This document shows positions 1 to 64,000 of a stretch of 64,000 nucleotides of DNA, one piece after another. This stretch comes from Candidatus Nanopelagicales bacterium. Lineage in GTDB: Bacteria > Actinomycetota > Actinomycetes > S36-B12. The notes under the pieces are model-generated. The model did not search any database, had not been told where the DNA came from, and was given only the letters and a program-made list of their open reading frames with translations. The DNA lies in NCBI GenBank assembly GCA_018609125.1, contig JABAYF010000016.1:1-64000 (forward strand). The letters are read 5' to 3'. Position 1 is the first letter of the stretch; each line of letters begins with the position of its first letter. Both the position numbers and the translations under genes were made by a program.

Positions 1-66
1 TTGCATGTGTTAAGCACGCCGCCAGCGTTCGTCCTGAGCCAGGATCAAACTCTCCGTTGATGTTTT
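1..66 (-). rRNA. rrs: 16S rRNA gene, 5' end only (runs off the window)
   Basis: Read on the minus strand, the first 60 bases carry the universal start of 16S rRNA: GAGAGTTTGATCCTGGCTC followed by the AGGACGAACGCTGGCGGCG block and the start of the TTAACACATGCAA segment. The gene continues beyond position 1, so only about 4% is visible. The mature 5' end is not marked; by analogy with other actinobacteria it lies near 60-66. A 6-bp hairpin with a UUCG loop (71-86) sits just upstream. Confidence 0.96.
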
Positions 67-296
67 TGTTGATGCCCGAAGGCATCTCACTCAACGAATA
101 TGAGTGATGCTGGCAGACACAAGCTGGTGCTTGTATCAACCAAAGGAACCGTTAGGGATGACTGCAGCCCGAAGGTGTCAGCCAATTCCATAACGGAGTT
201 ATTTTGGCATCGATATATGGCACGCTGTTGAGTTCTCAAGGATCGTGTGCTGCTGAGCGCGCCTCCGATGGAGACCGTTCTCAGGGCAACCCTTTA
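67..296 (-). other. rRNA operon leader region
   Basis: Transcribed leader between the promoters and the 16S 5' end; no protein gene is evident here. It contains a perfect 6-bp hairpin GATGCC-TTCG-GGCATC at 71-86 and, at 220-240, the sequence CTTGAGAACTCAACAGCGTG, a motif I recognise from actinobacterial rRNA leaders and 16S-23S spacers, where it belongs to the antitermination and RNase processing region. The exact processing sites cannot be assigned from sequence alone. Confidence 0.7.
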
Positions 297-325
297 ACGT
301 TATTCGAAAGGTTTTCCTAAGTCAA
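297..325 (-). promoter_or_regulatory. rrn promoter, proximal (P2)
   Basis: On the minus strand a -35 box TTGACT (320-325) is followed by exactly 17 bases and a -10 box TAACGT (297-302). This is a near-consensus housekeeping sigma promoter about 230 bases upstream of the 16S rRNA. Transcription would start near 290. Confidence 0.7.
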
Positions 326-466
326 GTTAGCTGTCTGTGACCTGCGCCACAACACTGCCGAATCTGATTTGGAGAACCTAGCTCGCTTTTGCTTCTCTAC
401 TGCAACTCGCGGATCCGGCCTACCCGTGGTGACCACGGTGTCCGGTGCTTCCTAGCGAGCGGACTG

Positions 467-496
467 ACTATACGCGCCCTGAGAATGCAGAGTCAA
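467..496 (-). promoter_or_regulatory. rrn promoter, distal (P1)
   Basis: On the minus strand a -35 box TTGACT (491-496) and a -10 box TATAGT (467-472) are separated by 18 bases. It shares its -35 hexamer with the proximal promoter and lies only 20 bases after the tyrS stop codon. Tandem promoters are normal for rRNA operons. Confidence 0.7.
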
Positions 497-516
497 ATCG
501 CCTGACGGATTGACTC

Positions 517-1809
517 CTAAGCGGGCTGATCGGCTACGACTTCAACTCCGGCGATTGTGCGTTTTCCTCTGCGCAGCACCAGGAAACGACCACCAAGCAA
601 ATCGGCGACACGGGGCTGCCAGGTGTCGTCGGTGATGCGTTGATTGTTGACGTAGGCGCCACCTTCATTGATCGTACGCCGGGCTGCACCCCTCCCGGCA
701 ACGAGTTCGCTTCGAGAAAGCAGCTCAACAATGCTGGGGAGAAGGCCGTCAGTTATTTCAGCAGCGGACACCTGCGCGCCCGGAACTTCGCTGAGCGCTG
801 CGGCCAGGGTGTCTAGGGGCACATCACCAATATCGGCGTGTCCAAATAGGGCCCTGGAGGCCGTTTGAACCGCCTCGGTTGCCTGCGCACCGTGCACGAG
901 AGTGGTCATTTCCGTGGCCAGACCAAGTTGCGCGGCTCGTTGATGGGGCTGATCAGCGGTCGCCTCCTGCCATTGCGTCAGAAGATGGGCATCGCTGCTG
1001 CTGTAGAGGCGGGCATACGTCATGACATCACGATCATCGCTATTGAGCCAGAACTGGTAGAAGGCATAGGGGGTGGTCATGACCGGGTCAAGCCAGATCG
1101 TGCCCGATTCGGTCTTGCCAAATTTAGTGCCGTCAGATTTGGTAACCAATGGCGTAGTGAGGGCGTGCACACTTGCCCGCTCCACTCGGCGGATGAGGTC
1201 GGTTCCCGCGGTGATGTTGCCCCACTGGTCTGACCCTCCCGTTTGCAGTCGACAATTGTACTTTCGGTACAACTGTAGATAGTCATGAGCTTGGAGCACC
1301 TGATAACTGAATTCGGTGAACGAAATGCCAGCATCAGCGAGTCGAGCCGCCACGGCTTCACGATCAAGCATTCGGTTGACGCTGAAGTGTTTGCCGATAT
1401 CCCGCAAGAACTCCAGGACCGAGACTTCATGCGTCCAGTCGTAGTTGTTCACCATTTGAGCGGCGTTAGGGCCGGTAAAGTCAAAGAACCGCTCCAACTG
1501 CGACTTCACCCGGGTACTCCACTGCTCCACAATCTCAGCACTATTTAACGCGCGTTCGCCACTGGATTTCGGGTCGCCAATCAAGCCGGTGGCGCCGCCC
1601 ACCAACGCAAGAGGTACGTGCCCGGCCCGTTGAAAACGAGCGACGGTAAGTATTTGCAACAGGTTACCCAGATGCAGACTGGGCGCCGTGGGATCGAACC
1701 CGCAGTACAGCGTCATCGGACCCTGGTCCAAATCACGCGCCAAGGCTTCGATCTCGGTGCTTTGGGCGATAACTCCCCGCCGCTGCAGGTCATCGACTAA
1801 CGCATTCAC
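517..1809 (-). CDS. tyrS: Tyrosyl-tRNA synthetase
   Basis: Charges tRNA-Tyr with tyrosine in the cytoplasm. The class I signature HLGN (about residues 46-49 of the chosen protein) and the KFGKT form of the KMSKS loop (about residue 230) are present, and the C-terminal 60-70 residues form an S4-like RNA-binding domain (RRTINEGGAYVN). The length of 430 residues fits the family. I prefer the GTG at 1809 (VNALVDDLQRRG) because bacterial TyrRS begins there; an in-frame ATG at 1845 would add 12 residues unlike the family. It follows argH by 74 bases on the same strand, so it may be read from the arginine operon. No T-box leader is visible. The stop TAG is followed at once by the rrn promoters. Confidence 0.96.
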   Translation of the reverse strand: MNALVDDLQRRGVIAQSTEIEALARDLDQGPMTLYCGFDPTAPSLHLGNLLQILTVARFQRAGHVPLALVGGATGLIGDPKSSGERALNSAEIVEQWSTRVKSQLERFFDFTGPNAAQMVNNYDWTHEVSVLEFLRDIGKHFSVNRMLDREAVAARLADAGISFTEFSYQVLQAHDYLQLYRKYNCRLQTGGSDQWGNITAGTDLIRRVERASVHALTTPLVTKSDGTKFGKTESGTIWLDPVMTTPYAFYQFWLNSDDRDVMTYARLYSSSDAHLLTQWQEATADQPHQRAAQLGLATEMTTLVHGAQATEAVQTASRALFGHADIGDVPLDTLAAALSEVPGAQVSAAEITDGLLPSIVELLSRSELVAGRGAARRTINEGGAYVNNQRITDDTWQPRVADLLGGRFLVLRRGKRTIAGVEVVADQPA

Positions 1810-1883
1810 AAGCCACCATTGTTCCCTACCTCCACTGCCAACCATTCGACCGGTGGCCGTACGGCGACACGAGCTCGGTTGCG

Positions 1884-3789
<1,906 letters not shown>

Positions 3790-3793
<4 letters not shown>

Positions 3794-5034
3794 GAAGCAC
3801 CTGCGTAGGCGTCAGCTGCCTCGGCAAGAATGGTCGGCCACCGTTGCTCGAATAGGTCCACATCGGCCATACTTAAAACCAGGGGTGGCGTGAGTCGGAG
3901 CACATCGGGACGCACCGCATTGATGATAATCCCGTGATTGCGCGCAGCAGCCTCGACCTGCACTGCCATCGGTTCACGCAAGACAACACCGAGCATGAAC
4001 CCTTCGCCTCGAACATGGTGCACTTGTACCGCCTGCGCCGCAACATCTTTGAGCCGTTTACCCAAACGTTGAACATTGGCTAACAGCAACTCTGCTTCAA
4101 TCGTATTGAGCACCGCGAGTGCGGCGGCACACACCACTGGATTCCCACCGAATGTTGTACCGTGTGTGCCCGGACTTAACAGTGCCGCGGCATCGCCGAA
4201 GGCAACGCATGCTCCGATGGGGAGGCCGCCACCAAGACCCTTGGCCAAGGTGACCACATCGGGCATCACATTGTGTCGTTGATGCGCAAACCATGCGCCT
4301 GTTCGACCAATTCCGGATTGCACCTCATCAATCACGAGCAGCGCTGCGCACTTACTGGTGATCTCTCTCACTGCTGATAAGTAGCCGACCGGCGATGCGA
4401 TGATCCCAGCCTCACCTTGAATTGGTTCGATGAATACTGCTGCTGTCTCGCTCGTCACTGCGCGGAGCAGCGCATCGACATCTCCGAATGGAACGGCAGT
4501 GACGTCGCCAGGAAGTGGCCGAAACGGATCCTGCTTGGCCGGTTGCGCAGTCAGCGCTAACGCGCCCATTGTCCGGCCGTGAAAAGAGTTCTCGGCAACC
4601 ACAACGTGTTGGCGTCCGGTGAGACGACTGAGTTTGAACGCCGTTTCATTCGCTTCGGCGCCGGAATTACTAAACAGCACCCGTCCGTCGAGCATTCCGG
4701 TCGGATCAAGCAGTTCCAGCAATTTCTCGGCAAGTCGAATAGGGGGCGCGGTCATCGCAAGATTACTGGTGTGCCCCAACGTGGCGACCTGCTCGGTCAC
4801 AGCTGTCACCAAAGCTGGATGAGCGTGACCAAGGGCGTTAACCGCGATGCCGGCTAACAGGTCGAGGTACTCACGGTCATCGTCGTCCCACACCCTGGTG
4901 CCTAACCCACGGGTCAGTGTCAACGGTGGTATGCCGTAGTTGTTCATCAACGCTGCCGACCAACGTCGACTCCACTCCCCCGGATGCTCGGTGCTGTTGA
5001 GGCTCACATTGGATGCCGAATCTTTTGTCATCAC
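3790..5034 (-). CDS. argD: Acetylornithine aminotransferase
   Basis: PLP enzyme of class-III aminotransferase fold that converts N-acetylglutamate semialdehyde to N-acetylornithine. Visible landmarks are NSGAEANE (123-130), [11 protein letters not shown] (236-246) and the PLP lysine in TLAKGLGGG (K265). The length of 414 is slightly long at the N-terminus, where the first 20 residues are polar and variable. The start is a GTG overlapping the argB stop (GTGA); an ATG follows directly as the next codon. A succinyl-diaminopimelate aminotransferase activity is also possible, as in many ArgD proteins. Confidence 0.95.
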
Positions 5035-5918
5035 TGACCACGATCGTCGACGATCATCGTGCCAACGCCCTCGTCGGTGAATACCTCGACCAATAGCGCG
5101 TGAGGCACCCGGCCATCAATGATGTGCGCGCGAGGAACTCCTCCATTCACCGCGGTCAGACAGGCTTCCACCTTGGGCACCATTCCATCCGATAGACGCG
5201 GCAACATTTCGCTGAGTTCAGGGACCGTAATTGAAGTGATGACCTCGGAACTATCTGGCCAGTTCGCATAAAGTCCCGCCACGTCGGTCAACATGATGAG
5301 TTTTGACGCACCGAGAGCTCTGGCGAGGGCGGCAGCCGCAGTATCGGCATTAACGTTGTACACGGTGCCGCTGTGGTCACTAGCCACCGAGGAGACCACC
5401 GGAATTCTTCCGTCGTCAAGGAGTGCGCTAACGAAGGCAGGGTTCACGTCGACCACGTCACCGGCGTGGCCTAGATCCACCTCGATCCCGTCGAGTACAA
5501 GGTGCTTCTTCTGTGCTGTAAACAAATGCGCATCGTCACCGGAAAGACCCACAGCAAACGGGCCGTGCTGGTTGATCAGGCTCACGATCTCGCGCTGAAC
5601 CTGGCCCGTAAGAACCATGTGCACAACTTCCATGGCCTCAGTTGTGGTCACCCGAAGACCTCCGCGGAATTCCGATGCGATGTCGAGTCGGTCTAACATC
5701 GTCGAGATTTGGGGCCCGCCACCGTGCACGACAACCGGGCGTAAACCTGCCAGGCGCATGAAGACAACATCTTCGGCGAAGGCACGCTGAAGGTCGGTGT
5801 CTACCATTGCGTTGCCGCCATACTTCACCACCACCGTGGCCCCACGGAACTTTTCCAGCCAGGGCAGCGCCTGAGCTAGTACGCCAGCCTTATGCTGCGC
5901 ACTTAGTCCAGATGTCAT
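5031..5918 (-). CDS. argB: Acetylglutamate kinase
   Basis: Second step of arginine synthesis, phosphorylating N-acetylglutamate. Amino-acid kinase fold: VVKYGGNAM near the N-terminus, VVHGGGPQI for substrate binding, and the C-terminal [11 protein letters not shown] segment typical of the arginine-sensitive subfamily. I choose the ATG at 5918 ([10 protein letters not shown], 295 residues) because GGAAGG lies 9 bases upstream; the longer frame to 5948 has no family support. The N-terminal extension before the kinase core resembles that of feedback-inhibited enzymes, which is inference. Confidence 0.95.
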
Positions 5919-5966
5919 GATCAGGTACCTTCCTTCTGTGTGATCCAATAACGCGGGCTGTCGGGG

Positions 5967-7130
5967 TCAACTCGAATAGGCCGAGTTCTCGTGTACGTAC
6001 TCGGCTGTCAGGTCATTGGTCCAGATGTCAGCGCTGCTGTCACCGGCCCGAAGTTCAACGTCAATAACCACCTCGCGTGCGGCCATCGACACTAGATCCC
6101 TCGATTCGCCAACGCTGCCCCCTCGACACACCCATACGCCGTTGATCGCCACATCAACCTGATCGGGATGAAAGGCTGCAGATGTAGTGCCAATGGCGGA
6201 CAGAACGCGACCCCAGTTGGGATCTTCACCATGAATGGCGCACTTGAGTAGATTGCTGCGAGCAATCGAGCGGGCCACATCGACCGCCTCGTTCTCGGTG
6301 TGCGCACCCCGGACGCTCACGCAGATTTCCTTGCTGGCGCCTTCGGCATCGGCAATAAGTTGGCGCGCCAAGTCGGCGCAGGCCTGGGTCAGATAGTTGG
6401 TGAACTCCTTCTCACTCACCTGTCGACCGCTTGCACCATTGGCCATCAAGACCACGGTGTCATTTGTCGACATGCATCCATCGGAGTCGATTCGGTCAAA
6501 AGTCATTCTGCTCGCCAGGGCCAACGATCGGGCTGCTACCTCAGAAGAAAGAGAAGCATCCGTGGTGAGGACAACGATCATCGTGGCCAGTCCAGGGGCC
6601 AACATGCCTGCACCCTTAGCCATGCCACCGATGGTGAATTCGTCCGCCTCGACACGCGTGACCTTTGGCACCGAGTCCGTGGTCATGATCGCTCGTGCTG
6701 CCGTTGAGCCCTCAGCCACTAGCACGGCCGCAGCAGCCTCGACGCCACCGAGCAATAGATCCATGGGTAGACGCTCGCCAATGAGACCAGTGGAGCACAC
6801 GACGACGTCACCTGCCCCAATGTCAAACCCATTCCGCTGCAGTGACTCTGCCACAAACTCTGCCGTTTGATGTGTATCAGCAAAACCTTCAGGTCCGGTG
6901 CAAGCATTCGCGCCACCGGAATTGACCACGACCGCCCGCGCTGAACCATCTGCTACAACCTGCTGGCTCCACAACACCGGTGCTGCAGCGAACCGATTGG
7001 AGGTGAATACCCCGGCAACAACATCTTCTGGTCCCGAATTGACGACCAGGGCAACGTCTTGCGCCCCGGATGCTTTGATGCCGGCAGCCACGCCTGATGC
7101 AATGAATCCGTCGGGTGCGGTGACACTCAT
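5967..7130 (-). CDS. argJ: Glutamate N-acetyltransferase / amino-acid acetyltransferase
   Basis: Recycles the acetyl group from N-acetylornithine to glutamate; some members also use acetyl-CoA. The self-cleavage site is visible as KGAGMLAPGLATM, where ArgJ proteins cut just before the threonine (about T183) to give alpha and beta chains. The ATG at 7130 overlaps the argC stop by 4 bases; the in-frame ATG at 7145 would lie inside argC. The length of 387 is normal. Its presence means the pathway is of the cyclic type. Confidence 0.96.
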   Translation of the reverse strand: MSVTAPDGFIASGVAAGIKASGAQDVALVVNSGPEDVVAGVFTSNRFAAAPVLWSQQVVADGSARAVVVNSGGANACTGPEGFADTHQTAEFVAESLQRNGFDIGAGDVVVCSTGLIGERLPMDLLLGGVEAAAAVLVAEGSTAARAIMTTDSVPKVTRVEADEFTIGGMAKGAGMLAPGLATMIVVLTTDASLSSEVAARSLALASRMTFDRIDSDGCMSTNDTVVLMANGASGRQVSEKEFTNYLTQACADLARQLIADAEGASKEICVSVRGAHTENEAVDVARSIARSNLLKCAIHGEDPNWGRVLSAIGTTSAAFHPDQVDVAINGVWVCRGGSVGESRDLVSMAAREVVIDVELRAGDSSADIWTNDLTAEYVHENSAYSS

Positions 7131-8158
7131 GGCGCTACACCCCACGCCGTCAACCCTGCTTGTTCGTTGATACCTAACATGAGATTGGCATTTTGAATCG
7201 ACTGGCCGGCCGCGCCCTTGATTAGATTATCTATTGCGGCCACGACAACCACGCGATGCGCGTGCTCATCCACGGTTGCCTGCAGATGAACCGAATTGGA
7301 CCCGAAGGTAGCCGCGGTATGCGGCCACTGCCCTGGGGCTAGCAGATGAACGAAGGATTCAGCGGCATAAGAAGAATGCATGATGTCGCGTACATCATCG
7401 GTACTGACTCCATGGTTTACCGGGGCGGACACAGTGGCCAGAATGCCGCGAGTCATGGGCGCAAGTAGCGGTGTGAAAGAAACCGTGACCGGTTCACCGG
7501 CCGCAGCCGCTAGCGACTGTTCCATTTCCGGGGTGTGCTGGTGATTCCCGCCCACCTTGTACGCAGACATTGAGTTGAGCACCGACGAGGCCGACAGCGA
7601 TTCGGTGGCCTTGCGCCCGGCTCCGGAGGTTCCTGAAGCCGCAACAACCACGACTTCTGGACGAGCGATCACGTCGGCGGCGAGCAGCGGTGCCATAGCC
7701 AAGGTGACGGCGGTGGGATAGCACCCAGGGTTGGCCACCCGGGTTGCACCGGCCAGCAATTGCCTGGTGTGGCCAAACTCGGGCAGGCCGTACAACCATG
7801 TGCCCGCGTGCGAACCCCCGTAGTAGGCCTCCCAGGCTCCGGCATCGGTTAATCGATAATCCGCACCCAGATCCACCACCCTCACCTGTGCTGGAATGTG
7901 GGCCATTAAGGCGGCTGATTCCCCGTGTGGCAGGGCCAGAAAAACTACATCGGCGTTGCTCAGTTCCTGTGGATCGGTGGGCGCCATGAGGTGATCGGTG
8001 AGCGCAGTCAATTGTGGATGGACGACATCAACACGATCTCCCGCCCGACTTCCCGCCATCATCGCGCCGAGGTTCAACGATGGATGCCCGGCAATGAGCC
8101 GCAAGAGTTCGCCGCCGGCATAGCCAGAGGCGCCCAGGACCGCTGCTGTAAAAGACAT
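7127..8158 (-). CDS. argC: N-acetyl-gamma-glutamyl-phosphate reductase
   Basis: NADPH-dependent reductase, third step of arginine synthesis. The N-terminal Rossmann motif GASGYAGGELLRL (9-21) and the catalytic cysteine in ANPGCYPTA (C146) are clear; length 343 is normal. It is the first gene of the arg operon. No Shine-Dalgarno sequence precedes the ATG: the bases just upstream read TATAAT-TCTCCT-ATG, so the mRNA probably begins at the start codon (see the promoter entry). Confidence 0.97.
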   Translation of the reverse strand: MSFTAAVLGASGYAGGELLRLIAGHPSLNLGAMMAGSRAGDRVDVVHPQLTALTDHLMAPTDPQELSNADVVFLALPHGESAALMAHIPAQVRVVDLGADYRLTDAGAWEAYYGGSHAGTWLYGLPEFGHTRQLLAGATRVANPGCYPTAVTLAMAPLLAADVIARPEVVVVAASGTSGAGRKATESLSASSVLNSMSAYKVGGNHQHTPEMEQSLAAAAGEPVTVSFTPLLAPMTRGILATVSAPVNHGVSTDDVRDIMHSSYAAESFVHLLAPGQWPHTAATFGSNSVHLQATVDEHAHRVVVVAAIDNLIKGAAGQSIQNANLMLGINEQAGLTAWGVAP

Positions 8159-8163
8159 AGGAG

Positions 8164-8187
8164 AATTATACGCATATGCGTATAATT
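8164..8187 (-). promoter_or_regulatory. ARG-box-like palindrome over the argC -10 box
   Basis: A perfect 24-bp palindrome with half-site AATTATACGCAT. Read toward argC, its proximal arm contains a consensus -10 hexamer TATAAT (8165-8170), exactly six bases from the ATG at 8156-8158, the geometry of a leaderless transcript. The -35 region (TTAGGC at 17 bases) is weak. Because argR lies in the same operon, I infer this is the ArgR operator and that binding blocks RNA polymerase. The symmetry places a second TATAAT facing pheT, whose use is unknown. Confidence 0.75.
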
Positions 8188-8200
8188 GCCTAATCGGCGG

Positions 8201-10714
8201 CTAACTGCCTCTGAGAACGGCGCCGCATCGCTGTGCAGCGGCAGCCAGCATCAGCTCTCGGATTTGGGATATTTCTTCCCCGGTCAGGGTGTGGTCCTCA
8301 GCACGCAGCCGCACTGAGAATGCAAGGGAACGCTGCCCGGCGGGGACCTGGGGGCCCTGATAAACGTCGAAGAGCCGCACCGACTCCACCATGTCGCCGC
8401 CACCGTCCGTCAGCGCCGCAGCCACGTCGGAGGCCGCAATGCCAGCATCAAGCACTAGTGCGATGTCCTCTTTGGCCACCGGTGCTGTGGCAATGATGGG
8501 CGCCTGCGTTTGATGCGACACAGCCACCGAGGCATCAAGCAACACAGTCAGGTCTAGTTCAAATGCACAGGACCGCGGTGGCAGACCCCAGTGAAGGAGA
8601 ACTGCAGGGTGTAGTTCGCCCGCGTATCCCAAGCAGATGTCATCGAGATACAGTCCGGCCACTCGACCGGGGTGGAAGGGGGCGTAATGGACCGCCCGTG
8701 GCTGCAGGTGCACGCCAATTTCTAGAGCACAGCCTCGAGCCAAGGCAGCCGCCTGTGCCCAGTCGACCGGGCTGCCCTCGCCCCACCATCCAGAACGAAC
8801 CCGCTGACCGATGAGGAGCCCCGCGAGATGCTCAGGCTGGTGCGGTAGAAGTTCTTCCAACGCAGCAAGTTCGTCTTCACTCGGACGAGAGGTGGTGGCC
8901 GGACGGATAACAGTCGTGCCTAGGTCGTGGTATTTGGTGGTGAAGAAGACCCGACCCATTTCGCTGATGAGAACGTCATCTGCACCGCGTGACCTATTGC
9001 GTCGAGCAACCGCAGCGAGCCCAGGGAGCAACGTGGTGCGAAGTTGAGGTTGTTCGTCGCTCAGTGGATTGGCAAGGGTAACGCCACGCTGACGATCGTC
9101 TTCTTCGTCAATGCGCAGCGCCGCAATATCTGCCGGGCCCATGAAGGGATAGGTCAAAACCTCAGTCAGGCCAGCTCCGGCCAGCCAAAGTCCGAGTCGT
9201 CGACGTTTCCGCTGGCGCTCAGTGAGTCCGCGCCCGCCAGAAATTGCCGGCAGGTGAGAAGGCAACTCGTCATAGCCGCCAAGACGCAATACCTCTTCGA
9301 CCAGATCGGCCGGGTCAATGAGGTCTGGCCGCCACGAAGGCACCAACACCGTGAAATGATCCGCTCCATCACCCTGCGAACCCGCCACCTCACACCCGAC
9401 CGCGGTTAACCGCTCGGCAACCACACCCGCAGAAATCGCCATCCCGGCAGTGCGCTCGGGCAAAGAGCTAGCCATAACGATCCGGGTGGGTTCATAAGGC
9501 GATTCCCACGCGGTAAATCCCACATAACTGCCACCGCCGTAGTGCAACAGCAATTGCATCGCTTTGGCCGATGCATAGGGCGCAAGGACACGGTCGACAC
9601 CACGTTCGAAGCGTCGCGAAGCTTCCGTTGCTAGTCGGTGACGACGCGCCGTTTGCGCGACGCGACGCGGAGTAAACCAGGCCGCCTCAAGGACAATATC
9701 CGTTGTTGTGGAGTCGATTTCACTGCTAAATCCACCCATCACGCCCGCCAAACCCAGCGGGCCCGAGTCGTCGCGAATAACGATGTCGTCAGGACTCAAT
9801 ACGCGTTCCACATGGTCTATGGTGGTGAGGCGAGTGTCCGAAGCGGCATATCCAGCTCGGACCGTTCCGCGCAGTTTCGAACCATCAAACGCATGCAGCG
9901 GCTGCCCGGTGTCCAGCATAACGAAGTTGGTGACGTCAACAGCAAGAGAAATTGATCGCATTCCGGCTGCGGTTAGACGACGACGCATCCATGCGGGCGT
10001 AGTAGCGGATGGATCGAAACCGGTGATTCGTCGGAGAGTGAACATCTCGCAGATGGCTGCATCATCAACATCGCAGGGCCAGGGCGCATCGGTAGCTTCG
10101 GGCGCAGGAAGATCAGCCAACGCCATAGCGTGATCGTTGAAGGGCAGATCGAAACTCGTCGCCACTTCACGGGCAATTCCGCGGACGCTCAGTGCGTACC
10201 CGCGGTCGGGCGTCACCGCAATGTCGAGGATTTCATCTCCGAGCCCCAACAACTCCACGGCATCGTCCCCCACCGTGCCATCGGGCAAGACGATAATTCC
10301 GGCATGGTCTTCACCGAGAGCAAGTTCGCGCTCAGAACAGATCATGCCATCGGAAACGTGGCCGTAGGTGGTGCGGGCGGCAATATGAAAATCACCGGGC
10401 AGAATCGTGCCTGGAGTCGCGATAACAACGAGGTCGTCCACGATGAAATTACTTGCCCCGCAGACAATGCCACGCGTTCCACCGTGCTCGGATCCCAGAT
10501 CAACCTGGCACCATCGAATGGGCTTTTTGAACTCCGTAAGCTCTTCGATGCGCACAACCTTGCCCACCGTTAGGGGGCCCTGAAGCCCGGCTCCGAGGGT
10601 TTCCACCGACTCAACTTCAAGCCCGGCGGCTATCAGGCGTTCAGCGATCTCGCGACCACGCACTTCGGGGGGAAGGTCGACGTAGGAGGCCAACCACTGA
10701 ACACTGACGCGCAC
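8201..10714 (-). CDS. pheT: Phenylalanyl-tRNA synthetase beta subunit
   Basis: Large subunit of the heterotetrameric PheRS. Visible parts are the N-terminal EMAP-II-like tRNA-binding domain (about residues 40-150), the B3/B4 region, the degenerate catalytic-like core with ERGVDRVL and SDEQPQLRTTLLPGL, and the C-terminal FDX-ACB anticodon-binding domain beginning near PVAKEDIALVL. The length of 837 fits. It begins directly after the pheS stop with no spacer, so both are co-translated. The operon end is 42 bases before the argC start, with no clear terminator hairpin. Confidence 0.97.
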   Translation of the reverse strand: MRVSVQWLASYVDLPPEVRGREIAERLIAAGLEVESVETLGAGLQGPLTVGKVVRIEELTEFKKPIRWCQVDLGSEHGGTRGIVCGASNFIVDDLVVIATPGTILPGDFHIAARTTYGHVSDGMICSERELALGEDHAGIIVLPDGTVGDDAVELLGLGDEILDIAVTPDRGYALSVRGIAREVATSFDLPFNDHAMALADLPAPEATDAPWPCDVDDAAICEMFTLRRITGFDPSATTPAWMRRRLTAAGMRSISLAVDVTNFVMLDTGQPLHAFDGSKLRGTVRAGYAASDTRLTTIDHVERVLSPDDIVIRDDSGPLGLAGVMGGFSSEIDSTTTDIVLEAAWFTPRRVAQTARRHRLATEASRRFERGVDRVLAPYASAKAMQLLLHYGGGSYVGFTAWESPYEPTRIVMASSLPERTAGMAISAGVVAERLTAVGCEVAGSQGDGADHFTVLVPSWRPDLIDPADLVEEVLRLGGYDELPSHLPAISGGRGLTERQRKRRRLGLWLAGAGLTEVLTYPFMGPADIAALRIDEEDDRQRGVTLANPLSDEQPQLRTTLLPGLAAVARRNRSRGADDVLISEMGRVFFTTKYHDLGTTVIRPATTSRPSEDELAALEELLPHQPEHLAGLLIGQRVRSGWWGEGSPVDWAQAAALARGCALEIGVHLQPRAVHYAPFHPGRVAGLYLDDICLGYAGELHPAVLLHWGLPPRSCAFELDLTVLLDASVAVSHQTQAPIIATAPVAKEDIALVLDAGIAASDVAAALTDGGGDMVESVRLFDVYQGPQVPAGQRSLAFSVRLRAEDHTLTGEEISQIRELMLAAAAQRCGAVLRGS

Positions 10715-11824
10715 TTAAACCTCAATCCCAAATGCCCGGGTAAACCGAACGTCTCCCTCAACCATGTCCCGCATGTCCGTTACACCATGCCGGAACATCA
10801 GTGTGCGCTCAACGCCCATGCCGAAAGCAAAACCTGAGTACACATCAGGGTCGATTCCCGCGGCTTCCAGGACACGTGGATTAACCATGCCGCAACCGCC
10901 CCATTCGATCCAACCTTCGCTGCCGCAGGTACGACATGGACTGCCCAGGTTGCCCACAGATTCGCCACGGCACAGAAAACACAAGACATCAATTTCCGCG
11001 CTAGGTTCGGTGAAGGGGAAGTATGACGGGCGTAGGCGCGTGGAAATTCCTTCACCGAACATCATCGTCGCCAAGTGATCCAAGGTGCCCTTCAAGTGCG
11101 CCATCGTGATGCCCTCATCAACGGCGAGGCCCTCTATCTGATGAAAAACCGGCGTGTGGGTGGCATCGAGTTCATCGGTGCGATAGACGCGCCCCGGTGC
11201 AACGACATAAACTGGAAGCGGCCGTTCTAGCAATGCCCGCATTTGAATCGGCGACGTTTGAGTGCGCAGGACAACACCGCTTTCGGCGGAATCGACGAAG
11301 AAAGTGTCCTGCATCGTTCTTGCGGGATGGTCGGGCCCGATGTTGAGGGCATCGAAGTTGAACCATTCGGCTTCAGCTTCCGGGCCTTCGGCAATCTCAT
11401 AGCCCATGAGCAAGAACACCTCACTCATTCGCTCCATCATGGTGGTGAGTGGGTGCCTGCCCCCGGTGTGCCCGCGGTCAGTAGGCATCGAAACATCGAT
11501 GGTCTCCTCGCGCAGCACCCGCAGATCTCGTTCAACTGCCAAGTCACCTTCACGTCGTTCCAGCGCCTCGTTGACCGACCGGCGCGCCTCGCCCATTCGC
11601 TTGCCCGCCTCAGCCTTCGCCGCCGGGGGTAGTGCGCCTATCTCGCGATTGGCTAGTGAAAGAGCCGACTTGTCACCGGTATGGTCCCGGCGCACGTCTT
11701 TCAGTTCAGTGAGGTCCCTCGCCGCCTCGATAGCCGCGAGCGCTTGCCCAACGGCTTCGCCCACCGCCTGCGGCTCTAGCGCCGCGACGCCAACGGGGTC
11801 ATAGGAACGATTGGGCGCTGACAT
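10715..11824 (-). CDS. pheS: Phenylalanyl-tRNA synthetase alpha subunit
   Basis: Catalytic subunit of PheRS. Class II motifs are visible: motif 2 around YRTDELDATHTPVFHQIEGL and motif 3 FGMGVERTLMFRHG near the C-terminus, after an N-terminal coiled-coil (about residues 10-95). Length 369 is typical. It starts only 3 bases after the cysNC stop, so it probably shares a transcript with the sulfate-activation genes. No T-box or attenuator is visible in the short spacer. Confidence 0.97.
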   Translation of the reverse strand: MSAPNRSYDPVGVAALEPQAVGEAVGQALAAIEAARDLTELKDVRRDHTGDKSALSLANREIGALPPAAKAEAGKRMGEARRSVNEALERREGDLAVERDLRVLREETIDVSMPTDRGHTGGRHPLTTMMERMSEVFLLMGYEIAEGPEAEAEWFNFDALNIGPDHPARTMQDTFFVDSAESGVVLRTQTSPIQMRALLERPLPVYVVAPGRVYRTDELDATHTPVFHQIEGLAVDEGITMAHLKGTLDHLATMMFGEGISTRLRPSYFPFTEPSAEIDVLCFLCRGESVGNLGSPCRTCGSEGWIEWGGCGMVNPRVLEAAGIDPDVYSGFAFGMGVERTLMFRHGVTDMRDMVEGDVRFTRAFGIEV

Positions 11825-11827
11825 TGA

Positions 11828-13726
11828 TTATTCACCCACGATCAGGGCAACAAGCCGATCAACGTTTTCGGCCAGATCGCCTCCGCCATCCAACACAATG
11901 TCTGGATGCTCTGGGCTTTCATATCCTTGACCCACTCCGGTCATATTAGGAAGGGTGCCCGATGCAGCCTTCGCGTAGAGACCCTTGGGGTCGCGTTCGA
12001 CACACAACTCCACCGGTGTATCTACGAAGACCTCGATGAACTCCCCGTCGCGAAAAATTTCTCGAGCCGCCCGACGATCGGCCGTAAAAGGTGACACCAG
12101 CGCCACCAGCACAACGAGCCCGGCCTCCAGCATTAAGCGCGCAGCCTCGGCAACCCGGCGCACGTTTTCGGCACGATCCTCTGGCGTAAAACCTAGGTCC
12201 TTGTTCAAGCCGGTGCGCACATTGTCGCCATCCAAAACGAAGGTATGCAGACCCAGCGCATGAAGACGTCGCTCAGCCGCATCGGCGATCGTGGATTTTC
12301 CTGATCCCGGCAGCCCGGTGAGCCAAACCACCTGAGGCCGCTGGTTTTTCAGCAGCGCACGAGCATCACGGTTGACCTCATACGCGTGGGGCACCACATT
12401 GAGTGACCGTCGCAGCACGTGGGTGACCATGCCCGCCGCCACGGTGTCTGCCGTTACGCGGTCGACCAGCAAGAAGCCACCTGTGTCGCGGAAGTCGGCG
12501 TAGGGGTCCATCGCCATCGGAACGTCAGTGGCGATTTCGACGCGGCCAATGTCGTTCATTTCCAGCACTCGAGCTGCCAGTTCTTGACCACTGACCACAT
12601 CGCGTCGGTGGCGAACAACGGTGACGGTGGCCGGCACTGTCCGAGGTCCGTTGACCAGCCAGTAAGACCTGCCATGCATGAGCGGTTCTTCACCTGTCCA
12701 CACCACATCGGCGGAGAAACGATCAGCCGGTTGCGGCCACGCGGTGGCGCCTTGAGCGTTGACCCCGATTGCCGCCAGAAGATCGCCGCGGGTGACGTCT
12801 ACTTCGTGATCCAACGTGATCGTGATCGCTTGGCCGGTGTACCCCACGCTGAGATCACCATGGAAATCGACGATCCGATCGACTTTGGCGCTCACGCCAC
12901 TGCCCGCCACGATGATCTCGTCGCCAGGCCGAACGCTACCTGCCGTAACGGTACCCGCGTAGCCGCGAAAATTATCTTCGGCCCTAACGATGAACTGCAC
13001 CGGAAGACGAAATGACGCCTCCACGCTCTGCACCGGCGCCCATTCCTGCAGCGCTTGCAGCAGAGAAGGACCACGATACCAAGGCATTTCAGCGGTGGAT
13101 GTGGTGACATTATCGCCCACCACAGCGCTCACGGGAATGGCCAGCACCTCGTCAACACCAAGGCGTGCAGCTGCGGCGCGCACTTGACCGGCTAATTCTT
13201 CGAAGGTGGCGTGCTCATAACCGACGAGATCCATCTTGTTGATCGCCAGGATCATGCTCTTCACACCCATCAACGCACACACGGTGAGATGACGAAACGT
13301 TTGGGGTCGCACCCCACGCGCTGCATCAACAAGCAGCACGGCAACCTCAGCATTCGATGCCGCAACCGCCATGTTGCGGGTGTACTGCTCATGCCCCGGT
13401 GCGTCAGCGATGATCACGCGTCGGCCATTGGGCAAATACATATGGCGGTAGGCCACATCGATCGTGATGCCCTGTTCGCGTTCAGCCTCTAAACCATCGG
13501 TGAGCAACGAGAAATCGATCTCGCCAATTGGGATCGTGGATCCGCCCCTTCGGGTGCGGCGTGCGTAGTCGAGTTGGTCCTCGGGGATGGAACCTGTCTC
13601 GGTAAGTAGGCGCCCAATAAGAGTCGACTTACCGTCATCAACGGAACCACAGGTGACGAGTCGGAGAACAGGAACGAGCCCGAAACTGTCAGTGCGGTCA
13701 TCACGGGGGTGTGCAACGGTGGTCAT
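11828..13726 (-). CDS. cysNC: Bifunctional sulfate adenylyltransferase large subunit / APS kinase
   Basis: Fusion of CysN (GTPase subunit of ATP sulfurylase, about residues 1-440) and CysC (adenylylsulfate kinase, about 440-632). CysN shows the G1 loop DDGKSTLIGRL, the G3 segment DAPGHEQYTRNM and NKMDL; CysC shows its own P-loop GLPGSGKST and DGDNVRTGLNKDLGF. It would make APS and then PAPS. It overlaps cysD by one base (TAATG). The CysNC fusion is common in actinobacteria. Length 632 is normal for the fused form. Confidence 0.96.
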   Translation of the reverse strand: MTTVAHPRDDRTDSFGLVPVLRLVTCGSVDDGKSTLIGRLLTETGSIPEDQLDYARRTRRGGSTIPIGEIDFSLLTDGLEAEREQGITIDVAYRHMYLPNGRRVIIADAPGHEQYTRNMAVAASNAEVAVLLVDAARGVRPQTFRHLTVCALMGVKSMILAINKMDLVGYEHATFEELAGQVRAAAARLGVDEVLAIPVSAVVGDNVTTSTAEMPWYRGPSLLQALQEWAPVQSVEASFRLPVQFIVRAEDNFRGYAGTVTAGSVRPGDEIIVAGSGVSAKVDRIVDFHGDLSVGYTGQAITITLDHEVDVTRGDLLAAIGVNAQGATAWPQPADRFSADVVWTGEEPLMHGRSYWLVNGPRTVPATVTVVRHRRDVVSGQELAARVLEMNDIGRVEIATDVPMAMDPYADFRDTGGFLLVDRVTADTVAAGMVTHVLRRSLNVVPHAYEVNRDARALLKNQRPQVVWLTGLPGSGKSTIADAAERRLHALGLHTFVLDGDNVRTGLNKDLGFTPEDRAENVRRVAEAARLMLEAGLVVLVALVSPFTADRRAAREIFRDGEFIEVFVDTPVELCVERDPKGLYAKAASGTLPNMTGVGQGYESPEHPDIVLDGGGDLAENVDRLVALIVGE

Positions 13727-14646
13727 TAGAAGTAACCCTCTGCCTTCTTGGCTTCCATCGATCCGCTGCCTTCACCGTCAATCAAACGCCCTGCGCGCTC
13801 TGAGACATTGCTCTCCAGCATCTCGGCAATCAAGGTGTCCAGATCTGCCGCGATTGACTCAACCGCGCCGCTGAGTGGATAGCACCCGAGGGTGCGGAAC
13901 CGAACGCTCTTCATCACCGGTTGCTCGCCGGGGAGCAGCGGAAGTCGGTCGTCATCAGCCATGATCAAGGTACCCTCACGCTCGACCACGGGTCGTGGTT
14001 TGGCGAAGTACAAATCGGGGATCTCGATGCCCTCGCGACGGATGTATCGCCAGATGTCAAACTCGGTCCAATTGCTGATGGGAAATGCCCGCATCGTTTG
14101 ACCCTCGGCCAACAGAGTATTTGCCGTGCGCCAAAACTCTGGCCGCTGTTTACGAGGATCCCATCGGTGCCCAGGTTCGCGGAGGCTAAAGATGCGTTCC
14201 TTCGCCCGAGATTTTTCTTCATCACGGCGAGCACCGCCAATTGCGCAGTCGGCCTGCAGTTCGTCAAGGCCCTGCCGAAGAGCCACCGTTTTCATAATTC
14301 GGGTGTACTCGTGGGCACCGTGGGTAAACGGAGTGATTCCTTCGGCAACCGCCGCATGATTAGTGGCGATTTTTAAGTCCAGGTCGAGTTCTCGGGCCAC
14401 GCGATCGCGAAAAGCGATCATTTCCTTAAACTTCCACGTGGTGTCAATGTGCATCACCTTGAAAGGAATAGCAGCCGGATAGAAAGCCTTACGCGCAAGA
14501 TGGAGGAGCACGCTGGAATCTTTGCCGATGGAATAGAGCAGAACCGGTCGGCGAAAAGCCCCGGCCACCTCACGATAGACGTGCAAAGCCTCAGCCTCTA
14601 GCGCGTCGAGAACCTGATCCTCAGACACATCTGCAACAGATGGCAC
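13726..14646 (-). CDS. cysD: Sulfate adenylyltransferase small subunit
   Basis: ATP-pyrophosphatase subunit that adenylates sulfate, driven by the CysN GTPase. The PP-loop [13 protein letters not shown] lies near residue 40, with [12 protein letters not shown] and the [15 protein letters not shown] loop following. I choose the GTG at 14646 because AAAGGG is 7 bases upstream; the TTG at 14652 has only two bases between it and the same AAAGGG. Length 306. It heads a likely cysD-cysNC-pheS-pheT unit. No cysH, cysI or sulfate transporter genes are next to it. Confidence 0.95.
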
Positions 14647-14693
14647 AGACAAACCCTTTCGACTAGGAGCAGCGAACGCTCAGCCTTCCTCAA

Positions 14694-14725
14694 GCGGTTC
14701 TCGTTTCGTGGCGCGCGAGAACCGC
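14694..14725. terminator. 10-bp perfect hairpin between cysD and the upstream gene
   Basis: The arms GCGGTTCTCG and CGAGAACCGC are perfectly complementary over 10 bp with a 12-base loop. It lies in the 116-base gap upstream of cysD and downstream of the dioxygenase-like gene. It could end transcription of the latter, but no T-run follows on the minus strand, so a role as an operator or mRNA structure for cysD is equally possible. Confidence 0.45.
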
Positions 14726-14762
14726 CTTATTAACGTACCGGTCAGGCATTCAACCGATGCGA

Positions 14763-15539
14763 TCAGGCTTCACTCATGACGTCGGCAGTGATACCGCTGG
14801 CTGCCTCTTTGGCCGCCTTACGCTGCGCTACGTCTGCGGCAGCCTGTTCGGCCAGGCCCGCCGGCAAATCCGGGCTGGCCACACGCGACCTGGGCTGACG
14901 GGCATCGATGTAGCGGGAAAGTTCTGGGCCTGATTCCCACGAGGTGATCAGGCAGTAGCGCACATCGTCGCCGGGATGCCAAACGGCGTGCCATAGGCGT
15001 TGCGTGTCGATGATGACCTGCGCCCCCGCGGGCAGTGAGATGCGCGTCTCAGTTGAGGGATCGTCCTTGTCCTCACGAAGAATCATGACGCTGTCGGGAT
15101 TGTCCGTAAGGTTGAAAAACCCGCGCACAATCCAGCCGGTCCCTTCAGGATTCAGCCGGTTGTTGTCATCAATATGGAGGTTGTACAAGGAGTCGGCATA
15201 GTCATTGGGCTTCAGTTCAATGACACGACACCGACCGATATTGGCGCCGGGCTCCTCCGCTCGTGCTTTCAACCGAGGGGCCAGGGCGGCGTTGGCTTCA
15301 ACCCAGACTCCGTCCTTGTCTGTCTTGGCGGGGTCATGGTGCCAGAACCCGTTGCACTCCAGATCGCCATAGGCGCTGGCCAGTGGAGCGAAGCGAGTGT
15401 CGCCGGATGACTTCCAATCGACGTACTCGATGTCGAGCCACTCGGTGGGATCAGCAGCCTGGTCATGGGGCGCTAGGACGACATAACCGGTTTCGGCGAA
15501 AATTGGGAGGCTGATGTAGTCGGTTATGGACTGAGTCAT
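14763..15539 (-). CDS. Unknown protein, possible 2-oxoglutarate/Fe(II) oxygenase-like fold
   Basis: I do not recognise this 258-residue protein as a named family. A possible iron site is H122-x-D124 (LHIDDNN), a distal His at H184 or H188 (RLWHAVWHPG) and a following Arg at R194, the order expected for the double-stranded beta-helix of 2OG/Fe(II) dioxygenases. The stretch GFFNLTDNPDSVMILRE between them is compatible with that fold. The last 45 residues are Ala/Lys-rich and probably helical. The start is the ATG at 15539 with AAGGG 11 bases upstream. It sits alone between an rRNA methyltransferase gene and cysD on the same strand. A link to sulfur metabolism is only a guess from position. Confidence 0.7.
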   Translation of the reverse strand: MTQSITDYISLPIFAETGYVVLAPHDQAADPTEWLDIEYVDWKSSGDTRFAPLASAYGDLECNGFWHHDPAKTDKDGVWVEANAALAPRLKARAEEPGANIGRCRVIELKPNDYADSLYNLHIDDNNRLNPEGTGWIVRGFFNLTDNPDSVMILREDKDDPSTETRISLPAGAQVIIDTQRLWHAVWHPGDDVRYCLITSWESGPELSRYIDARQPRSRVASPDLPAGLAEQAAADVAQRKAAKEAASGITADVMSEA

Positions 15540-15668
15540 GTCTAAAGAAACCCTTCTCACCTGACACGTAGACCCCCGGCACATCGGGGCTGCTCCCTAT
15601 TGTGGCCCAACCCGACTCGGTGGACGTGGCACGCCCGCCGGTGTGTCGAAGTCCCAGGCCGCCTAGGC
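15540..15668. other. Spacer upstream of the dioxygenase-like gene
   Basis: A 129-base gap. Read on the minus strand it holds a short GC hairpin (CCCCG-ATGTGC-CGGGG) and no convincing promoter or gene. The hairpin could act as a weak terminator for the methyltransferase gene or as 5' leader structure. Confidence 0.35.
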
Positions 15669-16478
15669 CTAGACCTGCCACACATCGGCGTAGATGCACA
15701 GGCCCGCGGCGACAGCAAGATTGAGGCTCTCGGTGTTGCCAGGCATAGGGATAGCGACGGTCGCTGCGGCCGATGCCACCGCCGATTGCTCAAGGCCGCG
15801 AGCCTCATTCCCCAGCAGCCAGGCGAATGGCGCAGAAAGTAGCTGTCGAACCTGCGCCGACCCCAGCAAAAGGTGAGAAAGCGGATCTGTGGCCAAGACA
15901 GATATCTCCGCCTGCGTTAATGCATCACTGATCTCGGTCAACTTTCCACCGACGCACACAGGCATGGTGAAAATGGAGCCAGCCGTAGCACGAACACATT
16001 TCTCGTTCATCGGATCCACCGACCCGGCCGTAAAGATTACGCCGTCATAGCCGGCTGCATCTGCTGTGCGCACGATCGTTCCAGCATTTCCAGGATCGTT
16101 GACCTCATGCAAGATCACTAGCCGCCTCGGTGCGCGCAGCAGCAATGCTTGCAGGCTAATGCCCACCTGATCGGCGACAGCAATGATTCCTGGCGGTGAC
16201 TGGGTGCGTCCCACCGCAACGCTGACGGCTTCTGTCATCACAATGAGCAGTGATCGGTGTTTTTGGGCCAGTTCGACAAGATCTGCGTGGTCTGCGGTGG
16301 CTGCTTCAGTCAGCCACAATTCGCGGACATGTCCGTGTGCTAAGGCCGCTTCGACCGAGGCGTAGCCCTCAACGACGAAGACACCGCGATCATCGCGGTG
16401 TCTTCGCTGCTGGAGCTTGCGGATCGAGGAGACTCGAGGCGACGCGATCGATGTGATCTGCACCGAGCCCGAGGGCAT
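15669..16478 (-). CDS. TrmH/SpoU-family rRNA 2'-O-methyltransferase
   Basis: SAM-dependent 2'-O-methyltransferase of the SPOUT class, acting on 23S rRNA or tRNA. The trefoil-knot motifs are all present: NDPGNAGTIVRTADAAG (motif 1), LLGNEARGL (motif 2) and IPMPGNTESLNLAVAAG (motif 3). The N-terminal 90 residues form the substrate-binding domain. Length 269. In mycobacteria a homologue (tsnR-like) sits at this same place after rplT. It is 5 bases downstream of rplT, so it belongs to the infC-rpmI-rplT operon. The exact target nucleotide cannot be read from sequence. Confidence 0.9.
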   Translation of the reverse strand: MPSGSVQITSIASPRVSSIRKLQQRRHRDDRGVFVVEGYASVEAALAHGHVRELWLTEAATADHADLVELAQKHRSLLIVMTEAVSVAVGRTQSPPGIIAVADQVGISLQALLLRAPRRLVILHEVNDPGNAGTIVRTADAAGYDGVIFTAGSVDPMNEKCVRATAGSIFTMPVCVGGKLTEISDALTQAEISVLATDPLSHLLLGSAQVRQLLSAPFAWLLGNEARGLEQSAVASAAATVAIPMPGNTESLNLAVAAGLCIYADVWQV

Positions 16479-16483
16479 GACGG

Positions 16484-16855
16484 TTACGCCGCAGAATGTG
16501 TCGCGACGGCTTCGCGAGCGATGTGCACGAGCTCGGTGAAGGTGGCTTCATCATGAACCGCCAATTCGGCGAGCATGCGGCGATCAACTTCGATGCCGGC
16601 AATCTTTAGCCCTTGAATGAAACGGTTGTACGTCATGTCGTGGGCCCGCACACCGGCATTGATGCGCGTAATCCACAGGCGACGAAAATCACCCTTGCGA
16701 GCCTTACGATCGTCGAAGGCATAGACAGCCGAGTGAGTGACCTGCTCTTTAGCCTTGCGGTACAGGCGCGAACGTTGGCCGCGGTAACCGCTGGCCTGTG
16801 CCAACACCTCGCGACGCTTTTTGTGGGCGTTCACCGCGCGCTTTACGCGTGCCAT
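16484..16855 (-). CDS. rplT: Ribosomal protein L20
   Basis: Early assembly protein of the 50S subunit that binds 23S rRNA. Family segments [17 protein letters not shown] and [17 protein letters not shown] near the N-terminus and the globular C-terminal part ([12 protein letters not shown]) are clear; 123 residues. A good AGGAG site is 6 bases before the ATG. In other bacteria L20 represses its own operon by binding mRNA; possible target structures are noted upstream of rpmI and infC. Confidence 0.98.
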
Positions 16856-16913
16856 GGCGAGCTCCTAATGTGTGAGTTGGGAATATCGGACTAAATGTCA
16901 GTGGAAGGAAGGT

Positions 16914-17108
16914 TCAGCGACCGAGCATCTTCTTGACCTTGGGTGCGTCAGCGGCTGACACCCCAACATCGGCGGCGAGCCGACGGGTGCGCCTGCTGCT
17001 CTTGCTCTCCAGAAGGTGACGTCGGTTGGCTTGCTCCCGCATGATCTTGCCCGAACCGGTCACTTTGAATCGCTTCTTCGCCCCACTGTGGGTCTTCTGC
17101 TTCGGCAT
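16914..17108 (-). CDS. rpmI: Ribosomal protein L35
   Basis: Small basic 50S protein of 64 residues beginning [20 protein letters not shown], the family's usual N-terminus. The ATG at 17108 has AAGGAAG 7 bases upstream; the longer open frame to 17210 reads through the spacer and is not real. It sits between infC and rplT in the standard order. Confidence 0.97.
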
Positions 17109-17216
17109 GGAACAACTTCCTTCTTTTACTCGGGGCGACGAATTACTTGGTCGCCCAATCTGGGGTGGAGCCTGTCGAGAGGGGTGGAGCCTAGTGAGGC
17201 TAAAAATCACTACCCG
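17109..17216 (-). promoter_or_regulatory. Structured infC-rpmI spacer, candidate r-protein leader
   Basis: This 108-base spacer contains, in the mRNA sense, a 6-bp hairpin TAGTGA/TCACTA (17192-17212), two exact 12-base direct repeats AGGCTCCACCCC 7 bases apart (17181-17192 and 17162-17173), and a perfect 7-bp hairpin GGGCGAC/GTCGCCC (17133-17156), ahead of the rpmI ribosome-binding site. Such density of structure is more than a plain spacer needs. Autoregulation by L20 or L35 is inference. Confidence 0.5.
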
Positions 17217-17816
17217 CTAAGCCTGGGTCGCAATCGGTTGAACCTGATCATCTGCGTCCACCGCTATACGAGCCGCTTTCGCCGCGCTGGCCTTTGCATC
17301 TGACTTACGCCGGTGGGGCGCAAGCACCATGATCATGTTTCGGCCATCCTGCTTCGGAGTAGCTTCGACGAAGCCCAAGTCATCCACGTCCTCGGCCAAC
17401 TTACCGAGCAACCGAATTCCTAGCTCTGGCCGAGACTGCTCACGGCCACGGAACATGATGGTGATTTTGACCTTGTCCCCGGCCCGCAAGAAGCGCTCCA
17501 CATGACCCTTTTTGGTCTCGTAGTCGTGCGGGTCGATCTTGGGACGAAGCTTCATCTCTTTGATCACGGTGTGTGACTGGTTCTTGCGCGCTTCCCGAGA
17601 CTTCACGGCGGCTTCGTACTTGAACTTGCCGTAGTCCATGAGCTTGCATACCGGTGGCTTGGCCATGGGAGCAACCTCAACAAGATCAAGATCTGATTCC
17701 TGGGCCAGACGCAGTGCGTCATCGATTTTTACGATGCCAACCTGCTCGCCTTCGGGCCCGACAAGTCGAACCTCGGGAACGCGAATCCGGTCATTGATGC
17801 GGGGTTCGACGCTGAT
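17217..17816 (-). CDS. infC: Translation initiation factor IF-3 (probable AUC start)
   Basis: IF-3 binds the 30S subunit and checks start codons. The N-domain ([19 protein letters not shown]), linker ([13 protein letters not shown]) and C-domain ([45 protein letters not shown]) are present. Translation most likely starts at ATC (17814-17816, ISVEPRIND): a perfect AAAGGAGG lies 4 bases before it, the first residues match other actinobacterial IF-3, and infC is known to use rare AUU/AUC/AUA starts for self-control. The frame stays open upstream, and a GTG seems possible but would overlap the Shine-Dalgarno. Length 199 with that start. The C-terminal tail after APHRRK is variable. Confidence 0.95.
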
Positions 17817-17820
17817 GGCG

Positions 17821-18030
17821 CCTCCTTTAACCACGTTGTCGATGTCGCCATCGACGCAAAACGGTGTGAAAGGGCTCGATATCAGCGCGCAGGGCGCGCC
17901 GAACACGCAACGAACGCGTGACCAACCTGAATGAACTTAAGGCGTTCATCAGGTGGGAATCGAGATTCCACTTGGGCGGTGGGAGCAAGAAGCAGCCTGC
18001 GCCGCACACTATGCTCCCTAGGTCTGCGAG
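17821..18030 (-). promoter_or_regulatory. infC 5' leader with hairpins
   Basis: The gap upstream of infC holds several inverted repeats on the minus strand: GTCGATG-GCGA-CATCGAC, a perfect 7-bp stem with a GNRA loop at 17838-17855, ending 9 bases before the Shine-Dalgarno; a GCGCG/CGCGC stem near 17886-17900; and CCTGATGAAC paired with GTTCATTCAGG at about 17927-17954. I could not place a confident -10/-35 pair. The structures suggest post-transcriptional control of the infC operon. Confidence 0.5.
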
Positions 18031-18039
18031 GGTATCAGT

Positions 18040-18459
18040 ATGGCTTCTCCCGCCGACCACGTCGGTCCCCTAGGCAACCAAGACCGAAACCAGGCATCCG
18101 CAGCAGATCCACTTCTCAGCGATGAAGATGTCGCCATTCGCGATATCACGGAGGTACCAGCCGCAGAGGTTGTGACCACTCTTGCCGTACACCTCATGAC
18201 TGCCGCAGCGGTGCGCTGCGGGCTCGCTGAGGGCCCTGACGCCCCTGAGCAGGTTGACCTGGCCGAGGCACGCATTTTGATCAATGCACTTGCCGGCCTC
18301 GTCACGACAGCGGCTCCCGACATCGGCAGCCAACATGCAGCGCCGTTGCGGGACGGACTCACTTCCCTGCAGCGCGCCTTCCGAGAAGCATCTGCGCTAC
18401 CCGACGCTCCCGGACAGGGTCCAGGCGAACAACTCACCGGACCCGTTGTCATGCGCTAG
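18040..18459 (+). CDS. DUF1844 protein
   Basis: Small actinobacterial protein of unknown function, 139 residues. The DUF1844 core is clear: DITEVPAAEVVTTLAVHLMTAAAV, then DLAEARILINALAGL, HAAPLRDGLTSLQRAF and the C-terminal PGQGPGEQLTGPV. It is divergent from infC, the usual neighbour of this family. The ATG has GAGGG 6-10 bases upstream; a possible -10 TATGCT lies near 18010. No signal peptide or membrane segment is seen. Its stop codon TAG overlaps the stop of the convergent gene within one CTAG. Confidence 0.9.
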   Translation: MASPADHVGPLGNQDRNQASAADPLLSDEDVAIRDITEVPAAEVVTTLAVHLMTAAAVRCGLAEGPDAPEQVDLAEARILINALAGLVTTAAPDIGSQHAAPLRDGLTSLQRAFREASALPDAPGQGPGEQLTGPVVMR

Positions 18460-18953
18460 GGAGCCTCGGGATGCCCAGGAGGCGATGTCGGGCCCCGTGC
18501 CTCAGCCAGGGATTGAAGGGCCGGTCCATCAATAACAAATGGGGTGGGGCCGGCAACGTCGATCAGCACCCCATCGGCATGCTCAGCAATCGATGCTGCC
18601 GCAACCGAAATTGCCATCGCCGGTACCGGTCGAGCGGTGGGATCCCAACGGGCCAGCGACTCCTGACTGGTAAAAGCCAATAATCCGCGGCGACCGTCTG
18701 GTTGTACCAGCGTCACCGTCGCCATATGGGATGACTTATCGGCACCGCTGTCATCGGCTTCGTCGAGCACCGCTACGACGGGCACGAGTAGCCGAGATCG
18801 GGCCAACGCCGAAAGCAATTCCGCAAACGTCGTCGGGTCCGTCGCAAATTGATCGAGAGCTGCCAACAGTTGTTGGTCCCCGCTGCCATCGTCGTGTTGA
18901 AACTGTGTTGGCGTTTCAATGTGACGCCCGTTGCCTGGCACGGGTGTGGTCAT
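18456..18953 (-). CDS. SseB-like domain protein
   Basis: Protein of 165 residues resembling the SseB N-terminal domain (ALDQFATDPTTFAELLSALARSRLLVPVVAVLD, then a central DGRRGLLAFTSQESLARW and a C-terminal LIDVAGPTPFVIDGPALQ). Function unknown; in actinobacteria such genes commonly follow hisG or lie near infC. The ATG at 18953 overlaps the hisG stop (ATGA), which fixes the start; the longer frame runs into hisG. Its TAG stop is shared with the convergent DUF1844 gene. Confidence 0.8.
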   Translation of the reverse strand: MTTPVPGNGRHIETPTQFQHDDGSGDQQLLAALDQFATDPTTFAELLSALARSRLLVPVVAVLDEADDSGADKSSHMATVTLVQPDGRRGLLAFTSQESLARWDPTARPVPAMAISVAAASIAEHADGVLIDVAGPTPFVIDGPALQSLAEARGPTSPPGHPEAP

Positions 18954-19795
18954 AGTCGACAGGCATGAATCGCGGTAACAAGGATGCCGCGCGCTCCGTG
19001 ATCGTATAACTCGTCCATAACGCGATGCACATCCTTGCGTGGGACCATGGCTCTCACCGCAACCCACTCGCGGTCATGCAAAGGTGAAACGGTGGGCGAC
19101 TCGATACCGGGAGTGATCTGACACGCCCGATCCACCTGATCGGCACGAATGTCATAGTCGACCAGAACGTAACTGCGCGCCACCAGAACGCTATGTAGCC
19201 GGCGAATAAAGGTATCGACGAAGACATCCGGTGCCGCACCACGGCGCCGGACAAGCAATGCGTCGCTGACGAGGACTGGCTCTCCGATGACCTCGAGTCC
19301 GGCTTGACGCAGTGTTGTTCCCGTTGCCACCACATCGGCCACTGCATCGGCCACTCCAAGACGAACGGCGTTCTCTACTGCTCCATCAAGTCTTACGATC
19401 TCGGCGCTGATGTTGTGGGTGGACAGAAAGTGTGCCAGCAGGCCCGGATAGGACGTGGCAATACGGCGCCCCTGCAGTTCGCTAACTTCACCGACACTTC
19501 CGACCGGAACCGCCAGGCGAAACGTGGAACCGGCAAAGCCCAGACCCATGATTTCGTCAGCATCGGCTCCTGAGTCCAACAGCATGTCTCGGCCGGTGAT
19601 CCCAACGTCTAAGGTTCCAGACCCAACGTAGGTGGCAATATCTTTGGGCCGCAGAAAGAAGAACTCTGCGTCGTTATCTGGGTCTTGCACCACGAGATCG
19701 CGCCCAGTTGCACCCTGCAGGTAACCCGCTTCGGCCAGCATGGCCCTCGCCGGTTCAGCTAGTTGACCCTTATTGGGTAGTGCTACACGAAGCAA
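18950..19795 (-). CDS. hisG: ATP phosphoribosyltransferase (long form)
   Basis: First step of histidine synthesis, joining PRPP and ATP. The family start LRVALPNKGQLAEPA, the periplasmic-binding-like core (FFFLRPKDIATYVGSGTLDVGITGRDML) and the C-terminal regulatory domain (GIESPTVSPLHDREWVAVRAMV) mark the long, histidine-inhibited form. I choose the TTG at 19795 (281 residues) because GAAGGA is 7 bases upstream and it matches the family start; a TTG at 19840 would add 15 unsupported residues. It follows hisE as usual in actinobacteria. The other his genes are not in the window. Confidence 0.95.
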   Translation of the reverse strand: MLRVALPNKGQLAEPARAMLAEAGYLQGATGRDLVVQDPDNDAEFFFLRPKDIATYVGSGTLDVGITGRDMLLDSGADADEIMGLGFAGSTFRLAVPVGSVGEVSELQGRRIATSYPGLLAHFLSTHNISAEIVRLDGAVENAVRLGVADAVADVVATGTTLRQAGLEVIGEPVLVSDALLVRRRGAAPDVFVDTFIRRLHSVLVARSYVLVDYDIRADQVDRACQITPGIESPTVSPLHDREWVAVRAMVPRKDVHRVMDELYDHGARGILVTAIHACRL

Positions 19796-19849
19796 TGCGT
19801 CTTCCTTCGGGATGAATGTGGCAGGAATGGCCGTGGACAAAAATTATGG

Positions 19850-20113
19850 TCAGAGCCGATGGTAAACGTCGTCCAGGGACACATCGGAGGCGATCATGAG
19901 CACCTGAACGAAGTAGAGCAACTGAGCGATTTCTTCAGCCGTTCTTTCGCGACCTTCGAATTCTGCCGCCATCCAGGACTCAGCGGCTTCTTCTACGACC
20001 TTTTTGCCGATCGCGTGAACACCCTGCTGAAGGAGTCGCGTCGTTCCAGACTGAACGTCGGCGTAAGCCTTCTTACCTTGCAACTCAACGTAGAGTTCAT
20101 CGAAGGTCTTCAT
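19850..20113 (-). CDS. hisE: Phosphoribosyl-ATP pyrophosphatase
   Basis: Second step of histidine synthesis, a small all-alpha MazG-like enzyme of 87 residues. Visible motifs are [20 protein letters not shown], with the EExxE metal-binding glutamates, and the C-terminal SLDDVYHRL. It follows ribH by 10 bases and precedes hisG, forming the actinobacterial ribH-hisE-hisG order. Confidence 0.95.
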
Positions 20114-20123
20114 GTTTTACAGC

Positions 20124-21856
<1,733 letters not shown>

Positions 21857-21859
21857 GTG

Positions 21860-22486
21860 TTATCCGTTCTCCGAGGGGATCAGCAAGCGCTCAACGTACT
21901 TGGCGAGCACATCGACTTCGACATTGACCGGGTCACCAGGCTGACGAAACCCCAGGGTGGTGAGTTCTAACGTCGTGGGGATGAGCGACACACTCAGCCA
22001 CGATTGCTCCTGCGTGTCTGGAAAAGCGTGACCAACTCCGACCACGGTCAGGGAAACCCCATCGAGGGTGACCGATCCCTTTTCCACGACATATCTGGCC
22101 AGGTCTTCGGGCACGTCAATGGTGACGACCTCCCAGTGCTCGCTCGCTTCACGCGAACGCACATGCCCAACACCGTCCACGTGGCCCTGCACGATATGGC
22201 CGCCAAGTCGCGTATTGAGTGTCACGGGTCGTTCGAGATTGACCCGGGTACCCACCTGCGCTCCACGCAGGGATGAACGATTCAACGTCTCGCGCATGAC
22301 ATCGGCGCAGAAACCATCGTCGTTGAGACTGCTGACAGTGAGGCAAACCCCATTGACCGCGATGGAATCCCCATGGTGGGCATCGCTGGTAACGAGGGGG
22401 CCGGCAATAGTGAAACGAGCTGAGTCGCCGGGTAGCTCTTCAACGCCCACGATGGTGCCTAGTTCTTCGACGATTCCGGTGAACAA
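21860..22486 (-). CDS. ribE: Riboflavin synthase (alpha chain)
   Basis: Final step of riboflavin synthesis, dismutating two lumazines. It has two tandem barrel repeats: the first begins LFTGIVEELG and contains DSIAVNGVCLTV, the second contains GSVTLDGVSLTVVG. I choose the TTG at 22486 because the family begins (M)FTGIVEE and AGGGAG is 7 bases upstream; an in-frame extension of 65 residues to 22681 lies inside ribD and is not real. Length 208. It starts 29 bases after the ribD stop. Confidence 0.95.
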   Translation of the reverse strand: MFTGIVEELGTIVGVEELPGDSARFTIAGPLVTSDAHHGDSIAVNGVCLTVSSLNDDGFCADVMRETLNRSSLRGAQVGTRVNLERPVTLNTRLGGHIVQGHVDGVGHVRSREASEHWEVVTIDVPEDLARYVVEKGSVTLDGVSLTVVGVGHAFPDTQEQSWLSVSLIPTTLELTTLGFRQPGDPVNVEVDVLAKYVERLLIPSENG

Positions 22487-22515
22487 CAGCGATCTCCCTC
22501 GGTGTGGCAGTCGGA

Positions 22516-23577
22516 CTAATCGGTGGCTTCTTTGGGAACTGCGGTGATTTTGACATCGGTATCCAGCTGAACGACCTCTCGGACCTCCCACGCCGAGGCG
22601 GCCGTGATCGTGCTCACGCCAAGGTCCCCAACGGCGCTTGGCCCCGCTCCCAGTGCGATAGGAGCGATAAAAGAGACCCACTGATCAACCATGCCGGCGC
22701 GGATGAACGCTGCTGCAAGCGTAGGCCCACCTTCGATGAGCGCATGTCGAACACCGAGGTTAAAAAGCTCAGCCAGCACCAGGGGCGCATCATGAGTGCG
22801 TAGGTGCACCACGCCACCCTCCCCTTCCGCGGGCGCGGCCAGCCGGCTACTGACCGGTAGGTCGCGGGAGCCGACCACGACACGCAAGGGCTGAACGCCG
22901 TGGCGGGCGCCCTGCGCATCACGAACCGTTAACGATGGGTTGTCCGCGATTGCTGTGCCAGTGCCCACGATGACCGCATCCACTTCGCCGCGCAGCCGGT
23001 GTACATCTGCCCGTGCGCTGGGGCCGGTGATCCAACGGCTGGTTCCATCGGCTGCGGCCACCCGACCATCTAACGTTGCGGCTGTCTTCAAGGTGACAAA
23101 GGGACGACCTCGCTTGGTCGCGATCAACCAGGGGCGCAAGAAACTCTCAATGTCAGCAACCGGCACCTGCGCCCCAGCTTCATCAGCGGCGTGGATGACC
23201 TCGATTCCGGCTGCCCGCAGTCGCTGGGCACCACCGCCGGAGTCACCGCCCGGATCAGCGACGGCGAACACCACCCGCGCGATCCCGGCATCGATGAGCG
23301 CCTGACTGCACGGGCCCGTTCGACCCGTGTGGTCACACGGCTCCAAGGTGACCACGGCCGTGGCCGCTCGAGCCTGTGCACCCGCCGCAGCGAGCGCTGC
23401 AACTTCTGCATGCGGTGTGCCAGCGCCTCGGTGAAATCCCGAGGCAATGGTGCGACCAGAGCTGGACAGGATGACGCACCCGACGCGTGGATTTGGCCCA
23501 CGAGGTACCCCGGCTGCGCGGGCGATTTCATCGGCCGCCATCAACGCGGCAATCTCTGCCTCGGTCAACTCGGACAT
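22516..23577 (-). CDS. ribD: Bifunctional riboflavin deaminase/reductase
   Basis: Second and third steps of riboflavin synthesis. The N-terminal cytidine-deaminase-like domain has the zinc site HAEVAAL and PCDHTGRTGPC; the C-terminal dihydrofolate-reductase-like domain (from about residue 150, FVTLKTAATLDGRVA) reduces the product. Length 353. It lies 14 bases after rpe, which leaves no room for an FMN riboswitch directly in front of the rib genes. Confidence 0.96.
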   Translation of the reverse strand: MSELTEAEIAALMAADEIARAAGVPRGPNPRVGCVILSSSGRTIASGFHRGAGTPHAEVAALAAAGAQARAATAVVTLEPCDHTGRTGPCSQALIDAGIARVVFAVADPGGDSGGGAQRLRAAGIEVIHAADEAGAQVPVADIESFLRPWLIATKRGRPFVTLKTAATLDGRVAAADGTSRWITGPSARADVHRLRGEVDAVIVGTGTAIADNPSLTVRDAQGARHGVQPLRVVVGSRDLPVSSRLAAPAEGEGGVVHLRTHDAPLVLAELFNLGVRHALIEGGPTLAAAFIRAGMVDQWVSFIAPIALGAGPSAVGDLGVSTITAASAWEVREVVQLDTDVKITAVPKEATD

Positions 23578-23591
23578 GGGCGCAGCATTCT

Positions 23592-24272
23592 TCAGGCGGA
23601 AGCGATGGGTTTGGGTGAAGCACTCTCCGCAAGTTGGCGAAGGTGGCTGACCATGGCATCGGGATTGTCCGCGCCGAATACAGCTGATCCCGCCACAAAA
23701 ACATCAGCGCCAGCTTCGGCGCAGGCACCTATCGTTGACTCGCTCACTCCACCGTCGACCTGCAGCCAGATGTCCAAGCCTTGACTCTGTGCGATCTGGC
23801 GAGCTCGTGCCAACTTCGCAAGTACCTGCGGCAGGAAGGGTTGCCCGCCAAAACCGGGCTCGACCGTCATGATCAATAGCATGTCGAAACTACCTAGCAA
23901 ATCGGCGTAGGGCTCAACGGAAGTGCCGGGGTTGAGCGCCAACCCAGCGCGGGCACCCATGGCCTGCAAGTTGCGAGCCGTGCGCAAGGGGGCCTGGGCT
24001 GCCTCAGCGTGAAATGTGACATTGGCGCCACCGGCCTCGGCGTAACTTGGCGCCCATCGGTCGGGATCGGTGATCATCAGGTGGAGGTCCAAGGGCTGGG
24101 CTGCCACCGCCCGAAGCGACTCAACGACGGGCAGTCCGAGGGTCAGATTGGGCACGAAATGGTTATCCATAACATCCACATGTAGCCAGTCGGCTGTGGG
24201 TACGCGCGCTACTTCGTCGGCTAGGTGGGCGAAATCAGCAGACAGGATGCTCGGCGAAATCTGAATACCCAC
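23592..24272 (-). CDS. rpe: Ribulose-phosphate 3-epimerase
   Basis: Pentose phosphate enzyme, TIM barrel of 226 residues. [29 protein letters not shown], the [12 protein letters not shown] loop and [12 protein letters not shown] are the family signatures. The start is a GTG with no Shine-Dalgarno; TAGGCT (24280-24285) lies 7 bases upstream and fits a -10 box for a leaderless transcript. Its position before ribD is conserved in actinobacteria and makes metabolic sense, since ribulose 5-phosphate is the substrate of RibBA. Confidence 0.96.
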
Positions 24273-24279
24273 ACTCGGC

Positions 24280-24285
24280 AGCCTA
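24280..24285 (-). promoter_or_regulatory. Candidate leaderless -10 box of rpe
   Basis: TAGGCT on the minus strand, 7 bases before the rpe GTG, and no ribosome-binding site between. The pattern TANNNT 6-7 bases from a start codon is the known leaderless geometry in actinobacteria. No good -35 at 17 bases; the evidence is modest. Confidence 0.4.
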
Positions 24286-24337
24286 GTCCCCCACGGCAGA
24301 GATCAACGGAGGAGCGGTACGGAGGCGGTAGCGGACC

Positions 24338-25783
24338 TTACGTTCGTCGTAGCAGGGCGAAATACATGCCATCGGTTCCGTGCACATGTGGCCACAGCCG
24401 AACCGCCGGGCCGTCGCCAAGGTCAGGTACCCCGGGAAACAGCGGCCGGGCATCAATGAGTTCCACGTCCGGGCGTGCCCGACACAGGTCGGCAATCACC
24501 TGGTCGGTCTCGACCAGGTGAGGCGAGCATGTGGAATAACCCACCACGCCACCGGGACGCACCATGTCCACCGCTGCTGCGAGGAGTTCACGCTGGAGAG
24601 GACCAAGGGTTGCTAGGTCTGCCGGCGTTCGTCGCCAGCGCGCCTCCGGTCGACGGCGCAGGGCACCCAAACCGGTACACGGAGAATCCAGCAGAACTCG
24701 ATCAGCCGACATGAGCGCTATGGCATCGCGACCATCAGCCACCAAGACCCGATAAGACTGAGGTGAAAAACGAGCGAGGGTCTCACGCACCAATTGGGCG
24801 CGGTGCTCGCGTGGCTCCACCGCGGTGACCACAGCGCCTCGCTGCTGGGCCAACCCGACCAAAATTGCCGCCTTGCCGCCGGGGCCGGCCGCCAGATCGA
24901 CCCAGGCCTCATCGGTTCCGCTGCCCGCCAGGGGGGCGTTGGCCAAGGCCAGCGCGATGAGTTGACTGCCCTCGTCCTGCACCCCCGCGCGCCCCTGTCG
25001 GATGGCGCTCACATCAGCGGGACGGCCCTGGGTCAGTACCCCCGCCAATGGCGACCACCGACCAGGTTCAACGTGGGCGAAATTCATCAGGTCGCGCTGC
25101 TCCAGCAAACCAGGTCGGGCAACAAGAACCGGGCGAGCGGGTTCATTGTCAGCCTGGAGAAGAGCCCTAATACCCGAGTCCGAAGCCGCATCGTCATTAG
25201 GAGGATGAGCCGCCAAAGCTTCCTTGAATGCGGTCACGATCCAGCGTGGATGCGAATAGGCGATAGACAAGTCAGCCGAAGTATCCCCAGGCGCCACAAC
25301 GGATCTCCAGTATTCCAGATCGCCACCGGCAGACACTCGGCGCAATACTGCGTTCACGAGCCCGGCGGGTGGATCCCCGGCCACCTGCCGCGCAAGGGCC
25401 ACGGTTTCGGCCACGGCTGCGTGTGGTGGAGTTTTCAAGGTGAGTAACTGATGAACGCCCAACCGCAACACGTCGCGAAGGCGGGGATCGATTCGATTCA
25501 CTCCGCCATCGACGCATTGGTCGAGCACCGCGTCGTACAGTCCGCGCCAACGCAGGGTTCCATAGGCCAGTTCAGTGGCGAAGGCGGCATCGCGATCGGT
25601 GAGTTTTGCTTCGGTGAGCATGTGTGGCCACACCAGGTTGGCATAGACATCTTCGGCAGCTACTTTGTGCAGTAGGTCATAGGCCGCTCCTCGCGCTCCA
25701 CGATGTCCACGCTGGGGACTGTTCGGCCTTGACTTGGAACTACCGTTGTCACGGCGTGGTTTTTGGCCACCGGAGGGTGTCAC
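24338..25783 (-). CDS. rsmB: 16S rRNA m5C967 methyltransferase (RsmB/Sun)
   Basis: SAM-dependent rRNA cytosine-5 methyltransferase. The N-terminal NusB-like domain (about residues 30-170, ARGAAYDLLHKVAAEDVYANL) is followed by the Rossmann methyltransferase domain: VDLAAGPGGKAAILVGLA (SAM binding), LLDSPCTGLGALRRRPEARW (PC motif) and GYSTCSPH with the catalytic TC. I choose the GTG at 25783 because it overlaps the fmt stop (GTGA). The first 30 residues are basic and low-complexity. Length 481. The def-fmt-rsmB order is common. Confidence 0.94.
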   Translation of the reverse strand: MTPSGGQKPRRDNGSSKSRPNSPQRGHRGARGAAYDLLHKVAAEDVYANLVWPHMLTEAKLTDRDAAFATELAYGTLRWRGLYDAVLDQCVDGGVNRIDPRLRDVLRLGVHQLLTLKTPPHAAVAETVALARQVAGDPPAGLVNAVLRRVSAGGDLEYWRSVVAPGDTSADLSIAYSHPRWIVTAFKEALAAHPPNDDAASDSGIRALLQADNEPARPVLVARPGLLEQRDLMNFAHVEPGRWSPLAGVLTQGRPADVSAIRQGRAGVQDEGSQLIALALANAPLAGSGTDEAWVDLAAGPGGKAAILVGLAQQRGAVVTAVEPREHRAQLVRETLARFSPQSYRVLVADGRDAIALMSADRVLLDSPCTGLGALRRRPEARWRRTPADLATLGPLQRELLAAAVDMVRPGGVVGYSTCSPHLVETDQVIADLCRARPDVELIDARPLFPGVPDLGDGPAVRLWPHVHGTDGMYFALLRRT

Positions 25784-26718
25784 TGCAGAGCCTCTCCGGC
25801 CACGAGCCGAGAGCCCCGGGCCCAGTCCGGTGCGGACATCATTTTTTTTCCGGCCGGTTGCACCATCGACAACTGCACCGGCTGCGTGGCCGTGCCCACC
25901 CACACTGCACGCCGCGTAGAAAGAAGCTCGCCCGGGCCCAACGCCACCGCCTCGGGTGGAGCATCATGCTGATGAAGGATCGGGGCTAAGCCCAAACGAT
26001 GTGAGCGAAACTGTGTCCATGCTCCTGGTGCGGGCGTACACGCCCGGATGTGTCGATCGACTCCGATTGCTGGTTGACCAAAATTGATGCGCGCATCTTC
26101 CGGATCAAGCTTAGGCGCCGTAGAAACGCCATCAAGTGGCTGTGCCACGGCCGCGAGCTGCCCGGTCGCTAAGCCATTGAGCGTTTGCAGCAGCAGTTCA
26201 GCGCCGGATTCAGCAAGGCGCGCCAGCAGGGTTCCGGTTGTGTCGTCGCGATCAATAGTTTCGGTGACGGTTCCCAGCACGGGGCCAGTATCCATACCCT
26301 CGTCAAGGACGAACGTTGTGGCACCGGTGACGTCGTCGCCATGCCAAATCGCATGTTGAACCGGGGCCGCCCCACGCCAGGCTGGCAGTAGCGAAAAGTG
26401 AAGATTTACCCAGCCAAGACGAGGAACCGCTAGTACGGGAGAAGGAATCAGCGCGCCGTATGCCACAACCGGACAGCAGTCTGGACCCAGTGCGCTCAGT
26501 TCGGTAATGAAACTCTCATCGCGTGGGTGTATGGGAGTGAGCACCGGAATGCCAACCTCGTCAGCAACCTCACCCACCGGACTGCGCTGCAATTGGCGGC
26601 CGCGCCCCACCCGAGCGTCAGGTCGTGTCACAACTGCGATCACATCGTGTGCTGAATGCAGCAGCGCCTGCAATGCCGGGACAGCTGTGGCCGGGGTACC
26701 AGCAAACACAACTCTCAT
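25780..26718 (-). CDS. fmt: Methionyl-tRNA formyltransferase
   Basis: Formylates initiator Met-tRNA. The N-terminal domain has the formyl-THF signature HPRDESF, AYGALIP and GWVNLHFSLLPAWRGAAPVQHA, with the catalytic Asn/His/Asp set; the C-terminal OB-like domain ends at residue 312. The C-terminus is coupled to rsmB by a GTGA overlap. It pairs functionally with the upstream def. Confidence 0.96.
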   Translation of the reverse strand: MRVVFAGTPATAVPALQALLHSAHDVIAVVTRPDARVGRGRQLQRSPVGEVADEVGIPVLTPIHPRDESFITELSALGPDCCPVVAYGALIPSPVLAVPRLGWVNLHFSLLPAWRGAAPVQHAIWHGDDVTGATTFVLDEGMDTGPVLGTVTETIDRDDTTGTLLARLAESGAELLLQTLNGLATGQLAAVAQPLDGVSTAPKLDPEDARINFGQPAIGVDRHIRACTPAPGAWTQFRSHRLGLAPILHQHDAPPEAVALGPGELLSTRRAVWVGTATQPVQLSMVQPAGKKMMSAPDWARGSRLVAGEALQ

Positions 26719-26775
26719 GATTGGTGTCTCAGCATTGGTGTCTCACTACAGACAGCTCATCCGTCACGCACATTT

Positions 26776-27321
26776 CTACAACCATTTCGCTGACAAAGTA
26801 TGTGGACTGACCTTCACCGTTGGCGCATGTTCGCCGAACCACTCAGCTGCGCGGATCGCTTTCATCGCCTCTTTACGGGTCTGCGGGTCTAGGCGATCAA
26901 TAAATAGCACGCCGTCGAGGTGGTCTGTCTCATGTTGGACTGCCCGTGCGAGGAGATCGCTGCCCTCCACCGTGACCGGTTCGCCGTGCATATTGAATCC
27001 CTTGGCCACCACGCGCAGTGCGCGCACCGTGTCGAAACTGAGGTCGGGAATACTCAAGCACCCTTCTTCACCAACTTGTTCCTCGTCTGACAGATCCAGC
27101 GTCGGGTTGCATAGATGACCGAGTTCGTCATCAACCCACCACGTGAACACGCGCAAAGACACGCCAATCTGAGGAGCCGCGAGCCCACTGCCGGGCGCAT
27201 CCTGCATGGTGTCGGTGAGATCCTTGACCAGCTTTCGCAACTCCTTATCGAAGTCCACGACAGGCGAGGCCGGCGAGCGCAGCACCGGATCGCCAAAGAG
27301 TCGGATGTCTTGAACACTCAC
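26776..27321 (-). CDS. def: Peptide deformylase
   Basis: Metalloprotease that removes the formyl group from new proteins. All three motifs are present: GSGLAAPQIG, EEGCLSIP (metal Cys) and QHETDHLDGVLF (HExxH). Length 181. The start is a GTG with GAGG about 10 bases upstream. It is the first gene of the minus-strand block leading through fmt and rsmB to the rib and his genes, with a 57-base gap before fmt. The 98-base gap to priA must hold divergent promoters; TACGGT is a possible -10 for def, but I see no strong -35. Confidence 0.96.
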   Translation of the reverse strand: MSVQDIRLFGDPVLRSPASPVVDFDKELRKLVKDLTDTMQDAPGSGLAAPQIGVSLRVFTWWVDDELGHLCNPTLDLSDEEQVGEEGCLSIPDLSFDTVRALRVVAKGFNMHGEPVTVEGSDLLARAVQHETDHLDGVLFIDRLDPQTRKEAMKAIRAAEWFGEHAPTVKVSPHTLSAKWL

Positions 27322-27425
27322 TCAGACTCATCCTCACCGTAGTCAGACACCAGTGGACTCGACCAGTCTATGCCTGCCGCGTTCACGACCATGTCGGCCC
27401 AACATGACAGCATCCAGGGGTGCCC

Positions 27426-29408
27426 GTGCAGTCAGCTCTTTCTCACCCGGTGGCACGGGTCTGCGTTGACGTGCATCTCCCCCACCTTGATCGTCCCTTT
27501 GATTACCTCGTGCCGCCAGAACTATCTAGCCAGGCTCAACCCGGGGTGCGAGTACGCGTGCGCTTCGCTGGACGGCTCGTTCAGGGGTTCGTGCTGAGCC
27601 GCAACCAAGCGTCAACCCATCGACTCCAGCCCATCGAGCGGGTATTTTCTGACCTACCGGTCTTGACGCCACAGATCGCACGACTGTGTCGCGAGGTTGC
27701 TGATCGGTACGCCGGCACGATGGCCGAGGTGGTGAAGGCAGCGGTTCCGCCACGACATGCGCGAGCCGAAAATGCTGCTCGCGCGCGAGACGATCACCCA
27801 GCCAGCGCAGCTTCACCAGTGTGGAGCGCCACCGATGATCCATGGGCGGCCTACACCGGCGGCGATGGGCTGCTCAAACGATTGGCGGCCCCAACCAACA
27901 CTCGCGTCGTCTGGTCACCACGGCCTGACGAAGACCCGGCTGAGCGCATCACTGACATGGTCACCGCAGCGCTCCCCCGAGGCCCCGTGGTCATCGTCGC
28001 GCCCAATGCGCGCGAGGTCAATCGGATCCACTGTGCGCTGAAATCTCGATTCGATGCCCGACGCATCTGTTTACTCACCGCCGATCAAGGCCCGCAGGCC
28101 CGATACTCCGCTTTCGTTCATGCACTGACCGGCCGATGCGACATTGTCGTGGGCACTCGGGCCGCAGCCTTCGCCCCGGTTGATTCACCCGCTGCACTGC
28201 TGTGTTGGGAAGACGTCGACGAATCACTCGTCGATCCGCAACGCCCAGGTTGGCATGCTCGTGAAGTCATGGCTTTGCGGGCAGGAATGAACGATGCAAC
28301 CTCGCTCGTCGTTGGCGGTTTCGCCAGATCTGTGGAGACCCAAGGATGGGTGGAAGCTGGCTGGGCGGTGTCATTGACTCCGACGCGACCTGTCATCCGC
28401 ACCTGGGCGCCCCGAGTGAAGGCAGACCCGACCGAGAGCACCGCCGCTGCGTCCCACGCGCGCATTCGAGATCGAGTTTTTCCCGTGGTTCGCGCTGCCA
28501 TCGCGGCGGGACCGGTACTGGTTCAGGTGCCTCGCCGCGGATACGTACCGAATCTGGTGTGCCAGAACTGCCGTGAACCCGCACGTTGCCCCACCTGTGC
28601 CGGCCCGCTCACGCTAGCCAGCGCACAAGCCCAGCCCCATTGCTCGTGGTGCCGATCCGATCCGGTCACTGTTGCAGCAGGTACGGCAGTTGCAGCAGGT
28701 ACGGCCTATTCCTGTCGCAATTGTGGGTCCCAGCAGTTACGGGCTGCTGCGGTCGGAGTCGACCGTACCGCTGAAGAACTGACCCGGTCATTTCCTGGCG
28801 TCCCCATCGTCAGTAGCAGTGGCGACCACATGGTGCACCAGGTCGACGACACACCAGCAGTGGTTATTGCGACTCCAGGTTCGGAGCCGGATGCTCCGGG
28901 CGGATACACCGCGGTGGTTCTGCTCGATGCAGCTTCCATGGCGAGCCGGCCCGGTCTCCGCAGCAGTGAAGGAACACTGCGCCGCTGGATGTATGCGGCT
29001 AACAAGGCAAGACCGGGATCCAGCGTCATTATCGCGGCGTCACCGACCCTGGGTCTTGTTCAGGCTTTCCTGCGCTGGGATTCCGCCTGGTGGGCAGCCC
29101 GTGATCTAGCCGAACGTAGCGAGCTGCATCTGCCACCGACCGTTCGGTCAGCCACGATCGAGGCGGGCACTGAAACATTGCTGGGCGTTGTCGAGCAACT
29201 GCAGCCAATCGATCACCCGAGTTGGCGGTTCATCGGTCCCATACCGCTGGAGGACCAACGCAGTCGGCTCTTGCTCAGTGCACCCCGAGCGCAAGGACAC
29301 GCATTCGTTTCAGCAATCAAAGAAGTCGCAGCCGAGCACTCAAAGTCGACCAAATTGCAGTCACTCCAGGTACGCGTAGATCCCTATCACTGGGGTGTGG
29401 ACACCTAG
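27426..29408 (+). CDS. priA: PriA-like primosomal protein N', helicase motifs absent
   Basis: Replication restart protein homologue, 660 residues, on the plus strand. The N-terminal DNA-binding domain (ARVCVDVHLPHLDRPFDYLVP) and the cysteine-rich insertion (CQNC, CPTC, CSWC, CRNC) are intact. The Walker A site is lost (no GxGKT where VVWSPRPDEDPAERI stands) and the DEAH box is degenerate (CWEDVDESL), as is known for actinobacterial PriA, so ATPase activity is unlikely. An exact-frame 18-base tandem repeat (28671-28706) adds VAAGTA twice within the zinc region. I prefer the GTG at 27426, 5 bases after AGGGG; the GTG at 27420 would overlap that site. It converges on metK 20 bases away. Confidence 0.9.
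   Translation: MQSALSHPVARVCVDVHLPHLDRPFDYLVPPELSSQAQPGVRVRVRFAGRLVQGFVLSRNQASTHRLQPIERVFSDLPVLTPQIARLCREVADRYAGTMAEVVKAAVPPRHARAENAARARDDHPASAASPVWSATDDPWAAYTGGDGLLKRLAAPTNTRVVWSPRPDEDPAERITDMVTAALPRGPVVIVAPNAREVNRIHCALKSRFDARRICLLTADQGPQARYSAFVHALTGRCDIVVGTRAAAFAPVDSPAALLCWEDVDESLVDPQRPGWHAREVMALRAGMNDATSLVVGGFARSVETQGWVEAGWAVSLTPTRPVIRTWAPRVKADPTESTAAASHARIRDRVFPVVRAAIAAGPVLVQVPRRGYVPNLVCQNCREPARCPTCAGPLTLASAQAQPHCSWCRSDPVTVAAGTAVAAGTAYSCRNCGSQQLRAAAVGVDRTAEELTRSFPGVPIVSSSGDHMVHQVDDTPAVVIATPGSEPDAPGGYTAVVLLDAASMASRPGLRSSEGTLRRWMYAANKARPGSSVIIAASPTLGLVQAFLRWDSAWWAARDLAERSELHLPPTVRSATIEAGTETLLGVVEQLQPIDHPSWRFIGPIPLEDQRSRLLLSAPRAQGHAFVSAIKEVAAEHSKSTKLQSLQVRVDPYHWGVDT
28671..28706 (+). repeat. 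18-bp in-frame tandem duplication in priA
   Basis: The unit GTTGCAGCAGGTACGGCA occurs twice in direct succession (28671-28688 and 28689-28706), 17 of 18 bases identical. It encodes VAAGTA twice in the loop between the third and fourth cysteine pairs of PriA. It keeps the reading frame. Confidence 0.9.
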
Positions 29409-29428
29409 CTATAGACGCTCGCTAACAA

Positions 29429-30625
29429 CTAGATGCCAGCTAACTCTCGCAAGACGTCTGCGCGATCGGTTCTTTCCCAGGAAAAATCAGGTAATTCGCG
29501 ACCGAAGTGCCCGTATGCGGCTGTCTGTTGATAGATAGGCCGCAACAGATCAAGGTCGTTGATGATGGCGCCGGGACGCAAATCGAAAACCTCACGCACG
29601 TAGGCCTGAATGGCCTCATCGGCGATGACGCCGGTACCGAAGGTGTGCACGAATAGGCCGACCGGATGTGCCTTACCGATGGCGTAGGCAACTTGAACCT
29701 CACATCGATCGGCGAGACCGGCAGCAACTACGTTCTTAGCGACCCAGCGCATCGCGTAAGCAGCCGAGCGGTCAACCTTGGATGGGTCCTTGCCAGAAAA
29801 CGCGCCACCGCCGTGTCGAGCCATGCCACCGTAAGTGTCGACGATGATTTTGCGACCGGTGAGCCCTGCATCGCCCATCGGTCCGCCCACCTCAAACCGT
29901 CCGGTGGGGTTGACCAATAGCCGATAGTCGGTGCTGGGTAGATCAAGACTTGCCAGTACCGGGTCGACCACGTGCTTGCGAATATCGGGCGCCAACATGG
30001 TATCCAGGTTGATGTCCTTAGCGTGCTGGCTGGACACCACGATCGTGTCGATGCGAACCGGGCGGTCTTCGGCGTCGTATTCGATCGTGACCTGGGTCTT
30101 CCCATCCGGTCGCAGGTAGGGCAGATCCCCAGATTTGCGCACGCGCGTGAGCTGTTCGGCCAGTTGGTGAGCCAGGGAGATCGGCAGGGGCATCAACGTA
30201 TCGGTGTCATTGCTGGCATAACCAAACATCAAGCCCTGATCACCGGCACCCTGTCGGTCAAGGGGATCAATACTGTGTCCGACGCGCTCCTCCATGGCGT
30301 CGTCAACTCCCTGGGCAATGTCGGCAGACTGCTTACCGATCGACACACTGACACCGCAGGAATTTCCGTCGAAGCCCTTATTTGATGAGTCGTAACCGAT
30401 CCCGAGGACAACATCACGAACCAACTGCATCACGTCGGCATAACCCTCGGTTGCCACTTCACCCGCCACATGCACCTGACCGGTGGTGAGGAGGGTCTCT
30501 ACGGCGACGCGGCTCTGGGGATCTTGGCGCAGCAAATCATCAAGAATCGCATCAGAAATCTGGTCGGCCATCTTGTCTGGATGACCCTCGGTCACCGACT
30601 CGGATGTGAATAAACGTCCAGGCAC
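29429..30625 (-). CDS. metK: S-adenosylmethionine synthetase
   Basis: Makes SAM from methionine and ATP. The N-terminal [21 protein letters not shown], the [12 protein letters not shown] signature and the [20 protein letters not shown]-loop are clear; length 398. I prefer the GTG at 30625 (VPGRLFTSE) as the family normally begins a few residues before LFTSES; a GTG four codons earlier is possible. The AGAAGGTGAG ribosome-binding region lies directly downstream of a SAM-IV-like riboswitch, so the end product probably represses the gene. Confidence 0.97.
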
Positions 30626-30670
30626 AGTAACTCTCACCTTCTGTCTCGCGGGGCATCACGCACGCAGCGC

Positions 30671-30774
30671 GCTTGCCCGTTAGGGCCGCGTCGTCACCCG
30701 GGGCACCCCATCGCGGCGGAGGGTTGCCGGCCAGCAAGCCGGGGCTTAGCACTGACACTCTTGACGGGCAAAGC
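30671..30774 (-). ncRNA. SAM-IV-like riboswitch upstream of metK
   Basis: On the minus strand, between coaBC and metK, the sequence contains the blocks GTGTCAGTGCTAAGCCCCGG, CTTGCTGGCCGGCAACCCTC and GATGGGGTGCCCCGGGTGA in that order. I recognise these as the conserved core of the actinobacterial SAM-IV family (or the related SAM-I/IV variant). A closing stem is visible: TTGCCCGT near 30763-30771 pairs with ACGGGCAA near 30671-30680. The element starts right after the coaBC stop. No terminator with a T-run follows, so control of ribosome access is the simplest reading. Confidence 0.85.
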
Positions 30775-31974
30775 CTATCCTGCTTCGGATTCCCATGTGG
30801 CAACGACATCTAGGAGTTGATCGGCGAGGTCAATTTTTGTCGTTGACGGGACTGCCAACAAGCCACCGCGCGAGTCCACGATGATCGCTGCGGTCGTCGA
30901 CTGACCAAAAACCTGGCCGCCGCTAACATCGTTTGCCACTAAGAGGTCACAACCCTTGCGCTGCAATTTGTCGCGACCAGCCAGCATGAGTTCATCCCCA
31001 CCGATGGTTTCAGCAGCGAAACCAATGAAGATTTGACCGGGCGTGCGTGCAGCGGTGAGCGTGGTCAGCACATCAGGATTCGTCCGCAACTCGATGGCGG
31101 TCGGTGCCGACGACGTTTTCTTGATCTTGTGATCAGACACATCTGAGGGGCGAAAGTCAGCGACAGCGGCGGCCATGATGATCACGTCAGCGGTGGGTAG
31201 GAGGCCCAGCATGGCCACACCCATCTGCTCGGCGGATTCAACGGCCACCACATCAATGCCGGCGGGCACGACGACGTCGAGGTTGGCACCCACGAGCGTG
31301 ACCCGGGCACCACGCTCGGCAGCACGCTGGGCAATCGCGACTCCCTGGCGTCCGCTACTGCGATTACCTAGATAACGCACGGGGTCCACAGCCTCACGAG
31401 TACCACCTGCTGAAACCAACACATGGCGCCCGATGAAGTCTTGTGGTGCCAACAGAGCCAGACCCGCAGCGACGATGTCGGTGGGGTCAGGCAATCGCCC
31501 CGAACCAGAATCAGCGCCGGTCAGCCGGCCTACGGCCGGGTCAAGTACGTGAAAACCACGGGAACGCAAAAGTGCGACGTTGGCTTGAGTGGCGGGGTTT
31601 TGCCACATCTCGGTATGCATCGCCGGACTCAGCAGGATCGGGCAGGTGGCGGTCAACAACGATGTGGTGAGCAGATCATCAGCTAGACCGACAGCAGCTC
31701 GGGCCAGCAGGTCGGCGGTGGCGGGGGCCACAATGACCAACTCGGCCCAACGCCCCAACTCCACGTGCGCCACCCGATGAACATTGGTCCACACCGAGGT
31801 GGTGACCGGATGTCCAGACAGCGCCTCCCAGGTGGGCGCCCCAACGAATCGCAGTGCGGCCTCGGTGGGAGCCACGCGGACTTCGTGGCCAGATTCGCGC
31901 AGGAGCCGCAGCACCGTGCAGGCTTTATACGCCGCGATGCCGCCAGACACTCCCAGCAGAATCGAAGAGCTCAG
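30775..31974 (-). CDS. coaBC: Phosphopantothenoylcysteine decarboxylase/synthase (Dfp)
   Basis: Bifunctional CoA synthesis enzyme. The N-terminal flavoprotein domain shows [11 protein letters not shown], the active-site His region and PAMHTEMW; the C-terminal CoaB domain shows [28 protein letters not shown] and the KIKK loop. The usual ATG is missing: the best start is CTG at 31972-31974, overlapping the rpoZ stop TGA as CTGA, with GAGG 7 bases upstream; it gives [16 protein letters not shown], matching the family. A GTG eight codons later would cut off the first beta strand. Length 399. Confidence 0.93.
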
Positions 31975-32318
31975 GAGGCATCCTCGGGGTTGCTATGGGC
32001 GGGTGCATCAAAACTCATGTCCGCCAGCGTGGGTTCGGTATCGACCGGGACAGGTGCGGTGGGATCAAAAGGTTCGGCGACGAGCAAGCCAGAATCAATT
32101 TCACGCATGGCGATGGAGAGGGCTTTTTCCTGCACGTGGGTTTCCACCAGGGGGCCGACGTTTTCGAGCAAGCCTTCACCCAGTTGGGAGAAGTAGGCAT
32201 TGATCTGTCGTGCGCGCTTGGCCGAATAGATGACCAGGGAGTACTTCGATTCTGTCTTTTCCAACAGATCGTCAATGGCCGGGTAGGTGATTCCCTCGGA
32301 ACGTTGCGATGCACTCAC
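31971..32318 (-). CDS. rpoZ: RNA polymerase omega subunit
   Basis: Small subunit that helps assemble RNA polymerase. The core [20 protein letters not shown] then [18 protein letters not shown] is diagnostic of the actinobacterial form; length 115 with an acidic, proline-containing C-terminal tail. The start is a GTG with AAAGG 9 bases upstream. It lies between gmk and coaBC as in mycobacteria. Confidence 0.95.
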
Positions 32319-32380
32319 GCGCTGTGACCTTTCGTTGTGGAGCTCTTACCGGATTTACCGATAGAGCCTGCGATCAGATT

Positions 32381-33280
32381 CTAGCCCGTGAGTTGCGCCA
32401 TAACCGCACCGGCCGCATGTGACACCCGTTCGTTAATGATGACCACGTCAAACTCATCCTGGGCACTGAGCTCTCGACGCGCTGTATCCAACCGCTGGCT
32501 GACAACCTCTGCTGACTCAGTCCCACGCCCGGTGAGACGAGCCACCAGGACTTCCCACGACGGAGGGGCCAAGAAAACCAGGAGCGCTTCTGGGTCCACG
32601 GCCCTGATTTGCCGGGCCCCCTGCAGTTCGATCTCACACATCACATGGACACCCTGCTGAAGTTGGGCACGGACCGGCTGAACGGGTGTGCCGTAAAAGT
32701 GTCCGGAAAACTGAGCCCATTCCAGCAGTTCTCCGGCTACGCGCATGCGATGGAACTCTTCGGTGTCGATGAAGTGGTAGTCGACGCCATCACGTTCACC
32801 GGCTCGTGGTGCCCGCGTTGTGACCGAGATGGAAAACCAGACGTGCGGGTAGTTCTCGCGGATGTGCGCAACCACGCTGGATTTACCAACCCCGGATGGT
32901 CCCGAGAGCACCACGAGCTGAGGGTCTGCGACGACGCGAGGCGAACGTGCCGCACGTCTCGTAGCGAGCGCAGCGGTGATGGCTTGCACCTGCTGGCTGC
33001 CCAACTGACCTAGTCGACGTTCGCCGGGCACCGAGGCCGCATCTTCCAACGCCGCTGCTTTCGCCGGGCCGATTCCGGGCAGGCTGGTGAGAACCTCGTG
33101 TACCCGAAGGCGGCTCACGGCGAGATCGCGACGCTCCTGCAGCAACTGCGCGACGTCTAATTCACCCGCGCGCAGTTCCGCCTTGATCTGCGCTCGCCGT
33201 CGGCGTGCCGTGAGGGCGTTTTCGCGCCCCCGATTGCGCGCCTCGTCGTTGAGTTGTGGTGGCGTCATGAAGTGGCGCAT
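32381..33280 (-). CDS. gmk: Fusion of mIHF-type integration host factor and guanylate kinase
   Basis: One 299-residue open frame joins two proteins that are separate, adjacent genes in mycobacteria. Residues about 5-108 match actinobacterial integration host factor (NDEARNRGRENALTARRRRA, then LTSLPGIGPAKAAALED of the H2TH DNA-binding part and LGSQQVQAITAAL). Residues about 121-299 are guanylate kinase: P-loop LSGPSGVGKSS (125-135), SVTTRAPRAGERDGVDYHFI and the GRGTES lid. The linker of about 12 residues has no stop, no ATG and no ribosome-binding site; only two GTG codons within VVLSGP could restart. The start may be the ATG at 33280 or 33268. It follows pyrF by 9 bases. A base error hiding a stop is possible but the frame and spacing look natural. 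Confidence 0.9.
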   Translation of the reverse strand: MRHFMTPPQLNDEARNRGRENALTARRRRAQIKAELRAGELDVAQLLQERRDLAVSRLRVHEVLTSLPGIGPAKAAALEDAASVPGERRLGQLGSQQVQAITAALATRRAARSPRVVADPQLVVLSGPSGVGKSSVVAHIRENYPHVWFSISVTTRAPRAGERDGVDYHFIDTEEFHRMRVAGELLEWAQFSGHFYGTPVQPVRAQLQQGVHVMCEIELQGARQIRAVDPEALLVFLAPPSWEVLVARLTGRGTESAEVVSQRLDTARRELSAQDEFDVVIINERVSHAAGAVMAQLTG

Positions 33281-33289
33281 GCAGTTGAC

Positions 33290-34072
33290 TCAGCCACGAA
33301 GTGCATCCCGGCACTCGGCAGCGATATCGGCTGCCGCCAAGCCGGGTTCGGCGGCGGCAGTGATCGGGCGCCCTATCACGAGCAAATTGGCCCCATCAGA
33401 CAGGGCTTGCGCGGGCGTGGCCACGCGCTTTTGATCACCTAGCGCACTTCCACTGGGCCGGACCCCAGGAGTGATGAGTACGACATCGGGGGACACCACT
33501 TGGCGGACAGCGGCGACCTCACGTGGCGAGCACACGATTGCGCGCGCCCCGGCCTCGACAGCGATTGCGGCCCAGGTAGTGACGAGGTCGACGGCTGCAT
33601 CGGTCAGGTCTCGATCACGAGCAGTCACATCGTCGGTCGAGTTGGCAACGAACCCGAGACTGGTCAGATCATCAATCGACAGGGAAGTTAAGACCGTGAC
33701 GGCAGTGATGAAGGTTTGCGGCAATTCATCGGCAGCAGCAGCGATCATTGCTGGGCCACCGGATGCATGCACTGTTAAGAAATTCGGCGCTAGCTGAGCT
33801 ACCGACCGCGCTGCTCCGGCCACGGTGGCGGGAATGTCGTGCAGTTTCAGATCTAAAAAGATACGACGTTGCAACGACATCGACTCGAGTTGTTCGCGCA
33901 CTGCGACAACCGCTGACGCACCATCGCGCAAGAACACTTCCAGGCCGATCTTGAAGGTATCCACCGACGACGCAGTACTTCGCACCCACTGGCTTGCACG
34001 TTTCACATCGGGAGCATCTAGGGCGAGAACAATGGGCGCAACGTCTGGTGATGCGCCACCGAACTGAGTCAC
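33290..34072 (-). CDS. pyrF: Orotidine 5'-phosphate decarboxylase (type 1)
   Basis: Last step of UMP synthesis. The catalytic motif is FLDLKLHDIPATV (D-x-K-x-x-D), the type-1 form seen in Bacillus and E. coli, rather than the DAKRGDIG form usual in Mycobacterium and Streptomyces. LALDAPD near the N-terminus and the phosphate loop VITPGVRPSGS...VIGRPIT complete the barrel. Length 260. The GTG start overlaps the pyrD stop (GTGA). Confidence 0.95.
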   Translation of the reverse strand: MTQFGGASPDVAPIVLALDAPDVKRASQWVRSTASSVDTFKIGLEVFLRDGASAVVAVREQLESMSLQRRIFLDLKLHDIPATVAGAARSVAQLAPNFLTVHASGGPAMIAAAADELPQTFITAVTVLTSLSIDDLTSLGFVANSTDDVTARDRDLTDAAVDLVTTWAAIAVEAGARAIVCSPREVAAVRQVVSPDVVLITPGVRPSGSALGDQKRVATPAQALSDGANLLVIGRPITAAAEPGLAAADIAAECRDALRG

Positions 34073-35106
34073 AGTGAATCCTCGTCGATCTCTGCTGGCG
34101 CTATCGATTCACTTAGGCCGCGGTCCTGCGGAGCTCTATGTGCATAGGAGACAGCTTCGGCGAGGCTGGAAAATCCACGTTCAGCAAGTGCGGTGCTTAA
34201 TTCCTGGTGAACACGAATGGGTCCCGATGGATCGTTAAAGACTGTTGTACCCACCGAAACCGCTTGCGCCCCGGCAAGAATGAACTGCAGCGCATCGAGC
34301 CCGGTGCGAATTCCGCCCATACCGAGGATGGGGATGTCGGGGAGCGCCTGCCGGATCTGCCAGACACATCTCACCGCTACAGGACGGATGGCCGGACCCG
34401 ATAGGCCACCGGTTACACCGGCCAAAGCGGGACGCATCTGTTCGGTATCAATGACGAGCCCGAGAAGTGTGTTAATGACCGATAAACCGTCTGCACCAGC
34501 CCGCACGCATGCCACGGCGATGCTGGTGATGTCGGTCACGTCGGGCGACAGTTTTGCCAGAATGGGCACCCGGCTATCGGTATTTCGCCGGACAGCCTGA
34601 ATAACCGCAGACGCACTGTCGGGAGAACAGGCAAACACCTGACCACGTTCAGCAACATTGGGACAGGAGATATTTACTTCGATCGCATCCACACCATCAT
34701 GCATGCGAAGCGTTTTCGCTAATTTCGCATAGTCCTCAACGGTGTCACCAGCAATACTGACCACTGTCCTGGCGCCTCGCTGGGTTAGCCAAGCCAAGTC
34801 TCGCTCGACAAAGGCTGTAATTCCGGGTCCCTGAAGACCGATGGAATTGAGCATTCCACTGGGAGTCTCTGCCATACGCGGAGTAGGTCGCCCGGCGCGC
34901 GGCTCGAGCGTAATGCTTTTGGTGACGACGGCGCCAAGCCGAGTAATGTCAAAAAATTGATCGAGCTCGCGCCCGGCCGCAGCGCAGCCGGATGCCGTCA
35001 AGACCGGACTTGGCATCTCCAAGCCGGCCAGGGAGGTGCTCATGTTTACCCGGCCGTCACTCCACGGACTAGGGCTCTCTGCCGGAACGACGGTGGCGCG
35101 AGTCAT
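34069..35106 (-). CDS. pyrD: Dihydroorotate dehydrogenase, class 1B catalytic subunit
   Basis: FMN-dependent TIM barrel that oxidises dihydroorotate. The catalytic cysteine is in VNISCPN, with LNSIGLQGPG, KLSPDVTDI and GMGGIRTGLDAL. The cytosolic class 1B form works with PyrK and NAD+, in contrast to the membrane-bound class 2 enzyme of most well-studied actinobacteria. The ATG overlaps the pyrK stop (ATGA). The first 20 residues are extra compared with the core and may be unnecessary; a later ATG (MSTSLAGL) exists. Length 345. Confidence 0.95.
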   Translation of the reverse strand: MTRATVVPAESPSPWSDGRVNMSTSLAGLEMPSPVLTASGCAAAGRELDQFFDITRLGAVVTKSITLEPRAGRPTPRMAETPSGMLNSIGLQGPGITAFVERDLAWLTQRGARTVVSIAGDTVEDYAKLAKTLRMHDGVDAIEVNISCPNVAERGQVFACSPDSASAVIQAVRRNTDSRVPILAKLSPDVTDITSIAVACVRAGADGLSVINTLLGLVIDTEQMRPALAGVTGGLSGPAIRPVAVRCVWQIRQALPDIPILGMGGIRTGLDALQFILAGAQAVSVGTTVFNDPSGPIRVHQELSTALAERGFSSLAEAVSYAHRAPQDRGLSESIAPAEIDEDSL

Positions 35107-35972
35107 CGCGCACCTTCTGATGATTCCCGAACGGGTGACGCGCCGAGTGTGTCGGGCGGGATGGTGCCGACATCAGCCCATCGCACCGTGTCCCCGCGAA
35201 AAACTGGGCCGTCGATGCACGAGCGGACCATTCGAGTAGTTCCATCATCTCCGATGACAGGCAGCACGCAGGTCATGCATACACCGATTCCGCACGCCAT
35301 GGACTCCTCAACCGCACACTGGCTGTAGACGCCACGTGCGGTTGCCATATTGGCAACGGCAGCGAGCATTCCCATCGGACCGCAGGCATAGACGACATCG
35401 GTGCCGTGCTGGTCCATCACACCGGCCAGCGCATCGGTCACTTGGCCGGTCTGCCCCAAAGAACCGTCATCGGTGGTCAGGGTGACCGTTGAGGCCATGC
35501 GCTTTGCCTCCAGCACACCGAAGAGTTTCTCCTCGGTTGCCGCACCGAGCACCATATCGACCCGACAACCCCGAGCGCGTAGTTGCTCAGCAAGCATGAA
35601 AAGCGGTGCCGACCCGTAGCCCCCACCAACGAGGGCGCACGAGACCGGGTCTCGGGGAAGCGAAAAGGGACGACCCAGCGGGCCCACCAAATTAACGGCA
35701 TCGCCGCGATGTCGCTGTGCCAACCAGCGGGTGCCGGCTCCATGTGGTGACACCACGACGTCGACGGTCCCGCCAAAAACACCGCGCTCTTGCACACCGT
35801 GAATCGAAAACGCCCGCCTCAGCAGCAGCCCTGACTCTTCACCACCGATCGCCAAGGCAACGAATTGACCCGGCCGCGTCTGGGTAGCAATGCTGCCAGC
35901 GGTCAATGTGAGCACGTGGTAACTCCCTGCTCGACGCACAGAGACGACCTCGCCTCGATACTGCTCAGGCAC
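35103..35972 (-). CDS. pyrK: Dihydroorotate dehydrogenase electron-transfer subunit
   Basis: Passes electrons from PyrD to NAD+. Ferredoxin-reductase fold: the FAD site RRAFSIHGV, the NAD-binding [16 protein letters not shown] and CGPMGML, and the [2Fe-2S] cysteines in [13 protein letters not shown] and [10 protein letters not shown] choose the GTG at 35972 because AGGAGG lies 8 bases upstream; it overlaps the carB end by 8 bases. An ATG at 36026 would overlap carB by 62 bases. Length 289. Confidence 0.94.
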
Positions 35973-38900
35973 GCGCGTGGCCTCCTGCCAGGTCAGTAAC
36001 TGTCTGCGCATCGGCTTGCTTCGCATACAGCGCTTTCAAGTCATTCGCATGCTCCTGCAAGGAGCGAACACCCATGGAGCCTGCCACTAGCGCCTCAATT
36101 CCTAGAACCGTTGCCGAGAGTCCTTGAATCGTGGTGATGCAAGGGGTACCGGTTAAGATAGCGGCCGTTCGGATTTCGTAACCGTCAAGTCGCGGCCCTA
36201 CCCCAAACGGTGTGTTGATGATGAGGTCGATTGACCCGTCCATAATCGCCTGAACGGTGGTGGGCTCACCAGCAGGCCCGACCCCATCGCGGAGTTTTCG
36301 AAGTCTTCCCACGTGGACGCCATGGCGGTGCAAGACCTCCGCTGTTCCGTCCGTGGCCACCACTTCAAAGCCCAAATCGAGTAGGCGTTTTACCGGGAAA
36401 ACCATCGACCGCTTATCTCGGTCCGCGATTGAGACAAAGACCCTGCCGCTCACGGGCAACCCCTTTGCGTACGCCGCCAACTGAGATTTAGCAAAAGCGG
36501 TGCCAAAGTCGGCATCGATTCCCATGACCTCACCGGTGGACTTCATTTCCGGCCCCAGAATGGTGTCCACGCCGTGGAATCGACCAAACGGCAACACTGC
36601 TTCTTTCACCGCGATCGCTGACCCAGGAGGAAGTTCGGCACCATCGCCCTGCTGAGGAAGCATGCCCTCGGCGCGCAACTCAGCAATTGACGTTCCCATC
36701 ATGATTCGTGCGGCTGCCTTGGCCACCGGCACCGAAGTTGCCTTGGACACGAATGGCACTGTGCGCGACGCTCGCGGATTTGCCTCCAGCACATGGAGCA
36801 CGTCGCCGGTGAGTGCGTATTGGACGTTGAGCAACCCGCGGACACCAACGCCAGCAGCGATGGCTTCGGTGGATTTCCGAATTCGATCAATCTCGCCAGA
36901 TCCCAACGTGATAGCTGGCAGCGCGCAGGCGGAGTCGCCCGAGTGAACGCCGGCCTCCTCAATATGTTCCATGACGCCGGCAAGATAAAGATCGTGTCCG
37001 TCATAAAGGGCATCGACATCGATCTCGATCGCATCATCAAGAAATCTGTCGATGAGAACCGGGTGATCGGGAGTAATTTCGGTGGCACGCAGAAGGTAGT
37101 CCGCGAGCATGGCGTCGTCATAGACGATTTCCATGCCTCGCCCACCCAGCACATAGGACGGACGCACAAGAACGGGGTATCCGATGTCAGCTGCCAAGAT
37201 CTGCGCATCAGGAAAACTCAGCGCGGTGCCGTGCTTCGGTGCAGGCAGGTTCGCTCGTGCCAGCACCTGACCGAAAGCACCTCGATCCTCAGCGAGATCA
37301 ATTGCGTCCGGCGACGTCCCGACGATGGGCACGCCATGGTCGAGCAGGCCGCGAGCAAGACCTAGCGGGGTCTGTCCGCCCAGTTGCACGATGACCCCGG
37401 CAATGTGGCCCGATTCAGATTCTGCGTGAATAACTTCGAGGACGTCTTCTAAGGTGAGCGGCTCGAAATACAGCCGATCTGAGGTGTCGTAGTCGGTCGA
37501 GACCGTCTCCGGATTGCAATTGACCATGACCGTCTCATAGCCCGCCTCGCGAAGGGTAAGGGATGCGTGGACGCAGGAGTAGTCGAACTCGATTCCCTGC
37601 CCAATGCGGTTGGGTCCAGATCCCAAGATGATCACTTTCTGCCGATCGCTGGGGGCGACTTCTGATTCTTCGTCGTAGCTGGAGTAGTAGTAGGGAGTTT
37701 GCGCATCGAATTCAGCAGCGCAGGTATCAACCGTTTTGTACACCGGTCGAATACCGAGGTCGTGTCTCATGGCGCGAACTTCTGCTTCAGTGAGCCCCCG
37801 TACGGCACCAATCTGAGCATCAGAAAAACCGTGATGTTTGAGTTGGCGAAGCAGCGGCGCATTGAGTTGCTCCGCGTCCGCGAGGGTCTGCGCCTGATCG
37901 TTAAGCATTTGAATCTGATCCAAAAACCACGGGTCTATTCCGGTAGCGTCATGGGTTTGCGCAACGCTCGCCCCTGCCCACAGTGCCCGCTGCACACGTG
38001 TCAATCGCCCATCGTGGGGAACGCTTGCCGCGTCAAGTTCAGCCGCCGCATCAATGGTGAATGGTGACATGGACCAATCAAAGGGGGCATTTTTTTGTTC
38101 GGTGGATCGCAACGCTTTCTGCAAGGCTTCGGTGAAGTTTCGCCCAATTGCCATCGCCTCACCCACCGACTTCATGGTGGTCGTGAGCGTGGCATCAGCC
38201 TGGGGAAATTTCTCAAAAGCGAACCGGGGAACCTTCACGACGATGTAATCCAACACAGGCTCAAAGGACGCCGGTGTTTTCTTAGTGATGTCATTAGGAA
38301 TTTCATCCAGGGTGTATCCGATGGCCAGTCGAGCAGCAATCTTTGCAATCGGGAAACCTGTTGCCTTCGAGGCTAATGCGGAGGATCGAGAGACGCGCGG
38401 ATTCATCTCGATGACAATGAGTCGGCCGTCGGCGGGGTTCACCGCAAATTGAATATTGCAGCCACCGGTGTCAACACCAACGGCCCGAATAATGTCGATC
38501 GCAACATTGCGCATGTGCTGATAGTCGCGATCGGTCAGCGTCAGCGCTGGCGCGACCGTGATCGAATCTCCGGTGTGCACCCCCATCGGATCAAGATTCT
38601 CAATCGAACACACGACGACGACGTTGTCTAAGCGATCGCGCATGAGTTCAAGTTCATACTCTTTCCACCCCAGGATCGATTCTTCCAGGAGAACCTCGGT
38701 CGTGGGACTTGCCTGCAGGCCGGTACCGGCAATGCGTCGCAACTGCTCTTCATCGCGGGCGATACCCGAACCCGCACCACCCATCGTGAACGAAGGTCGA
38801 ATGACCACGGGGTAACCCAAGTCAACGGCAGCTTCGAAGCATTCGTCGAGGGTGTGACACACGCGCGATCGCGCGCTCTCACTGCCAACATCGGCCACGA

Positions 38901-39306
38901 TCTGACGAAACTTCTCGCGGTTCTCACCCCTATCAATGGCCTCAACGTCAGCACCGATGAGTTCAACATTGAATTGGTCAAGCACCCCACTATGGTGCAG
39001 GGACATCGCCGTATTCAAAGCCGTCTGTCCGCCCAGGGTAGCCAGGAGAGCGTCGGGTCGTTCGCGCTCGATGATTTTGGCTACCACTTCTGGAGTAATT
39101 GGCTCCACGTAGGTTGCATCGGCGAACTCAGGGTCGGTCATGATGGTCGCAGGATTGCTGTTGACCAAAATGACTCGAATGCCTTCGGCCCGTAAAACGC
39201 GACAGGCTTGGGTGCCGGAGTAATCGAATTCGCACGCCTGACCGATCACGATAGGTCCAGACCCAATAACCAGGACAGATTGAATATCTTCTCTGCGCGG
39301 CATCAT
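35965..39306 (-). CDS. carB: Carbamoyl-phosphate synthase large chain
   Basis: Makes carbamoyl phosphate for pyrimidines and arginine. Two homologous ATP-grasp halves are clear: the first with [20 protein letters not shown] and [18 protein letters not shown], the second with [20 protein letters not shown] and [18 protein letters not shown]. The C-terminal MGS-like allosteric domain (from about residue 945) would bind UMP or ornithine. Length 1113. It is coupled to carA by an ATGA overlap. Confidence 0.98.
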
Positions 39307-40457
39307 CGGCTCCGTTCGATCAGGTCAACGAATTCGTCAAAGAGCGGGTCTGCGTCGTGCGGGCCAGCCGCAGCTTCGGGGTGGAACTGCACGCTAAACG
39401 CAGGTACGTCAAGGCAGCGCAACCCCTCTACCACGTTGTCGTTCAGGCACACATGACTTACCTCGGCGCGACCGAAAGGCGTATCGATTTGTCCCTCGAG
39501 CGGCGCCAAAACAGCGAATCCATGATTGTGTGCGGTGATGGCAACGCGCCCGGTGCGCAAATCCTGTACCGGCTGATTAATGCCGCGATGTCCGAAGTTA
39601 AGTTTATAGGTTTCTAAACCCAGAGCGCGGCCGAGCATTTGGTGACCGAAACAAATACCGAACACCGGACGACGGGCAGTCAGTGCTGACTGCAACAGTT
39701 CCACCACATGGTCTGCTGAAGATGGATCACCAGGGCCATTGGAAAAGAACACCCCATCGACTCCGGTGGTCAGCATCTGCTCAGCCGACACAGAAGCGGG
39801 AAGCACCCACACGTCAAGGCCACGCTCGCTCAATCGTTGAGGCGTCATGGATTTGATACCCAAATCAATCGCCGCGATCACACCGCGCCGGTCGCCCTGC
39901 GCTGGCACGAGGTAGGGCAACGTAGTCGTGACGTCCTCGGTCAGATTCGCACCCACCATTGATGCAGTCGATCGAACCTGGACGAGAAGACTCTCCACCG
40001 ACTTGTGGGCGGCGGCTCCGCTGAAGATACCCATGCGCATGGCCCCACGGTCTCGGAGGTGCCGGGTTAGGGCACGGGTGTCGACAGCTTGAATGCCAAC
40101 AATCTGCTGCGCCCGTAGTTCATCCTCCAACGAATGAGTTGACTCATAGTGAGACGGAGCGATCGCTGGGTCGCGCACAACGAAACCCGCCACCCACATC
40201 CGGTCGGATTCGTTATCGCGGTCATTGATGCCGGTATTTCCGATGTGCGGGGCCGTCATCACCACGATCTGTCCCCGGTAGCTTGGGTCGGTGAGTGTTT
40301 CTTGATAACCGGTCATCCCGGTAGCAAAAACCGCTTCGCCCAGAGCGGTGCCGATCGTCGCCCAGCTGCGACCGCGAAAAACGCGACCATCCTCCAAAAC
40401 CAAGACAGCAACGCTGTCAGCCGCCTCGTGTGACGACTTCTGGGCACCTGGACTCAC
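39303..40457 (-). CDS. carA: Carbamoyl-phosphate synthase small chain
   Basis: Glutaminase subunit that feeds ammonia to CarB. The N-terminal CPSase small-chain domain ([21 protein letters not shown]...[11 protein letters not shown]) is followed by a class I amidotransferase domain with nucleophile C269 in [10 protein letters not shown] and the His-Glu pair in [13 protein letters not shown]. Length 384. It overlaps the upstream membrane-protein gene and carB by 4 bases each. Confidence 0.97.
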
Positions 40458-40993
40458 TGAACCTCCCTCTGGTGGGTATTACCCTCGATCACCCTGGTGA
40501 TGGCCTTGATGAGTTCAGTCTGTTCCTCAGCGATGTCACCCCGGACACCGGTATCAACGGCCACTTCCCCCAGCGACCAGGTAATAATGGCAAGGCCGCC
40601 TCGCTCGTAGGCCTTACCCGCAATGCCTCGGTCAGCACGAACGGCTATGAGGTCGACACCGGGAATGGAAAAGGACAAGGCACCTTCGCGGCGAAGGTCC
40701 ACCCGATCAGCAAACAGATCAACTTCGACCCTGCTGCGCACACCCATACCGTGGGCCACGATGCGGTCTAGCCAGCGACCAGAGAAAACTGAGCCGACAT
40801 AAAGACCACTGACCTGTAAGAGCAGCTCGCCCCCACTACCGCCTAGCTTATGGGGTTCGGACAGATCCGCCTGTGTGCGTCCACGCCGCTTCCAGCCACG
40901 TCGCATCGCCCACAGAACAAGTGCAATGACACCCAGCATCAAGGCCACCAAGGCCAGCCGTTCCGGCCAGTCGGTGACCGATGCGGACGTCAC
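40454..40993 (-). CDS. PH-like domain membrane protein of the pyr operon
   Basis: Protein of 179 residues with one N-terminal membrane helix (about 12-31, LALVALMLGVIALVLWAM), a basic stop-transfer segment, then a soluble domain (LYVGSVFSGRWLDRIVAHG...RVEVDLFADRVDLRREG) like the PH-like proteins found between pyrC and carA in mycobacteria and other actinobacteria. Function unknown. It begins with a GTG overlapping the pyrC stop (GTGA) and ends overlapping carA, so it is fully embedded in the operon. That conservation suggests a role in pyrimidine uptake or enzyme anchoring, but this is inference. Confidence 0.85.
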   Translation of the reverse strand: MTSASVTDWPERLALVALMLGVIALVLWAMRRGWKRRGRTQADLSEPHKLGGSGGELLLQVSGLYVGSVFSGRWLDRIVAHGMGVRSRVEVDLFADRVDLRREGALSFSIPGVDLIAVRADRGIAGKAYERGGLAIITWSLGEVAVDTGVRGDIAEEQTELIKAITRVIEGNTHQREVQ

Positions 40994-42294
40994 TGGAGCT
41001 CACCATCGACGACGGTCCATTCTCCGCGCAGCATTGTGCCGCGCACAGATGCCGGCATCTCCCTGCCGACATAGGGAGTGTTGCGACTCAAACTAGCCAG
41101 GGCCTCGGGTTGAACCGTCCACCGTTTCTGCGGATCAATCAGCACTAGGTTCGCTGGTTCTCCCACCTGTAGTGGGCGGCCATGCATGTGGTCAACCTGA
41201 CCGATGCGGGCCGGCTGCACCGACATCTGATGAGCCAGCTGAGCCCACGACATCAGACCCGATGCCACCATGGTCTCCACAACAATGGGTAGCGCAGTTT
41301 GCAGGCCCAGCATGCCAAAGGCACCAGCGCTCCACTCGCAGTCCTTTGCCTCGTGCGGATGCGGTGCATGATCGGTTGCCACGATGTCGATTGTTCCGTC
41401 GGCCAGACCTTCCCGGACTGCCGTCACGTCGTCGACTGTTCGCAGCGGCGGGTTGACCTTGTAGATCGGATCATAAGTCGCGGCCAAATCTTCGGTAAGA
41501 AGTAAATGGTGGGGCGTGACCTCGGCCGTCACATGAATTCCGCGCTGTTTCGCCCAGCGGATAATTTCGACCGATCCCCTCGTGGAGAGGTGGCACACGT
41601 GGAGTCGGCTGCCCACGTGTTCAGCAAGGAGAACGTCGCGGGCAATAATCGCCTCTTCTGCCACCGCCGGCCAACCGGTCAGACCTAACTGGGCGCTGAG
41701 CGCGCCCTCGTTCATCTGCGCACCCTCTGTTAACCGAGGTTCCTGCGCGTGCTGCGCGATCACGCCGCCAAAGGCCTTCACGTACTCAAGCGCACGTCGC
41801 ATTAACACGGCGTCACTCACACAGATGCCATCGTCGCTGAACACTCGAACCCGCGCAGCAGAAGAGGCCATCGACTCTAACTCCGCTAGTCGCTCCCCCG
41901 CCAAACCAACGGTGACCGCGCCCACGGGATACACATCACATCGCCCCGTTGCCTGGCCGATCCGCCATACCTGCTCCACCACACCGGCTGTATCTGCTAC
42001 CGGGGCGGTATTAGCCATTGCGTGAACGGCGGTAAATCCGCCAAGAGCCGCAGCCGCACAACCCGTGGCGATTGTCTCTGCGTCTTCACGACCGGGCTCG
42101 CGAAGGTGTGTATGGAGGTCAACCAATCCCGGCAGCAGGATCTGGCCGGCGACATTTGGTCGCACGGTGTGAGGGTCACCAACGAGTGAGCCGGCAGCAC
42201 CGACCTGTCGGATCCGGCCATCGCTAATCCAAACGTCGCATGCCTGCTCATTGAGCGGCCGAACACCGCTGAGTAGGACATCAGCCTTGGGCAT
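40990..42294 (-). CDS. pyrC: Dihydroorotase
   Basis: Zinc amidohydrolase that closes the dihydroorotate ring. [12 protein letters not shown] gives the metal His pair, [11 protein letters not shown] and EVTPHHLLL further metal ligands, and [13 protein letters not shown] the active-site Asp. The ATG at 42294 is set by GGAGGAG 6 bases upstream and gives 434 residues; the open frame extends 53 codons further into pyrB but has no family match. It overlaps pyrB by 14 bases. Confidence 0.96.
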
Positions 42295-43276
42295 CTGGTT
42301 CTCCTCCGATGAAATTGTCGACCTCGGCATTGCCGATCGCGCCCACCTGTGCTCGTGCTCCGAAAACTTCATAGAGCACGGCCATGCGAACGCTGACGCC
42401 GTTGGTGACCTGATCGACCACGACCGAGCGAGGACCGTCGGCCACATCAGCACTGATTTCCATGCCGCGGTTCATCGGACCGGGGTGCAACACAATGCCG
42501 TGATCGGCGAGTCGCTGGGCTCGAGCCGCGGTGAGGCCGAAGGATCTGGAGTATTCATGCGCGGATGGGAAGTATGCAGCGTTCATTCGTTCGGCCTGCA
42601 CCCGCAACATCATCACGGCGTCAGCGCCGGTGAGGGCCTCATCTAGGTCGTAGGTGTATTGGCATGGCCAGGATTCGACGCCTTTAGGCATCAACGTCGG
42701 CGGTGCAACGAGGGTCACCTCAGCGCCCAATGTGCCCAGCAAAATCACATTCGAGCGCGCCACCCTGCTGTGCAACACATCACCGACGATGACCACCCGG
42801 AGGCCATCAAGATTTCCTGCGCCGGCACATAACCTGTCGCGAATGGTGTAGGCGTCCAACAGCGCCTGAGTGGGGTGCTCATGCGTGCCGTCTCCGGCAT
42901 TAATCACACCGGCTTGTGTCCAGCCAGAATGGGCTAACCGGTGCGCAGCACCGGATGCGCCATGGCGAACAACCACCACCTCAGCGCCCATCGCCTCCAA
43001 GGTCAGCGCGGTGTCTTTGAGACTTTCCCCTTTGGAAACACTCGATCCCTTGGCCGTGAAGGTGATCACATCAGCTGACAGTCTTTTTGCCGCCGCCTCA
43101 AAAGACAGTCGAGTTCTGGTGGAGTCTTCAAAAAACAGGTTGGCAATCGTGCGCCCACGAAGTGTGGGTAACTTCTTCACCGATCGGTTCTGCAGGGTAG
43201 CTAACTGGGCAGCGGTGTTCAATATCGAATCTGCCCGGTCGCGGTCGAGGTCTGCTGCGCTCAGTAGGTGCCTCAT
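42281..43276 (-). CDS. pyrB: Aspartate carbamoyltransferase
   Basis: Joins carbamoyl phosphate and aspartate. The carbamoyl-phosphate loop [14 protein letters not shown], the [12 protein letters not shown] segment and [11 protein letters not shown] are present. Length 331, slightly long because of a C-terminal extension. The ATG overlaps the pyrR stop (ATGA). No regulatory pyrI subunit is near. Confidence 0.97.
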
Positions 43277-43848
43277 GCCTGGTATCCGTCGGAGGCCACG
43301 GAGGCGGCTCGATCATCTCTTCCCAGCAGCACTTCATCGTGTCCGTCGATTTCGCTCACCCTTACCATCACTGATTCGGCCGAGGCGGTGGGCAGGTTTT
43401 TGCCAACGTAGTCCGCCCGGATAGGCAACTCACGATGGCCTCGGTCGATAAGTACTGCCAACTGCACCGAGCGGGGCCGACCGATGTCGTTGAGAGCATC
43501 AAGGGCCGCGCGAACGGTGCGACCACTAAACAACACATCGTCCACTAACACCACGAGTTGATCGTCGATACCCACATCGGGAACCTGGGTGACGCCGACC
43601 GGGCGGGCACCACGAATGGACACATCATCGCGATACATCGTGACGTCTAGGGCACCCAGCGGGATGGAGTGGCCGGCGATGTCTTCGATGCGCGACGCGA
43701 TGCGCTGCGCCAGCGGCACTCCGCGCGATTGGATACCGAGAATGACAAGATCGTCGACGCCACGAGAACGTTCAATGATTTCATGGGCAATGCGGCTGAG
43801 GACGCGACTCATATCGTCAGCGTCAAACACGCGGGCAGGTGACGTCAC
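43273..43848 (-). CDS. pyrR: PyrR regulator / uracil phosphoribosyltransferase
   Basis: UMP-sensing RNA-binding protein with a PRTase fold. The PRPP loop [20 protein letters not shown] and [16 protein letters not shown] are diagnostic; 191 residues. The start is a GTG at 43848 with GGAAGGAGG 6 bases upstream; the frame is open to 43902 but lacks support. It is the first gene of the pyr operon and its own mRNA carries a PyrR-binding loop just before the ribosome-binding site. Confidence 0.95.
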
Positions 43849-43861
43849 CGTCGACCTCCTT

Positions 43862-43881
43862 CCCCGCCTCTCTGGACGGGT
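43862..43881 (-). promoter_or_regulatory. PyrR RNA-binding loop at the pyrR ribosome-binding site
   Basis: In the mRNA sense the leader reads ACCCG-TCCAGAGAGG-CGGGG: it matches the known PyrR-binding loop core TCCNGNGAGG exactly, closed by a CCCG/CGGG stem. The Shine-Dalgarno AAGGAGG (43855-43861) follows with no gap. In Mycobacterium smegmatis PyrR acts by translational repression through such a loop, and the arrangement here fits that mode: UMP-bound PyrR would hide the ribosome-binding site. Confidence 0.8.
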
Positions 43882-43947
43882 CGTTAAAGGATGTCGTATC
43901 AAACGTCACCTTAGCGGACGCTTGCGTGAGCGTTACTGCGAGGCACC

Positions 43948-45384
43948 CTAGACTCCCGCACCTTCTCCGCCCCGGCCCATGCGATGAACGCGCATACCGT
44001 TGGTAGTTCCGGGTGTGCCAGGCGGGACTCCGGCTACGATGACCACGGTCTCACCGGCATTCGCCCGGCCGATGTCCAACAGTGCCTTGTCTACCTGTTG
44101 CACCATGTCGTCGGTATGGGCCACCGATGGCACCAGAAAAGTTTCCACTCCCCAGGTCAGCGCGAGTTGACTGCGCACCCGCGGATCAGGAGTGAATGCC
44201 AAAAGTGGTGTTGGTGACCTCCACCGCGCGATGAGCCGGGCGGACATGCCGGTCTCGGTGAAAGCAATCAAATTACTGGCTTTAACTGCGTTGGCTACAT
44301 CCACAGCCGCGTGACTCATTGCCTTGGCGGTTGAGCCGCTGGAATCGTCAACCGGATCCGTCACCCGGTTCAGTGCCTGCGATTCCACATGTTCGATGAT
44401 GCGGCTCATCGTTGCGATCACATGATCTGGATGGACACCCACACTGGTTTCACCGGAAAGCATGAGCGCATCTGCACCATCCAGAACCGCGTTGGCCACA
44501 TCGCTCACTTCCGCACGAGTCGGACGTGTGGCCGTGACCATCGAGTCGAGCATTTGAGTGGCCACGATGACAGGTTTAGAAGCATTGCGGCACATATTGA
44601 TGGCGCGTTTTTGTACCAACGGTACGGCCTCAAGCGGCAATTCGACGCCAAGGTCTCCGCGAGCGACCATGATGCCGTTAAAGGCCGCCACGATCTCGGC
44701 TAGGTTGTCCACCGCCTGGGGTTTTTCAATCTTGGCTAGGACTGGAACTCGGATGCCTTCTTCATCCATGACCTGGTGAACCTGCTTCACGTCATCGGCC
44801 GTTCGTACGAAAGACAGGGCGATCAAGTCTGCGCCGATCCGCAACCCCCAACGCAGATCGTCAACGTCCTTCTCCGACATCGCCGGAACACTCACGGGCA
44901 CACCGGGCAGGTTGATGCCCTTGTGATCAGAAACGCGCCCGCCTTCGGTCACCGTCGTGATGACATCGGTGTCCGTCACCTGATTAACCAATAGCGACAC
45001 ACGCCCGTCATCAATCAAGATGGTGTCTCCTGGCCCAACGTCGCCGGCCAAACCCCCGTATGTGGTCGACACGCGCTGCCCATGACCAGAAATATCGTCG
45101 GTGGTGATGGTGAAAGTCTCACCCACAGTCAGCAGTGCCGAACCATCAGCAAACATGCCCAGGCGAATCTTAGGGCCCTGCAGATCAACCAGAATTCCTA
45201 CGCCGCGACCAACCGCATCGCTGGCTGTTCGGACGTGTTCGTAGATCGCCTGATGATCTTTATATGTTCCGTGTGACAGGTTCAGTCGTGCAACGTCAAG
45301 CCCGGCCACAACAAGACCCAGCACCTGGTCATAGGTAGCGCACGCCGGACCCAGAGTGGCCACGATCTTTGCGCGACGAGCCAT
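43948..45384 (-). CDS. pyk: Pyruvate kinase
   Basis: Final ATP-yielding step of glycolysis. RRAKIVATLGPA, the K+/Mg loops (LVDLQGPKIRLG), MVARGDLGVELP with the catalytic acid region and the C-terminal allosteric domain are present; length 478. GAGG is 9 bases before the ATG. It follows gltD by 27 bases and precedes the pyr operon leader. Co-transcription with gltBD is possible. Confidence 0.97.
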   Translation of the reverse strand: MARRAKIVATLGPACATYDQVLGLVVAGLDVARLNLSHGTYKDHQAIYEHVRTASDAVGRGVGILVDLQGPKIRLGMFADGSALLTVGETFTITTDDISGHGQRVSTTYGGLAGDVGPGDTILIDDGRVSLLVNQVTDTDVITTVTEGGRVSDHKGINLPGVPVSVPAMSEKDVDDLRWGLRIGADLIALSFVRTADDVKQVHQVMDEEGIRVPVLAKIEKPQAVDNLAEIVAAFNGIMVARGDLGVELPLEAVPLVQKRAINMCRNASKPVIVATQMLDSMVTATRPTRAEVSDVANAVLDGADALMLSGETSVGVHPDHVIATMSRIIEHVESQALNRVTDPVDDSSGSTAKAMSHAAVDVANAVKASNLIAFTETGMSARLIARWRSPTPLLAFTPDPRVRSQLALTWGVETFLVPSVAHTDDMVQQVDKALLDIGRANAGETVVIVAGVPPGTPGTTNGMRVHRMGRGGEGAGV

Positions 45385-45411
45385 AACTGCCTACCTCTTA
45401 ATTTCTCGTTG

Positions 45412-46866
45412 CTAAACGGTGAGTGGTCGAGCCGATGCTGGAATTGGACTCGGTAGGTTCGTCGACCCGCTGAGGAATTCATCGACGGATGCAGCCGCGG
45501 CACGTCCCTCTGCGATGGCCCACACGATGAGCGACTGGCCACGTCCGGCATCGCCGGCAACAAACACACCCGACTGTTCGGTGACGTAGTTGTCGGCTCG
45601 CACAACTTCACCGCGTCCGGTCATGGGCAATTCGAACTGCTCAAGGAGTGGACCATGCTCGGGTCCGGTGAATCCCATCGCCAAAAAGACGTAATCCGCG
45701 GGGATGTCGCGTGACGTAGCGCTAGCCGGCACGGGCTTTCCATCCTGCCACTGCACGTCGGTGAGCCGCAGGGCCCGGACATGACCGGCGTCGTCACCGA
45801 CGAAGGCTTCAGTGGACACCGCGAAGACGCGATCGCCGCCCTCTTCGTGCGCGCTAGACACCCGGTAGGTCATCGGGTACGTCGGCCACGGCTGAGCGTC
45901 TGGCCGATCCGCCGTTGGCATGGGCATGATTTCCAGTTGAGTGACCGACGCGGCCCCCTGACGGTGGGCGGTACCTAGACAGTCAGCGCCGGTGTCTCCA
46001 CCGCCGATGATGACCACGTGTGCACCGGCCACATCAATGGGAGCCATGTCAATGTCGCCCTCCTGCACCCGATTTGCACCGGGCAGATATTCCATGGCCT
46101 GATAAACACCCTCTAGCTCGCGACCGGGAACGTCGAGATCGCGCCAGGCGGTGGCCCCTACGGCGAGGACGATCGCATCGTGACGATGTCGCAATGCCGC
46201 CACCGTCATGTCGACGCCGATTTCAACGCCGGTTCGAAAGCGCACTCCCTCGGCCATCATCTGCTCGACGCGTCGATCAAGGTGCCGCTTCTCCATCTTG
46301 AATTCAGGGATTCCGTACCGCAATAGCCCACCGATACGGTCAGCCCGTTCGTACACAACCACGGTGTGGCCGGCTCGGGCGAGTTGCTGAGCAGCTGCTA
46401 AACCAGCCGGACCAGAGCCGATAACGGCCACAGTCTTCCCCGACAAACGTTCCGGCGGTTGCGCCGTGACCCATCCCTCGTCCCACGCTCGATCAATGAT
46501 GGATACTTCAACCTGCTTGATGGTGACCGCGTCAGCATTGATGCCGAGCACGCACGCTGTCTCACATGGTGCGGGACACAACCGTCCGGTGAACTCAGGA
46601 AAATTATTGGTTGCATGGAGTCGCTCCATCGCCTCATGCCAGTCATTGCGCCACACGAGGTCATTCCACTCAGGAATGAGGTTGCCCAGCGGACATCCAT
46701 TGTGGCAGAATGGAATGCCACAATCCATGCAACGTCCCGCCTGAGTTTGCAAGCGACTCGGAGACATGGGCTCATAGACCTCGTGCCAATCTTGAATTCT
46801 GATATCGACCGGACGGCGCTCAGGGAGCTGCCGATCTGCCTTCAAAAAACCACGCGGGTCAACCAC
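45412..46866 (-). CDS. gltD: Glutamate synthase small subunit
   Basis: NADPH-oxidising subunit of GOGAT. The N-terminal cysteine cluster for 4Fe-4S centres ([22 protein letters not shown] and [12 protein letters not shown]) is followed by two Rossmann domains ([42 protein letters not shown]) and the C-terminal [17 protein letters not shown]. Length 484. The GTG start has GGAGG 6 bases upstream and overlaps the gltB end by 8 bases. Confidence 0.97.
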
Positions 46867-49800
46867 GGGATGCCTCCATTACCACCTCGGCCGGATCAAG
46901 GCCCTCATCTTCGGCCCTCTTCAGTGCGGCAAGGGCCCGTTTATAGTCGCGCGGCATCACCTTGCTGAAGCGCACACTACTGCGTGCCCAATCAACCAAA
47001 AGATCCTCGGCAATGGCGGATCCGGTCTCCTCTCGGTGCCGACGTAGTAGGTATTCGACCTCCTCAGTTGATACCGGATCCATACCCTCTACATCCACCA
47101 TGTCTGGATTAATGCGATGCAGGTCGGCGTCGAGGAGGTAGGCGACCCCGCCAGACATACCAGCAGCGAAATTTCGACCTATCGCGCCAAGAATCACCAC
47201 CCGACCACCGGTCATGTACTCGCAACCGTGATCGCCAATACCCTCAACAACAGCATCAATGCCAGAGTTGCGCACGCAGAACCGTTCGCCAACCTGACCT
47301 CGCAAATACAACTCGCCAGACGTGGCGCCATACGCGATGACGTTGCCGGCGATGATGCTGGACTCGGCGACAAAACCTGAATCGCGGTGTGGTCGCACCA
47401 CGATGCGGCCACCGGAGAGCCCCTTCCCCACGTAATCGTTCGCGTCACCTTCAAGTCGCAAGGTGATGCCAGCCGGCACGAAGGCACCAAACGACTGACC
47501 CGCTGAGCCTTGGAAGGTGATGTCGATAGTTCCATCGGGCAGTCCGCGGGCGCCGTGTGCTCGGGTCACCTCCGCACCCAGCATCGTGCCCACCGTGCGG
47601 TTCACATTGCGTACCGCCAAGGCTGCCCGAACCGGCTCCCCTCGTTCGATCGCTGCAGCACACAGTGCAATGAGTTCATTGTCTAGAGCAGCTTCAAGGC
47701 CGTGGTCTTGGGTGGTCATTTGACGGCGAGGCGTATCGTGAGCAATCTCGGGCACATATAGAATGGGACTGAGATCCAAACCTGCTGTCTTCCAATGCTT
47801 GGTGGCGGGGTTGATGTCGATAAATTCCGCATGGCCGATGGCCTCATCAAGGGTTCTAAAACCGAGTTCGGCAAGGTACTCGCGAACCTGTTCGGCGATA
47901 AACTCAAAGAAATTAACCACGAAATCAGCCTGTCCATCGAACCTGGCCCGCAGCACCGGGTTCTGTGTCGCCACTCCGACCGGACATGTGTCGAGATGGC
48001 AGACACGCATCATGATGCACCCCATTACGACCAAAGGTGCGGTGGAGAAACCGAATTCCTCAGCGCCGAGAAGAGCAGCGATAACTACATCGCGCCCCGT
48101 CTTCAGTTGCCCATCCACTTGAACCACGATGCGGTCGCGCAGGTCATTCAGCAGCAACGTCTGTTGGGTTTCGGCAAGCCCCAATTCCCATGGGCCGCCC
48201 GCATGCTTGAGCGAGGTCAACGGCGAGGCACCCGTGCCACCGTCGTGTCCAGAGACAAGAACCACATCTGCATGGGCCTTGGATACCCCCGCGGCTACCG
48301 TTCCGACACCGACCTCAGAGACGAGCTTTACGTGGACTCGTGCCAATGGATTGGCGTTCTTTAGGTCGTGAATCAACTGCGCCAGATCTTCGATGGAGTA
48401 GATGTCGTGATGCGGCGGCGGCGAAATCAGGCCGACACCAGGAGTGGAGTGACGAGTTTTGGCGATCCACGGGTAAACCTTGTGGGCGGGCAGTTGACCG
48501 CCCTCTCCTGGCTTCGCGCCCTGGGCCATCTTGATCTGGATATCGTCGCTGTTCACCAGGTATTCGCTGGTCACACCGAATCGACCCGATGCCACCTGCT
48601 TGATGGCGCTGCGTTTCGAGTCACCGTTCGCCAGCGGCAGCAGGCGTTCTGAATCTTCGCCACCCTCGCCGGTATTGGATTTTCCGCCAAGTCGATTCAT
48701 CGCAATCGCGAGGGTCTCGTGCGCTTCGGCCGAAATAGATCCGTAGGACATTGCACCCGTCGCGAAACGCTTGACGATGTCAGAAACTGGTTCGACTTCA
48801 TCTAAGGGAACCGCGGGTCGCAAACCATGTTTCAGTTCAAAGAGTCCACGCAGGGTCATTAATGCCCGGCTTTGATCGTCAACGGCATCGGTGTACTCAC
48901 GAAAAATGTCGTAACGCTTCGTGCGCGTGGCATGTTGAAGTCGGAACACCGTTTCGGGGTTGAACAAATGCGGCTCACCCTCGCGACGCCACTGATATTC
49001 CCCGCCCACGGCAAGTCGCCGGTGCGCAGGGGAGATTCCTGAGGCTGGGTATGCTGAGCGATGGCGTGCCGTGACCTCTTCGGCAATAACGTCTAAGTCA
49101 ATGCCGCCCAGTCGAGATGTGGTGCCGGTGAAATAGCGCTCAACCAACTCGTGCGAAAGCCCTACCGCCTCGAAAATCTGAGCGCCGCAGTAAGAACCAA
49201 CGGTCGACACGCCCATTTTCGACATGACCTTCAACAGACCCTTGCCCAGGGCCTTAACCAGGTTGCGTACCGCTTTTTCTGGCGTGACATCTGTGATGAC
49301 ACCGCGCGCCACCAAGTCTTCGACCGACTCCATAGCGAGGTACGGGTTGATGGCAGCGGCGCCGAAGCCCACAAGAAGTGCCACGTGATGTACTTCGCGT
49401 ACATCTCCCGCCTCAATGACAAGGCCCACCTGTGTGCGTGTCTTATTGCGTACGAGGTGGTGATGCACGGCAGAGCACAGCAAAAGCGATGGAATGGGCG
49501 CCCGGTCTGCATTGCTATCCCGATCGGACAGGACGATGAAACGCGTACCCAACTCAAGGAGCGCATCCACCTCGGAACAGATCACATCAATGCGGTCATG
49601 GAGGCCTTGCCCACCATTGTCAACGTTGTACAGTGCCGAGACCTTAGCTGCTGAGAATCCAGGCAGATCACCATCGGCGTTTATATGCAAGATCTTGGCA
49701 AGTTCATCGTTGTCGATCACGGGAAACGGAACAACAACCTGTCGACAATGCGCCGGGGTCGACGAAAGCAGATTGCCCTCGGGGCCGATTGTTGTGGACA

Positions 49801-51415
49801 GCGAGGTGACGATTTCCTCGCGAATTGCATCCAGCGGCGGGTTGGTCACCTGGGCAAAAAGTTGTTGGAAGTAATCAAAAATTAGTCGCGGCCGCTGCGA
49901 AAGCGCCGCAATAGGCGTATCCGTTCCCATGGAACCGATCGCTTCCGCCCCACTCAACGCCATGGGGGTAAGCAGGATCCGAAGTTCTTCTTCGGTGTAT
50001 CCAAAGGACTGTTGGCGACGCAGAACGGACTCGTGGGTGTGGACAATGTGCTCGCGATCTGGCAGTTCATCTAGGTGAATCAAGCCGGCATGTAAATAGT
50101 CCAGATAGGGCTGAGCCTCGGCAAGGTCACTTTTGATTTCGTCGTCTTCAATGATGCGACCAGCCACCGTGTCGACGAGAAACATGCGTCCTGGCTGCAG
50201 CCGGCCTTTACGAATGACAGTCGACTGCTCGATATCAAGTACGCCGGCTTCGGATCCGAGCACCACGAGGCCATCTTCGGTGACCCAAAATCGCCCCGGA
50301 CGCAGTCCATTGCGATCCAGGACAGCACCAATCAAGGAACCGTCGGTGAAACATACGGCTGCTGGACCGTCCCATGGCTCCATGAAGGTGGAGTGGAATT
50401 CGTAAAAGGCTCGGCGTGCCTCGTCCATTTCAGCGTGGTTTTCCCACGCTTCCGGGATCATCATCAACATCGCATGCGGCAAACTGCGTCCGCCAAGGTG
50501 CAGTAGCTCTAAACATTCATCGAAGGAAGCTGAGTCACTGGCGCCCGGTGTGCAGACGGGGAACAACCGGGTCAAATCACCTGGAATGAGATCGCTTTCC
50601 AGCAGTGCCTCACGTGCGCGCATCCAGTTGCGATTGCCCTTGACCGTATTGATTTCTCCGTTATGCGCGATAAGCCGATAGGGGTGCGCCAGCGGCCAGG
50701 ACGGAAAGGTGTTGGTCGAAAAACGCGAATGAACCAGACCCAGGGTTGACACCATGGTCGGATCGGCCAAGTCGGGAAAGAAGTCGCCCAGTTGAGTGGT
50801 GGTGAGCATGCCCTTGTACACCAGCGTGCGAGCCGATAGCGATGGGAAGTAGACCTCGCTGGCGTGCTCGGCGCGCTTGCGCAGCGCGAAGGTCATTCGG
50901 TCGAGGTCGATACCCGCCACTGAACGGTCGACCGCGGCCACAATGAGATGAACGAAACGCGGCATCACGCTTCGTGCCGTGGCACCGAGGGAAGATGCAT
51001 CGGTGGGCACATCGCGCCAACCGAGTACCTCTAGGCCTTCCTCCGCGGCAATGTCACTGATCAGGGCCTTGGTCGCCGCTTCGCCTAGGTCGTCATTGGG
51101 CAGGAATGCAAGGCCGGCGGCATAGTGTCCTGCCGGTGGGAGTTGGACACCTGCGACGTGGCGAAAGAATGCATCGGGGAACTGAATCATGATGCCGGCG
51201 CCATCGCCGGAGTCAGGCTCGGCTCCCGATGCACCACGGTGGTCCAGATTGCGCAGCGCGGTGAGCGCCTTGCTGACAATGTCGTGGCTGGGAACTCCGG
51301 TGAGGGTGGCGACCATGGCCACGCCACAGGCATCGTGCTCATGCTGCGGGGAGTACAAGCCCTGGGCATTCGGCATGCCCGAAAACGGCATCTGTTGGTT
51401 TTGAGTTGGCGTCAT
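46859..51415 (-). CDS. gltB: Glutamate synthase large subunit
   Basis: Transfers the glutamine amide to 2-oxoglutarate. It has an N-terminal class II glutaminase whose nucleophile is the Cys in [12 protein letters not shown], a central domain, the FMN-binding synthase domain ([43 protein letters not shown] with the 3Fe-4S cysteines) and the C-terminal beta-helix (GGRIVV...GGRVVILG). The ATG at 51415 gives 1518 residues and a 29-residue propeptide before the Cys; an ATG eight codons later is also plausible. The Shine-Dalgarno is weak. Frame upstream to 51490 is unsupported. Confidence 0.97.
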
Positions 51416-51501
51416 ATCCACGCTAGCGAGCCCTTTCCACGTCCGACAAGGCAGCACCGCAAGATTGTGCGGCGAGAGCGGACGGGACATCGTTGGCCCG
51501 T
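51416..51501. other. gltB upstream spacer
   Basis: An 86-base gap between lgt and gltB. In the mRNA sense it has a short hairpin CCGCA-CAATCT-TGCGG. I see no confident -10/-35 pair and no gene. It may hold the gltB promoter or the end of the trp-lgt transcript. Confidence 0.4.
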
Positions 51502-52362
51502 TCAGGTCGTAACGGTATCAGAGTCCTGCTCGCTCACAATTTCTTCTCGCCCCGGCTTCGTGCGCAACGACCAGAGGAAATAGGCGAGCGCACCTAGGCC
51601 GACAATTCCGGCGGTCCAAATATTCAAGCGCAGTCCCAGGATCGTGTTCGCGGCGTCGATGCGCAAGGCTTCGATCCAGAGTCGACCAAGGCAGTACAGG
51701 GCGACGTAGAGAGCGAATACCCGCCCGTGTCCCATCTGATATCTGCGATCAGCCCATACCAAAACCACGACCACACCGATCAGCCACAGGGATTCATAGA
51801 GAAATGTCGGTTGGAAGGTGTCAAATTCGGCGTAACCGGTCGGTCGGTTGGCCACGTCAATCTCTAACCCCCACGGCAATGTGGTGGGCGAGCCGAAGAG
51901 TTCTTGATTGAAGTAGTTCCCCCATCGCCCGATGGCTTGGGCCAGGGCAATCGCGGGCGCAATGGCATCTGCCACAGGCGGCAGGGCCACGCCGGCTCGG
52001 CGGGCTCCGATCCAGGCACCCAGGGCCCCCACTGCCACCGCACCCCAGATTCCAAGGCCGCCATCCCAGACGCGCAACGCCGCTACGAATCCACGACCAT
52101 CCGGCCCGAAATACAACTGCCAGTCGCTGAGCACGTGGTAGAGGCGGCCACCGACAATGCCAAACGGGACCGCCCACAGGGCGATATCAGCGATCGTGCC
52201 CGGCCGCCCACCGCGAGCGACATAACGGCGACCGCCCCACCACACCGCCACCACGATTCCGGCAACGATGAACAATGCATAGGCACGAATGGGAATCGGA
52301 CCCAGCGACCAAGACCCTTGCGCCGGACTAGGAATACTTGCGAGCAGGCCCGCTGGGTTCAC
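51502..52362 (-). CDS. lgt: Prolipoprotein diacylglyceryl transferase
   Basis: Integral membrane enzyme that attaches diacylglycerol to lipoprotein cysteines. The Lgt signature [13 protein letters not shown] and the [10 protein letters not shown] region lie between about seven hydrophobic helices; length 286. I choose the GTG at 52362 ([13 protein letters not shown]) because GAGG lies 8 bases upstream and the family starts there; an ATG at 52390-52392 would overlap the upstream gene by 20 bases. A trpA-lgt neighbourhood is conserved in actinobacteria. The DUF3515 protein at 60700 is a possible substrate. Confidence 0.95.
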
Positions 52363-52372
52363 CAGCCAAGCC

Positions 52373-53194
52373 TCAGTTGCCGCTGGCAGCATCTACCAGG
52401 CTTTGCAGTTCGGCCTGATCAGCCAATTGCGCGCCGGTGAGCTCTTGACCATTGAGGTAGCCGGTGGGGGTGCCGCGAACTTCGTCCTGGTAAAACACAT
52501 CGGTGGAGTTAACTGCCCAACCGAGGTACGTACCGTCATTGACGCACTGGCTAAACGTGTCAAAATCCGGGCCACCGATGCCGGCCTGCTGACCAAAATC
52601 AATCAACTCATCGGTGGTGAAACCCGCCCCCTCGGCGGGCTGATTCAAGAAAACAATGCTGGAGTATTCAGCCGTCCTACCCTGATCAACCGCGCAGCCC
52701 CAGGCCCCGATCGCTTCAGCGGAGGAAGTGTTCCCCAGGTTTCGATCCAAGAATGCGGTGGGACGAAGCAGTAACTGTACCTGGCCGGTATTGGCCAACT
52801 CCTTGATTCCTGATCCGTTAATCAACTCTAATTGCGCGCACGCGGGACACTGGAAGTCCTCCCACAACTGCAAAACCGGAGCCGTATCGGCGCCTTCACC
52901 GTAGGGCAGTGCGTATGGGTATTCCGATTCAGGGCCCAAAACTCCGGTGGGTAGCGCCGCGGCCGGATTTACGTCGGGCAGGTCACGGCCACCGCTACCG
53001 CCGCCACCGTCGGTTGCTCGGGCGAACACCGCGATGCCGATGATGGCCACAACAACGATGAGGACTCCCACGGCGCCGGCGATACGGATAGTGCGCTCGC
53101 GTCGCTTCTCTGCCGCCTGCGCTGAGGCGCCCGCTGCCGCAGCCTTGTCGCGCGTGGTTTTGGCTTCGCTAGAAGACCCGCCCTTTTTCGCCAT
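52373..53194 (-). CDS. Membrane-anchored DsbA-like thioredoxin-fold protein
   Basis: A 273-residue protein with a basic cytoplasmic N-terminus, one membrane helix (about residues 36-58, AGAVGVLIVVVAIIGIAVF), a Gly-rich linker and an exported DsbA/DSBA-like domain. The redox motif is C-P-A-C (C116, C119, in WEDFQCPACAQLE), and the cis-Pro segment is RGTPTGYLNG. It probably oxidises or isomerises disulfides outside the membrane. The ATG at 53194 has AGGA 9 bases upstream; an ATG two codons earlier sits too close. It is inserted between trpA and lgt on the same strand. Confidence 0.88.
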   Translation of the reverse strand: MAKKGGSSSEAKTTRDKAAAAGASAQAAEKRRERTIRIAGAVGVLIVVVAIIGIAVFARATDGGGGSGGRDLPDVNPAAALPTGVLGPESEYPYALPYGEGADTAPVLQLWEDFQCPACAQLELINGSGIKELANTGQVQLLLRPTAFLDRNLGNTSSAEAIGAWGCAVDQGRTAEYSSIVFLNQPAEGAGFTTDELIDFGQQAGIGGPDFDTFSQCVNDGTYLGWAVNSTDVFYQDEVRGTPTGYLNGQELTGAQLADQAELQSLVDAASGN

Positions 53195-53256
53195 AATCAT
53201 TGGTCCTTCGGTGTGTGATGGGTGCAAGTGTGTTGCTGTGGCGCGGTACCTAAACT

Positions 53257-54078
53257 CTAAATTAGTGCGTCCTCGTTGATCTTGCGACGTCGCACCCCTT
53301 CAGCAAGTTCCCCCGCCAGGGAAGAAACAGCCTCGATAGCCTCGTGTGGGGTGGCTGACTCCGTAATGGCGCGCACAAATGCCGAGCCCACAATCACCCC
53401 ATCGGCATAGCCGGCGATCTCAGCCGCCTGGTGGGCAGTGGAAACTCCCAGGCCGACAGCAATAGGGGCACCGGTGGCTTCGCGCACCCGCTGGACCAGG
53501 GTTTCCGCGTGGCCTGAAACAGCAGATCTGGTGCCGGTGACGCCCATGACCGAGGCTGCGTAGACGAACCCGGAGGTCACATCAGTCACCGTCTTGATCC
53601 GGGCCGCAGTGGAGGAAGGAGCGACGAGGAAGACCCGATCGAGATCATGTGCAGTACTTGCCGCGATCCATTCGTCAGCTTCTTCGGGGGTGAGATCGGG
53701 CGTGATAACCCCGCTGCCACCGGCAACGGACATGGCCTGGGCGAAACGAGCGACGCCGTATCGCTCGATAGGATTCCAGTACGACATGACCACGGTGGGC
53801 GCTCCGCAGTCGGCAACGGCTCGCACGGCAGTTAAGACATCGTCTGTCGTTGTGCCCTGGGCCAGTGCGGTTGCTGCCGCATGTTGGATCACCGGTCCAT
53901 CCATCAGCGGGTCCGAATAGGGCAGTCCCACTTCTACGATGTCGACACCGGACTCCACCATGGCGCGCATCAGCTCTGTGGATGAGGTTAGGTCGGGAAA
54001 ACCAGCGGGCAGATAACCGATGAGTACCGCCCTGTTCTCATTCTTCGCTTTGGCAAAGACCTCAGCAATAGCGGTCAC
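53257..54078 (-). CDS. trpA: Tryptophan synthase alpha subunit
   Basis: Releases indole from indole-glycerol phosphate. TIM barrel with the catalytic Glu in [19 protein letters not shown], and YWNPIERYG and [14 protein letters not shown] following; length 273. The start overlaps trpB by 4 bases, so the two chains of the complex are co-translated. Confidence 0.97.
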
Positions 54079-55322
54079 CGCTCCGTTGCCATCTGTTCAT
54101 TTAGGGTCGGTAAATGTTGATCTGGATTCATGGCGAACCAGCGAGCGGCGGTTTCGACGTCTTTATCTCCCCGTCCAGACAGGTTGACCACGATGAGCGC
54201 CTCAGGGCCTAGCTCGTTGCCCAGCCGCATTGCCCCTGCCAGACCGTGGGCTGTTTCGATTGCGGGGATAATTCCTTCGGTGCGACACAGTTTCGCGAAA
54301 GCGTCCATGGCCTCGGCATCGGTAACCGACTCATAAATCGCGCGCCCATTATCGTGTAACCAGGCATGCTCAGGCCCGACACCGGGATAGTCAAGACCAG
54401 CGCTGATCGAATGTGACGAGACTGTTTGGCCCCACTCGTCTTGCATGACATACGTGCGGGCACCGTGCAGGACACCGGGAACTCCCATGGCGAACCGGGC
54501 CGCGTGACGACCGGTGTCGACGCCTTCGCCACCCGCCTCATATCCACGCAATTGAACTTCAGCATCTTCGAGGAAGGCCGAGAAGATCCCCATGGCGTTG
54601 GATCCACCTCCGACGCACGCCACCACAGCATCGGGTAGTCGGCCGTAGCGTTGCTCGATCTGACTCTTCGTCTCCGTACCGATGATGGAATGGAAATAGC
54701 GCACAATTTCGGGGAACGGAGCGGGCCCCGTCACCGTGCCCAGCAGGTAGTGGGTGTTATCAACGCTGGCCACCCAGTCGCGCATCGCCTCATTGATCGC
54801 GTCCTTCAAGGTGCGGCTGCCCGCCGTGACCGGAACAACATCGGCACCAAGCAATCGCATTCGGGCCACGTTCAGTGCTTGCCGCTGGGTATCTTCTTCA
54901 CCCATGTAGACCGTGCACTCAAGGTCGAGTAGAGCCGCCGCGGTGGCCGCCGCCACTCCATGCTGACCGGCCCCAGTTTCGGCGATCACGCGGGACTTAC
55001 CCATGCGTTTAGTCAGCAGTGCCTGACCCAGCACGTTGTTAATCTTGTGCGAGCCAGTGTGGTTGAGGTCTTCGCGCTTCAACAGGATCGTTGCTCCCCC
55101 GCAATGCGCACCGAAACGTGCGGCATGTGTGAGCGGATTCGGGCGACCGGTGTAATTGCGCTGCAAATCATCTAGTTCGGCACAAAAGATCGGATCCTCA
55201 ACGGATGCGCGAAACGCCGCATCAAGCTCATCGAGCGCGAAGGTGAGCGCCTCGGGCACGAAGCGACCGCCATAGCGGCCATAGTGACCAGCTGAAGCCT
55301 GGCCCGGGATTAGCGATGTCAT
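54075..55322 (-). CDS. trpB: Tryptophan synthase beta subunit
   Basis: PLP enzyme that condenses indole with serine. The PLP lysine is in [15 protein letters not shown], the phosphate loop is GGGSNAMG, and the early [13 protein letters not shown] is typical. I choose the ATG at 55322 because GAGG lies 8 bases upstream, giving 415 residues; an upstream GTG at 55340 would overlap trpC. It is 10 bases after the trpC stop. Confidence 0.97.
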
Positions 55323-55332
55323 AACCGTGTCC

Positions 55333-56157
55333 TCACTCACTGTGACTACTGCGATGGGGTCGCTTCAATGCCGGATGCGCCCCAGCAGTTACCAGATCAT
55401 GCACTGCCGCACGCGGATCAGATCCGGTCACCAAAGCTTCACCAACCAATACCGCATCTGCGCCCTGTTCTGCGTAGGCGATGAGGTCGTGGGGGCCACG
55501 GACACCGGATTCGGCGATCCGCACGCAACTCGATGGAATCGTTGGGGCGACTCTGGCGAAGGTATGGCGGTCTACCTCAAGGGTTTTTAAGTTTCGGGAA
55601 TTGACGCCAATGATTTCCGCACCCGCATCCAGAGCACGTCTGGTCTCTTCGGTGTCGTGGACTTCCACCAGCGGCGTCATACCCAACGATGACGTTCGCT
55701 CGATCAGTGATTCAAGCGCGCACTGATCAAGTGCCGCCACGATAAGGAGCACCACATCAGCACCGGCGGCCCTTGCCTCCCACAACTGATAACTCGACAC
55801 GATGAAGTCTTTGCGCAGGGTGGGAATCTCAACGGCCCGACTCACCATCTTCAGATCATCAAGGCATCCACTAAATCGACGCTCTTCGGTGAGCACACTG
55901 ATCATGCGCGCGCCGCCGGCTTCGTATTCCTTGGCTAGTTCTACCGGGTTGGCAATCGCTGCCATCGGACCAACGCTGGGGCTGGCTCGCTTGATTTCGG
56001 CGATGACTCCCACACCTGGGGCGCGCAGGATGGCTTGTGCGTCGTAGGCGCCAGGTTGTTTCGCGGCCTGTTCTTTTACCTGCGCCAGTGAAACCGAGGC
56101 CATACGCAGGTCGAGGTCGATGCGAACGCCCGCGACGATGTCGTCAAGGACAGACAT
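55333..56157 (-). CDS. trpC: Indole-3-glycerol phosphate synthase
   Basis: Makes indole-glycerol phosphate for Trp[17 protein letters not shown], the [25 protein letters not shown] strand and [18 protein letters not shown] and LVGEALV are family motifs. Length 274. GGAGG is 5 bases before the ATG. It heads trpC-B-A; trpE, trpD and trpF are not in the window, and the small membrane protein gene usually just upstream lies about 2.7 kb away (58915). Confidence 0.96.
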
Positions 56158-56245
56158 GGGTGCCTCCGCTATGGCACACCGGCATCATCTGGCCAGAGTA
56201 GACGCTGAAGACACCAGGCGGGAAACCACCCCGGGGGACTCCCGG

Positions 56246-56746
56246 CTAACCAATTCCGGAAGCGCCATACGGGGTCAGGTTACGCACAAGGGTGAACACC
56301 ACCATGCCAATGAGCAGGATGATCGGCACCAGTTGACTCCAGCGTCGCTGTCGGGGAGTCATCGACGCCGGATCGCTCAGTTCACCACGCCACGCACGCC
56401 ACAACCAGGCCACGAGTAAAACGACCACGAGCGGAAGGAGGATGACGACGAGCAGATTCTGGTCAACGGCCTCAGCCACATTTCCTTCAGCCAAAGCATG
56501 CGTGGCTCGTAGGCCACCACATCCGGGGCAATCAATGCCGAGGAAGACCTGCGTGGGGCAACCCGGGTAGTGCCCGGCAATGTTGGGATCAATCTGGCGT
56601 ACATAAGCCGTTGCTGCGAGCAGGCCCACAATGGTGACGATCGGAGCGATCATTCGGCGCCACCGCCGCCGGATGTCTCGTACCCGCCCGGGCCGCAGCA
56701 CTTGCCCCTGAGCGGCTACGTCGGATGCGAGGTGGCCAAGTGCCAT
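56246..56746 (-). CDS. DUF2752 membrane protein
   Basis: Small membrane protein of unknown function, up to 166 residues. The DUF2752 signature is clear: GHYPGCPTQVFLGIDCPGCGGLRATHALAEG, flanked by helices near 35-50, 98-116 and 140-158. The conserved Cys pairs suggest a metal or disulfide site. The start is uncertain: an ATG near residue 32 (MIAPIVTIVG) would give a shorter protein that begins at the first helix. It is on the same strand as trpC, 88 bases upstream of it. Confidence 0.82.
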   Translation of the reverse strand: MALGHLASDVAAQGQVLRPGRVRDIRRRWRRMIAPIVTIVGLLAATAYVRQIDPNIAGHYPGCPTQVFLGIDCPGCGGLRATHALAEGNVAEAVDQNLLVVILLPLVVVLLVAWLWRAWRGELSDPASMTPRQRRWSQLVPIILLIGMVVFTLVRNLTPYGASGIG

Positions 56747-56779
56747 GTCGAGAACCTTACGCGCTGCTCGCCGGCGTGG

Positions 56780-58198
56780 CTAGCGGAGTGCCTCCGCAGT
56801 GGCCGCAGGCAATCGAATCGTGAAGCTAGCTCCACCCAGGTCGCTGGAACCAGCAGATGCCGTTCCCCCCATAGCTGCAGCCAAACGACCCACGATCGCC
56901 AGACCGAGCCCGGTACCCACTTTCCGCACTCCTCGGTAGCGTTCGTAAAGGACGCCGGGCTCAAAGGCCACGTGAGCATCGTCGGCGCTGAGACCGGGCC
57001 CGCTGTCACTGACCTCCACGACCACCTCCGACTCGCCGCGGTGACCGGTGGCAGCAAGGGCTCGCCAGCGAATGCGCTGTCCCTCGCCGGTCACGCGCAG
57101 AGCATTTTCGGTCAGGTTGTCGATTGCCTGACGCAGCCGAACCGCATCGGCCACCGCCACCAAATCAGCGGCAACCTCAACACTTAACTGCACGCCCAAT
57201 CGACCGCATCGATCCTGCCAATGCGCCTGCGCCTGCGTGATCACCGATGACACATCACACCGGACCCGCTCAGCGTGGAAGTCCACGGCGCCCAGGCGGG
57301 CCAGATCGAGCAGATCTGCCACCAGTCGCTCGAGTCGCTGCGTTTCAGACACCACCAACTGGGACACGCGTTGGAGGTCATGCGCGGGGACGAGACCATC
57401 GACTAAAGCCTCGGCGTATCCGCGAACCGCCGTTAGCGGCGTGCGCAATTCATGGGAAACTGAAAGTAGGAACTCACGCTGTCGACCCTCAGATGTGGTG
57501 AGTTCGCCGCTGAGCCGATTGAGCGAGTCCAAGATTCGTGCGACTTCGGCGGGACCCTCCGGAATTATCTGAACATCGCGTTCGCCGCTCCCAAGCAGGT
57601 CCGCTGCATCAGCCGCGCGACGAAGTGGTCGGGTGACGCGCTGCGCTACGAGAACGGCGACCACGATTGATACAGCGATGCCGAGCAAAAGAGCCCCTGC
57701 GAACCGAAGAAGGACTGTTTGGGTGGGCGCTGACACAACACTGCTTGGCTGAACAAGGAAGACCGCACTTTGGTCTTGCAAGGGGCGGCCCTCGATCAGC
57801 ACTTCTCCCTGGGTGGCTTCAGCAGTGGCCGAAAACGACTCACCTGCCAACACCTGTTCGACATCGGCGTCGGTCAATCCGGCCGGGAGATCTTCGGTGC
57901 CCGCAAACAGCACGTAGGCACTGACGTTTTGGGCGCGCAACGAGGAAGCCACCTGGGGTGGGACTACAAATCGGCCATCGCGCCTCTCCTGCACAGTGGC
58001 TGTCGTAAGATCTGCCAACCGAGCCAGGTCACCACGTGCTGTGGCCTCGGCGGTGCCACGAATCAGCGGAAAAGCAGCTGCTGTTGCGACCACGGCCACC
58101 ACAGTGGCCACCAAAATCCCCATGGCAATCATGCGCGTGGCGAGGCCGCTCCGCCTGCGGATGACAACGTCGTGCTGCTTGTTGGATTGCGAGTTCAT
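56780..58198 (-). CDS. Sensor histidine kinase
   Basis: Membrane sensor of 472 residues. Helix 1 is at about 23-45, an extracytoplasmic sensor at 46-160, helix 2 at 162-185 and HAMP at 186-238. The H-box SVSHELRTPL has the phosphorylated His at 249, the N-box is NLTENAL, and the G-boxes are SDSGPGL and GTGLGLAIVGRL. The start overlaps the response-regulator stop (ATGA), so it is its partner. The sensed signal is unknown. Confidence 0.93.
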   Translation of the reverse strand: MNSQSNKQHDVVIRRRSGLATRMIAMGILVATVVAVVATAAAFPLIRGTAEATARGDLARLADLTTATVQERRDGRFVVPPQVASSLRAQNVSAYVLFAGTEDLPAGLTDADVEQVLAGESFSATAEATQGEVLIEGRPLQDQSAVFLVQPSSVVSAPTQTVLLRFAGALLLGIAVSIVVAVLVAQRVTRPLRRAADAADLLGSGERDVQIIPEGPAEVARILDSLNRLSGELTTSEGRQREFLLSVSHELRTPLTAVRGYAEALVDGLVPAHDLQRVSQLVVSETQRLERLVADLLDLARLGAVDFHAERVRCDVSSVITQAQAHWQDRCGRLGVQLSVEVAADLVAVADAVRLRQAIDNLTENALRVTGEGQRIRWRALAATGHRGESEVVVEVSDSGPGLSADDAHVAFEPGVLYERYRGVRKVGTGLGLAIVGRLAAAMGGTASAGSSDLGGASFTIRLPAATAEALR

Positions 58199-58908
58199 GA
58201 TGGCGGCTCATCGACTGCGTAGCCCACGCCGCGCACGGTTCGGATGGGAGACGCTTCCTGTAATTTGTTGCGGACTTGGGCTACATGGACGTCGACGGTT
58301 CGGGTGCTGATGGCCGATGCATAACCCCACACCTCAAGCAGGAGTTGGTCCCGCGAGATCACTCGACCCGGGTGCGCCATGAGGTGAGCGAGGAGGTCAA
58401 ATTCGGTTGCGGTGAGGTCGATTTGATGATTCCCCACGAAGAGCCGACGCGCGGATAGGTCAAGGTGTAATTCGCCAAGATGAAGGTTTTCGCCTACTGC
58501 CGGCAGTGATGCGTGTCGGAGTGCTACTCGAACGCGGGCAACGACCTCACGTGGGCTGAATGGTTTAGTGATGTAGTCATCACCACCTAGTTCCAAGCCG
58601 AGCACGCGATCAACCTCGTCGTCACGTGCCGTGCAAAAGAGAATGGGTGTCCAGTTGTCTTCATTGCGCAGCGTGCGACACACCGTCGTGCCGTCCATGC
58701 CTGGCAAACCGACGTCGAGAATTACCGCGTCGGGCTGACGACTACGAATGACATCAAGGGCCTTGCCGCCATCACCCACATGCTCAACCTGGAAGCCGTC
58801 TCGTTCGAGATAAAGCCGCAACACATCGGCGATTCCGGGGTCATCTTCAACGACAAGAATGAGTTGACCGGCAGCCACTTTTCCCTGGCCGTGACCGCCG
58901 AGAGCCAC
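58195..58908 (-). CDS. OmpR/PhoB-type response regulator
   Basis: DNA-binding regulator of up to 237 residues paired with the kinase just downstream. The receiver has VVEDD (acid pocket), the phosphorylated Asp in VILDVGLPGMDG (D65) and the Lys in DYITKPFSPREV. The C-terminal winged helix (ARRLFVGNHQIDLTATEFDLLAHL, DVHVAQVRNKL) is typical. The GTG at 58908 and another at 58878 (VAAGQLILVV, with AGGGA just before) are both possible starts. Confidence 0.93.
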   Translation of the reverse strand: MALGGHGQGKVAAGQLILVVEDDPGIADVLRLYLERDGFQVEHVGDGGKALDVIRSRQPDAVILDVGLPGMDGTTVCRTLRNEDNWTPILFCTARDDEVDRVLGLELGGDDYITKPFSPREVVARVRVALRHASLPAVGENLHLGELHLDLSARRLFVGNHQIDLTATEFDLLAHLMAHPGRVISRDQLLLEVWGYASAISTRTVDVHVAQVRNKLQEASPIRTVRGVGYAVDEPPS

Positions 58909-58914
58909 GGAGAT

Positions 58915-59160
58915 TCAGCCGCGCGGATGGGTATCGGTGGGGTGGTGGCTGGGCATCCCCAAGCCAGCCATCGCCATCACTTTGCCGACAATGCCTCCGA
59001 GGACGACCATGCCGACGCCAACCCAGAACATCCACCACTGACCAATGACCATGCCAACGGTGCCGACGAGGAAAGCCAAAGTGATGATGATGACGGTCGT
59101 CCAAGCAGCCGGGGTCTGTCCATGATTGTCATGGTGGCCCGAGACGGGTGGTTGAGCCAT
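58915..59160 (-). CDS. Small actinobacterial membrane protein (HG..PAAWT type)
   Basis: An 81-residue protein with a polar His-rich N-terminus (HHDNHGQTPAAWT), two membrane helices (about 24-41 and 45-62) and a His-rich C-terminus. It resembles the small proteins that lie next to trpC in many actinobacteria; function unknown. The ATG at 59160 is set by AGGAGG 9 bases upstream; the frame open to 59253 is not supported. It precedes the response regulator by 6 bases. Confidence 0.75.
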   Translation of the reverse strand: MAQPPVSGHHDNHGQTPAAWTTVIIITLAFLVGTVGMVIGQWWMFWVGVGMVVLGGIVGKVMAMAGLGMPSHHPTDTHPRG

Positions 59161-59288
59161 AATGGCGGTCCTCCTGGTGCGAATCTGGCAGAAAACGACA
59201 ACGCTCACGTATCGTAGCGACTGTTCCATTGTGTCAACGCTTTGGTGAGCCAATGTCGCCTGGTCGAGCGAACACCGGCAGCCCCCCG

Positions 59289-60323
59289 TTAGGAAAAGTG
59301 CGTAAATCCGCTCTCGACCTGAGGGGGACGTCCATCAACGGTCACACTCAACTGGCCTGTCCCAGCGTCGTGCAACTGAGAAACCGTGCCGATGGCGGTG
59401 AAATCGACGGGCAGCTCCTGATCAGCAGCAAAAAATGCCACGAGAGCATGATCTTCTCCCCCGCCAAGTACCCAGTAGAGCGGATCCAGATTGTAAGCAG
59501 ATGCCGCGGCTGCCAGTGGTTCAGCGATCGCGATCAGGGCCGAATCCACGTTGACGATGACTCCAGAAGCGTGCGCAACCCGCGACAGGTCAAGGAGTAG
59601 TCCGTCGCTGATATCGATCATCGCGTGGGCGCCATGACGGGCCGCATCGATACCGGCCCGATATGGCGGTTGAGGGCGGCGGTGTGCGTCGACGAGCGCG
59701 CGGGGGGAACGAAAACCTCGCGTCAGTACGGCCAGGCCCGCTGCCGACCAACCCAGGATGCCCGCGACGGCCACCACATCTCCTGGTTGGGCGCCAGCAC
59801 GCCGCACAGGAGGACGGCCCTGCCCATCACCCAATGCCATTCCTGAGATCACAATGGCGTCCGCTCGCACAACGTCGCCACCGATCACGCGTGCTTGAGC
59901 CCGTGCGGCTTCGTCGATCACCCCCTGCATGAGCCGCTCAACCCACATCAGGGTTGTTTCGGCGGGGAGACCGAGACTGATCAGCAAAGAGGTCGGTTGC
60001 GCACCCATCGCGGCGATGTCGGCCAGGTTTGCCGCCGCTACTTTGGCGCCAATATCTTCTGGCTCAGACCAGTCGGTGCGGAAATGACGTCCGGCAACTG
60101 CCATATCGGCCGCAGCCACGATTTGGCCACTACTGATACTGAGTACGGCAGCATCATCACCGATGCCGACCACTTCATCGGCTCCTAGGGCACTCGACCC
60201 GGGGCCGGACCGACACAGGAGGCTGATGCGCTCGACCAGGACCAGTTCGCCAACGTCGGCTAACGTGACGCCGTTGTCGAATTCACCGATACCGATTCCG
60301 CGTCTAGCATCGTCATTTGGCAC
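59289..60323 (-). CDS. thiL: Thiamine-monophosphate kinase
   Basis: Phosphorylates thiamine-P to the cofactor thiamine-PP. Motifs are GIGDDAAVL, DMAVAGRHFRTDW, AANLADIAAMGAQP, MIDISDGLLLDL and GGGEDHALVAFF, which match the AIR-synthase-like fold. Length 344. The start is a GTG with GGGAG 6 bases upstream; the first 25 residues are variable. It is divergent from the AsnC-type gene at 60438. Confidence 0.95.
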   Translation of the reverse strand: MPNDDARRGIGIGEFDNGVTLADVGELVLVERISLLCRSGPGSSALGADEVVGIGDDAAVLSISSGQIVAAADMAVAGRHFRTDWSEPEDIGAKVAAANLADIAAMGAQPTSLLISLGLPAETTLMWVERLMQGVIDEAARAQARVIGGDVVRADAIVISGMALGDGQGRPPVRRAGAQPGDVVAVAGILGWSAAGLAVLTRGFRSPRALVDAHRRPQPPYRAGIDAARHGAHAMIDISDGLLLDLSRVAHASGVIVNVDSALIAIAEPLAAAASAYNLDPLYWVLGGGEDHALVAFFAADQELPVDFTAIGTVSQLHDAGTGQLSVTVDGRPPQVESGFTHFS

Positions 60324-60437
60324 GAAAGGCTCCCGTCTGGCGCCGAGTAGTTCTTAGGGCACGCTAGTCTCTGACCTCAACCCCAAACAGATCTCAGCGG
60401 CCGGTCGCGACCGCTTGGGGAGCAAAGGAGGACATCG

Positions 60438-60674
60438 GTGACCGTACAGGCCTACATTCTGGTGCAAACTGAGGTGGGGACCGCTTCCGGTGTCACGGCC
60501 AGCATTCGAACCCTTGATGGGGTATCGGTCGTCGAAGATGTCACCGGTCCCTACGACGTCATCGTCCGGGCAGAAGCAGCGACCATGGACGACTTTGGCC
60601 ATGGTCTGCTCTCCGCGATCCAGGCCATTCCCGGCATTACCCGCACACTCACCTGTCCTATTGTCACGCCCTGA
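60438..60674 (+). CDS. Stand-alone Lrp/AsnC ligand-binding domain protein
   Basis: A 78-residue protein that consists only of the RAM (ligand-binding) fold of Lrp/AsnC regulators (AYILVQTEVGTASGV, VEDVTGPYDVIVRAEA, ITRTLTCPIV); the DNA-binding domain is absent. Such proteins beside thiL are common in actinobacteria. The GTG start has AAAGGAGG 6 bases upstream. It may sense an amino acid or join other Lrp proteins, but this is not shown. Confidence 0.88.
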   Translation: MTVQAYILVQTEVGTASGVTASIRTLDGVSVVEDVTGPYDVIVRAEAATMDDFGHGLLSAIQAIPGITRTLTCPIVTP

Positions 60675-60699
60675 TCGTCTTGCATCGACGTATCCACCC

Positions 60700-61161
60700 G
60701 TGCAAAATCGGGGGGTGCGCGTTGCGCTGTTGGCTGGGGCCATCATCTGCCTCTCCTGCGTCACTGCCGCCTGTGGGCGCCAGGTTGCCGTCACACCCGT
60801 GGAACCCCTGAACCCCCGATGTGCCGAGGTGGTTGCCGCACTCCCCAACACCATTGACGGTGCTGGTCTACGCCCCACCCGGCCAGAGTCTGCGAGCACG
60901 GCTGCGTGGGGCGAGCCACCCATCGTTTTCCGTTGCGGGGTAGCGCGTCCGGATGCGCTAGAACCAACCTCAGCGTTGGTTGAAGTCAACGGCATAGCCT
61001 GGTTTCCCGAAACGCTCACCGCCGGGACCGCGTTCACCGCTGTGGAGTGGCCCAGCGCTGACGATCCGGTCTATCTCGAAATTGCTGTGCCCCAGGACTA
61101 TCCGGCGCCAGCAAACGTCTTGGCCGATGTCAGCCCGATCCTGGCTGCGATCGGCTCCTAG
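60700..61161 (+). CDS. DUF3515 lipoprotein
   Basis: A putative lipoprotein of 153 residues: N-region QNRGVR, hydrophobic core (VALLAGAIICLSCVTAA) and a Cys at the lipobox (TAAC-G), then a DUF3515-like domain (NPRCAEVVAALPNTIDGAGL, WGEPPIVFRCGVARP, GIAWFPETL). Function unknown; it lies between thiL and ddl as is usual in actinobacteria. GTG at 60700 or 60715 are possible starts; longer frames overlap the preceding gene. Confidence 0.83.
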   Translation: MQNRGVRVALLAGAIICLSCVTAACGRQVAVTPVEPLNPRCAEVVAALPNTIDGAGLRPTRPESASTAAWGEPPIVFRCGVARPDALEPTSALVEVNGIAWFPETLTAGTAFTAVEWPSADDPVYLEIAVPQDYPAPANVLADVSPILAAIGS

Positions 61162-61175
61162 CTAGCAATGCGCTC

Positions 61176-61195
61176 GGCCGGCGCTATGCGCGGCC
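61176..61195. terminator. GC hairpin between convergent genes
   Basis: In the 39-base gap between the DUF3515 gene and the convergent ddl, GGCC-G-GCGC-TAT-GCGC-GGCC forms a strong stem with one bulged G. It has no T-run on either side, so a bidirectional terminator is likely but not certain. Confidence 0.5.
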
Positions 61196-61200
61196 CTAGC

Positions 61201-62286
61201 TCAGCGCAATCCTGTGCCGCGGCGCCAAGCATCGTGGACCAGGTGGGTGACCAACTGCTGATAGCCCAGGCCTGACTCAGCCCACATGCGTGGAAACATC
61301 GAGATGGGTGTGAAGCCGGGCATCGTGTTGACCTCATTAATGATCACATCGTTGTCCGTCACGAAAAAATCAACACGAGCCAACCCCTCGCAGGACAACA
61401 CCGTAAACGCATGACATGCCAATTTCTCAACGGCGGCCGCCTGGGATTCACTCAGCACCGCAGGCACAATCAAGGTCGCTGCATCATCGAGATATTTGGC
61501 CTGGAAGTCATAAAAGTCATGTCCGGGACCCACAACTATCTCAGCGCAGCAACTAGCTTGTGGCACACCATCTTCGTCGGTAATGACCGCACATTCGATT
61601 TCTCGAGCAGCCACCACACCGGACTCAACGATGACGTGCGGATCAAAACTGAGAGCGTAATCGATTGCTGCTGAGATCCCGGCTGGATCTGTCACTCGCG
61701 AGATCCCCACTGATGAACCAGCGCGGGCAGGCTTCACGAAAACAGGCCAGGAAAGTTCCTCGATTTCGGCACGCACTTCTTCGGCGAAATTGCGCCACCG
61801 GTGTGCGGTCACCGCACACCACGAACCCACGGGTAACCCCGCTCCGACCAGCAGCGATTTCATGGTCGATTTGTGCATCGCCACTGCCGAAGCTAAAACC
61901 CCCGAGCCCACGTACGGAATGCCGCTTAACTCCAAAAATCCCTGAACCGTGCCGTCTTCGCCCCAGGGGCCGTGCAGGACGGGAAAAACTACGTCGGCAA
62001 CATCGCCGAGGCCTCCGGTCGCTCCCGGCTGCACACCTGCAGCGAAAGGCCGGGCATTCGCAGGCACCTCTGGCAGAGCGGCATCTGAAGCCATCTGCAA
62101 CACCTGCGCATTGGGTAAGTGCACCCAGACACCGTCACGAGTAATTCCGACCGCTGTCACGATGAACTCTGCATCAAGCAAGGCACGGATGACACCGGCC
62201 GCACTGATGCAAGAAATGGAGTGCTCGCTGCTCTGGCCACCAAGGAGAACGGCAACCCGGCGTGGCGTAACCGGTTGGTCACTCAC
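61201..62286 (-). CDS. ddl: D-alanine-D-alanine ligase
   Basis: ATP-grasp enzyme that makes the D-Ala-D-Ala of peptidoglycan. VAVLLGGQSSEHSISCISA at the start, HGPWGEDGTVQGFLE, FVKPARAGSSVGISRV and NEVNTMPGFTPISMFPRMW at the metal site are diagnostic; length 361. The GTG at 62286 has GGAG 5 bases upstream; the frame is open further to 62370 but without family match. Its neighbours gpsA, DUF3515 and thiL form a conserved actinobacterial cluster. Confidence 0.95.
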   Translation of the reverse strand: MSDQPVTPRRVAVLLGGQSSEHSISCISAAGVIRALLDAEFIVTAVGITRDGVWVHLPNAQVLQMASDAALPEVPANARPFAAGVQPGATGGLGDVADVVFPVLHGPWGEDGTVQGFLELSGIPYVGSGVLASAVAMHKSTMKSLLVGAGLPVGSWCAVTAHRWRNFAEEVRAEIEELSWPVFVKPARAGSSVGISRVTDPAGISAAIDYALSFDPHVIVESGVVAAREIECAVITDEDGVPQASCCAEIVVGPGHDFYDFQAKYLDDAATLIVPAVLSESQAAAVEKLACHAFTVLSCEGLARVDFFVTDNDVIINEVNTMPGFTPISMFPRMWAESGLGYQQLVTHLVHDAWRRGTGLR

Positions 62287-62381
62287 GGGCTCTCCGGCCA
62301 GAACATATCGATCTTGACCACGTTCGTCGACTTCGCTGCCATCACCAACACGATAAGAAGGTACCGACAACCGCGGTCAAC

Positions 62382-62387
62382 TAGGGT
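62382..62387 (+). promoter_or_regulatory. Candidate leaderless -10 box of the PLP-enzyme gene
   Basis: TAGGGT lies 7 bases before the ATG at 62395, with no Shine-Dalgarno between. It fits the TANNNT leaderless pattern. The -35 region is poor. Confidence 0.4.
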
Positions 62388-62394
62388 CGTCGCC

Positions 62395-63570
62395 ATGCCG
62401 AGTGCCTCAACGGAATCTTCCGCAACACCGCCCCACGGGAAACCTTCGCCAGATTTCTCCTGGGCCGTAGATACCGCCGTCGTGCATCTTGGTAGACCCC
62501 CCACCCTTCCGGGTGAGCCGTTAAACCTCGCCATCACACCAGCTTCGGCATACGTGGCCGGTGGTGAAGTGGAATACGCCCGAGATGGAACGACCGCAAT
62601 GATGGCGGTTGAGCAGACCGTAGGGGTCCTCGAGGGAGGACATGGCGTTGTCTATTCCACTGGCATGGCTGCTGCGTCAGCGGTCCTGGATGGCTTAGTG
62701 GTAGGAGCCATAGTCGTTGCCCCACCACATCTGTATACCGGAGTTGCCGTCCGACTACGTCAGTTGAATCAGGAAGGTCGGATCACACTGCGCCCGCTCA
62801 TGGATTCAACGGGTGAGGTCGACGTCACTCAATTCACCGGCGCTCACCTCGTGTGGATGGAAACACCAAGCAATCCGATGCTCGACATTATCGACATTGC
62901 TGCGGTCACTCAGTTGGCACACAACGCAGGCGCACAAGTGCTCTGCGACAACACGTTCGCTACCCCGATCGGGCAGAATCCACTGGCTCTCGGTGCCGAT
63001 TACGTTCTGCACAGCGCAACAAAATCCTTAGGCGGACACTCTGACCTCATGGCTGGTGTGGTGGTCACGGCACAACCGGTTGCTGCTGAGAGACTGCGTG
63101 AGCAACGCGTCCTGCTCGGGAGCGTTCCCGGTGCACTGGAGTGCTTTTTGCTACTGCGCGGTATTCGCACACTCACCCTGCGTTATGAACGCGCGCACAC
63201 CTCCGCACAACTCCTTGCTGAACGCCTGGCCGGGCACCACGGCGTGACGAAGGTTCACTATCCGGGCTTGCCCGATCATCCCGGGCACGACATCGCGCAA
63301 CGCCAAATGAAGGGATTCGCTGCCCTGATCAGCATCGACCTTGGTACGGCCGAACGTGCCACCGAACTGTGTGAATCCACCAAATTATGGATACACAGCA
63401 CCAGCCTCGGCGGTGTGGAAAGCCTGTTGGAGCGACGCCGTCGATGGGCAAAGGAGAGTCCGCTGGTACCTGACTCACTGGTTCGACTCGCGGTCGGCAT
63501 CGAAAACGCAGAGGACCTGTGGTCTGACCTAGACCAGGCGCTGCGCAGCCTTACTCCCACCCCGTCTTAG
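62395..63570 (+). CDS. Cys/Met-metabolism PLP enzyme (cystathionine gamma-synthase/lyase type)
   Basis: PLP enzyme of 391 residues. The PLP lysine is K210 in LHSATKSLGGHSDLMAG; EYARDGTTAMMAVEQTVGVLEGG, ETPSNPMLDIIDI and DNTFATPIGQNPLALGAD are family motifs. It could be cystathionine gamma-lyase, gamma-synthase or a methionine gamma-lyase-like enzyme; sequence reading cannot decide. The ATG at 62395 has no Shine-Dalgarno; TAGGGT (62382-62387) is 7 bases upstream, fitting a leaderless transcript. It is inserted between gpsA and ddl on the opposite strand. Confidence 0.9.
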   Translation: MPSASTESSATPPHGKPSPDFSWAVDTAVVHLGRPPTLPGEPLNLAITPASAYVAGGEVEYARDGTTAMMAVEQTVGVLEGGHGVVYSTGMAAASAVLDGLVVGAIVVAPPHLYTGVAVRLRQLNQEGRITLRPLMDSTGEVDVTQFTGAHLVWMETPSNPMLDIIDIAAVTQLAHNAGAQVLCDNTFATPIGQNPLALGADYVLHSATKSLGGHSDLMAGVVVTAQPVAAERLREQRVLLGSVPGALECFLLLRGIRTLTLRYERAHTSAQLLAERLAGHHGVTKVHYPGLPDHPGHDIAQRQMKGFAALISIDLGTAERATELCESTKLWIHSTSLGGVESLLERRRRWAKESPLVPDSLVRLAVGIENAEDLWSDLDQALRSLTPTPS

Positions 63571-63586
63571 CGGGTCTGAACAATCA

Positions 63587-64000
63587 CTACCGCGCGGGCA
63601 TTCCAGGTTCGGCTCGAGGTGCTCGCGCCATGAAATTCGCCAGCATTTGAATAGGCGGCTGGCCGTGGTGAACCACGGCCACCACCTGCTCGGTGATGGG
63701 CATCTCGACCTCGTGTTGGCAAGCGAGCTGGAAGATAGACCGTGCGCTCTTGACTCCTTCGCACGTCTGCTTCATCTGTTCGGTGGCTTCGGCGAACGTC
63801 AGACCTCGTCCCAAACTGGTCCCGAAGGTTCGATTGCGTGACAGCGGAGACTGGCAGGTGGCAATGAGGTCACCCACGCCGGCAAGTCCTTGAAATGTGA
63901 GGGGGTCGGCTCCCAGGGCGACGCCAAGCCGCACCATTTCAGCTAGTCCGCGGGTGATGAGGGAGGCTTGGGAGTTTTCACCTAGACCCATTCCAGCAGC
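63587..64000 (-). CDS. gpsA: Glycerol-3-phosphate dehydrogenase (NAD(P)+), C-terminal part
   Basis: The gene runs off the right edge; 137 C-terminal residues are visible. They contain [22 protein letters not shown], the [19 protein letters not shown] motif and [16 protein letters not shown], all typical of GpsA, which makes glycerol 3-phosphate for lipids. The first ATG seen at 63991 is internal, not the start. It converges on the PLP-enzyme gene 16 bases away. Confidence 0.93.

Follow-up and report, generated by a model that had tools for sequence, protein, structure and literature searches.

A fused mIHF-guanylate kinase gene directly after pyrF in a Candidatus Nanopelagicales bacterium and in other actinobacterial lineages

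Background

The protein mIHF is usually regarded as a small, free nucleoid protein of the actinobacteria, and as an essential one in the mycobacteria. In M. tuberculosis it is a free, abundant and essential nucleoid protein that ranks among the ten most abundant proteins, and its gene possesses transcription starts of its own (PMC6155035). The mycobacterial mIHF (Rv1388) and guanylate kinase (Gmk, Rv1389), together with the Streptomyces protein sIHF (SCO1480), are clear homologues of the two domains considered in this study (PDB: 6tob, 4itq, 1s4q). In both mycobacteria and Streptomyces, mIHF and Gmk are the products of separate genes, and in the related genomes that were measured a long distance separates mihF from pyrF. 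The nearest annotated records, those of Tsukamurella and Collinsella, also have two distinct genes, mihF and gmk, similarly arranged, as the original prediction on this DNA had supposed for the condition elsewhere; the order mihF-gmk-rpoZ-coaBC-metK is common to Tsukamurella and the locus described here.

That locus comes from a Candidatus Nanopelagicales bacterium and lies within a stretch of 64,000 nucleotides that was analysed as a whole (the window). Unlike the mycobacterial and Streptomyces genes, it encodes mIHF and Gmk in a single frame. A counterpart is already present in RefSeq in the form of a Microbacterium protein (WP_223172673.1, 298 aa), which is named only 'guanylate kinase'. 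It shares the domain order of the window's protein (mIHF at aa 11-103, Gmk at aa 120-296) and is encoded directly after pyrF, but it is only about 43% identical and represents a separate fusion event by the tree and the AU test. The architecture is therefore already in the databases, and both of its domains are known. No description of a fusion of mIHF, or integration host factor, to guanylate kinase was found in the searchable literature, outside which most subscription papers lie, and both the recurrence of the fusion and its association with pyrF appear to be undescribed there.

Results

The fused gene and its neighbourhood

The fused gene (Table 1) is one open frame of 299 residues that begins with ATG and has no internal stop. 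Since Met5 is aligned with the starts of relatives, it may be the true start, in which case the product would have 295 residues. The gene is set in the usual actinobacterial order pyrF-mihF-gmk-rpoZ-coaBC. The original prediction had postulated a whole mIHF domain and a complete Gmk in one uninterrupted frame, separated by a short Arg/Ala-rich linker, and each of these elements was recovered: the two profile matches follow one another in the frame with the linker between them, and the H2TH segment that had been quoted, LTSLPGIGPAKAAALED, is found in the fused protein.

Table 1. Coordinates of the fused gene, its parts and its neighbours in the window
Feature	Coordinates	Strand	Basis
Fused mIHF-guanylate kinase gene	32381..33280	-	Single open frame; both families above curated cut-offs; 3 further genomes of the genus have the same fusion
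Alternative start codon ATG (Met5), possible	33266..33268	-	Aligned with start codons of relatives
mIHF (H2TH) DNA-binding domain, aa 8-105	32966..33259	-	NF041260, 78.5 bits; PDB 6tob and 4itq by sequence
Linker, about aa 106-120 (~15 residues), Arg/Ala-rich	32921..32965	-	Stretch left between the matches to NF041260 and TIGR03263; model confidence low at aa 111-120
Guanylate kinase domain, aa 121-294	32399..32920	-	TIGR03263, 220 bits; Z 26.1 in the structural comparison with M. tuberculosis Gmk
pyrF	33290..34072	-	OMPdecase match; its stop codon separated from the fused gene by 9 nt (33281-33289)
rpoZ, next downstream gene	31971..32318	-	TIGR00690 match

Two further observations concern the surroundings of the gene. 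In coaBC (30775-31950) the first standard start codon falls within a conserved motif and the match to TIGR00521 starts at model position 11; because of the position of that codon the start is doubtful, and the real one may be non-standard or lie further upstream. Just beyond the window, near the fused locus, a 242-aa frame contains the only HU-type match of the genome (G000:C25:65971-66237), and a search of the genome for Lsr2 found none.

Family membership, conserved residues and predicted structure

The N-terminal half exceeds the cut-offs of both NF041260 (actino_IHF; cut-off 60 bits), which it matches over model positions 3-101 of 102, and PF22525 (37.7 against a cut-off of 27). It differs from the free-standing form of ~105 aa seen in mycobacteria and Streptomyces in being joined in frame to Gmk; NCBI classes NF041260 as a domain model, and the fused protein therefore remains a member of that domain family. 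The C-terminal half likewise exceeds the cut-off of 160 bits of TIGR03263 (guanyl_kin), an equivalog model. The Pfam H2TH_5 and Guanylate_kin models concur with these NCBI calls, and both NCBI models match all 41 fused proteins. In profile searches of the genome mIHF and Gmk each proved to be single-copy; a further TIGR03263 match is sub-threshold and is confined to the P-loop end of the model (positions 2-37). As the sole Gmk above the cut-off in its genome, the C-terminal half is presumably active in GMP phosphorylation, and the P-loop residues Gly127, Pro128, Gly132 and Lys133, along with the other columns of the Gmk active site, are invariant in the alignment of the 41 fused proteins.

In the numbering of the split gene L053, R19, R22, G65, R83, G88 and Q91 of mIHF are retained in every fused row or in nearly every one. 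Among the retained positions are the arginines that are invariant in the first helix, the glycine of the H2TH segment and the second RRxR arginine. R82 is either kept or replaced by lysine, and the first RRxR arginine is lysine in f15, the family that contains Microbacterium. The third arginine of the motif is not basic in 4 of the 5 fused groups (the window's genus and three others), being glycine in that genus, in g370 (another genus of the window's order) and in f15, and its loss may weaken DNA binding by the fused mIHF; 18 of 66 split genes have lost it too, and a tree-based test on independent pairs had no power to reach significance for this difference. Domain-profile scores of fused mIHF in the window's genus and f15 are about 83-103 bits (one 69), those of most split versions about 120, and those of split members of the window's own family 90-111. 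None of the fused genes examined has a truncated mIHF domain.

A fold comparison aligned the fused protein with M. tuberculosis Gmk (PDB: 1s4q) over 181 residues at an rmsd of 2.1. The mIHF domain has no entry among the matches listed, because Gmk fills the list, and this is no argument against mIHF. The AlphaFold model, whose input alignment excluded the row from the Microbacterium plasmid record, has a mean pLDDT of 94, about 66 in the linker, and a pTM of 0.70. It predicts that both domains fold well and that the linker has little order, with the placement of the domains relative to each other uncertain. In the other fused genes, as delimited by the same domain model, the linker has 11-26 residues; it varies in both length and sequence and has no common motif.

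Phyletic distribution

The original prediction had proposed a protein search for the same fusion in related genomes, and this search showed the fusion to be widespread. It is present in all 4 genomes of the window's genus, in 5 of 10 scorable genomes of its sister genus and in both genomes of g370, as well as in all 20 genomes sampled from f15 and in 36 of 40 from f103, a family with small genomes (1.2-2.2 Mb). The inclusion of Microbacterium in f15 follows from the tree, in which a named Microbacterium record (L022; NZ_CP072877.1, 436726-443451) falls inside that family. This record is labelled a plasmid and carries the core chromosomal genes pyrF, gmk, rpoZ and metK, with pyrF split between two frames; the label is probably mistaken and the sequence a piece of chromosome.

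Could two normal genes have been made to look like one by a sequencing or assembly error that deleted a stop codon or caused a frameshift? One apparent fusion is exactly such a case: G355 (L137), from another class, has Ns at its junction and was rejected as an artefact. However, independent genomes, from the genus as well as from other families, carry the fusion with different linkers and free of Ns; many of those of f15 and f103 are single-contig assemblies, and the RefSeq Microbacterium record has the fusion too. The junction in the window contains no ambiguous bases, and because three sister genomes share the fusion, a hidden frameshift or stop in the linker of this one assembly, which had been named as an outcome that would overturn the prediction, is very unlikely; to error as a general explanation we assign next to no probability. 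Two other assignments were revised: G153 (L138) turned out to be split, and G003, which had seemed split by a TGA, is fused, the TGA lying upstream of the start.

Independent origins of the fusion

On a tree of 124 rows, built from both domains without the linker, the distribution of fused and split states requires at least 6 changes. On a tree of 60 rows, AU tests rejected a single clade of all fused rows (p 1.3e-4), the joining of the fusions of the window's family with that of g370 (p 0.0026), and the joining of f15 with the window's genus (p 0.0021). A clade uniting the window's genus with the fused part of its sister genus was not rejected (p 0.48), and one common fusion event may underlie both. 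By these phylogenies there were at least four independent fusions in the actinobacteria, in the window's family, g370, f15 and f103; the figure is a count of four fused groups, of which the pairs window's family/g370 and f15/window's genus were tested and the remaining pairs rest on the grouping. Within f103, the genus g358 (L143, L144) has separate mihF and gmk genes and is nested in a mostly fused clade, and its split state could be a later gene fission.

Linkage to pyrF and a stepwise route to fusion

In all 64 fused loci measured, the mIHF domain begins -5 to 56 nt from the stop codon of pyrF. The corresponding gap in split loci is 137-2142 nt in 37 of 37 cases outside the window's order and f103, mostly a tight 4 to 124 nt within the window's order, and 29 to 74 nt in f103; as these loci are related to one another, the effective sample is four groups. 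A scan for sigma-70-type consensus sites found no promoter-like sites around the fused gene. This pattern suggests that tight placement after pyrF marks the fusion-bearing lineages, and that a separate mihF promoter was lost before fusion. In split sister species gmk starts on the stop codon of mihF (an ATGA-type overlap, e.g. CGATGACC) and is read in another frame. Since the two genes overlap in different frames, their fusion needed a small indel and not the mere loss of a stop codon.

From gene position, mihF apparently entered the pyr operon first and was fused only afterwards. We envisage that mihF would initially have lost the long gap behind pyrF, which could hold a promoter of its own, and become an internal gene of the pyr operon; that gmk would then have come to overlap its stop codon in the ATGA manner; and that a small indel would finally have merged the overlapping frames. 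Placement in the pyr operon also suggests lower, enzyme-like levels of mIHF in the fused lineages.

Discussion

The single frame, the single copy of each domain, their conservation, the presence of the fusion in sister genomes, the at least four fusions, the linkage to pyrF and the overlap in the sister species are together best explained, in our estimation probably correctly, by a two-domain protein that consists of an N-terminal H2TH-type mIHF tethered to a catalytically complete Gmk by a short, flexible linker, constitutes the cell's only copy of both, and arose stepwise by way of the pyr operon. Its product would remain uncleaved and its mIHF domain would still bind DNA; the fusion would fix mIHF at an enzyme-like abundance and a 1:1 ratio, and part of the cell's Gmk would thereby be located on the nucleoid.

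The points at which this picture could fail are the unity of the product and the role of its N-terminal half. With regard to the former, an internal start or cleavage of the linker might yield two products from one frame, leaving the cell with free Gmk or free mIHF and so with both proteins unattached. The original prediction had stated that there is no internal start with a ribosome-binding site. This holds in so far as none is conserved: ATG, GTG and TTG codons in the junction differ in position even within a genus, none being conserved in frame, and five fused genes (L054, L080, L089, L125 and L136) have no such codon there. It holds less firmly for the window itself, where weak TTG/GTG candidates at aa 93-98 form an anti-SD duplex (about -3 kcal/mol) at least as strong as that of the gene's own start (-2.2). 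The predicted weak order of the linker would also suit cleavage, and a second product would remove a mismatch in abundance, for by analogy with M. tuberculosis an abundant mIHF would be hard to reconcile with a fixed 1:1 pairing to an enzyme, unless the demand for mIHF fell or the protein is processed (PMC6155035). Yet no internal promoter was seen, and the linkers differ in length and sequence and share no motif. Because conserved internal starts are lacking and five fused genes have no junction start codon at all, a single polypeptide is the likely product, with a 1:1 tether of mIHF and Gmk as the likely consequence if it stays uncleaved; we consider two products improbable.

Within a single polypeptide, Gmk could work normally while the mIHF half, no longer having a role in the nucleoid, persists as a neutral N-terminal extension. 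The reduced profile scores in the window's genus and f15, the glycine at the third RRxR position and the lack of room for a separate promoter behind pyrF all favour such decay, and of the alternatives it deserves some weight. Nevertheless, we think it rather unlikely: the core basic and H2TH residues are conserved over at least four independent lineages at large divergence, all the fused genes examined have the domain untruncated, and the genome has no second mIHF. Recurrent fusion could also be adaptive, either by placing GDP/GTP synthesis on the chromosome or by letting the GMP/GTP pool, or Gmk-bound ppGpp, alter the DNA binding of mIHF; this is a long shot, which, if true, would make the fusion a nucleoid protein that senses guanine nucleotides.

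Conclusion

Records named only 'guanylate kinase' can conceal a genome's sole mIHF. Several lineages, including the cultivable Microbacterium, appear to make mIHF only as a fusion to an enzyme, and they make it possible to test if a free and abundant mIHF is necessary and if the protein needs guanine-nucleotide metabolism for its role.
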